The position numbers and the translations under genes were made by a program. Source: an uncultured Pelagibacteraceae bacterium (GTDB lineage Bacteria; Pseudomonadota; Alphaproteobacteria; Pelagibacterales; Pelagibacteraceae). From it: 36,798 bases of DNA. Shown piece by piece: positions 1 through 36,798 of this stretch. Under the pieces are notes generated by a model. It was not told where the DNA came from. It worked only from the letters and a program-made list of their open reading frames with translations, and searched no databases. The stretch is taken from assembly GCA_902519375.1 (NCBI GenBank), contig CABYJS010000010.1, positions 1-36,798 of the forward strand. Direction: 5' to 3'. How positions within the stretch are numbered: the stretch's first letter is position 1; each line of letters starts with the position of its first letter.

Positions 1-26
1 AAGTCTATTCCAATTATTTTGCTCAT
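1..26 (-). CDS. dnaK: DnaK chaperone, N-terminal fragment (cut by window edge)
   Basis: Only the first eight codons plus two bases lie in the window. Read on the minus strand they give MSKIIGID followed by the start of a Leu codon, which matches the usual DnaK opening (M-x-K-I-I-G-I-D-L-G-T-T-N-S). The gene lies 61 bp downstream of grpE on the same strand. A grpE-dnaK order makes sense because GrpE is the nucleotide exchange factor for the DnaK Hsp70 ATPase. The identification rests on this short match and the neighbour, and the rest of the gene is outside the window. Confidence 0.82.
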
Positions 27-87
27 AAATTATGTTACTGATGCCTCATATAGTACTTAATTTTGAATGTACAAGTTGATACATTTA

Positions 88-708
88 TTATTTCTCTTTT
101 GTATTTTCCTCGTTTTCATGGGTTTTTTGCTCTTTATTTACAGTTTTTTTTGAAACCCCTACCAAAGATGGTCTAAGTAACCTGTTTTTGATAGTAAACC
201 CTTTTTGTATTTCCTGTATTATTGTACCAGGTTCTTTTTGATCATCTTCTATTTCAATCATAGCTTGATGAAAATTTGGATCCAGCTTTTTATTTAAGCA
301 TTCAATTGATTTAACATTATTTTTTGCAAAAATAGAAATTAAATCCTGATTAATTATTTTTAGATGATCTAACATTTTTTTTAATACATCAGAATTTTTT
401 AAAGTTTCATCATTCTCTAAAGTTAGTTTTGATCTTTCAAGATTATCTATTAAATTTAGGGCCTCTCTGGCAAAATTAAAACCTCCATATTCGAATGCCT
501 CCTCTTTCTCTTTTTCAAACCTTCTTCTTTGATTTTCCATTTCAGCAAGAGTTCTTGCTACTTTATCTTCAAGATCCATAATTTTTTCTTCAGGACTTTT
601 TTCTAACTTTTCTTCAGAACTTTTTGTCTCTGGTTGAACGTCAGCATCTGTATTATCGTTTTTTTTTGAAAAGTTATCTTCTGTATTTTGGTTTCTTTCT
701 TTTTCCAT
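88..708 (-). CDS. grpE: GrpE, nucleotide exchange factor for DnaK
   Basis: The protein has 206 residues, a normal GrpE length. It opens with an acidic, low-complexity stretch (about 1-40). A long helical region follows (about 42-130), with the GrpE-typical run of Glu/Arg/Lys around residues 55-72 and a FNFAREAL-L-IDNLERS segment. The compact C-terminal beta domain (about 140-188) carries the family pattern NFHQAM...EPGTI...GF-I--RLLRPS-V-VS. GrpE dimers release ADP from cytosolic DnaK. It is followed by dnaK on the same strand. rdgB is divergent, starting 36 bp away, so both promoters must lie in or around that very short gap. Confidence 0.96.
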   Translation of the reverse strand: MEKERNQNTEDNFSKKNDNTDADVQPETKSSEEKLEKSPEEKIMDLEDKVARTLAEMENQRRRFEKEKEEAFEYGGFNFAREALNLIDNLERSKLTLENDETLKNSDVLKKMLDHLKIINQDLISIFAKNNVKSIECLNKKLDPNFHQAMIEIEDDQKEPGTIIQEIQKGFTIKNRLLRPSLVGVSKKTVNKEQKTHENEENTKEK

Positions 709-744
709 AGATATTTATATGGTAAGAAATATCTAAATTTCTAG

Positions 745-1347
745 ATGCAAAGTAAAAAAATTGATAAATTATTGATTGGTACAAATAATAGAGGAAAATA
801 TAAAGAAATTGTTGATTTGCTGCCAAAAAATATCACAACTTATTCAACATCGGATTTTAAGCTCAAAAGTCCCATAGAGAATGGTAAAACTTTTAAGGAA
901 AACTCATTAATAAAATCAAGATATTTTTCAAAAAAAACAAATTTAGTTTGCTTAGCTGACGACTCTGGTCTCGAAATCGATTTGTTAAATAAAAAACCTG
1001 GTATTCACTCTGCAAGATGGGGAGGAAAAAAATCAAACTTTAAAAAAGCAATAAAAAGAGTTTATAAAGAACTAAACCAGAAAGATAAAAATTGGAGAAA
1101 AAAAAAAATAAAAGCTCGTTTTATTTGTGTGTTATCAATAAGCTTTTTAGATAAAAAAATAGCTTGTACAATTGGTAAAGTAGAAGGAAAAATTTCCCCA
1201 ATTCCTAAAGGAACTAATGGCTTTGGTTATGATCCAATTTTTGTTCCGTTTAATAGAAACCTTACATTCGGTGAAATGAAATCTGAACAAAAATATAAAA
1301 TAGATCATCGATTTAAAGCTTTTAAAAAAATTAAAAAATTTTTTTAA
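745..1347 (+). CDS. rdgB: RdgB/HAM1 non-canonical purine NTP pyrophosphatase
   Basis: This 200-residue protein hydrolyses XTP, dITP and ITP to the monophosphates and pyrophosphate, which keeps deaminated purines out of DNA and RNA. Family motifs are clear: GTNNRGK (12-18) for phosphate binding, ADDSGLE (71-77) with the catalytic acidic residues, PGIHSARW (85-92), and NGFGYDPIF (158-166). The late SHR motif appears as DHRFKA (188-193), with Asp in place of the usual Ser. The neighbourhood next to grpE fits alphaproteobacteria, but the usual partners rph and hemW are not beside it. The 3' end overlaps the convergent LpoA-like gene by 17 bp. Confidence 0.95.
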   Translation: MQSKKIDKLLIGTNNRGKYKEIVDLLPKNITTYSTSDFKLKSPIENGKTFKENSLIKSRYFSKKTNLVCLADDSGLEIDLLNKKPGIHSARWGGKKSNFKKAIKRVYKELNQKDKNWRKKKIKARFICVLSISFLDKKIACTIGKVEGKISPIPKGTNGFGYDPIFVPFNRNLTFGEMKSEQKYKIDHRFKAFKKIKKFF

Positions 1348-2485
1348 TCTCACTATCTTCAATTTTGTAAAAATTTAATCTGTGATTTATCTTATTATCT
1401 TGAATATCAAAAACTCCTATTTTTCCTTTGAAGGAGCTTTTTTTTTTAAACAATTTGTTTAAGTCATCAAGCTCATTTTTAGTTGATAGATAATATATTA
1501 GACCGACAAGATCATAACTTAGTAGAGACAAGTGATTTGGATATTGATTAAATATATTATAGAATTTATTTTTATAATTTTTTAAATTTTTTTTATTTAT
1601 TGAGGGATAATAGATTGGTTGTATGTTTTTTTCATTTAAAATACTTTGGTCAAACCATTGATTAAAAGTAATTATACTTTTATTTTTAGGTGAAACATCA
1701 GTATACAAAAGAGAGGTAATTACACTTTTTAAACTTTCATTGAAATCAGAGATAATAACAGAATCAAAACCTACATTTCCAATGGAATATTTTTTTTCTA
1801 ATTTTTTTAGCTGTTGTTCTTTATCGATAAGATCTGAATTCTCCACTCTTCTTACTTCATCAGCTAAGTTTTGCTTCCTAATTTTATAATTAGTAATTTT
1901 TTCAATTTGAGCTGTAAGTTTTGTTGGTTGCCTATTATAAATATAATGTTTCAAAATCTTTATTTTAGATTCTTTTATACCTTTCTTAACTTCTGACTTA
2001 AAATCAAGTTCTGGAGTTAAGAATATTGTTTTTTTAATATCATTCAATTCTATAAATTTTTTTATAGTTTTTAGTTGAGAAGTTGCGTTAACACCGCTGC
2101 TAATAACATTATTTGGAAGCTTTTCTGTTTTATTTGTTAGTGAAAGAAACGTAACATCTTCTACTTGATGTAGATAATTTAAACTTTTATAAAAAATTGG
2201 ACCAATAACAATCTTTATATCCAATTCTTTTAATTTTTTAGCCGATTTTAAAGCTTGATCAGGATCTGAACCTGTATCTTTAGGATAAATTTCAATTTTG
2301 TTACTATTAATGTCTTGAAGGGCCATTCGTGTTGATTTAATTATCAATTGACCTAATTCTTTATTATCACCTGTTATTGGAACTAATAAGCCTATTTTTA
2401 TCTTTTCTTCACTAGTATTTCCAAAATTTAAAAATGAAAGAATACTGAAAAAAGTTATTAAAATGATTTTAAAAATTTTATTCAT
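1331..2485 (-). CDS. Periplasmic binding-fold protein, LpoA-like penicillin-binding protein activator family
   Basis: This 384-residue protein opens with a hydrophobic signal sequence (about 1-24), so it is probably periplasmic. The mature part starts with the type 1 periplasmic-binding fold pattern: IKIGLLVPITGDNKELGQ, then ALQDIN, then a DTGSDP-QAL-SAKKL--L-IKIVIGP segment. This is shared by the LpoA C-terminal domain and by branched-chain amino acid receptors. No lipobox Cys is visible. It is divergent from rsmI, 32 bp away, which mirrors the conserved lpoA/rsmI pairing of proteobacteria and favours a cell-wall role over amino acid uptake. No ABC transporter genes are nearby. Function is inferred from family and context. 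Confidence 0.75.
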   Translation of the reverse strand: MNKIFKIILITFFSILSFLNFGNTSEEKIKIGLLVPITGDNKELGQLIIKSTRMALQDINSNKIEIYPKDTGSDPDQALKSAKKLKELDIKIVIGPIFYKSLNYLHQVEDVTFLSLTNKTEKLPNNVISSGVNATSQLKTIKKFIELNDIKKTIFLTPELDFKSEVKKGIKESKIKILKHYIYNRQPTKLTAQIEKITNYKIRKQNLADEVRRVENSDLIDKEQQLKKLEKKYSIGNVGFDSVIISDFNESLKSVITSLLYTDVSPKNKSIITFNQWFDQSILNEKNIQPIYYPSINKKNLKNYKNKFYNIFNQYPNHLSLLSYDLVGLIYYLSTKNELDDLNKLFKKKSSFKGKIGVFDIQDNKINHRLNFYKIEDSEIKKIF

Positions 2486-2517
2486 TTTAGGTATATTATA
2501 TTATTAAATTTTAAATT

Positions 2518-3369
2518 ATGTCTTTAAATTCTTTGCCACTTAAAAAAGGACTATATATAGTACCAACTCCAATAGGAAATTTAGCTGATATTACACTTAG
2601 AGCTATAGAAATTCTTAAAAATTCTGACTATATTCTTTGTGAAGATACACGAGTTTCAAAAAATTTATTCAAGAATTACAGTATTGATTCAAAATTAATT
2701 TCAAATCATAAATTTAATGAAAAAAAAAATTTAGCTAAGGTTATTAAACTTTTAAAAGACGGTTCGATTATTTCTTTAATATCAGATGCAGGAACCCCAG
2801 GAGTTTCAGACCCTGGTTCAATATTAATTAAGGAATGCGTAAAAAATGATATAGATATTATTCCTATACCTGGAGCTTCTGTTGTAACGTCTGCAATTTC
2901 AATAAGTGGGTTTTCTGATAAATTTTTCTTTTATGGTTTTTTTTCTGAAAAATTAAAAATTATTGAGAGAGATTTGAAATCTTTATCAAATCTCAATAGT
3001 TCTATAGTTTTTTTTATTTCACCAAAAAAAATAAACAAAATTATACCTTTTATTAAAAAAAATTTTTTAGACAGAAAAATTTTGATTTGTCGAGAAATGA
3101 CTAAGTTTTATGAAGAATTCACCAGGTCTTCAGTAAAGGATTTAAAGCAATTTGATCATGAATTAAAAGGTGAAATAACAATAGTAATTTCCGAAAAAGG
3201 TGAGAAAAAAAAACCATCGCAAGAATTAAGTGAATCAGATAAAAGAAATATACAAATTATGATAAAGAAATTAAGTATTAAAGAAATAACTAATTTAATT
3301 CACTCAAATAACAAAATTTCTAAAAAAAAAATTTACGATTACTGTCTGAAACTTAAAAATGAAAATTAA
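2518..3369 (+). CDS. rsmI: RsmI, 16S rRNA (cytidine-1402-2'-O)-methyltransferase
   Basis: The 283-residue protein belongs to the tetrapyrrole-methylase-fold SAM enzymes. It 2'-O-methylates C1402 in the decoding centre of 16S rRNA. Diagnostic motifs are VPTPIGNLADIT (15-26), CEDTR (41-45), SDAGTPGVSDPG (89-100) and IPGAS (117-121). The length is normal. Its stop overlaps the start of the BON-domain lipoprotein gene by 11 bp, so the two are probably translated together. The yraN gene that often sits between these two families in other proteobacteria is missing here. Confidence 0.96.
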   Translation: MSLNSLPLKKGLYIVPTPIGNLADITLRAIEILKNSDYILCEDTRVSKNLFKNYSIDSKLISNHKFNEKKNLAKVIKLLKDGSIISLISDAGTPGVSDPGSILIKECVKNDIDIIPIPGASVVTSAISISGFSDKFFFYGFFSEKLKIIERDLKSLSNLNSSIVFFISPKKINKIIPFIKKNFLDRKILICREMTKFYEEFTRSSVKDLKQFDHELKGEITIVISEKGEKKKPSQELSESDKRNIQIMIKKLSIKEITNLIHSNNKISKKKIYDYCLKLKNEN

Positions 3370-3952
3370 ATTTATATTGTTACTGACAATTGTAGTTTTA
3401 ATTTATGGTTGTGCAGGTGTATCATCAAGAGGAATATTTGGAACAGGTGTAAGTGTAGCTTTTGATCCAAGATCAGTAGGAACTCAAATTGATGACTCAA
3501 TAATGCAAAAAAATTTAACCGCAAGGATGATTTTATTGGACAAAAAGCATTTACTTTTAGTTAATTCTAAAGTTCTTGATGGTAGGATTTTCTTAACTGG
3601 TAAGGTTGATAATCCAGAGGATAAGCTAAAATTAACTAAGTTAGCATGGGAAACTGACGGGGTTCGATCTGTAAGAAATGATTTAAAAGTTAAGGAAGAA
3701 TTCAACTTTAAACAATCCGCAAAAGATCTTCTTATTACATCACAATTGAGAACAGCAATAATATTAAGTAAAGAAATTAAAGCAAGCAATTATCAAATTG
3801 ATACTTATAAGAAGAAAATTTATATTTATGGAATTGCCTTATCATCAGATGAAAAAAAAAAGGTTATACAGGAGGCTAAAGAAATTTTAGATGTTAAAGA
3901 TGTTGTTGCAAGCATTATATTAGTTGATGATTTAAGAATCCAAAAAGACTAA
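3359..3952 (+). CDS. BON-domain outer-membrane lipoprotein (DolP/YraP-like)
   Basis: The 197-residue protein has a lipoprotein signal: a short charged start, a hydrophobic stretch, then LIYGC with the lipidated Cys at residue 18. Two BON domains follow (about 45-112 and 120-192), recognisable from the repeated V-DGRIFLTG-V and I--K-IYIYGIA strands and the G/D-V-sV-NdL-V ends. DolP-type lipoproteins bind anionic phospholipid and help keep the outer membrane intact. The rsmI neighbour matches the E. coli yraL-yraP region. The gene starts inside rsmI and ends overlapping convergent maeB by 4 bp. Confidence 0.88.
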   Translation: MKIKFILLLTIVVLIYGCAGVSSRGIFGTGVSVAFDPRSVGTQIDDSIMQKNLTARMILLDKKHLLLVNSKVLDGRIFLTGKVDNPEDKLKLTKLAWETDGVRSVRNDLKVKEEFNFKQSAKDLLITSQLRTAIILSKEIKASNYQIDTYKKKIYIYGIALSSDEKKKVIQEAKEILDVKDVVASIILVDDLRIQKD

Positions 3953-6234
3953 TCTTTTTTATATTTAATTACGTCTGCGGAATACGCTGCAATTGAAGCT
4001 AAATTTAAAATATCAGATGTAGAAGATCTTAAGGGTGCTATTTCTATTGGAAGCCCAAGGCCAATTAATAAAGGTCCAATTAATTTTGCTCTACTCATAG
4101 ACTTGATCATTTTGTAGGAAATGGCTGCACTATGTTGGCTTGGCATAATCAAGACATTTGAATTTCCAACAATATCAGAAAATGGATATAGTTCTTTATA
4201 GATTTCTTCAAGAGCAACATCTGGTTGCATCTCGCCATCAAATTTAAAGTTAACTTTCTTTTTTTTCAAGATTTTAACCGCATCACTTATTCTTTTAGTT
4301 CTGTCAGTAACTGGTTGACCAAAAGTTGAGTGAGATAAAAAAGCCACTTTTGGATCAAATCCAAAAAGTCTTACAACTCTAGAGGCTGAAACTGCCATAG
4401 CAGCCAATTGATCTGCATCTGGATATTCAATTACCGAAGTATCACATATAAAAATTGTTTTACCCCTATTAACTATTAAATTTAAACCAAACATTATCTC
4501 ACCAGGCCTAGGATCAACAACTTTAATAATTTTTTCTAACGATGAAGAATATCTTCTTGTATTTCCAGTAACCATTGCATCTGCGTCTCCACAAGCAACC
4601 ATACAAGATGCCCAGACTACTCTGTCATTTTTTACAAGTCGATCACAATCCCACTCGAGCATACCCTGTTCTCTTTGAAGTTTTTTGAAAACATATTTAA
4701 CATATTTTTCTCTTTTCGAAGTATCTTTTGAATTTACTATCTCAATATCGAAATTTTCATTATAACCAATTTTCTTTATCTGCTCTTTCACTTTTTCTTT
4801 CTTTCCAATTAAGATTGGTTCTCCCAATTTGGAGTTTTTAAAAGCTATTGCTGCTTTAAGCATATTTTCATCTTCACCGTCAGCAAAAACTACTTTCTTA
4901 GGTTTTTTCTTAATATAACTATTTATACCTTGCATAATTGTGACAGTAGGATCTAATCTTTGCTTGAGTTGTTCTTTGTAAATTTCAAAATTATCAATCT
5001 TAATTCTAGCCACTCCAGTTTCTATTGCTGCTTTTGCGACAGCTGCGGGAATTACACTTATTAATCTAGGATCGAATGTAGATGGAATAATGTATTCCTT
5101 CCCATAATGAGGTCTTTCTCCTCCCATTGCAGCTATAACTTCATCTGGAACATCTTCTTTTGCTAAATTTGCAATTGCTTTTGCGGCTGCCACTTTCATT
5201 TCCTCATTAATAGTTTTTGCTCTTACATCCAATGCACCTCTAAATATATATGGAAAACCAACTAAATTATTTACTTGATTAGGATAATCAGATCTTCCAG
5301 TTGCAATAATTGCATCATCTCTAACCTCCTCTATTTCCTCTGGTGTTATTTCAGGATCTGGATTAGCGCATGCAAAAATTATTGGATTCTTAGCCATTTT
5401 TTTTACCATATCTTTTGTGAGAGCACCTTTAGCAGATAAACCTAAAAATACGTCCGCACCCTTAATTGCATCATCTAATGTTCGATTATTCGTTTCAATC
5501 GCATGACTTGATTTCCATTTGTTTAAATTTTCTCGACCTTTAAAAATTACCCCTTGTCTATCAACCATCGTTATGTTTTTTTGAGGGACACCACTTTTTT
5601 TAAACAAGTTTGTACAAGCCATAGCCGAGGCTCCTGCACCATTAACAACTAGTTTAATATTACCAATAGATTTCTTACTAATATCTAAAGCGTTAATTAG
5701 AGCTGCTGTGGTAATGATAGCAGTTCCATGCTGGTCGTCATGAAACACAGGTATATCTAAAATTTCTTTAAGTTTTTCCTCTATAATGAAACAGTCAGGC
5801 GCCGCAATATCTTCAAGATTTATTCCACCAAAACTAGGAGAAAAGTTTTTTATACTATTTATGATTTCTTTAGGGTCTGAACAATCTATCTCAAGATCTA
5901 TAGAGTCTATGTCTGCAAATCTTTTAAATAATACTGCCTTTCCTTCCATAACTGGTTTAGAAGCTAAAGCGCCTAAATTTCCCATTCCTAGGATTGCTGA
6001 ACCATTACTTATAACTGCAACAAGATTACCTTTGCTTGTATAATCAAATGCAGCTTCAGGATTGTTGCTTATAGCTCTTACGGGAGCCGCAACACCTGGG
6101 GAATAAGCTAAAGCAAGATCTCTTTTTGTAGTCATATTTTTGGAGGAAGTAATTTCGATTTTTCCAGGTTTATTATGACTATGAAACTCTAAAGCTTCTT
6201 TATCCGTGTAATGATCAATTTTTGTTTTTTTCAT
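3949..6234 (-). CDS. maeB: NADP-dependent malic enzyme (MaeB type, with phosphotransacetylase-like C-terminal domain)
   Basis: At 761 residues this is the long MaeB form. The N-terminal half (about 1-425) is malic enzyme: SPGVA (45-49), GGINLEDI (136-143), FHDDQHGT (164-171) and a GAGASA nucleotide-binding loop near 198. The C-terminal half (about 430-761) resembles phosphate acetyltransferase. In related enzymes it is catalytically inactive and acts as an allosteric module sensing acetyl-CoA. The enzyme converts malate to pyruvate and CO2 while making NADPH, in the cytosol. It is monocistronic, with convergent and divergent neighbours. The start is 50 bp from divergent murJ. Confidence 0.96.
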   Translation of the reverse strand: MKKTKIDHYTDKEALEFHSHNKPGKIEITSSKNMTTKRDLALAYSPGVAAPVRAISNNPEAAFDYTSKGNLVAVISNGSAILGMGNLGALASKPVMEGKAVLFKRFADIDSIDLEIDCSDPKEIINSIKNFSPSFGGINLEDIAAPDCFIIEEKLKEILDIPVFHDDQHGTAIITTAALINALDISKKSIGNIKLVVNGAGASAMACTNLFKKSGVPQKNITMVDRQGVIFKGRENLNKWKSSHAIETNNRTLDDAIKGADVFLGLSAKGALTKDMVKKMAKNPIIFACANPDPEITPEEIEEVRDDAIIATGRSDYPNQVNNLVGFPYIFRGALDVRAKTINEEMKVAAAKAIANLAKEDVPDEVIAAMGGERPHYGKEYIIPSTFDPRLISVIPAAVAKAAIETGVARIKIDNFEIYKEQLKQRLDPTVTIMQGINSYIKKKPKKVVFADGEDENMLKAAIAFKNSKLGEPILIGKKEKVKEQIKKIGYNENFDIEIVNSKDTSKREKYVKYVFKKLQREQGMLEWDCDRLVKNDRVVWASCMVACGDADAMVTGNTRRYSSSLEKIIKVVDPRPGEIMFGLNLIVNRGKTIFICDTSVIEYPDADQLAAMAVSASRVVRLFGFDPKVAFLSHSTFGQPVTDRTKRISDAVKILKKKKVNFKFDGEMQPDVALEEIYKELYPFSDIVGNSNVLIMPSQHSAAISYKMIKSMSRAKLIGPLLIGLGLPIEIAPLRSSTSDILNLASIAAYSADVIKYKKD

Positions 6235-6284
6235 TTTTTATAATTAGTTGTACAAATGGGGTAATATTAAGACTAATATGATTT

Positions 6285-7814
6285 ATGAACTTAATTAAGT
6301 CAACAGGGACTTTTGGATTTTATACTATAATCAGCAGATTACTTGGTTATTTAAGAGATGTTCTATTAGCAATTTTTCTTGGCACAAGCTTTCTTGCGGA
6401 TGCATTTTTTGTTGCTTTTAGAATTCCAAATACTTTTAGAAGATTATTTGCTGAGGGTACATTTAATGCTGCCTTTGTTCCCAGTTATACATCGGAATTA
6501 ATCAAGAATAAATCAAAATCAAATAAATTTGCTAATGACGTTTTTAATTTATTATTTTTGGGCCTTCTATTTTTGGTTTTAGTAATTGAAACATTTATGC
6601 CAGCTTTTGTGAGTTTAATAGCCCCTGGATTTGTTGAAGATAAAGAAAAAATTGATCTAGCAATAGACTTAACAAGAATAACTTTCCCATTCTTATTGTT
6701 TGTAAGCCTATCTTCCTTTTTTGCCGCAATATTAAATTCTCATAATAAATTTGCTGCTGCCTCAGCTGCGCCGATTATTCTTAATATAGTTTTAATAACA
6801 ATATTATTTTTTGGAAAATATTTAGATGATAGTCTTATCTATTTAATGTCTTATGGTGTGTCTTTAGCAGGTTTTCTTCAATTAGTTTTTTTATATAAGT
6901 TTGTAAAAAAGTTTTATACGATTAATCTCAAGTTTTACTTTACCATTAATAAAAAAGTTAAATTTTTTTTTAAAAAACTTTTACCAAGTATATTTTCTTC
7001 AGGGGTTACTCAAATAAATATTCTTGTAGGCACCATTATTGCTTCATTTGAGGCGAGTGCAGTTTCATATCTGTATTATGCAGATAGAATTTATCAAATA
7101 AATTTAGCTATTGCTGGAATTGCAATTAGCGTGGTTATCTTACCTCAATTAACAAAAAATATTATTAGTGGAAACAAAGCTAAGATTTTAAAAATTCAAA
7201 ATAAAGCATTAGAACTAAGTATGTTTTTAAGCTTACCAGCATCTATTGCTTTAGTTGTCGGATCTGAAGAAATCATTTCTGCTTTGTTTGGATATGGTTC
7301 TTTTAACAATGAAGCAGTAAGTAATTCGGCAAAAGCTTTATTCTATTTTAGCTTAGGACTTCCAGCGTTTGGACTGATCAAAGTTTTTTCAACATTCTTT
7401 TTTGCAAATCATGACACAAAAACTCCGTTTTATATTTCCTTGATTGCAGTAACTTTGAATGTTCTTTTGAGCGTTTATTACTTCAAAAGCATTGGTTTTA
7501 TAATAATTCCAATAGCTACAACTTTTTCATCTTGGTTCAATGCAATTTTACTTTTTATTTTTCTTAAAAATAGAGATCTATTTAATTTGAATAAAACTTT
7601 TTTAGTTAAGTTTTTAAAGATTTTATTTGCATCAATATTTATGGGTATTTTCTTTAATTTTGTCCTTTCAATTTTTAAAAATGAATTAATTTATGATTAT
7701 AAATTTAAATCATTATACTTGATTTTATCAGTCTCATTAGGTTTAATTTTCTATATTATATTATCATATTTGATCAAAGCTTTTAATTCCAAAGATCTTC
7801 AATTAAAGTATTAG
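6285..7814 (+). CDS. murJ: MurJ, lipid II flippase
   Basis: The 509-residue protein is an integral membrane protein of the MOP superfamily with about 13-14 predicted hydrophobic segments. The N-terminal signature is strong: S-T-GFYTIISRLLGYLRD (about 6-22), then ADAFFVAFRIPNTFRRLFAEG-FN-AFVP (about 39-67). MurJ flips lipid II across the inner membrane for peptidoglycan synthesis. trpS follows 3 bp after the stop. This is the alphaproteobacterial murJ-trpS order, so the two are probably co-transcribed. Confidence 0.96.
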   Translation: MNLIKSTGTFGFYTIISRLLGYLRDVLLAIFLGTSFLADAFFVAFRIPNTFRRLFAEGTFNAAFVPSYTSELIKNKSKSNKFANDVFNLLFLGLLFLVLVIETFMPAFVSLIAPGFVEDKEKIDLAIDLTRITFPFLLFVSLSSFFAAILNSHNKFAAASAAPIILNIVLITILFFGKYLDDSLIYLMSYGVSLAGFLQLVFLYKFVKKFYTINLKFYFTINKKVKFFFKKLLPSIFSSGVTQINILVGTIIASFEASAVSYLYYADRIYQINLAIAGIAISVVILPQLTKNIISGNKAKILKIQNKALELSMFLSLPASIALVVGSEEIISALFGYGSFNNEAVSNSAKALFYFSLGLPAFGLIKVFSTFFFANHDTKTPFYISLIAVTLNVLLSVYYFKSIGFIIIPIATTFSSWFNAILLFIFLKNRDLFNLNKTFLVKFLKILFASIFMGIFFNFVLSIFKNELIYDYKFKSLYLILSVSLGLIFYIILSYLIKAFNSKDLQLKY

Positions 7815-7817
7815 TTT

Positions 7818-8819
7818 ATGGGAAAAAAAATTTTTTCAGGAGTTCAGCCAACCGGCAATCTTCATCTAGGTAATTATTTAGGTGCGATTACAAATTTTGT
7901 TGAACTTAGTAATGATAATACAAATGACTGTTTTTTTTGTGTAGTAGATTTACACGCTATAACTGTCAATCAAGATCCAAAGGAATTGAGAAACAATATA
8001 AGAGAAACTGTAGCTACATTTATAGCAAGTGGGATAGACCCAAAAAAAAATACTATCTTTAATCAATCAAGAGTAAGCGCTCATTCAGAGGCAGCATGGA
8101 TACTAAGTTGTGTAGCTAGAATGGGGTGGTTAAATAGAATGACACAATTTAAGGAAAAGGCAGGAAAAGATAAAGAAAAAGCAAGCATCGGTCTTTATTC
8201 TTATCCAGTGTTAATGGCAGCAGATATATTACTTTATGATACTTCGCATGTTCCTGTAGGAGATGATCAAAAACAGCATTTAGAGTTATGCAGAAACATT
8301 GCTCAAAAGTTTAATAGTGATTTTAAAAAAGATGATTTTTTAAAAATTCCTGAGCCGTTAATTCAAAAAGATTTTTCTAGAATAATGAGTCTTAAAGATG
8401 GTTTAAAAAAAATGAGTAAATCAGAATTATCTGACTCAAGTCGAATAAACCTTACTGATACCGAGGATCTTATTATTAATAAAGTAAAAAAAGCCAAAAC
8501 TGATCCTTTACCAATGCCTTCTACCATTGATGAGTTAGAGAATAGGCCGGAGGCTAAAAACTTGCTTGGTATTTATTCTTGTCTTACAAATACAAAATTA
8601 GAAAACTCAATTAAAAATTTTTCAAAAAAAAATTTTTCAGACTTTAAAGAAATTTTATCGCAAGTTTTAGTTGATAAAATAGTTCCAATATCTCAAGAAA
8701 TTAAAAAATTATTAAATGATCAAAATTACTTGGATAAAATTCTTTTGGACGGATCTGAAAAAGCTAATAAAATAGCCTCCGAAAAAGTAAAAAAAATTCA
8801 TGAAATCATAGGTTTTTGA
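7818..8819 (+). CDS. trpS: Tryptophanyl-tRNA synthetase
   Basis: The 333-residue class I aminoacyl-tRNA synthetase has the usual length for bacterial TrpS. The HIGH-type motif sits in GVQPTGNLHLGNYLGA (8-23), and KMSKS is at 198-202. Also visible are QMKEKA-like TQFKEKA (109-115), YPVLMAADILLY (129-140) and VPVGDDQKQHLEL (145-157). The enzyme charges tRNA-Trp. The gene lies directly behind murJ and 53 bp before nfu. Confidence 0.97.
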   Translation: MGKKIFSGVQPTGNLHLGNYLGAITNFVELSNDNTNDCFFCVVDLHAITVNQDPKELRNNIRETVATFIASGIDPKKNTIFNQSRVSAHSEAAWILSCVARMGWLNRMTQFKEKAGKDKEKASIGLYSYPVLMAADILLYDTSHVPVGDDQKQHLELCRNIAQKFNSDFKKDDFLKIPEPLIQKDFSRIMSLKDGLKKMSKSELSDSSRINLTDTEDLIINKVKKAKTDPLPMPSTIDELENRPEAKNLLGIYSCLTNTKLENSIKNFSKKNFSDFKEILSQVLVDKIVPISQEIKKLLNDQNYLDKILLDGSEKANKIASEKVKKIHEIIGF

Positions 8820-8872
8820 GAAAAAAACTATTAACAAGTACCAATTTTCTAATTATTGACTATATATAAATC

Positions 8873-9418
8873 ATGTTTGTTCAGACAGAAGTAACTCCAA
8901 ACCCTAATTCGTTAAAGTTTTTACCAGGCAAAACGGTTTCAAATAATGGGTCATTTGAAATAACAAAAAAAGATAATGTTCAAAATGAATTGGTAAAAAA
9001 CTTACTATCAATCAAAGGTGTTGAGAGTATATTTTTAAGTAAAGATTTTATTTCGATAAATAAATATGGTGAAATTCCTTGGGATGAAATTAAACACATT
9101 GTCATTTCTTTGATAAATGATTTTTATTTTAATGGTGCGGAATGTGTGATTAAACATGATTTGAAGGAAGGTGAAGACAAAGAAAATTTAGAGGATATAG
9201 AACTTAAGATTATCAAAATACTAGATCAAAAAATTAGACCAGCTGTTGCAAAAGATGGAGGCGATATTAAGTTTAAAGAGTTTAAGGATGGAATTGTAAA
9301 AGTTCAATTACAAGGCAGCTGTTCTGGCTGTCCAAGCTCTACATTAACTTTAAAACAGGGTGTTCAAAATCTTTTATGCCATTATATTCCAGAAGTGAAA
9401 GAAGTTGTGTCTATTTAA
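8873..9418 (+). CDS. Nfu/NifU-type iron-sulfur cluster scaffold protein
   Basis: The 181-residue protein has an N-terminal Nfu_N domain (about 1-88, starting MFVQTE-TPNPNSLKF-PG) and a C-terminal NifU domain (about 105-181). The NifU domain carries GGDI-F and the cluster-binding C150-x2-C153 within GSCSGCPSS. Such proteins carry Fe-S clusters and deliver them to target enzymes. A possible client in this window is MiaB, which needs two [4Fe-4S] clusters. The place between trpS and the tsaB/fur region is typical of alphaproteobacteria. The stop is directly followed by the start of the next gene. Confidence 0.93.
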   Translation: MFVQTEVTPNPNSLKFLPGKTVSNNGSFEITKKDNVQNELVKNLLSIKGVESIFLSKDFISINKYGEIPWDEIKHIVISLINDFYFNGAECVIKHDLKEGEDKENLEDIELKIIKILDQKIRPAVAKDGGDIKFKEFKDGIVKVQLQGSCSGCPSSTLTLKQGVQNLLCHYIPEVKEVVSI

Positions 9419-10498
9419 ATGATAAAAAAATCAACTTCAAGACTGGATCTTAAACTTTTTAAAATTTTAGATCGTAAAATTCTTTGGCCATTTTATAAAA
9501 TTTTTTTTTGTTCTTTATTAATAGTTTCTTTTTTTTATCTAATGCCAATAATGATTAATTACTCAAAAAATAAAACTTTTGTTTTTAAAAATAACTCTAA
9601 AGAAATTTTGGCATATACATTAGAAAATGGTGGAGAAAATAAAGAAAACGAAGAGACTATTTTAGATGAAAATGATCTATTAAAAGATATTTTTAGTTTA
9701 AATGATCTAGAAACTGACACCGTGAGATTGAATGCCTCTACAATAAAACAATTGTTTGAGGATACAAATTATTCTTTAGAGGATGTTAGAGAGAAAAAAC
9801 TCGTTAAACCAGTAGCACTTACATTGCTTCCAGCAGAAATTAAAATGATTGAAAACACGAAAAAAAGAAAAGATTTTTTTATCCAGATTATTTTACCCCT
9901 TATTCTAAAAGAAAATAATAATATCCGATTAGATAGAAAAAGACTTTTTAGTATTATTAACAAAAGTAATAACACAAAATTAGAAAAAAAATGGCTTGAG
10001 AAAAAATATAAACAATATGGAATTCCATCAAAGGAGTTATCAATCTTAAAAATAAGAATGGATGAGATACCTGTTTCACTTGCAATTGCACAAGCAGCCA
10101 AAGAAACCGGATGGGGAACGTCAAGATTTGCTCAAGAGGGAAATGCATTATTTGGACAATGGACATGGTCAGGGGAGGGATTGAAGCCTAAAGATGCAGA
10201 TAAAAGTAAAGGACATAAAGTAATGAAGTTTAATGTTTTACAGGCCTCGGTAAGAGCCTATCAGCGGAATTTAAACACACATTCGTCTTATAAAAATTTG
10301 AGAAAGGCAAGAGCTGAATTGAGAGATAAAGGACTACCTTTAGATAGTTTGCTTTTAGTTAAATTTTTAGATCATTATGCCGAGACGGGCGAAAAATATG
10401 TAGAAGTTTTACAAAAAATTATAAAACAAAATAATTTAAAAGATTTTGATGATGCAAGACTACTTCCTTCCAGTATTAAATTAGAGAGTTTAATCTAG
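9419..10498 (+). CDS. Membrane-anchored glucosaminidase-family protein (Bax-like)
   Basis: The protein has 359 residues: one transmembrane segment near the N terminus (about 24-46), an acidic linker (about 60-150), and a glucosaminidase (LYZ2/Bax-like) domain in the C-terminal half. That domain shows AIAQAAKETGWGTSRFA-EGNALFGQWTW, with E229 as the likely catalytic acid. VRAYQRNLNTH and YAETGEKYVE follow. It probably cleaves the glycan backbone of peptidoglycan from the periplasmic side of the inner membrane. It begins immediately after the nfu stop and overlaps the convergent deacetylase gene by 4 bp, so two wall or glycan enzymes lie end to end. Confidence 0.87.
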   Translation: MIKKSTSRLDLKLFKILDRKILWPFYKIFFCSLLIVSFFYLMPIMINYSKNKTFVFKNNSKEILAYTLENGGENKENEETILDENDLLKDIFSLNDLETDTVRLNASTIKQLFEDTNYSLEDVREKKLVKPVALTLLPAEIKMIENTKKRKDFFIQIILPLILKENNNIRLDRKRLFSIINKSNNTKLEKKWLEKKYKQYGIPSKELSILKIRMDEIPVSLAIAQAAKETGWGTSRFAQEGNALFGQWTWSGEGLKPKDADKSKGHKVMKFNVLQASVRAYQRNLNTHSSYKNLRKARAELRDKGLPLDSLLLVKFLDHYAETGEKYVEVLQKIIKQNNLKDFDDARLLPSSIKLESLI

Positions 10499-11556
10499 TT
10501 TTTTTTTACTGTAAATTGTGTACCAAACCATCTCCATTTACCATTGTCATTTAGAGAACAGTTGATTCTACCTCTTCTTGGTAAAAATTTTGTTTCTAAA
10601 TTAATTGTTAAAGTTTGCTTTTGGAATTTTAGATCTGGTTTTTTCCATATTCCACCGTCATTGGAATAACAACTAATATTTTCAATATTTTTTTGCTCTG
10701 GAAAAAATTCGACAATAACTTTAGGAGGATTGTTCGTATTGTTTATCTTTTTTTCTTCAGGTTTTAAATTTTTATACTCCAGGGGCATATAATTTATTAA
10801 AGATTTAAATCTTTTTAAATCACCATATTTTTCATTGATTGGAAATCTTGGTAATTCAAATTTATCTTTATTGACATCAATGACACCTGAGTGTTGTCCA
10901 AATGCAACTTTAAAATTTTTTGAAATATATTCTTTCATATATTTAGAATACTCACCAAATGGATATGAAAAAATTTCAGGTACATACCCAAGTTTATCTT
11001 TAAAGATTTTGGATGCGACTTCAATATCATCGATAAAATTGGAGTTATTCATATCAATTAAATACTCGTGAGTATGAGAGTGATGACCAATAAAAGCAAA
11101 ATCAAACTTTTCTATCTCTTTTATTTCATTCCAATCCATATACCCATTCCTCCCAACAGGTTCTGTAGAAACAAAAAGAATAAATGGAATTTTATTTTCT
11201 TTTAAATATGGCCATGCTTCTTTGTAAAATGACTTGAAACCATCATCTATTGTAATTAAAATTTTTTTTTTATTTTTTGGAACATCAAACTGAGAAACAA
11301 AATTTTTAGGATCATAAAAAGTATAGTTTAAATCATTGATAATTTGAATTTGTTCCTTAAAAACTCCCATTCTAATGTTGGTTGATGGATATTTATTTTC
11401 ATTAAATCTGTGATACATAAGTGATAAAATTCCACTATCATTTGAAAAATATTTGCTATTATTTTCTACTGAATTAGAATTGGTCAAAAGTAAGATTTGC
11501 AAAATGACTAAACTTATAATCGATGCAACTAAAGATAAAATTTTTTTTATGATCAT
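10495..11556 (-). CDS. Exported polysaccharide deacetylase family protein
   Basis: The 353-residue protein has an N-terminal signal or anchor helix (about 4-25). A NodB-type deacetylase domain follows (about 42-260), with LMYHRF (46-51), the catalytic/metal motif TIDDG (102-106), the metal-binding H159-S-H-T-H163, and FSYPFGEYS (196-204). Residues after about 260 form an unrecognised C-terminal region that may be a beta-rich binding module. It likely removes N-acetyl groups from a cell-surface or wall glycan, but the substrate cannot be told from sequence. The 5' end overlaps the 5' end of divergent tsaB by 53 bp. The start codon is supported because the signal helix begins right there. Confidence 0.85.
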   Translation of the reverse strand: MIIKKILSLVASIISLVILQILLLTNSNSVENNSKYFSNDSGILSLMYHRFNENKYPSTNIRMGVFKEQIQIINDLNYTFYDPKNFVSQFDVPKNKKKILITIDDGFKSFYKEAWPYLKENKIPFILFVSTEPVGRNGYMDWNEIKEIEKFDFAFIGHHSHTHEYLIDMNNSNFIDDIEVASKIFKDKLGYVPEIFSYPFGEYSKYMKEYISKNFKVAFGQHSGVIDVNKDKFELPRFPINEKYGDLKRFKSLINYMPLEYKNLKPEEKKINNTNNPPKVIVEFFPEQKNIENISCYSNDGGIWKKPDLKFQKQTLTINLETKFLPRRGRINCSLNDNGKWRWFGTQFTVKKN

Positions 11557-11890
11557 TAATGATCATAATAATTATAATATTACATATGAAAATACTAAAT
11601 TTAATTATGAAAAAATGATAATCTTGGTAAATGACTTTTTAAATTCAAAAAATATTAAAATAAATGATATTTCAAAACTTTACGTCAACCAAGGTCCTGG
11701 CAGTTTTGCTGGTATTAGGAATGCTATTTCTACAATAAAAGCGATACATATTGTTAACAAAATTGATTATTATTGTTATAGTTTAAGTGATTTTATAGAT
11801 ACTGAAAATATCAAGTATGAAAATATTCCTGATTTATGTGACAAATTTGGAATCAAAAAGAATTTGATTAATCCTATTTATATAAGCTAA
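11504..11890 (+). CDS. tsaB: TsaB-like protein, unusually short (tRNA t6A biosynthesis)
   Basis: With the ATG at 11504 the protein has 128 residues, whereas TsaB is usually about 210-240. It keeps the N-terminal ASKHA lobe: LIIDAT (4-9), then the TsaB hallmark VNQGPGSFAGIRNAISTIKAI (61-81). The last residues, INPIYIS, resemble the usual TsaB ending (P-x-Y-l/v-r), so an internal region of roughly 90 residues seems to be missing rather than a tail. TsaB is the scaffold partner of TsaD in making threonylcarbamoyl-adenosine at position 37 of ANN-decoding tRNAs. The position before fur and miaB matches the alphaproteobacterial order, but the usual rimI is absent. A longer reading from 11453 is unlikely because it lacks TsaB homology. 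Confidence 0.8.
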   Translation: MTKLIIDATKDKIFFMIINDHNNYNITYENTKFNYEKMIILVNDFLNSKNIKINDISKLYVNQGPGSFAGIRNAISTIKAIHIVNKIDYYCYSLSDFIDTENIKYENIPDLCDKFGIKKNLINPIYIS

Positions 11891-11898
11891 AATTGATT

Positions 11899-12318
11899 AT
11901 GACAGAAACTATTGAACAAAAATGTTTAAAAAAAGGTGTTAAACTTACCGATCAAAGAAAAATAATAGCAGAGGTAATTTCTAAGTCCAAAGAATCATAT
12001 GGAGAGTCAGATCATCCTGATGTTGATGAATTATACAATAGAGTTTCAAAAATTGATCCAAAAATAAGTATTGCAACAGTATATAGAACTGTAAAACTTT
12101 TTGAAGAAGCGGGTATACTTGTTAAGCATGATTTCAAAGCAGGTAAAGCAAGATATGAAATTAATGATGATCATAATCATCTGATTGACATAAAGACTGG
12201 AGAAATAATTGAATTTGTAGATGAAGAAATTGAATTACTCCAAAAAAAAGTAGCCGAAAAATATGGATATGAATTAGTTGATCATAAACTAGAATTGTAT
12301 GGATATAGAAAAAAATAA
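11899..12318 (+). CDS. fur: Fur-family metal-responsive repressor (Fur/Mur type)
   Basis: The 139-residue protein starts at ATG 11899; a TTG two codons upstream is the alternative. The winged helix covers about 10-85, with the recognition helix IATVYRTVKLFEEAG (58-72). The dimerisation domain has DDHNHLIDIKTGEIIEF (90-106), whose His residues serve metal binding. The E. coli Fur zinc cysteines (C-x2-C after HLI) are replaced by D-I-K-T, as in alphaproteobacterial Fur/Mur proteins. Whether it senses iron or manganese cannot be decided from sequence. It lies 8 bp after tsaB. Candidate targets with Fur-like boxes lie at 31454-31505. Confidence 0.92.
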   Translation: MTETIEQKCLKKGVKLTDQRKIIAEVISKSKESYGESDHPDVDELYNRVSKIDPKISIATVYRTVKLFEEAGILVKHDFKAGKARYEINDDHNHLIDIKTGEIIEFVDEEIELLQKKVAEKYGYELVDHKLELYGYRKK

Positions 12319-12325
12319 ACAACCA

Positions 12326-12937
12326 ATGAAAATGCTCAAACCTTTTGGGCCTTCAGTACTCAAATTAACTATTCCTGATAAAACTTTAGTGAGCTTAAAC
12401 AAATACGTTGATGAAATTATAAACGATGAAGTTAAGATGAAAAAACTTGATCATGGTTCTGATTTAGCTGGAAATGTAAATCAGGAGTTTTTTCTAGAAA
12501 CAGAATTCATGAAAGAAATAAAATGGGCTGAATTTTTAGCATCTGCTTGTAAAGAGTGGGTAAAGCATGAGCAAAATAAACAATTAAAAAGTTTTCAAAT
12601 AACAAAATCATGGATTGTAAGACAGTTTAAACACGAATATAATCCTATACATTGGCACAGCGGAGATATTTCTGGAGTAGGATATCTTAAGGTACCAAAT
12701 AGTTTTGGCAAAACCTATCAAGAAAATAAACAAAACAATAATGGTAAACTTGTTTTAGTACATGGTTCAAGAAGTTTATTCTCTGAGTCGAGTTATATAA
12801 TCAAACCAAAAGTTGGAGACCTTTATATGTTTCCTAGTTATTTGATGCATTCAGTATACCCATTTTATGATACCGATGAGGAGAGAAGATCTATTTCTTT
12901 TAATGCAAAAATAGATGAAGATTCAAGCACGTTTTAA
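12326..12937 (+). CDS. Predicted 2OG-Fe(II) oxygenase superfamily protein
   Basis: The protein has 203 residues from ATG 12326. An upstream ATG at 12299 would overlap fur by 20 bp, and neither start has a clear ribosome site. Counting from the longer form, likely iron/2OG residues are the H118-W-H120-S-G-D123 cluster before SGVGYLKVP, H184 in YLMHSVYPF, and the Arg pair 196-197 in ERRSISFNA. This pattern (H..SGVYYL.P / LHSV.P / R.SI.FN) fits the 2OG-FeII_Oxy_5 group seen in marine bacteria and their phages. The substrate is unknown. It sits between fur and miaB where many relatives have none, so it may be a later insertion. The iron dependence fits the fur neighbour, but that link is inference. 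Confidence 0.75.
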   Translation: MKMLKPFGPSVLKLTIPDKTLVSLNKYVDEIINDEVKMKKLDHGSDLAGNVNQEFFLETEFMKEIKWAEFLASACKEWVKHEQNKQLKSFQITKSWIVRQFKHEYNPIHWHSGDISGVGYLKVPNSFGKTYQENKQNNNGKLVLVHGSRSLFSESSYIIKPKVGDLYMFPSYLMHSVYPFYDTDEERRSISFNAKIDEDSSTF

Positions 12938-12941
12938 AGAC

Positions 12942-14279
12942 ATGTATAAAGCTGCAAGCAAAAAATTATTCATTAAAACTTTCGGATGTCAAATGAATGA
13001 ATATGACTCAAATAGATTATGCGATGCCTTGAAGAAAATTGGTTATGAAAAAACTTATAAGCAAGATGATGCTGATTGTTATATTTTAAATACTTGTCAT
13101 ATAAGGGATAAAGCAAAACAAAAGGTTTATCATGAAGTAGGTAGAGTGAAAAAATTGTATAACCACAAAAAGAAACCAATAGTTATTATCGCAGGTTGTG
13201 TTGCTCAAGCTGAGAATGAAGAAATTTTGAAAAGAGAGTCCTATATTGATATAGTTATAGGACCACAGTCATATCATAAAATTAATACCATATTGGATAA
13301 CTTCAACGCGGGTGAGAAAATAGAAGAAACAGATTTTGATACTATTCAAAAATTTATCTATTTTGATAAGATTAAAAACACTAACAGCAAAGTCTCAACA
13401 TTTTTAACTATTCAGGAAGGTTGTGACAAATTTTGTAATTTTTGTGTAGTCCCTTATACAAGAGGACCAGAATATTCTAGACCACTTCAAAAAATTTTAG
13501 ATGAAGCTAAATTTATGGCTGATAATGGTACAAAAGAAATAATCTTACTTGGTCAAAATGTTAATGCTTATAAAAATAATGGAAATAAACTTTCAAATTT
13601 AATTTCAGAAATTGAAAAAATTTCAGGAATTGAAAGAATTAGGTACACCACATCTCACCCAAAAGATATGACGAAAGATTTAATTGAAATTTATAAGTAT
13701 TCAAAAAAATTAATGCCACTGATACACCTGCCTGTTCAGAGTGGATCTGATAAAATATTAGATCTTATGAATAGAAAACACACAATTAAAGAATATATAG
13801 ATGTATTTGATAATTTAAAAAAGATTAATCCTAATATAGAATTTTCTAGTGATTTTATTGTGGGATATCCTGGAGAAAATGATCGAGATTTTATAAATAC
13901 TTTAGAATTGATAAAAAAAATTAAATTTATCAACTCATATTCTTTTATTTTTAGTCCTAGACCTGGCACAGTTGCCGCAGAATTGAAATTGATAGATAAA
14001 AATGTTTCTGAAGATAGATTAAGAATATTACAAAGGCTTTTGTTTGAAAATCAAATAGAAAAAAATAAATTTTTCGAAAATAAGGTATTAAATGTTTTAG
14101 TAGAAAATTTAACCAAAAATCAAAAACAATTTTTTGGAAGATCAGAATATTTGACGCCAGTTATATTTAATGCAAAAAAGACTGATATTGGTAAAATTTT
14201 ACCTATTAAGATAAAAAAAAGTAATAGGACCACTTTATTCGGGGAAATTGTTAAAGATTTAAATAAAAAGGTAGCATAA
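12942..14279 (+). CDS. miaB: MiaB, tRNA-2-methylthio-N6-dimethylallyladenosine synthase
   Basis: From ATG 12942 the protein has 445 residues, the normal MiaB size. A start at 12915 would overlap the previous gene and add nine residues before the conserved KLFIKTFGCQMNEYDS. The N-terminal UPF0004 domain has cluster ligands C16, C52 and C86. The radical-SAM domain has C161-x3-C165-x2-C168 within EGCDKFCNFCVVPYTRG. A TRAM domain ends the protein (about 380-440). MiaB adds the 2-methylthio group to i6A37 of tRNAs reading UNN codons. It begins 4 bp after the oxygenase gene, and phoH begins 3 bp after its stop. Confidence 0.97.
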   Translation: MYKAASKKLFIKTFGCQMNEYDSNRLCDALKKIGYEKTYKQDDADCYILNTCHIRDKAKQKVYHEVGRVKKLYNHKKKPIVIIAGCVAQAENEEILKRESYIDIVIGPQSYHKINTILDNFNAGEKIEETDFDTIQKFIYFDKIKNTNSKVSTFLTIQEGCDKFCNFCVVPYTRGPEYSRPLQKILDEAKFMADNGTKEIILLGQNVNAYKNNGNKLSNLISEIEKISGIERIRYTTSHPKDMTKDLIEIYKYSKKLMPLIHLPVQSGSDKILDLMNRKHTIKEYIDVFDNLKKINPNIEFSSDFIVGYPGENDRDFINTLELIKKIKFINSYSFIFSPRPGTVAAELKLIDKNVSEDRLRILQRLLFENQIEKNKFFENKVLNVLVENLTKNQKQFFGRSEYLTPVIFNAKKTDIGKILPIKIKKSNRTTLFGEIVKDLNKKVA

Positions 14280-14282
14280 CAA

Positions 14283-15278
14283 TTGAGCAATACTATTAAA
14301 AAGGATATCGACTCATCACTTAAATTTGTTTATTCAGATAATAACTCTCTAAGTGTTATTTTTCATGATAATGATTTATTAATGGGTATAGTTGGAGAAT
14401 TTAATAAAAACTTAAAAGAATTAGAAAAAATTACAGGGTCCAGAATATATTCTAGAGGAAATTCAATACTTATTAAATCTAATTCTCAGAAAAATGAAAT
14501 AATTAAAAATGCAATTCAATTTCTTGTAAATCAATTTTTGATTAATGGAAATATAGAAAATAAAGATATAATTTCATCAGTAGATAAATTTATGATTAAT
14601 GAGAAAGTAAAAAAAAATAATATTACAGATATTATCAAAACTCCAAAAAAATCAATTATACCAAGATCAGAAAAACAAAAAAAGTATGTCAGAGCTTTAA
14701 GACAGAGTGACATTATAATTTCTTCAGGACCCGCTGGTACAGGTAAAACATTTTTAGCTGTTGCCGTAGGTCTTACGATGTTATTAGAAAAAAAGATAGA
14801 AAGAATAATCTTATCAAGACCTGCCGTTGAGGCTGGCGAAAGACTTGGTTTTCTGCCTGGAGATATGAAGGAAAAAGTTGATCCTTATCTTAGACCTTTA
14901 TATGATTCTCTATATGATTTATTTGATTTTGAGAAAATACAAAGAATGATTGAAATTGGCGATATTGAAATAGCCCCACTTGCCTTTATGAGAGGAAGAA
15001 CCTTAAAAAATTCTTTTGCAATCTTAGATGAGGCACAAAATGCTACAGATACACAAATTAAAATGTTTTTAACAAGAATTGGAGAAAATTCTAAAATTGT
15101 TGTTAATGGAGATCCTTCCCAAATAGATTTGCCAAATAAAAATATGTCAGGATTATCAAGATCTAAAGAGTTGTTGGCTCACTTAAGTGAAATTTCGGTT
15201 ATTGATTTTGATCATTTAGATGTTGTAAGGCATCCACTTGTCTCTAAAATAGTTAAAGCTTACTCCAATAATGATTAG
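14283..15278 (+). CDS. phoH: PhoH-like P-loop ATPase
   Basis: The 331-residue protein appears to start at TTG 14283, since the conserved N-terminal region of the family (G-x-N-x2-L-x2-L-E--T-x-x-x-I-x-x-R-G-N, about 37-61) lies well upstream of later in-frame ATGs. The Walker A motif is GPAGTGKT (149-156). SRPAVEAGERLGFLPGD follows at 178-194, and Walker B is FAILDEAQN (245-253). PhoH-like proteins are linked to RNA metabolism and are usually encoded beside ybeY, as here (8 bp overlap). The exact activity of this family is still uncertain. Confidence 0.93.
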   Translation: MSNTIKKDIDSSLKFVYSDNNSLSVIFHDNDLLMGIVGEFNKNLKELEKITGSRIYSRGNSILIKSNSQKNEIIKNAIQFLVNQFLINGNIENKDIISSVDKFMINEKVKKNNITDIIKTPKKSIIPRSEKQKKYVRALRQSDIIISSGPAGTGKTFLAVAVGLTMLLEKKIERIILSRPAVEAGERLGFLPGDMKEKVDPYLRPLYDSLYDLFDFEKIQRMIEIGDIEIAPLAFMRGRTLKNSFAILDEAQNATDTQIKMFLTRIGENSKIVVNGDPSQIDLPNKNMSGLSRSKELLAHLSEISVIDFDHLDVVRHPLVSKIVKAYSNND

Positions 15279-15732
15279 TATTAATGTCTTCTCAGAGGAG
15301 AAGGCCTGGTCTAAAAGATTGAAAAAAAAGGAACTTTTTTTTAAAAAAGTTTGTAATTCACTTCCAAAAAAATATAAATTTCCAAAGAAAAAAGTAATTC
15401 TCACTTTAATGCTTTCTAATAATAAAAATATAAAAAAATTGAATAAGAATTTTAGAAATAAGAATAAATCTACCGATATTTTATCTTTTCCTTTTGATAA
15501 AAAAAAAACAATATCCAGCAAAACTTATTTGGGAGATATAATAATTAGTTATGAATATATGAACACTTCTAAATCACAAAGTTTAAAAGTTTTTAAAAAA
15601 AAAATTACCAAAACATTTATCCATGGTTTTCTTCATCTTTTAGGTTATGATCATATTAGAAACAACGATTATAAAAAAATGCTTAAAGAAGAAGAGCTAT
15701 TATTTGAATCTGTAATTTCAAAAATAAATTAA
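15271..15732 (+). CDS. ybeY: YbeY endoribonuclease / rRNA maturation factor
   Basis: The 153-residue protein has the UPF0054 signature HGFLHLLGYDH, with H118, H122 and H128 as zinc ligands. Upstream is the LN--FR-KNKSTDILSFPF segment (57-75). YbeY takes part in 16S rRNA 3' end maturation and ribosome quality control. The gene overlaps phoH by 8 bp, indicating translational coupling. The corC gene that usually follows in alphaproteobacteria is absent, and lnt starts directly after. Confidence 0.95.
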   Translation: MISINVFSEEKAWSKRLKKKELFFKKVCNSLPKKYKFPKKKVILTLMLSNNKNIKKLNKNFRNKNKSTDILSFPFDKKKTISSKTYLGDIIISYEYMNTSKSQSLKVFKKKITKTFIHGFLHLLGYDHIRNNDYKKMLKEEELLFESVISKIN

Positions 15733-15733
15733 A

Positions 15734-17284
15734 TTGAAAAAAGAATTATTTACTAATACCATTTTTTTAATATTTTTAGGTTTTGTAACTTCTTTAAGTT
15801 TGCCACCGTTTAATTACTTTTTTATCAATTTCTTTACTTTTAGTGTAATTTTTATTTTCTTAATTAAAAAGTCTAGAATATATCAAAGCAAAAAACTTTT
15901 CTTTTTTTATGGATGGCTATTTGGATTTGGATATTTTTTTTCAAATTTATACTGGATCTCTATTTCGTTGACATTTGATGAAAATTTTAAATTTTTAATC
16001 CCATTTACTTTATTTATTATACCTGCATTTATGAGTATATTTTATGGTTTAATATTCTTTTTTTTCATAATTTTTAAACCAAAAAAAATTATTAATTCTA
16101 TTTTAGTTTTTTCTTTATTATTTGGTTGTTTAGAATTTTTGAGAGGGTCTATTTTAACCGGATTTCCATGGAATTTAATTGCTTATAGTCTCTCCAGTCA
16201 ACTGGAAATTATAAGTGTAACCTCTATAATTGGGATTTATGGACTCAACTTAATATGTGTAACTGTATTTATAAGTCCAGCAATATTATTTCTAAGAGAC
16301 TCCAAAAAAGACTTAGTAGTTTGCTCTTTTCTTTTAACCATCTTTTTATTTTTTTATATTTACGGAGTTAATTATGAAAATAAATTTAAGAATAAAAAAA
16401 AAGAAGCTCTTGATTATAAAATAAGGATAATTGCCTCGAATATTAGTCTTGATAGATTTTATTTAAATATAGATCCAACTTCAATTTTGAAAGAATTAAT
16501 TGAAATTAGCAGCCCTATTGAAAATGAAAAAACAATTTTCGTATGGCCTGAAGGAATTTTACCGGGCATTTCTCAAGAACAATTATCTGAATTTAGTACA
16601 ATTTTTGAAAATTTTTTTAGTGACAATCATTTGTTAATTATTGGAATAAATGCTCAGAGTCAAAATAAAAAATCTAAAAATGTTTTTAACTCATTTTCTG
16701 TTTATGATAACAAATTAAATTTATTATCTTCTTACAACAAAATGAATTTAGTGCCTTTTGGTGAATTTCTACCCTTTGAGAAAATACTTAAAGGAATTGG
16801 TTTAAAATCATTGACTAATAATTATAAATCTTTTTCGAAAGGTAAACAAAGAAAAATTATAGACATCAAAAAAAAAAATTTTTCTATTAAAATTTTACCA
16901 CTTATCTGTTATGAAATCATATATTCAGGGAGATTGTTTGACAACCCTAACTTTGATCTGATCATTAATATTTCTGAGGATGGATGGTTTGGTAAGTCTA
17001 TTGGTCCAAAACAACATTTTACTCATAGTATATTTAGAGCAATTGAAAGTGGAAAATATATCGCTCGATCTTCTAATAATGGTATTGCAACTATAATAAA
17101 TCCTGTTGGAATTGAAGAACAAATTGTTAATTATGGTAGATCAGGATTTATAGACCTTAATGAAATCAACAAGATACAACCAACAATATTTTCTAAGTAC
17201 GGTAACAAAATTTTTGGATTATTAATTTTATTGTATATTTTATTAATTTTTTCATTTAAAAAAATTAAGAATGAGCAATCTTAA
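15734..17284 (+). CDS. lnt: Apolipoprotein N-acyltransferase
   Basis: The 516-residue protein has an N-terminal membrane domain of about six to seven helices (about 8-210) and a periplasmic nitrilase-like domain. The catalytic triad is visible as E273 (VWPEGI), K336 ([14 protein letters not shown]) and C392 (LICYE). NISEDGWFG follows. Lnt adds the third acyl chain to the N-terminal Cys of lipoproteins, such as the BON-domain lipoprotein at 3359. Translation seems to begin at TTG 15734, one base after the ybeY stop, because the first membrane segment starts right there. This is the second TTG start in a row in this operon. The end overlaps metK by 14 bp. Confidence 0.95.
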
Positions 17285-18440
17285 AAATTATCTTTTCACA
17301 AGTGAGTCTGTTTCAGAGGGTCATCCAGACAAGGTTTCAGATAGGATTTCAGACATGGTTGTTGATAGTTACCTTTCTGAAGATCCTTTTTCAAGAGTTG
17401 CTTGTGAAACCTTAACTACTACTAATAAAGTTATTTTAGCTGGTGAAGTTAGAGGGCCAGAAATTAAAGAACATGTATTAATTGAAAAAGTAAGAGATTG
17501 TATAAAAGATATTGGCTATGATCAGGATGGTTTTACTTGGAAGGAAGCAACCAAGATTGAATGTCATCTACATTCTCAATCAGCAGACATCGCTATTGGG
17601 GTTGATTCTTCAGGGAATAAAGATGAAGGAGCAGGCGATCAAGGTATAATGTTTGGATTTGCATGTAATGAAACTGACTTACTAATGCCAGCACCCATTC
17701 ATTATTCTCATAAAATTTTAAGGTTAATGGCTGAGGATAGAAAGTCTGGAAAGTTAAAAGATATTGAACCAGACTCAAAAAGCCAGGTTACTTTTGAGTA
17801 TGTTAATGGAAAACCCACTAAAGTAAAATCTGTGGTAATATCATCCCAACACTCCTCTCTTGTCAATCAAACTCAAGTAAGAGATCTATTAAGACCCTAT
17901 ATGGTTAGATCAATCCCAGAAAATTTTTTTGAGGGTTTTAAAGATGAGGAATTTTATGTTAATCCAACTGGAAACTTTGTTATAGGTGGTCCAGATGGAG
18001 ATTGTGGACTTACTGGACGAAAAATAATTGTTGATACTTATGGAGGTGCTGCTCCTCATGGTGGTGGAGCTTTTTCAGGAAAAGATCCTACGAAAGTTGA
18101 TAGATCAGCAGCTTATGCTGCAAGATATATTGCAAAAAATGTTGTTGCTTCAAAAATAAGTGAAAAATGTTTAATACAATTAGCTTATGCAATTGGTGTA
18201 TCTAAACCATTATCTATTTATGTAGATTTGTTTGATAATGACATAGATAAAAATAAATTTGTTGTAGAAAAAATAAGAGACAATTTTGATTTAAGCCCAA
18301 GAGGAATTAGAGAAATGTTAAATTTAAATAAACCAATTTATGAAAAAACAGCTGCCTACGGTCACTTTGGAAGAAGTCCCGAAGATGATGGCTCTTTTTC
18401 TTGGGAAAAAACTGATAAAAAAAGCTGTTTTTCTAGATAG
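17271..18440 (+). CDS. metK: S-adenosylmethionine synthetase
   Basis: The 389-residue enzyme makes SAM from methionine and ATP. Signatures are [14 protein letters not shown] (15-28), [10 protein letters not shown] (120-129) and the [19 protein letters not shown] segment near 265. Length is normal. The neighbours lnt, miaB and phoH match the alphaproteobacterial cluster, and several enzymes encoded nearby (MiaB, RsmI, UbiE) use SAM. I see no SAM riboswitch before it: the start lies inside lnt. trmB, which commonly follows in relatives, is absent. Confidence 0.97.
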
Positions 18441-18446
18441 TTTAGG

Positions 18447-18474
18447 TTGAATTAAAAAAAAACTTTATTATATT
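18447..18474 (+). promoter_or_regulatory. Putative sigma-70 promoter for the nusA operon
   Basis: TTGAAT (18447-18452) and TATATT (18469-18474) are separated by 16 bp, directly after the metK stop. Transcription would begin around 18481 and give a leader of roughly 57 nt containing the hairpin at 18497-18522. AT-rich sequence makes chance matches common. Confidence 0.45.
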
Positions 18475-18496
18475 CCAACTAAATTGTCGAATAATG

Positions 18497-18522
18497 AAAT
18501 GGGCTTTTGCCCATTTTTTTTT
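18497..18522 (+). terminator. Intrinsic terminator or leader attenuator hairpin before nusA
   Basis: AAATGGGC, loop TTTT, GCCCATTT form a perfect 8-bp stem followed by an unbroken T run to 18522. This is the only strong GC-containing terminator hairpin I noticed in the window. It could end the metK transcript. Since a promoter-like sequence lies just upstream at 18447, it could also work as an attenuator in the nusA operon leader. The nusA ribosome site (GGAG, 18523-18526) follows directly. Confidence 0.75.
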
Positions 18523-18537
18523 GGAGTAAACAAAAAA

Positions 18538-20091
18538 ATGTTAAATAAAAGAGCTGACAAATTAGAATTACTTAGAATTGCTGAAGCCGTAGCTTTGGAA
18601 AAATCTATTGATAAAGAGTTAATTATTAGTTCAATGGAAACAGGTATTGCTAAAGCTGCTAAATCCAAATTTGGTCAAGATAATGAAATCAAAGTTTTAA
18701 TAAATAGAAGCAGTGGTGATATAGAAATTTTCAGAAAGCTTGTAATTTCAGAAAATCCTGAAAATGCCAACATTGAGATAAAATTAGAAGATGCAATCAA
18801 TTTAAATGAGATTAACAAGGATAAAAAAGTTGGAGATGAGGTTTTACAACCATTGCCATCATTTGATTTCGGAAGAATAGCAGCTCAAACAGCAAAACAA
18901 GTTATTAATACTAATGTGAGAGAGGCAGAACGAGAAAAACAATACAGTGATTTTATAGATAAAAAAGATACAATTTTAAGTGGTATTGTTAAAAGATTGG
19001 AATTTGGCAATGTGATAGTCGATCTGGGTAGAACGGAGGCAATAATTCAAAAAAATGAATTAATACCAAGAGAAAATATAAAACCTGGAGATCGAATTAA
19101 AGCTTATTGCCAAGATGTAAGAAGAGAAACCAGAGGACAACAGATTTTTTTATCTAGAGCTCATAATAAGTTTATGGAAAAACTTTTTTTTCAAGAAGTT
19201 CCAGAAATTTATGATGGATTAATTGAAATTCGATCTTCATCTAGAGACCCTGGAAGTAGAGCAAAAATTTGTGTAAAAGCCGTTGACACTTCACTTGATC
19301 CAGTTGGAGCTTGTGTGGGTATGAGAGGTTCAAGAGTTCAAGCAGTAGTAAATGAATTACAAGGCGAAAAAATTGATATTGTTAATTGGTCTGAGGATCC
19401 AGCAATCCTAGTTTCTAACGCGTTGTCACCTGCTGAAGTACAAAGAGTAAATGTTGATACCGAAAGAAAAAAACTTGATGTAATTCTCACTGAAGAAAAT
19501 TTAAGTAAGGCTATAGGACGAAGAGGTCAGAATGTTAGATTAGCAACAAAATTGTTAAATTTTGAAATTAACATAATGACAGATCAAGAAGATTCTGAAA
19601 GACGACAACTAGACTTCAAGGAAAAGACCGATAATTTTGTAAAAAATTTAGAACTTGATGAAACATTGGGTCAACTGTTAGTTGCTGAAGGCTTTTCAAC
19701 AATTGATGATATTAAGGATACCACAAGTGAGAATCTTATTAAAATTGAGGGTATAGAAGAAGATACAGCAAAAGCTTTGATTGAAAGAGCAAAAGAATTT
19801 TATGAAAAAGATCAAGAAGACATATCTCAAAGAATAAAAGATTTAGGATTAGCAGACGACTTAATTAACCTTAAAGGGCTTACTCCTGGCATGTTAGTTA
19901 CTCTTGGAGAACAAAAGATATTAAATTTACAAGATTTTTCAGATTTAGCCTCAGATGAACTTACTGGTGGTATTGATGTAGTCAAAGGTGAAAGAGTAAA
20001 AATTCAAGGATATTTAGAAGATTTTGCTTTATCAAAAATTGAAGCAGATGAATTAATAATGTCTGCAAGAGAAATTATTTATAAAGATTGA
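18538..20091 (+). CDS. nusA: NusA transcription termination/antitermination factor
   Basis: From ATG 18538 the protein has 517 residues. A longer reading frame from 18484 is rejected because it would translate the hairpin, and GGAG sits 11 bp before this ATG. Domains in order are the N-terminal RNA polymerase-binding domain (about 1-130), S1 (about 140-205), KH1 with GACVGMRGSRV (257-267), KH2 with AIGRRGQNVRLA (325-336), and two C-terminal acidic helix-hairpin-helix repeats (about 365-517). NusA binds RNA polymerase and modulates pausing, termination and rRNA antitermination. rimP, normally just upstream, and the ylxR gene normally just downstream are both missing. Confidence 0.96.
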   Translation: MLNKRADKLELLRIAEAVALEKSIDKELIISSMETGIAKAAKSKFGQDNEIKVLINRSSGDIEIFRKLVISENPENANIEIKLEDAINLNEINKDKKVGDEVLQPLPSFDFGRIAAQTAKQVINTNVREAEREKQYSDFIDKKDTILSGIVKRLEFGNVIVDLGRTEAIIQKNELIPRENIKPGDRIKAYCQDVRRETRGQQIFLSRAHNKFMEKLFFQEVPEIYDGLIEIRSSSRDPGSRAKICVKAVDTSLDPVGACVGMRGSRVQAVVNELQGEKIDIVNWSEDPAILVSNALSPAEVQRVNVDTERKKLDVILTEENLSKAIGRRGQNVRLATKLLNFEINIMTDQEDSERRQLDFKEKTDNFVKNLELDETLGQLLVAEGFSTIDDIKDTTSENLIKIEGIEEDTAKALIERAKEFYEKDQEDISQRIKDLGLADDLINLKGLTPGMLVTLGEQKILNLQDFSDLASDELTGGIDVVKGERVKIQGYLEDFALSKIEADELIMSAREIIYKD

Positions 20092-20101
20092 GGAATGAGA
20101 A

Positions 20102-22315
20102 ATGGAGAACAAAAAAACAAAACTTACAATTTCTGGAAATCCAAAAAAATCTTTCAAAAATTTTGAAGTTTCAAAAAATCAGGGAAAAAAAACTGTAGTT
20201 ATAGAAAAACAATCATCAAAACCTCTTAAAAAAGGCAATTTTAATAAATCCTTCGCCTCAAAACCATCTTCAAGTTTTAAAAGAGGAGCTACCCCCAAAC
20301 CTAACTTAACATCAAAAATCTCAACATCAACAAGTGACTTCGAAAGACGTAAATTAGCAGAGCAGAGGGCAACAAAAAGATTACAAGGGGACAATGAAGC
20401 TAAAGATAAAAAATCAAAACTGGGCTCTAAAAAAAGAGAACTTAAACTTACAGTTTCTAGAGCTCTTAGTGATGAGATTGAAACAAGAGAAAGAAGTTTA
20501 GCATCTGTGAAAAGGGCTAGACAAAAAGAATTGAAAAATGTCAATAAAGAGGAAAATAAAGAAAATTTAAAAAATATAAAAAGGGATATTAATATTCCAG
20601 AGGCTATAACTGTTAGAGAACTTGCAAATCGAATGGCCGAACAGTCAAGCAATGTGATTAAATTTTTATTTGGCATGGGTGTTACTGTTACAATTAATCA
20701 AACTTTAGCTGCAGACACTGCTGAATACTTAGTAAAAGAATTTGGTCATAATCCAATAAGAGAGGAAAAAGCAGAGGAAATAATTCAAAAGATAAAGGAG
20801 TCAAGGTCTGAAAATTTAAAAAATAGGCCTCCAATAGTAACTGTAATGGGACATGTAGATCATGGTAAAACATCTGTGCTTGATGTTTTAAGAAGTGCAA
20901 ATGTTGTTTCAGGAGAATTCGGAGGAATTACACAACATATAGGAGCTTACCAAATTGAAAATCAATCTAATAAATTAACTTTCATAGATACACCAGGTCA
21001 TGCAGCATTTACAGAGATGAGAGCTAGGGGTTCAAAGCTAACTGATATTGTTGTATTAGTTGTAGCTGCTGATGATGGTGTAAAACCACAAACAGTAGAG
21101 TCTATCAGGCATGCTAAGGCGGCAAATGTTCCAATCGTGGTTGCAATAAATAAGTGTGATTTGCCTGAAGCTGATCCACAAAAGATTAAAAATCAATTAT
21201 TAGAACATGAATTAATAGCAGAGGATTTATCAGGAGATACTTTAATGGTTGAAATATCTGCAAAAACAAAACTTAATTTAGAAAAACTGGTTGAAGCAAT
21301 AGTTCTTCAAGCTGAAATATTAGATCTAAAAACAGATTTCGATTCAAAAGCTACTGGAATTGTATTAGAATCTAAAATTGATATTGGAAGAGGTCCTGTA
21401 GCAACAATTATAATAACCACAGGAACTCTTAAAAAAGGAGATTTTTTTGTAAGTGGTCTTAGATGGGGGAAAATAAGAGCAATTATTAATGATAAAGGAA
21501 AAAATATTGAGGAAGCTCCACCATCAACGCCTGTAGAAATCTTAGGAATTAATGGTGCTTCAAAAGCAGGAGACGATTTTATTGTTCTAGATAATGAAAA
21601 AGAGGCAAAAACTTTAAGTATTAATAGAGCCCAAGAAAGTAAAGAGGGAAAGAATCCTCTTACATTTGCTACTCAAGACTCCGCTTTTTCAGATAAGTCT
21701 ACTGAAGAATTAAATTTAATTATAAAATCAGATGTTCATGGTTCCTCTGAAGCGATCAAAAATGCTATTAGTCAAATTACACATGAGGAAGTCAAACCGA
21801 AAATAATTCTAGCAGATATTGGGATGGTTACTGAGACTGATGTAACTTTAGCAAAAGCATCAAATGCTGTGTTGATCGCCTTTAATGTTAAACCAAGTAA
21901 AGAGGCAAAGAAACTTGCAGAGAATGAGAAAATTAATATTTCATCATTCAATATTATTTACGAAGTTTTAGACTATATAAAGCAAAAGATGTCTAGATTA
22001 CTTACACCTGATGTTAAGGAAACAATTATAGGGACTGCACAGATATTAGAAATATTTAAAGTTTCTGGTGCTGGTAAAGTAGCAGGATCCAAAGTAACAG
22101 AAGGAGAAATTACAAGTGTTTCTGAGGTCAGAATTATTAGAGATGGGACAATAATCTACACAGGAAAAGTAGGAACTTTATTCAGAGAAAAAAACCAGGT
22201 AAAACAGGTAGCTAATGGACAAGAATGTGGAATTACAGTTAAAGATTATATGGATTTTCAAAAAAATGATACAATAGAAGCTTTTAGTGTTACATCTATA
22301 GAAAGATCAATTTAA
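20102..22315 (+). CDS. infB: Translation initiation factor IF-2
   Basis: The 737-residue GTPase brings fMet-tRNA to the 30S subunit. The N-terminal part (about 1-165) is basic, repetitive and poorly conserved, and shorter than in many alphaproteobacteria. An IF2_N domain follows (about 165-215). The G domain has G1 GHVDHGKT (250-257), DTPGH (296-300) and NKCD near 347. Domains II to IV complete the protein. It starts 10 bp after nusA with no ylxR between them. Its TAA shares one base with the rbfA ATG. Confidence 0.97.
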
Positions 22316-22683
22316 TGGCTGACAGAATAGGAAAACCAGTATCACAACGACAGCTTAGAGTAGGTGAAATGATTAAACAGTCTTTAAGCATGATTTTTAT
22401 TAGAAATGAGGCTAAGGTCCCAAATTTAGAAACTAAAAGAATAACTGTTACAGAGGTTAGAATGAGTCAGGATTTGAAGATTGCTAAAGCGTATGTTTTA
22501 CCGCTAGGTGGAAAAAATGCCGAGCAAATAATTCAAACATTGAAAGAATATTCTTTTTTGATAAGAAAAATTTTATCACAGAAAGTAGATATGAAATTTT
22601 TGCCAAAACTTCTTTTTCGGAAAGATGAGTCATTTGAGTATGCTGAAAAGATAGAAAATTTAATAAAACAAACAAACAAGTAG
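22315..22683 (+). CDS. rbfA: RbfA, 30S ribosome-binding factor
   Basis: The 122-residue protein has the RbfA pattern: RQLRVGEMIKQSLSMIF near the start, VTEVRMSQDLKIAKAYVLPLGG (about 45-66) and a helical end with RKILSQKVDMKFLPKLLFRKDES. It binds the 30S subunit and helps 16S rRNA 5' end maturation and cold adaptation. Start and infB stop overlap by one base (TAATG), so translation is coupled. truB, which usually lies between rbfA and rpsO, is absent, as the next gene begins 12 bp later. Confidence 0.94.
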   Translation: MADRIGKPVSQRQLRVGEMIKQSLSMIFIRNEAKVPNLETKRITVTEVRMSQDLKIAKAYVLPLGGKNAEQIIQTLKEYSFLIRKILSQKVDMKFLPKLLFRKDESFEYAEKIENLIKQTNK

Positions 22684-22695
22684 GATAAACAAAAC

Positions 22696-22944
22696 ATGAA
22701 TAAGAAAGCACAAGAGTTAGCAACACATGATAAAGATACAGGATCTTCGGAGATTCAGATTGCTTTGCTAACAGACAAAATTGAAACTCTTTCAATTCAC
22801 ATAAAGAAGTTTAAAAAAGATAAACATTCTTCAGTTGGATTGTTGAGGGCGGTCAATAGAAGAAAGAAATTGTTAGAATACCTAAAAAAAAATAAAATGG
22901 ATTCTTACAAAAATGTACTGTCGAAATTGAATTTAAGAAAATAA
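22696..22944 (+). CDS. rpsO: Ribosomal protein S15
   Basis: The 82-residue protein is about seven residues shorter at the N terminus than typical S15 (89). An in-frame stop five codons upstream (22681) excludes a longer form. Conserved segments are THDKDTGSSEIQIALLT (10-26), the LS-HIKKFKKDKHSSVGLLR rRNA-binding part and VNRRKKLLEYLKK. S15 binds the 16S central domain early in assembly. The rpsO-pnp order is conserved in bacteria. Confidence 0.96.
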   Translation: MNKKAQELATHDKDTGSSEIQIALLTDKIETLSIHIKKFKKDKHSSVGLLRAVNRRKKLLEYLKKNKMDSYKNVLSKLNLRK

Positions 22945-22960
22945 AAGATCAAGATAGATA

Positions 22961-22998
22961 GAACGAAATGGAACGAAACGAAACGAAATGGAAATGAA
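22961..22998 (+). repeat. Purine-rich tandem repeat in the rpsO-pnp gap
   Basis: Imperfect 10-bp units GAACGAAATG, GAACGAAACG, AAACGAAATG are followed by GAAATGAA up to the pnp start. The strand is almost free of C/T apart from the C in CGAA and the T in ATG. It contains ATG triplets at 22968, 22988 and 22994 upstream of the proposed start, and no normal Shine-Dalgarno. It may be a slipped microsatellite or part of the pnp leader acting as a purine-rich ribosome site. Confidence 0.7.
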
Positions 22999-25071
22999 AT
23001 GTTTAAAGTATATAAGAAGGAAATCGAAGTAGCAGGCAAGAAGATAAGTTTAGAAACAGGCAAAGTAGCAAGACAAGCAGACGGTGCAATTATAGCAACA
23101 TCCGGTGAAACAGTTATTTTAGCAACAGTAGTAGGAGCAAAAAAAGTAAATCCAGATATGGATTATTTTCCTTTATCAGTAAATTACCAAGAAAAATACT
23201 ATGCAGGAGGAAAAATTCCTGGAGGATATTTTAAAAGAGAAGCAAGACCAACTGAAAGTGAAACATTAATATCAAGATTAATTGATAGACCTATAAGACC
23301 TTTGTTTCCAGATGAGTTTAAAAATGAAGTACAATTATTACCAACAGTAATTTCTTATGACAAAGAAAATCAACCAGATATTCTTGCAATTACTGCTTCA
23401 TCAGCAGCATTAGCTATTTCAGGAATGCCATTCATGGGTCCTGTGGGAGCATCTAGAGTTGGTTTTGTTGATGGTAAGTATATTCTTAATCCTTCAAAAG
23501 CCGAATTAGAAAACTCAAGTTTAGATTTAGTCGTAGCAGGTACCAAAGATGCTGTGCTGATGGTTGAGTCAGAAGCTAATGGTTTATCAGAAGAAGAAAT
23601 GCTAAATGCCGTCAAGTTTGGACATGAAGGATTTGTCCCAGTAATCGAAATGATAGAAGAGCTGGCAAAAAAATGTAGAAAACAAGAATGGAATATTGAG
23701 AAAAAGGACTTATCTGAAGTTAAGAAAAAACTAGAATCGACTTTTACAGATGATCTTAAGAAAGCTTTTGCAACCAAAGATAAACAAGATAGATCAAATC
23801 AAATTTCAGAAATCACAGATAAAGCTAAAAAACTTTATGAAGAAGATGAAAACTACACTGATCTTGATGTAAATAGCCAATTAAAAAGTTTAGAAAAATC
23901 TATTGTAAGAACTGATATTCTTAAAAATAAAAACAGAATTGATGGTAGAGGTTTATCTGATGTAAGAGCTATTTCATGTGAAGTTGGTGTCTTGCCAAGA
24001 ACTCATGGTTCTGCATTATTTACTAGAGGTGAAACCCAAGCAATAGTTGTTACTACTTTAGGAACTTCCGATGATGAACAGAGACTAGAAAGTTTAGATG
24101 GACAGCACAGAGAAAGATTTATGCTACATTATAACTTTCCTCCTTTTTCAGTTGGTGAAACTGGAAGAATTGGAACTGGTAGACGTGAAATTGGTCATGG
24201 CAAACTAGCTTGGAGAGCAATTAACTCTTCACTACCTTCAAAAGAATCATTTCCATACACATTTAGAATTGTGTCAGAAATCACAGAGTCTAATGGGTCT
24301 TCTTCAATGGCTACTGTTTGTGGAGCATCTCTAGCATTGATGGATGCTGGTGTTCCCATTAAAGAACCAGTTGCAGGTATTGCAATGGGTTTAATTAAAG
24401 AAGGTGATGATTTTAGTGTTCTATCAGATATTTTAGGTGACGAGGATCACTTAGGAGACATGGACTTTAAAGTTGCTGGAACTAAAGATGGAATCACTTC
24501 ACTTCAAATGGATATCAAAATTACTGGTATTACTTTTGAAATTATGGAGCAAGCTTTAAAACAAGCTAAGGAGGGAAGAATTCACATTTTAGGTGAAATG
24601 AATAAAGCTTTAGACAAGTCAAGAGCTGATGTTGGGAAACATACTCCAAAAATGGAACAAGTAACTGTTGATAAAAAAGACATTGCTGCTGTAATTGGAA
24701 AAGGCGGAGCAACAATCAGAGAGATTGTTGAAAAATCAGGTGCTAAAGTTGATGTAAATGATGAAGGTGTGGTAACAGTTGCTGCTCCAGACGAAGATTC
24801 TAGAAACATTGCTATGCAAATGATTAAAGACATCACAGCAAAAGCTGAATTGAATAAAATTTATTCAGGCAAAGTAATGAAGATTATGGAATTTGGTGCG
24901 TTTGTTAATTTCTTAGGAAAACAAGATGGATTAGTTCATATCTCAGAACTAGCAGATAAAAGAGTTGCTAAAGTCACCGACGTCGTAAAAGAAGGTGATG
25001 AAGTAAAAGTTAAAGTAATTGGTTTTGATAGAGGTAAAGTTAAACTTTCAATGAAACAAGCAGCAGATTAA
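22999..25071 (+). CDS. pnp: Polynucleotide phosphorylase
   Basis: The 690-residue protein has two RNase PH domains (about 10-225 and 310-545) with a helical linker, then KH ([12 protein letters not shown] near 560) and S1 ([19 protein letters not shown] to the end). It degrades RNA 3' to 5' using phosphate, alone or in the degradosome. The ATG at 22999 fits the conserved start ([27 protein letters not shown]). Upstream ATG triplets in the repeat are not in a conserved context. It is the last gene of the nusA-infB-rbfA-rpsO-pnp run. A small separate gene follows. Confidence 0.97.
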
Positions 25072-25112
25072 GTTGCAGTGAAAAAAAATTATTAAAGGTA
25101 AAATTTTTATAG

Positions 25113-25235
25113 ATGGAAACTTGGATAATTTTACTACTACTAGTTGTTGTAATATGGGTTCTTTTTAGACCAATTTCAAAAAAAGAACTTGATAGATATA
25201 ATGACAAAGATAATTGGTCGAATATGGGTTTTTAA
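25113..25235 (+). CDS. Small single-pass membrane protein, unrecognised
   Basis: A 40-residue reading frame with an N-terminal hydrophobic helix (about residues 3-18, ILLLLVVVIWVLF) followed by a polar tail (KKELDRYNDKDNWSNMGF). It lies between pnp, 41 bp upstream, and convergent fabI, whose stop is 3 bp away, filling the gap exactly as real genes do in this compact genome. The helix plus charged tail looks like a membrane-anchored microprotein. No family was recognised. The ribosome site is weak (AAGG about 14 bp before ATG). A chance frame cannot be excluded. Confidence 0.55.
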   Translation: METWIILLLLVVVIWVLFRPISKKELDRYNDKDNWSNMGF

Positions 25236-25238
25236 AGA

Positions 25239-26024
25239 TTAAGAAATGTTCTTAGGATCTGGCATTCCAACCTTGTTATATCCAGCATCTACGTAGTGGA
25301 TTTCACCAGTGACACCGTTAGCAAGGTCACTTAATAGATATAATGCTGAATTTCCAACATCATGGATATCTACGTTTCTTTTTAGTAATGAATGATTTTC
25401 ATTCCATTTATAAAGGAATTTTGCATCCCCAATTGCAGAAGCTGCTAAAGTCTTAATAGGTCCAGCGCTTATAGCATTAACCCTCATACCTCTTGAACCC
25501 AGATCTCTTGCCAGATATTTGACACTAGACTCTAAAGCTGCCTTACAAACACCCATTACATTATAATTAGGAATAGCTTTATTTGCTTCGTAACTTAGAG
25601 TAATTAGACTTCCACCCTCATTCATTATTTTAGATGCTTCTTTTGCAACTTCTGTAAATGAAAAGCACGAAATTAACATACTTCTTAAAAAATTTTCTCT
25701 TGTTGTATTTAAATATTCTCCAGCTAACTCTGACTTATCTGAAAAAGCAATTGCATGAACAACAAAATCAATTTTACCCCATTGAGATTTAACATCTTCA
25801 AATAATTTTGTTACGTCTTCTTTTTTTTCAACATCACAGCTAAGTGTAACTTTAGAATTTAATTTTTCTGCCAAAGGAAGAACTCTTTTTTTTAAAGCAT
25901 CGCCAAGATAAGTGAATGCAAGTTCAGCTCCAGCTTCAGCAAGTTTTTGTGAAATACCCCAGGCTATAGACCTTTCGTTAGCAACTCCCATGATTATTCC
26001 TTTTTTACCTTTCATTAAACTCAT
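25239..26024 (-). CDS. fabI: Enoyl-[acyl-carrier-protein] reductase (NADH), FabI
   Basis: The 261-residue short-chain dehydrogenase catalyses the last reductive step of each fatty acid elongation cycle. The FabI-specific nucleotide loop GVANERSIAWGI (13-24) and catalytic Y154-x6-K161 (YNVMGVCK) are visible, along with SAGPIKTLAASAI in the substrate loop. It lies 2 bp after fabB in a fabA-fabB-fabI run. An alternative start at Met4 would also be possible. Confidence 0.96.
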   Translation of the reverse strand: MSLMKGKKGIIMGVANERSIAWGISQKLAEAGAELAFTYLGDALKKRVLPLAEKLNSKVTLSCDVEKKEDVTKLFEDVKSQWGKIDFVVHAIAFSDKSELAGEYLNTTRENFLRSMLISCFSFTEVAKEASKIMNEGGSLITLSYEANKAIPNYNVMGVCKAALESSVKYLARDLGSRGMRVNAISAGPIKTLAASAIGDAKFLYKWNENHSLLKRNVDIHDVGNSALYLLSDLANGVTGEIHYVDAGYNKVGMPDPKNIS

Positions 26025-26026
26025 AA

Positions 26027-27238
26027 TTATACCTTTTCAAAAATAAGAGCAGCATTGGTTCCACCAAAACCAAAACTATTAGACATAACCGTATTTAAAG
26101 TTGCTCCTGTTTCTGTTTTAGCAACGATCGGAAATTTTTTAGCTTCTTCATCCATTTCATTAATATTTGCAGAACCAGCTATAAAATTATTTTTCATCAT
26201 AATTAAGCAATATATTGCCTCGTGGACTGATGCAGCACCTAAGGGATGACCTGATAATGATTTAGTTGAACTTATTTTTGGAATATTATCTCCAAAGGTA
26301 TTTTTGACAGCATTTAATTCAGTAATATCTCCCACAGGTGTAGATGTTCCATGAGTATTAATATAATCTATATTATTGTTTGTAGTAGCCATCGCCATTT
26401 GCATACATCTTACAGCTCCTTCTCCAGATGGCGCAACCATATCGTATCCATCTGAAGTTGCTCCATAACCAGTTAATTCTGCATATATTTTAGCTCCTCT
26501 AGCTTTGGCATGATCATATTCTTCAAGCACTAGAACTCCACCACCACCTGCTATTACAAAACCATCTCTATTTTTATCATAAGCTCTTGATGCCGTCGCA
26601 GGTGTATCATTATATTTTGAGGATAATGCAGTCATAGCATCAAACATTGCGGTCATAGCCCAATGTATTTCTTCGCTTCCTCCTGCGAAAACAATATCTT
26701 GTTTTCCCATTTGAATTAATTCCATAGAATTACCAATACAATGTCCACTTGTTGCACAAGCTGAACTCATAGTATAATTAGTTCCCTTAATTCTAAAAGG
26801 TACTGCTAATGTTGCAGATGCTGTACTTGCCATTGTTCTTGGAACAATAAAAGGTCCCATCAGTTTTGGAGTTTTGGCTCTAGTTTTGTCAGCTGCTAAA
26901 ATTACATTTTCAATTGAAGGTCCTCCAGAACCCATAACAATTCCAGTTTTAAAATTACTAATCTCTTTTTCTTCCAATCCAGAATCTTGGATAGCTTCTT
27001 TCATTGCTATATAATTGTATGCAGAACCTGAGCCCATGAACCTGATTGTTTTTCGATCGATATGATCTTCAAGTTTTATATTTGGCTTACCGTGAACATG
27101 GCTTTTTAAATTATGTTCTTTGTATTCTTCACTAAATGATATCCCAGATTTTGAATTAAATAGAGATTGATGCACCTCTTCTTGATTATTACCTAAACAA
27201 GAGACAATCCCCAAGCCTGTAATTACAACTCTTCTCAT
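26027..27238 (-). CDS. fabB: 3-oxoacyl-ACP synthase I, FabB
   Basis: The 403-residue condensing enzyme has the C-H-H triad at C161 ([10 protein letters not shown]), H296 ([11 protein letters not shown]) and H331 ([13 protein letters not shown]). FabB elongates cis-3-decenoyl-ACP made by FabA and so commits carbon to unsaturated fatty acids. The pairing with fabA supports FabB rather than FabF. The ATG shares a base with the fabA TAA (TAATG), giving coupled translation. Confidence 0.95.
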
Positions 27239-27738
27239 TATTTAAATAATCCTACTTTTAAACTATCAGCAGAATATATCTTCTTTTCATCTGCTAATAC
27301 CACCCCGTTTGCAAGCCCAACAGTCGTTCCTCCAGGGGACATAATTTTTTTCATATCAATTTCATATCTTACCAATTTTACATTTTGTAGAACTTCACCT
27401 GTAAATTTTACTGTTCCAACTCCTAAAGCCCTTCCTTTTCCAGGATTTCCAATCCAGCCTAAATAAAAACCAACTAACTGCCACATGGCATCGAGACCAA
27501 GGCATCCAGGCATGACAGGGTCATCTTTAAAGTGACAATCGAAAAACCACAGGTTTTTTTTTATATCTAATTCAGCTTTTAAAGTACCTTTCTTAAAAGC
27601 ACCTTTGTTGTCATTAATTTCTGTAATTCTATCAAACATAAGCATTGGCGGAAGTGGTAATTTAGCATTTCCTGGACCAAATAATCTACCCTCACTACAA
27701 TTTATTAGCTCGTCATATGAGTAAGAATTTTTTTTCAT
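27238..27738 (-). CDS. fabA: 3-hydroxydecanoyl-ACP dehydratase/isomerase, FabA
   Basis: The 166-residue hot-dog-fold enzyme has the FabA signature [21 protein letters not shown], with active-site H69 and D83, plus [17 protein letters not shown]. It dehydrates 3-hydroxydecanoyl-ACP and isomerises the product to the cis-3 isomer, the branch point for unsaturated fatty acids. It is the first gene of fabA-fabB-fabI, and is divergent from irr across 91 bp, an arrangement also seen in other alphaproteobacteria. An Irr-box-like element lies in that gap, so iron could affect this operon. Confidence 0.97.
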
Positions 27739-27797
27739 AGAATTGAGTATTCTTATTTACTTGATTTTTACATTATATAATATAATTATAATACTAG

Positions 27798-27814
27798 TTT
27801 AGAATAATTATAAC
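27798..27814. promoter_or_regulatory. Putative Irr operator (ICE-like) in the fabA/irr intergenic region
   Basis: TTTAGAATAATTATAAC is a 17-bp imperfect inverted repeat (6 of 8 arm positions pair around a central A). The first 16 bases differ by one base from a copy in the katG promoter at 28275. The TTTAGAA arm resembles iron control elements recognised by Irr in other alphaproteobacteria. It lies 16 bp before the irr start, so autoregulation is plausible, and about 60 bp before fabA. Confidence 0.6.
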
Positions 27815-27829
27815 TAACAATACGACTAA

Positions 27830-28231
27830 ATGTTAAAATATATCGATAAATTAAGAAATTCTGGCTTAAGACCTACTAAACAAAGACTTCAAATATGTGA
27901 AGTTCTATTCGATACAGACAAAACTTTTCATTTTACGATTTATGAATTGGAAAAAAAAATCAAAAAACAGATAAATAATAGAATATCTTTAGCTACAGTT
28001 TATAACACTGTTCATGCATTTGAAAAAAAGGGATATTTAAAACAAATTCCTATAAATTCCAATCAAACTTATTTTGATACCAATGTTACTGATCATCACC
28101 ATTTTTACGATTTAAAAGATGAAAAATTAATTGACTTAGAAAATTGTGATGTTGGACCAATTAATATTTTAAAGAAGATAAATGGAAAAAAAATTAAATC
28201 TGTTGAGGTTCTAGTAAAGCTCGAAGATTAA
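27830..28231 (+). CDS. irr: Irr, iron/heme-responsive Fur-family regulator
   Basis: The 133-residue protein has the Fur winged helix with GLRPTKQR (12-19) and recognition helix SLATVYNTVHAFEKKGYL (53-70). The dimerisation part carries the Irr-type heme/metal motif DHHHFYD (88-94). It lacks the N-terminal GCPWH heme-regulatory motif of Bradyrhizobium Irr, like Irr of Rhizobium and Brucella. Irr senses heme supply and controls heme, iron and heme-enzyme genes. The position divergent from fabA and upstream of katG, with ICE-like boxes at both promoters, supports Irr over PerR, although a peroxide-sensing PerR-like role next to katG is the main alternative. Confidence 0.85.
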   Translation: MLKYIDKLRNSGLRPTKQRLQICEVLFDTDKTFHFTIYELEKKIKKQINNRISLATVYNTVHAFEKKGYLKQIPINSNQTYFDTNVTDHHHFYDLKDEKLIDLENCDVGPINILKKINGKKIKSVEVLVKLED

Positions 28232-28264
28232 ATAAATAATTTTTTTAGCGTCATTATTAACCAA

Positions 28265-28291
28265 TTGACACCTATTTAGAATCATTATAAA
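28265..28291 (+). promoter_or_regulatory. katG promoter with overlapping ICE-like operator
   Basis: A perfect TTGACA -35 (28265-28270) is followed after 15 bp by TATAAA (28286-28291). TTTAGAATCATTATAAA, a 17-bp inverted repeat with 7 of 8 arm positions paired, covers 28275-28291, filling the spacer and overlapping the -10. That is the classic place for a repressor. The same box occurs before irr. The ribosome site GGGGA lies at 28316-28320. Confidence 0.65.
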
Positions 28292-28325
28292 CTGAATAAA
28301 AGTAATTTAACCAATGGGGAACTAA

Positions 28326-30563
28326 ATGAGTACTGAAAATTTTAAAGATAAATCTTTTAAAGTAAAAGAATTAAGCAAATGTCCTTTCACAGGAGCAGGA
28401 ACTCCAGCAAAATTTTCAGCAGGTAGAGGTCAATCAGTTAGAGATTTTTGGCCGAATAGTCTCAATCTTAAAATTCTTAGTCAACATTCTAGATTGTCAA
28501 ATCCAATGGATAAAAAATTCAATTACGCTAAAGAATTTAAAAAGATTAATTATAAAGCTCTTAAAAAAGATTTAAAAAAGTTAATGACAGATTCTCAAGA
28601 ATGGTGGCCAGCTGATTATGGTCATTACGGACCTCTATTTATAAGATTAGCTTGGCATGCAGCTGGTACATACAGGACTGGTGATGGCAGAGGTGGAGCT
28701 GGAACAGGAAATCAAAGATTTGCCCCATTAAATTCTTGGCCAGACAATGTTAATTTAGATAAAGCAAGATTACTTTTGTGGCCAATTAAAAAGAAGTACG
28801 GAAAAAAAATTTCATGGGCAGATCTTTTTATTTTGGTAGGTAATGTTGCCCTAGATTCTATGGGATTTAAAACATTTGGTTTTGGTGCTGGAAGAACTGA
28901 TATTTGGGAACCAGAAGATGATATCTACTGGGGTTCAGAAAAAGAAATGCTAGGTGTAGATCGATATACTGACAAAAGAGATTTAGAACAACCTTTAGGC
29001 GCTTCACACATGGGTTTAATATATGTTAATCCTCAAGGTCCTGACGCTAATCCAGATCCAATGCTTGCAGCACACGATATTAGAGAGACTTTTGGAAGAA
29101 TGGCAATGAATGATTATGAAACTGCAGCATTAGTTGCAGGTGGGCATACTTTTGGAAAATCACATGGTGCTGCACCTGAGTCCCACAAAGGTCCTGATCC
29201 TGAGGCTTCAAGAATTCAAGACCAATCTACTGGCTGGAACAGTGGATATAAATCTGGGAAAGGTATTGACACAATTAGTAGCGGAATTGAAGGTGCTTGG
29301 ACTCAGAACCCAATTAAATGGGATATGGGTTATTTAGATTGCCTATACGGTCATGAGTGGGAACTTACTAAAAGCCCTGCAGGAGCACATCAATGGACAC
29401 CAAAAAAAAATGGACAAGAAATAAAAATGGTGCCAGATGCTCATGATAAGAATCTACTTCATCCACCAATGATGCAAACTACGGATATATCAATGAAGGT
29501 TGACCCAAGCTATGGTCCAATAACAAGACATTTCCATGAAAATCCAAAAGAATTTCATGATGCATTTGCAAGAGCATGGTTTAAATTAACTCACAGAGAT
29601 ATGGGTCCTAAGGCTTGTTATTTGGGTACAGATATTCCTAAAGAAGAGTTGATTTGGCAAGATCCAATAGATAAACCGAAGTATAAATTAAAAGCAAAAG
29701 ATATTAGTGAATTAAAAGCAAAAATTTCTAAATCAAAATTATCAGTTTCTGAGTTAGTATCAACTGCTTGGGCTTCAGCTTCTACTTTTAGAAGTTCTGA
29801 TAAAAGAGGAGGGGCTAACGGTGCAAGAATAATGCTAGAGCCACAAAAAAATTGGAAAGTTAATAATCCAGAGCAGCTCTCAAAAGTCATTAAATATTTA
29901 ACTAAAATAAAGGATAAGTTTGACAGCAAAAAGAAAAATGTTTCAATGGCAGATTTAATTGTTTTAGCAGGTGGAGTTGGTATTGAAATGGCAGCTAAGA
30001 AAGCTGGATATAAAATAAATGTACCATTCTCAGCTGGGAGAGGAGATGCTAGGCAAGATCAGACTGATATAAATTCTTTTGGCCTGTTGGAACCTCAAGC
30101 AGATGCTTTTAGAAATTATTTGAATGATGATAAATCTATTGTGTCGGCAGAAGAAAAACTAATAGATAAAGCTCAGTTAATGGGACTTACAGCGCCTGAA
30201 ATGACAGTGCTTTTAGGTGGAATGCGTGCTCTAGATACAAACTATAATAATTCTAAAGATGGTATTTTTACAAATAGGCCTGGAGTTTTAACAAATGATT
30301 ATTTTCTAAATTTACTTGATATGAATATAACATGGAAAGAAACAGATAAATCTGAACAAAAATTTGCTGGAACCAATCGAAAAACAAAAAAAACTAAATG
30401 GAAAGGTACAAGAGTTGATCTTATATTTGGTTCTAATTCTCAGCTTAGAGCTTTGGCTGAAGTTTATGCATGTGATGATTCTCAAGATAAATTTATCAGA
30501 GATTTTACTGCTGCATGGGTTAAAGTGATGAATGCAGATAGGTTTGATTTGAAATTGAATTAA
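28326..30563 (+). CDS. katG: Catalase-peroxidase KatG
   Basis: The 745-residue heme enzyme breaks down hydrogen peroxide by catalase and peroxidase reactions. It has the two-domain KatG architecture. Distal residues R107, W110 and H111 ([11 protein letters not shown]), proximal H274 ([11 protein letters not shown]), and the Trp-Tyr-Met adduct residues W110, Y233 ([10 protein letters not shown]) and M259 are all present, so it should be active. No signal peptide is seen, so it is cytosolic. It has its own promoter 35 bp upstream with an ICE-like box, right after irr. KatG is not expected in every streamlined marine genome, so its presence here may mark accessory content. An oxygenase gene follows 21 bp downstream. 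Confidence 0.97.
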
Positions 30564-30584
30564 TAAAATAACAACGATATAAAT

Positions 30585-31181
30585 ATGTCAACAACCGATT
30601 TTGAAGACTTTTATGAAGTACCAGGACTGAATTTTGATATTTTAAGATTACAATCTGAATTAAAAAAAATTTTAGAAAATAAAAAATTCAATTCTTCAGG
30701 GGTCACTCATTTTGGAGCAATTCCACTTAACCAAATTCCAAATGATGAAAATTCTATAAAAGGTAATAATATAAGAGGAAAATATTGGACTATTGCTGAC
30801 GATACGGGCAAAGAAGTTGCGAGGGACATTGATATAGATGAGTCAAAATATACTCAATTAGTTCCAGAATTTGAAAAAACTTATTTTAAAGAAGTTTTTG
30901 AGGTGTTAAGTAAAAAATTCAAATTAGGAAGAGTAAGATTATTACTTAAAGAGCCAAGATCGACTTTAAGTTGGCATAAAGACCCAGAATGTAGACTTCA
31001 TGTGCCAATTGTGACTAATAAAGGATGCTCTATGGTTATAGAAAATGTAGCTAAACATTTACCAGCCGATGGTAAAGTTTGGATTACAAATAATACAAAA
31101 TATCATAATTTTTTCAATGGAGGAGAGCAAGCAAGGGTTCATCTAGTTGCGTGCATTTTAGAAAGCCCTTTTAAAAAATAA
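30585..31181 (+). CDS. Aspartyl/asparaginyl beta-hydroxylase-like Fe(II) oxygenase
   Basis: The 198-residue protein has a C-terminal double-stranded beta-helix. Candidate iron ligands are H131-K-D133 (STLSWHKDPECRLHVPI) and H174 (TKYHNFFNGG), with R184 (EQARVHLVA) for 2-oxoglutarate. The pattern R-LLLKEPRSTLSWHKD...HVPIVTN fits the Asp/Asn hydroxylase cupin-like family, also carried by marine phages. The target is unknown. It sits 21 bp behind katG and 1 bp before the next gene, so it is probably co-transcribed with katG. Being iron-dependent, it fits an iron/peroxide group, but the functional link is inference. Confidence 0.8.
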   Translation: MSTTDFEDFYEVPGLNFDILRLQSELKKILENKKFNSSGVTHFGAIPLNQIPNDENSIKGNNIRGKYWTIADDTGKEVARDIDIDESKYTQLVPEFEKTYFKEVFEVLSKKFKLGRVRLLLKEPRSTLSWHKDPECRLHVPIVTNKGCSMVIENVAKHLPADGKVWITNNTKYHNFFNGGEQARVHLVACILESPFKK

Positions 31182-31182
31182 A

Positions 31183-31422
31183 ATGGAAATAACTAACGGA
31201 ATATTCAAAGCAACAGGTCAAATTTATAAAAATAACAGAGGTTCAATTTTAAGAACTATTATTTATACAATTGGCCATTTTGCTATTGCTATTACAGTTT
31301 TAATGTTGGTTGCAGATGTATCTTTTGGTATAGCCCTTACAGATGCTATTGTTGAGCCAATTGCTAATTCAATTTGGTATTTTGTTTTAGATAAATGGTG
31401 GGCTAGTAAATCTAGCGAATAA
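31183..31422 (+). CDS. DUF2061 family small membrane protein
   Basis: The 79-residue protein has two hydrophobic segments (about 27-43 and 45-62) and the DUF2061 layout: basic start, R-I-YTIGHF, then ALTDAIVEPIANSIWYFVLDKWW, where an acidic residue and W-Y-x5-K/R-W pattern close the domain. No function is known for the family. It begins one base after the oxygenase stop, so it is the last gene of the katG transcript. An A/T-only hairpin follows (from about 31424), which could be a weak terminator. Confidence 0.8.
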   Translation: MEITNGIFKATGQIYKNNRGSILRTIIYTIGHFAIAITVLMLVADVSFGIALTDAIVEPIANSIWYFVLDKWWASKSSE

Positions 31423-31453
31423 AAAAAAATTAAAAATTTTTTCCCATAAATAA

Positions 31454-31476
31454 TTGATAATAATTCTTATTCTCAA
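31454..31476. promoter_or_regulatory. Fur-type operator, upstream copy
   Basis: Arms TTGATAATAA and TTATTCTCAA around a TTC centre give a 23-bp inverted repeat with 9 of 10 arm positions paired. The GATAAT...TTC core resembles the Fur box. A second box lies 10 bp downstream and a Cys-rich small gene follows at 31552. Confidence 0.65.
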
Positions 31477-31486
31477 AAAAAATTGT

Positions 31487-31505
31487 GATAATGATAATTG
31501 TTCTC
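31487..31505. promoter_or_regulatory. Fur-type operator, downstream copy
   Basis: GATAATGATAATTGTTCTC matches the classical 19-bp Fur box (GATAATGATAATCATTATC) at 16 of 19 positions by my count. The overlapping inverted repeat AATGATAA-TTG-TTCTCATT (31490-31508) pairs at 7 of 8 arm positions. A GATAAT inside it could serve as the -10 of the promoter for the small gene at 31552, so bound repressor would block transcription. Confidence 0.7.
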
Positions 31506-31551
31506 ATTGATTTTTCTTGAATTTTTTTTTTTTCAGAATTAATTTAATCTT

Positions 31552-31731
31552 ATGCAAACTATAAACTACAATTGTAAAAAATGCGGATTGACAATTTCTT
31601 CAACTTGTTCAAAGTGTAATCAAGTTGTGGATATTGAAGTCCTTGACGATGGCTGTATTGTGCAAAAAACCAAGTGTGTTGATTGTGCAAATACCCCAGT
31701 AGTTAAAGACATTTGTTCTCAGCAAAAGTAA
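31552..31731 (+). CDS. Cys-rich 59-residue protein behind Fur-like boxes, unrecognised
   Basis: The protein has eight Cys in 59 residues: C8-x2-C11, C19-x2-C22, C35, C42-x2-C45 and C55. The first two pairs form a zinc-ribbon or rubredoxin-like knuckle (CKKCG...CSKCN), and the third pair (CVDC) may bind metal separately. It lacks signal peptide and membrane segments, so it should be cytosolic. The spacing differs from bacterioferritin-associated ferredoxin (Bfd), so I do not call it that. A promoter region with two Fur-like boxes precedes it and a palindromic terminator follows it, which gives it the form of an independent iron-repressed gene. Function unknown; metal binding is inferred from the CxxC pairs. 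Confidence 0.75.
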   Translation: MQTINYNCKKCGLTISSTCSKCNQVVDIEVLDDGCIVQKTKCVDCANTPVVKDICSQQK

Positions 31732-31751
31732 AAAAAAACTTAGTTTTTTTT
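31731..31751. terminator. Bidirectional A/T terminator between convergent genes
   Basis: AAAAAAAACT and AGTTTTTTTT form a palindrome around a single T, giving a T run on either strand. It lies at the stop of the Cys-rich gene and just before the 3' end of the SH3-domain gene, where both transcripts would end. The stem has almost no G/C, so its strength is uncertain. Confidence 0.5.
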
Positions 31752-31757
31752 AGAAGG

Positions 31758-32213
31758 TTAATTAACTTGACCCCAAATATTTTTATTGTCTATCCATCCT
31801 TCAAATTCTTGAGAATTTATTTTACACCAATTACCTTTGCATACTTGAACAACCAAAACTCTTCCTTTTCGTATAGTCGCTAAGGGTTTCGAAAAAATAG
31901 AAGGTTTTTTAAATAAGATCTTATCTTTAAGAGGAATTATTGAATTTATCTTCTTTAATTGTGAAATATGAATCCACCCACTATTATTTTTAAAATCAAT
32001 GATTCTTCTAAAATTTTCTTTTTTATCTATTTGCTTAATAGGCAAATTCACTTTTTTATAAATATATTTTATTGGGGACTCAAAACTTGGTCCATATCTT
32101 ACGTTAACTTTATCTTTCTTCAAGGAAAGAAATATATCTTCTGCATTTGAAACTGAAAAAAATAGTAAAAAAAAAACAATTAAAATCTTAATAGAATACA
32201 ATTTTCTAAACAT
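31758..32213 (-). CDS. Exported SH3-domain protein
   Basis: The 151-residue protein starts with a signal peptide (about 1-24, ending SNAED). Two bacterial SH3-like stretches follow: the first with VNVRYGPSFESPI-YIY (about 35-52) and GWIHISQL (about 79-86), the second with ATIRKGRVLVVQVCKGNWCKI...EGWIDNKNIWG (about 112-148). Such proteins are periplasmic and often contact the cell wall. No partner enzyme is encoded nearby. The start overlaps the moeB-like gene by 8 bp. Confidence 0.82.
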   Translation of the reverse strand: MFRKLYSIKILIVFFLLFFSVSNAEDIFLSLKKDKVNVRYGPSFESPIKYIYKKVNLPIKQIDKKENFRRIIDFKNNSGWIHISQLKKINSIIPLKDKILFKKPSIFSKPLATIRKGRVLVVQVCKGNWCKINSQEFEGWIDNKNIWGQVN

Positions 32214-32952
32214 TTTTAAGTTTTTTTAATTTAACCTTCCTAAAATTAAGATTTAATAAATCTAGTATTAGAATATTACCATTAAGATTTGTGCCAATGT
32301 TTAAAATTTTTTTTAAAACTTCATTAGCTTGTAAAGTACCGACAATACCTGCAACTGTACCTAAAACTCCTTCATACTCACAATTTAAAATATCGTCTGA
32401 AACCTCTTTTTCTTGAAAAAAACTTCTTATACAAGGGGTTTTTTTATTTTTAAAGTCAAATGAAAAAATGTGTCCATCAAATTTATTAATGGAAGCAGTG
32501 ACTAGAAATTTTTTCGAGACTTTGCAAAAATCATTGATTAGAAATTTAGTTTTAAAGTTATCGGATCCATCTACAAAATAGTCATATTTATTTATAATTT
32601 TGCTATAACTTTTCTCATTAAATCTAATTTTATAACAATTTATTTTTGTTTCAGAGTTAATTCTTTTTAATTTTTTTTTTGCAGTATAAACCTTAGATTT
32701 TTTTATATCCTGAAAATCGTAAAGGCTCTGACGATGTAAATTTGATAAATCAACTTTATCTGAGTCAACAATTCCTAAAGAGCCGACACCTGCCCTTGTT
32801 AAAAATTCAGCAACTGAACATCCTAATCCTCCCATACCAATAATTAATACCTTGGAGCGGATAATTTTTTTTTGACCTTCAGTACCAACATTCTTTAATA
32901 TGATTTGCCTTGAAAATTTTTCAATTTGACTATTATTTAATTTTAAATTCAT
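32206..32952 (-). CDS. MoeB/ThiF-family adenylyltransferase
   Basis: The 248-residue E1-like enzyme has the ATP-binding GMGGLGCSVAEFLTRAGVG (39-57), D-D-V-L-NLHRQ (about 63-74) and the conserved Cys in NCEYEGVLGTVAGIVGTLQANE (C191). MoeB/ThiF proteins adenylate the C terminus of MoaD or ThiS to make sulfur carriers. The structural zinc site looks lost: the usual C-x2-C before the F-P segment reads C174-I-R-S, and no C-terminal C-x2-C is seen. I cannot tell from this window whether it serves molybdopterin, thiamin or another sulfur carrier, as no carrier gene is nearby. It overlaps dut by 4 bp (ATGA). Confidence 0.87.
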   Translation of the reverse strand: MNLKLNNSQIEKFSRQIILKNVGTEGQKKIIRSKVLIIGMGGLGCSVAEFLTRAGVGSLGIVDSDKVDLSNLHRQSLYDFQDIKKSKVYTAKKKLKRINSETKINCYKIRFNEKSYSKIINKYDYFVDGSDNFKTKFLINDFCKVSKKFLVTASINKFDGHIFSFDFKNKKTPCIRSFFQEKEVSDDILNCEYEGVLGTVAGIVGTLQANEVLKKILNIGTNLNGNILILDLLNLNFRKVKLKKLKNV

Positions 32953-33386
32953 TTACCTGTTGAGCCAAATCCACCTTCTCCTCTAATTGTTGAAGGTAAA
33001 TCATTTGTTTCCTCTAACTCCATTTTGATGACCGGAGAAAATATCATTTGAGCAATGCGATCACCATTATTTATAATAAAATCGTTGTTACTATGATTGT
33101 ATATAATTACCTTAATTTCCCCTCGATAATCACTATCAATAGTCCCAGGTGTATTTAAGATACTTATATTATTTTTTGCAGCTAAACCAGATCTTGGTCT
33201 AACCTGAATTTCATAGTTTTCAGAAAAAGCTACAGATAAACCTGTAGGAACTAAAGATGATGTTTGCGGTTTAACAATTAAAGGGTTCTTAATAAACGCA
33301 ACAAGATCCATCCCTGAAGCTCCATTAGTCTTATATTCGGGTAGTTTAACCGCAGGACTCAATTTTTTTATTAGTACTTTGACCAT
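32949..33386 (-). CDS. dut: dUTP diphosphatase
   Basis: The 145-residue trimeric dUTPase has all five motifs: ASGMDLVA, RPRSGLAAKN, GTIDSDYRGEI, GDRIAQMIF and the C-terminal arm RGEGGFGSTGK. It hydrolyses dUTP to dUMP and pyrophosphate, which limits uracil in DNA and feeds dTMP synthesis. Its ATG shares one base with the coaBC stop (TAATG). coaBC-dut pairing is common in proteobacteria. Confidence 0.97.
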   Translation of the reverse strand: MVKVLIKKLSPAVKLPEYKTNGASGMDLVAFIKNPLIVKPQTSSLVPTGLSVAFSENYEIQVRPRSGLAAKNNISILNTPGTIDSDYRGEIKVIIYNHSNNDFIINNGDRIAQMIFSPVIKMELEETNDLPSTIRGEGGFGSTGK

Positions 33387-34591
33387 TAATTTATTTGAGC
33401 AACAATCCTATCAACAATTTCCTCTGATATCTCTGATTTTTTTTTAGATAAAAGTTTTTCTTTTTTATCTTTGGAGTTTTTATAATAAATAGTAACTTCA
33501 TTATAATCAGAGTCAAAACCACGATCTTTTCTCGAAACATCATTTGCTATAATCCAATCACAATTCTTATTTGATAATTTAATATTTGCATTTTTTTCTA
33601 AATTATCAGTCTCTGCTGCAAAACCTATAACTAGCTTAGGTCTCATCGAGTTATGATTTGAAACATAATTCAGAATATCTATGTTTCTTTCCAATTTAAT
33701 ATTCAGATTATCATGTTTTTTTATCTTATTTTTACTTTTATTACCTACTTTAAAATCAGCAACAGCAGCCGTAAATATTGCTATATCTGTTGGTAAGTTT
33801 TTTTGGGTTACCTGAAACATCTCATCAGCAGTTTCAACTTTTATTAAATTTATATTATCATCTATATCCAAATTAGTCGGACCAGAAATCAAAGTTGTTT
33901 CAAAACCCCTTCTGGATAATGATCTGGCTAATTGATAACCTTGTTTACCACTTGATTTATTTGTTATAAATCTTACTGGATCAATATATTCCCTTGTTGG
34001 ACCAGCAGTTATTAAGGCTTTAATTTTTTTATTCTTTGTTTGAAGTGATAAAAAATTTAAAACTTCTTTATGTATATCTAAAGGATCAGACATTTTTCCC
34101 TCTCCATATTCACCACAAGCCATATCTCCAATTTCTGGACCAATAATTTTATATCCATAACTTTTCAAAATTTTAACATTATTTCTTGTTGATTGATGAT
34201 CCCACATTCTCACGTTCATTGCAGGAGCTAAGAAGATTTGTTTATTTGAAGCAAGGATAACCGTTGAAGCCAAGTCTTCAGATGAACCTTGGCTTAATTT
34301 ATAAATAGTATTTGCAGTAGCAGGAGCAATAATAATTACATCTGCCCATCTAGATAAAGCAATGTGATCCATCTCACTCTCATTATTTATGTTAAAAAGA
34401 TCATCATATACTTTGCCCTGTGATAATGAGACAACAGATAAAGGTGTTATAAATTCTTTAGCACTCTTAGTTAAAATAGTTTTTATTTCAGCTTTATTTC
34501 TTTTAAATAATCTTATCGTTTCAAGGCTTTTATATGCTGACACCCCTCCACAAATGATAAATAAAATTTTTTTACCTGATAAATTTTTCAT
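33386..34591 (-). CDS. coaBC: CoaBC, bifunctional phosphopantothenoylcysteine synthetase/decarboxylase
   Basis: The 401-residue protein makes 4'-phosphopantetheine for coenzyme A in two steps. The N-terminal flavin-dependent decarboxylase (about 1-180) has GGVSAYKS, DHIALSRWAD with the catalytic His, PAMNVRMW and GDMACGEYGEG with the active-site Cys. The C-terminal CTP-dependent synthetase (about 190-400) has ITAGPTREYIDPVRFITNKSSGKQGY, AAVADF and GFAAET. It begins 8 bp after ubiB. Confidence 0.96.
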   Translation of the reverse strand: MKNLSGKKILFIICGGVSAYKSLETIRLFKRNKAEIKTILTKSAKEFITPLSVVSLSQGKVYDDLFNINNESEMDHIALSRWADVIIIAPATANTIYKLSQGSSEDLASTVILASNKQIFLAPAMNVRMWDHQSTRNNVKILKSYGYKIIGPEIGDMACGEYGEGKMSDPLDIHKEVLNFLSLQTKNKKIKALITAGPTREYIDPVRFITNKSSGKQGYQLARSLSRRGFETTLISGPTNLDIDDNINLIKVETADEMFQVTQKNLPTDIAIFTAAVADFKVGNKSKNKIKKHDNLNIKLERNIDILNYVSNHNSMRPKLVIGFAAETDNLEKNANIKLSNKNCDWIIANDVSRKDRGFDSDYNEVTIYYKNSKDKKEKLLSKKKSEISEEIVDRIVAQIN

Positions 34592-34599
34592 TGAAGGAA

Positions 34600-36168
34600 T
34601 TAAAATACTAATAGTCCAAAAATTACAAGCGCTAATATACCTATAATAGATTGGTTTCTAAATGCTATCATTTCTAATTTTTTAGTTGTTAAAGCTGTAT
34701 AAGAATTAGAATTTTGTGGGATTTGTCCGCTAGCTAAATATGTAAGTGCTTGATTAGCTTTGTCCATTATTTCGGGAAATTCTGGTAATCTTTTAATCAC
34801 TTCAGATGTATTTTGAAGTGTCTCATTTATAGTGGTTATAGGGTCTTTTGTTTCTTTTAACCAGTTTTCGAGAACAGGTTTAGAAGTTGTCCAAATATTA
34901 GTATTTGGATTCAATTTTCTTGCTACTCCCTCAACTACAACCATTGTTTTTTGTAACATTAAAAGTTGAGGTTGAGTTTGCATATTAAATTTTTCAGTAA
35001 CATCAAATAATTGTTTTAATAATCTTCCACCAGATATATCTTTTACAGCTTGACCAAAAATTGGTTCTCCAATTGACCTTAATGCTTGAGCAAGATCATC
35101 TATAGGGACATTTTTTGGGACTAATCCAGCAATTAGGTGTACTTCTGCAACTTTACGATAATCCCTTTGGATAAAACCAAATAATATTTCAGCTAAAAAT
35201 CTTTTACTCATTTTATCTAATCTTCCCATTATTCCAAAATCGATTGGCACAATATGACCATTATTATCTATAAAGATATTGCCTTGATGCATGTCAGCAT
35301 GAAAAAAACCATCTCTTACAGCATGTCTTAAAAAGTTTTGAATTATATCTTCAGCAATCTTTTCAGTATTCAAATGTCTTTTTTTGAGCTCTTCAGTTTC
35401 TCTAATCGAAACTCCATCTACCCAGTCTAGAGTCATTACACTTTCACTAGTAAGGTTCCAATAAATTTGTGGAACTTTAAAACCAACATCATTTTTAGTA
35501 TTTTCTGCATATTCATTTGCAGCAGCAGCTTCAAATCTTAAATCCATTTCTAAATTTGTTATCTCTTTCAACAAAAATACAACTTCAATTAATTTAAGTC
35601 TTTTTGTTTTTTTAATAAATGACTCAACTATAAATGCAAAAAGCATAATTGCATCAATTTCCTCATTAAAAATTTTTTTTATGTTAGGTCGAAGAATTTT
35701 AATAGCCACATCCTTTATTGTTCCGTTATCATTAATCTGGGCTTTGTGTACTTGGGCTATAGAAGCTGCAGCTACGGGTTCGCTTAAATTAATTATAGCA
35801 TTATAAGTGTCCTCACCTAAATCGTCATATATTATTTTTTTTGCTTGAGTCAAAGAAAATGGAGGTAATTTATCTTGAAGATTTTCAAGTTTTTTTGAAA
35901 GATCTTCACCTATAATATCGGGTCTTGTCGCTAAAAATTGCCCAAGTTTAATAAAAGTGGTTCCCATTGACTCTAGTGAGTTTGATAGTCTATCACCTTC
36001 ATCTTTATTGATATCTATTTGTTTCTTTGAAGTAATCGAAAATGATAAAATCTTAAATAAAATTGAGATGAATAGTGGTGGTTTTTGAAATTTCGAGGTT
36101 ATAAGTAATATATCTGACTTAGCAACTTTTCTTCCAAGCTTGAATAAAGTTATTATTTTTTTTATCAT
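34600..36168 (-). CDS. ubiB: UbiB, atypical kinase-like protein of ubiquinone biosynthesis
   Basis: From ATG 36168 the protein has 522 residues. A GTG four codons upstream (36180) is possible, but the ATG has a GGAAG ribosome site at good spacing and forms TAATG with the ubiE stop. The ADCK/UbiB core has KLGQFLATRPDI, the family A/G-rich loop replaced by AAASIAQVHKA, and HADMHQGNIFI...PIDFGIMGRL as the metal-binding loop. One or two hydrophobic helices at the C terminus (about 500-522) anchor it in the inner membrane. UbiB supports ubiquinone assembly, probably as an ATPase. It sits directly after ubiE, as in many alphaproteobacteria. Confidence 0.95.
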   Translation of the reverse strand: MIKKIITLFKLGRKVAKSDILLITSKFQKPPLFISILFKILSFSITSKKQIDINKDEGDRLSNSLESMGTTFIKLGQFLATRPDIIGEDLSKKLENLQDKLPPFSLTQAKKIIYDDLGEDTYNAIINLSEPVAAASIAQVHKAQINDNGTIKDVAIKILRPNIKKIFNEEIDAIMLFAFIVESFIKKTKRLKLIEVVFLLKEITNLEMDLRFEAAAANEYAENTKNDVGFKVPQIYWNLTSESVMTLDWVDGVSIRETEELKKRHLNTEKIAEDIIQNFLRHAVRDGFFHADMHQGNIFIDNNGHIVPIDFGIMGRLDKMSKRFLAEILFGFIQRDYRKVAEVHLIAGLVPKNVPIDDLAQALRSIGEPIFGQAVKDISGGRLLKQLFDVTEKFNMQTQPQLLMLQKTMVVVEGVARKLNPNTNIWTTSKPVLENWLKETKDPITTINETLQNTSEVIKRLPEFPEIMDKANQALTYLASGQIPQNSNSYTALTTKKLEMIAFRNQSIIGILALVIFGLLVF

Positions 36169-36798
36169 TAAATCTTCCACCCACTATGTATAGCCACAAT
36201 TCCACCAGATAAATTTCTATAACTACATTTTTCGAATCCATTTTTTTTTAATAGATCTAACAGCTCCTCTTGATTTATAAACTCATCTATGCTTTTTAGT
36301 AAATATCTATAAGGTTCTTTTTTACCAACAACTAATTTACCTACAGATGGAATAAGTTTAGAATAATTTTTATAGATTAAATTTAAACTAAAATTTTGTA
36401 TTTTTGAAAACTCCAGACACAAATAACGACCACCAGGTTTCAATACTCTATAGGCTTCTTTCAAAGCAAGATTTAAATTTTTAGTATTCCTTAGACCAAA
36501 ACTAATTGTATAATAATCGAAAGAGTTATCAGCTACTGGGAGTTCTTCAGCTGATGAAATGATCCATTTTAAGTTTTTGAACTCTTTTAACTTTTCTTTG
36601 CCTTTTTCGATCATACCTCTATTTGGATCAATACAAGTTATTTCAGATGACTGATTTACTTTATTTAAAAAAAGTTTGGCAATGTCCCCTGTTCCACATG
36701 CTACATCAATTAATTTATGATTATGGTATGGATTCATCATATTCAATAGATTTTTTTTCCATAGTCTATGTACTCCTAATGACATAAAATCATTCATT
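36168..36798 (-). CDS. ubiE: UbiE, ubiquinone/menaquinone C-methyltransferase, 5' end cut by window edge
   Basis: 210 codons or so are visible. The first residues seen, MNDFMSLGVHRLWKK, match the interior motif YD-MND-MS-G-HR-WK of UbiE, so about 35-45 N-terminal residues lie outside the window and the visible Met is not the start. SAM-binding motifs are DVACGTGDIA and CIDPNRGMI. SFGLRNTKNLNLALKEAYRVLKPGG and the family end GGIVAIHSGWK follow. UbiE C-methylates the ring of ubiquinone precursors. The stop overlaps the ubiB ATG by one base. Confidence 0.96.
   Translation of the reverse strand, partial: MNDFMSLGVHRLWKKNLLNMMNPYHNHKLIDVACGTGDIAKLFLNKVNQSSEITCIDPNRGMIEKGKEKLKEFKNLKWIISSAEELPVADNSFDYYTISFGLRNTKNLNLALKEAYRVLKPGGRYLCLEFSKIQNFSLNLIYKNYSKLIPSVGKLVVGKKEPYRYLLKSIDEFINQEELLDLLKKNGFEKCSYRNLSGGIVAIHSGWKI

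Follow-up and report, generated by a model that had tools for sequence, protein, structure and literature searches.

SAR11 bacteria are abundant in the ocean, and one of their tsaB loci raises the question of how much of the TsaB protein is needed for t6A synthesis. The locus lies in a stretch of 36,798 nucleotides (hereafter the window) from a genome of 0.87 Mb in 39 contigs that is 75% complete (G000). The nearest named records of its sequence are Pelagibacteraceae, including Candidatus Pelagibacter ubique, that is, SAR11, and judged by these named relatives the genus of the window is Pelagibacter. A first-pass annotation had proposed a TsaB of about 128 residues with an internal deletion, which could be either a minimal working TsaB, in which only the TsaD-contact lobe is kept, or a decaying gene. 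TsaB is reported to be present in nearly all bacteria and to be essential (PMC4330362). From sequence and models, we consider it likely that the short gene encodes a minimal TsaB that still works, lacking lobe II and serving as a dimerisation subunit for TsaD, with a predicted role in t6A synthesis.

The gene and its missing lobe

The short, single-lobed tsaB occupies 11504-11890 on the forward strand (as do all features below unless stated otherwise), from the ATG at 11504 to the TAA at 11888-11890. Its frame of 128 aa is open throughout, and the assignment is based on TIGR03725 and PF00814 matches and on homologous frames in same-genus genomes. Residues 4-97 matched positions 2-96 of the 212 in the TIGR03725 (TsaB) profile with 48.2 bits (E 1.2e-12). 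This is less than the curated cut-off of 69.3, leaving the short protein below the whole-protein equivalog threshold; among full-length relatives, G311 passes it with 75.4 bits, and L135, which matches the profile from 2 to 211, also fails with 59.6 bits. The PF00814 match reached 27 bits (cut-off 24.8), and a sequence search also matched TsaB chains of known structure, among them those of T. maritima and E. coli. A frameshift as the cause of the length is ruled out by the open frame and its homologues in relatives. The inner TAG in the matches of G034 and G004 was considered as a frame break and likewise rejected, as these proteins simply terminate immediately past P-x-Y.

Lobe I (residues 1-97; 11504-11794) was delimited by the AlphaFold2 model and the TIGR03725 match, and is modelled with strands at residues 2-7, 12-18 and 23-29, helices at 32-36/38-48, a strand at 56-62, a helix at 68-85 and a strand at 88-92. 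Two of its helices are expected to face TsaD: alpha1 (residues 32-48; 11597-11647), from the model and the interface helices of solved complexes, and alpha2 (residues 68-85; 11705-11758), from the model and the hot spots compared with P. aeruginosa YeaZ (PMC11669939). The N-x-GPGSFAGIR loop (residues 62-72; 11687-11719) stands out by its pooled dN/dS, given below, and by N62, G64, P65, G66 and R72, which are invariant in the 48-row alignment A4. The deletion junction, or linker (residues 96-104; 11789-11815), was placed by alignments A2 and A3 and marks the loss of about 75-91 residues, lobe II among them. The terminal helix (residues 105-114; 11816-11845) follows, as seen in the alignment to L135 and G311, the models and the structural alignment to E. 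coli residue 219; by sequence and model, this helix is identified as the homologue of the final helix in full-length TsaB. P-x-Y (residues 124-126; 11873-11881), whose P124 and Y126 are invariant in alignments A1 and A4, lies next to the C-terminus, which reads NPIYIS. Among 29 other loci read, mostly of genus g8, P-x-Y is altered in two, L278 and L288, by replacement of P. The product retains the TsaB N-lobe with VNQGPGSFAGIR, the terminal helix and P-x-Y; the profile match, alignments and model agree with the first-pass annotation on the N-lobe and P-x-Y, as do the open frame and both kinds of alignment on a TsaB of 128 residues with an internal deletion.

The AlphaFold2 model of the short TsaB has a pLDDT of 91.3 and a pTM of 0.87, the last eight residues being the least certain. 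It shows one lobe and a terminal helix rather than a two-lobed actin-like fold. Rows 1-29 of the best 50 Foldseek rows are all TsaB. VIA-align placed 128 of 128 model residues on E. coli TsaB 1-219 (4wq4_C from a TsaD-TsaB crystal; Z 15.4, rmsd 2.9), and free TsaB chains score just under this TsaD-bound chain, so the fold matches bound and free TsaB alike. The model also aligns to residues 1-192 of T. maritima TsaB. The first non-TsaB chain in the structural alignment is a Kae1 (Z 13.6), and no Pcc1 chain appeared among the best 50 rows of either Foldseek or VIA-align. The L135 protein, by comparison, was modelled as a two-lobed TsaB (pLDDT 79.0, pTM 0.76; lobe II less certain), with 186 residues aligned to 4wq4_C (Z 15.2, rmsd 4.5).

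Because the 128 residues span E. coli TsaB 1-219, about 91 residues are absent internally, in addition to the last 12 residues of the E. coli protein. Lobe I and the tail can be aligned to the closest full-length SAR11 proteins, L135 (202 aa) and G311 (201 aa), relative to which the gap is about 73-77 residues. The earlier figure of about 90 lost residues therefore stands against E. coli TsaB but is too large against these relatives. Alignments A2 and A3 have the same layout, in which lobe I is followed by a gap of about 75 residues relative to L135 and G311 and then by the last helix with P-x-Y. As the whole short model aligns to E. coli TsaB 1-219, lobe II was taken out and the flanking ends were joined. 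In full-length TsaB, the actin-like chain runs from lobe I through lobe II to a last helix ending in P-x-Y; in Pelagibacter and two related genera (g8 and g9), lobe II was removed in frame, joining lobe I straight to the last helix. We regard it as extremely unlikely that the gene is split, with lobe II encoded elsewhere and assembling in trans, since a simple split would not yield a last helix and P-x-Y still fused to lobe I. At most two TIGR03725 matches per genome were seen among the matches listed, which is a weak argument because a separate lobe II would hardly be picked up by this profile. According to a commentary (PMC2954209), RNase H domains duplicated in tandem make up the ASKHA fold, and in YeaZ the distal domain is already truncated. 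This truncation trend is completed in these SAR11 genera. In one short TsaB of 147 aa (L124, 6001-6444), the deletion junction carries an insert of about 20 residues, so the linker tolerates insertions.

The downstream neighbour is fur (11899-12318), which served as a marker to tell an assembly gap from real absence. Orthology is supported by gene order, since tsaB immediately precedes fur both in the window and in the loci read from g5, g7, g8, g9, g10, g11 and the sister family f2; g6 was not placeable in this way, as no fur was found in G065. On the reverse strand, a polysaccharide deacetylase gene (10495-11556) overlaps the first 53 bases of tsaB with its 5' end, and it is also upstream of tsaB in the g7, g8, g9, g10 and f2 loci read. 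Between fur and miaB, the window has a gene for a putative 2OG-Fe(II) oxygenase (PF13759; 12299-12937). This gene is not at that position in the g5, g7, g8, g9, g10 and g11 loci read, and the f2 locus has a different gene there, acyltransferase-like by appearance. Elsewhere in the window, a second regulator of the Fur family is encoded immediately upstream of a catalase-peroxidase-like protein (PF00141; together 27830-30563), after which comes an aspartyl/asparaginyl hydroxylase-like protein (30585-31181).

Distribution of the short form and number of deletions

In the genus of the window, 31 of 37 genomes (its own included) match the short TsaB, 30 over almost the whole length and G018 over residues 1-101 only. 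All 31 copies found are short, as judged from the proteins read in 30 cases and from an open frame of 154 in G018. A profile search in 40 chosen genomes, 31 of which matched, found TsaB in 6 of 10 genomes of g1, 6 of 7 of g8 and 6 of 7 of g9, all short, and no match in the remaining genomes of these three genera; the four unmatched g1 genomes had been picked because the order survey had found nothing in them. The proteins of these three genera have about 122-147 aa, mostly 125-128. A further 46 genomes gave 42 matches; among the 43 g8 genomes in this set, 37 have the short form (open frames 127-160), two have copies cut by contig ends and four have no match. Named-record Pelagibacteraceae loci, which may overlap with the genome collection, encode 125-147 aa in 57 of 61 cases, the other four being the full-length L135, L116 and L148 (incomplete as read) and L123 (frame-broken). 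About 85 genomes in the collection carry an open short tsaB frame.

The idea that all SAR11 share the short form did not hold, since longer proteins occur in g5, g6, g7, g10, g11, L135 and the sister family. Their TsaB has 201 aa in G311 (g10), 186 aa in G293 (g6), 192 aa in G143 (g7) and 171 aa with a different ending in g5, and it is full-length in f2. The genome of L135, G423, encodes the full-length protein of 202 aa; 36 of 41 relatives of G423 matched, comprising 20 g8-like short copies, one partial copy, L135 and otherwise long f2-like frames. At the order level, 19 of 24 genomes matched, with open frames of 212-230. In a survey of the order, 391 of 397 genomes matched TIGR03725 at E <= 0.001 and 36 of 397 passed the cut-off, among the matches listed; lengths were not taken from this survey, as the profile also picks up TsaD weakly.

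No clean loss of TsaB was seen among the 23 genomes without a complete match, four of which were classed as lacking TsaB only because their TIGR03725 match was of TsaD strength. Twenty of them also had no orthologous fur; in the remaining three, fur is at a contig edge (G212, G375) or a long open frame without the GPG loop is in place (G329). G065 (g6) has TsaB yet no fur was found, so the absence of fur does not by itself establish an assembly gap. The fur-neighbourhood check left aside G014 and G219. The frame in G329 (g11; L221, 832-1446) lies at the place of TsaB, shows FFNCGIKNTILYRN where the GPG loop is lost and is open, giving 187 aa from its Met; this loss suggests that part of the family is under looser constraint. 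In G190 (g7, a single contig; L222, L212), the TsaB and TsaD frames are both interrupted, which suggests a fault of assembly rather than a biological state. A TsaB resembling that of the SAR11 sister family (L138, 626-1249) occurs on a contig labelled Polaribacter, which is thus probably mis-binned.

This diversity bears on whether SAR11 t6A synthesis is moving to a TsaD-only (Qri7-like) system while TsaB erodes piecewise. The varied shortened forms, from the 171 aa of g5 through G293 and G143 to the loss of the GPG loop in g11, would fit such a decay, and Mollicutes without TsaB or TsaE have been reported (PMC4014445). The lack of any clean loss among the 23 genomes and the open short frame in about 85 genomes argue against it, and together with the selection data below they make decay quite unlikely. 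A lone decaying copy in the window is ruled out by the short form in its relatives and by the selection on lobe I.

Outside SAR11, no comparable short TsaB was found in a class survey (72 alphaproteobacterial genomes) or a phylum survey (75 Pseudomonadota), which overlap and both include the genome of the window. TsaB rows were separated from TsaD rows by score and frame length, and the TsaB open frames in both surveys have at least 183 aa, apart from that of the window, G496 (cut by a contig end) and G579 (interrupted frame). The shortest intact frame outside SAR11, of 183 aa, belongs to G482, a genome of 0.6 Mb. In the class survey, a TsaB row was missing for four genomes, two of which (G484, G513) gave no match at all and the other two (G472, G475) only a TsaD-length row.

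The position of the full-length L135 bears on how many deletions are needed. In a tree of seven flanking genes (34 rows; SH-aLRT only), L135 is sister to g8, with g9 outside and g1 apart, and a tree of ten flanking genes (13 rows) places it identically, with support of 100/100 at these forks. Parsimony on the flanking-gene tree needs three changes. With the ten genes (model LG+G4; tested clades chosen after the first tree had been seen), forcing all short rows into one clade was 403 log-likelihood units worse (AU p 1e-66), and forcing short g8 and g9 together without L135 was 137 units worse (p 2e-52). Since L135 sits among short clades, lobe II was probably excised three times, and at least twice; independent excisions near one junction thus probably number at least two and most simply three. 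The full-length state rests on one genome each for L135 (G423, 0.6 Mb) and for g10 (G311).

Alternatively, a single ancestral deletion could have been followed by regain of lobe II through recombination in L135, or the L135 assembly could be chimeric. The junction lies at nearly one place in g1, g8 and g9, and full length inside the short clades is known from the single genome of L135, both of which would suit a single event. On the other hand, the TsaB tree from shared columns groups L135 with g8 and g9 (82/94) and sets the g1 proteins apart (93/93), giving no sign of import from afar, and the likelihood costs just given count against it as well. We therefore judge regain or chimerism unlikely. 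We hold, with moderate confidence, that SAR11 excised a whole lobe of an actin-fold (ASKHA) protein three times independently, near one junction, leaving a functional single-lobed member.

Selection, partner genes and the TsaD interface

Measuring dN/dS had been proposed as a check on decay. Short tsaB (n=55 genes) evolves under purifying selection, with a median dN/dS of 0.26 (1063 pairs with dS < 1.2). This is about 2-4 times the values of fur (0.07), miaB (0.125), nifU (0.136) and trpS (0.094) on common pairs, a difference that decay would predict. Nevertheless, the ratio is far under 1, and pooled values by region are 0.060 for the GPG region (residues 60-75), 0.29 for lobe I, 0.31 for the tail and 0.46, the highest among the regions measured, for the linker (residues 96-107). 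In full-length sister-family tsaB (n=30 genes, 161 pairs), the corresponding values are 0.28 for lobe I, 0.59 for lobe II and 0.59 for the last 28 residues. Lobe I is thus no more relaxed in the short form than in full-length relatives, lobe II is the looser half of the full-length protein, and the short form has the more constrained tail. The last tsaB codons, 11 bases before the fur start, show fewer synonymous differences, so the tail conservation could be partly at the nucleotide level; P-x-Y is kept in full-length relatives too. A decaying gene, as the first-pass annotation had considered it, is not what we found: near relatives are short too, lobe I is no more relaxed than that of full-length relatives, and no frameshift interrupts the frame. 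Nor is this a relaxed copy beside full-length relatives, the same-genus copies found all being short.

The partner genes, which the annotation had suggested looking for, are largely present. TsaC/Sua5 exceeded the cut-off in 31 of 31 genomes checked, TsaE in 30 of 31 and TsaD in 28 of 30 (all but G081 and G023). The genome of the window, at 75% completeness, has TsaD (403.8 bits) and TsaC/Sua5, and no TsaE over the cut-off. Pelagibacteraceae (f1) have long Sua5-type PF01300 frames, mostly of 311-334 aa (249 in G415), and the sister family f2 has short TsaC-type frames of 210-246 aa; this swap tracks family and not the short TsaB.

In solved complexes, TsaD is bound by alpha1 and alpha2 of TsaB (PMC11648230), helices that also form the YeaZ dimer (PMC3157347). 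In T. maritima, a TsaB-TsaB dimer of a second type involves both lobes (PMC3157347), and the E. coli proteins are described as working as a TsaD-TsaB heterodimer (PMC11648230). The C-terminal tail of TsaB is reported to reach over the interface onto TsaD (PMC9654439), and the C-terminal segment of S. aureus TsaD to be required for YeaZ binding (PMC3098269), a requirement that does not say which TsaB lobe is contacted. E. coli YeaZ 1-219 binds TsaD slightly tighter than the intact protein does and remains able to assemble the ternary complex, and the R118A variant of YeaZ has full activity (PMC4330362). Across 60 proteins (L135 counted), the alpha2 hot spots R+5, R+9 and R+11 are mostly hydrophobic, and R+1, an Ile in P. 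aeruginosa, is Asn in 54. No TsaD column separated 14 sequences with short TsaB from 9 of longer-TsaB lineages (g5, g11 and g12 left out), so no compensating change in TsaD was seen. TsaD reads GPGL[ILVM][VI]CL in 23 f1 genomes and GPGLLGGL in four f2 genomes, at a site adjoining the helix expected to face TsaB.

The short TsaB might instead have another job, for example regulating TsaD or an unrelated partner, and be dispensable for t6A synthesis. Besides lobe II, it has lost the C-terminal tail, which in thermophilic species touches TsaE or tRNA (PMC11648230), and the lack of a compensating change in TsaD is compatible with this reading. In T. maritima, deletion of Leu189-Gly206 is reported to cause complete tRNA dissociation (PMC11648230); the short SAR11 proteins are without most of the equivalent stretch and have no tail past P-x-Y. 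However, the GPG loop is conserved, R+5, R+9 and R+11 remain mostly hydrophobic, the fold matches that of bound and free TsaB alike, and the gene co-occurs with those for TsaD, TsaC and TsaE. We consider another job very unlikely.

A minimal TsaB is favoured by the clade-wide short form, purifying selection, the confident fold, the retained TsaD-facing helices and the presence of partner genes. The proposal of a minimal form holding only the TsaD-contact lobe needs one amendment, as the final helix and P-x-Y are kept too. The remnant would pack on TsaD through alpha1 and alpha2, with the P-x-Y end, and would provide the dimerisation subunit on which TsaD depends in making t6A, TsaE and TsaC acting in their usual roles. 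The single-lobed TsaB is real and clade-wide; it is very probably functional, and we infer its TsaD binding and activity.

Significance and comparison with known systems

Among the matches listed from literature on t6A, TsaB/YeaZ and SAR11 streamlining, with few subscription papers covered, we found no earlier report of a short TsaB in SAR11. A natural TsaB devoid of lobe II, conserved across SAR11 and arisen more than once, shows which parts cannot be spared and gives biochemists a minimal protein ready for use. It may escape automatic annotation, as few genomes of the order pass the equivalog cut-off. If our reading is true, bacteria can make t6A without lobe II of TsaB, and all that is universally needed would be a helical-bundle clamp on the N-lobe of TsaD, as provided by Pcc1 in archaea and eukaryotes.

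The short protein shares with TsaB/YeaZ (TIGR03725) the fold of lobe I, the GPGSFxGIR loop, the interface helices, the P-x-Y end and the place upstream of fur. It differs in being single-lobed, with neither lobe II (about 75-91 residues) nor the tail beyond P-x-Y, and in scoring below the TIGR03725 cut-off. Pcc1/LAGE3 of KEOPS is similarly a small subunit, described as pairing with Kae1 through the helical-bundle surface that TsaD uses for TsaB, but it is reported to be unrelated to YeaZ (PMC4330362), and its likeness to the short TsaB is drawn from descriptions. In the Qri7/OSGEPL1 homodimer, a TsaD-type lobe I likewise acts as the dimerisation partner (PMC4330362), although the partner there is a second full-length catalytic subunit. 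The truncation construct E. coli YeaZ 1-219 ends at the very residue where the Pelagibacter C-terminus aligns, but keeps the lobe II that the SAR11 protein has shed.
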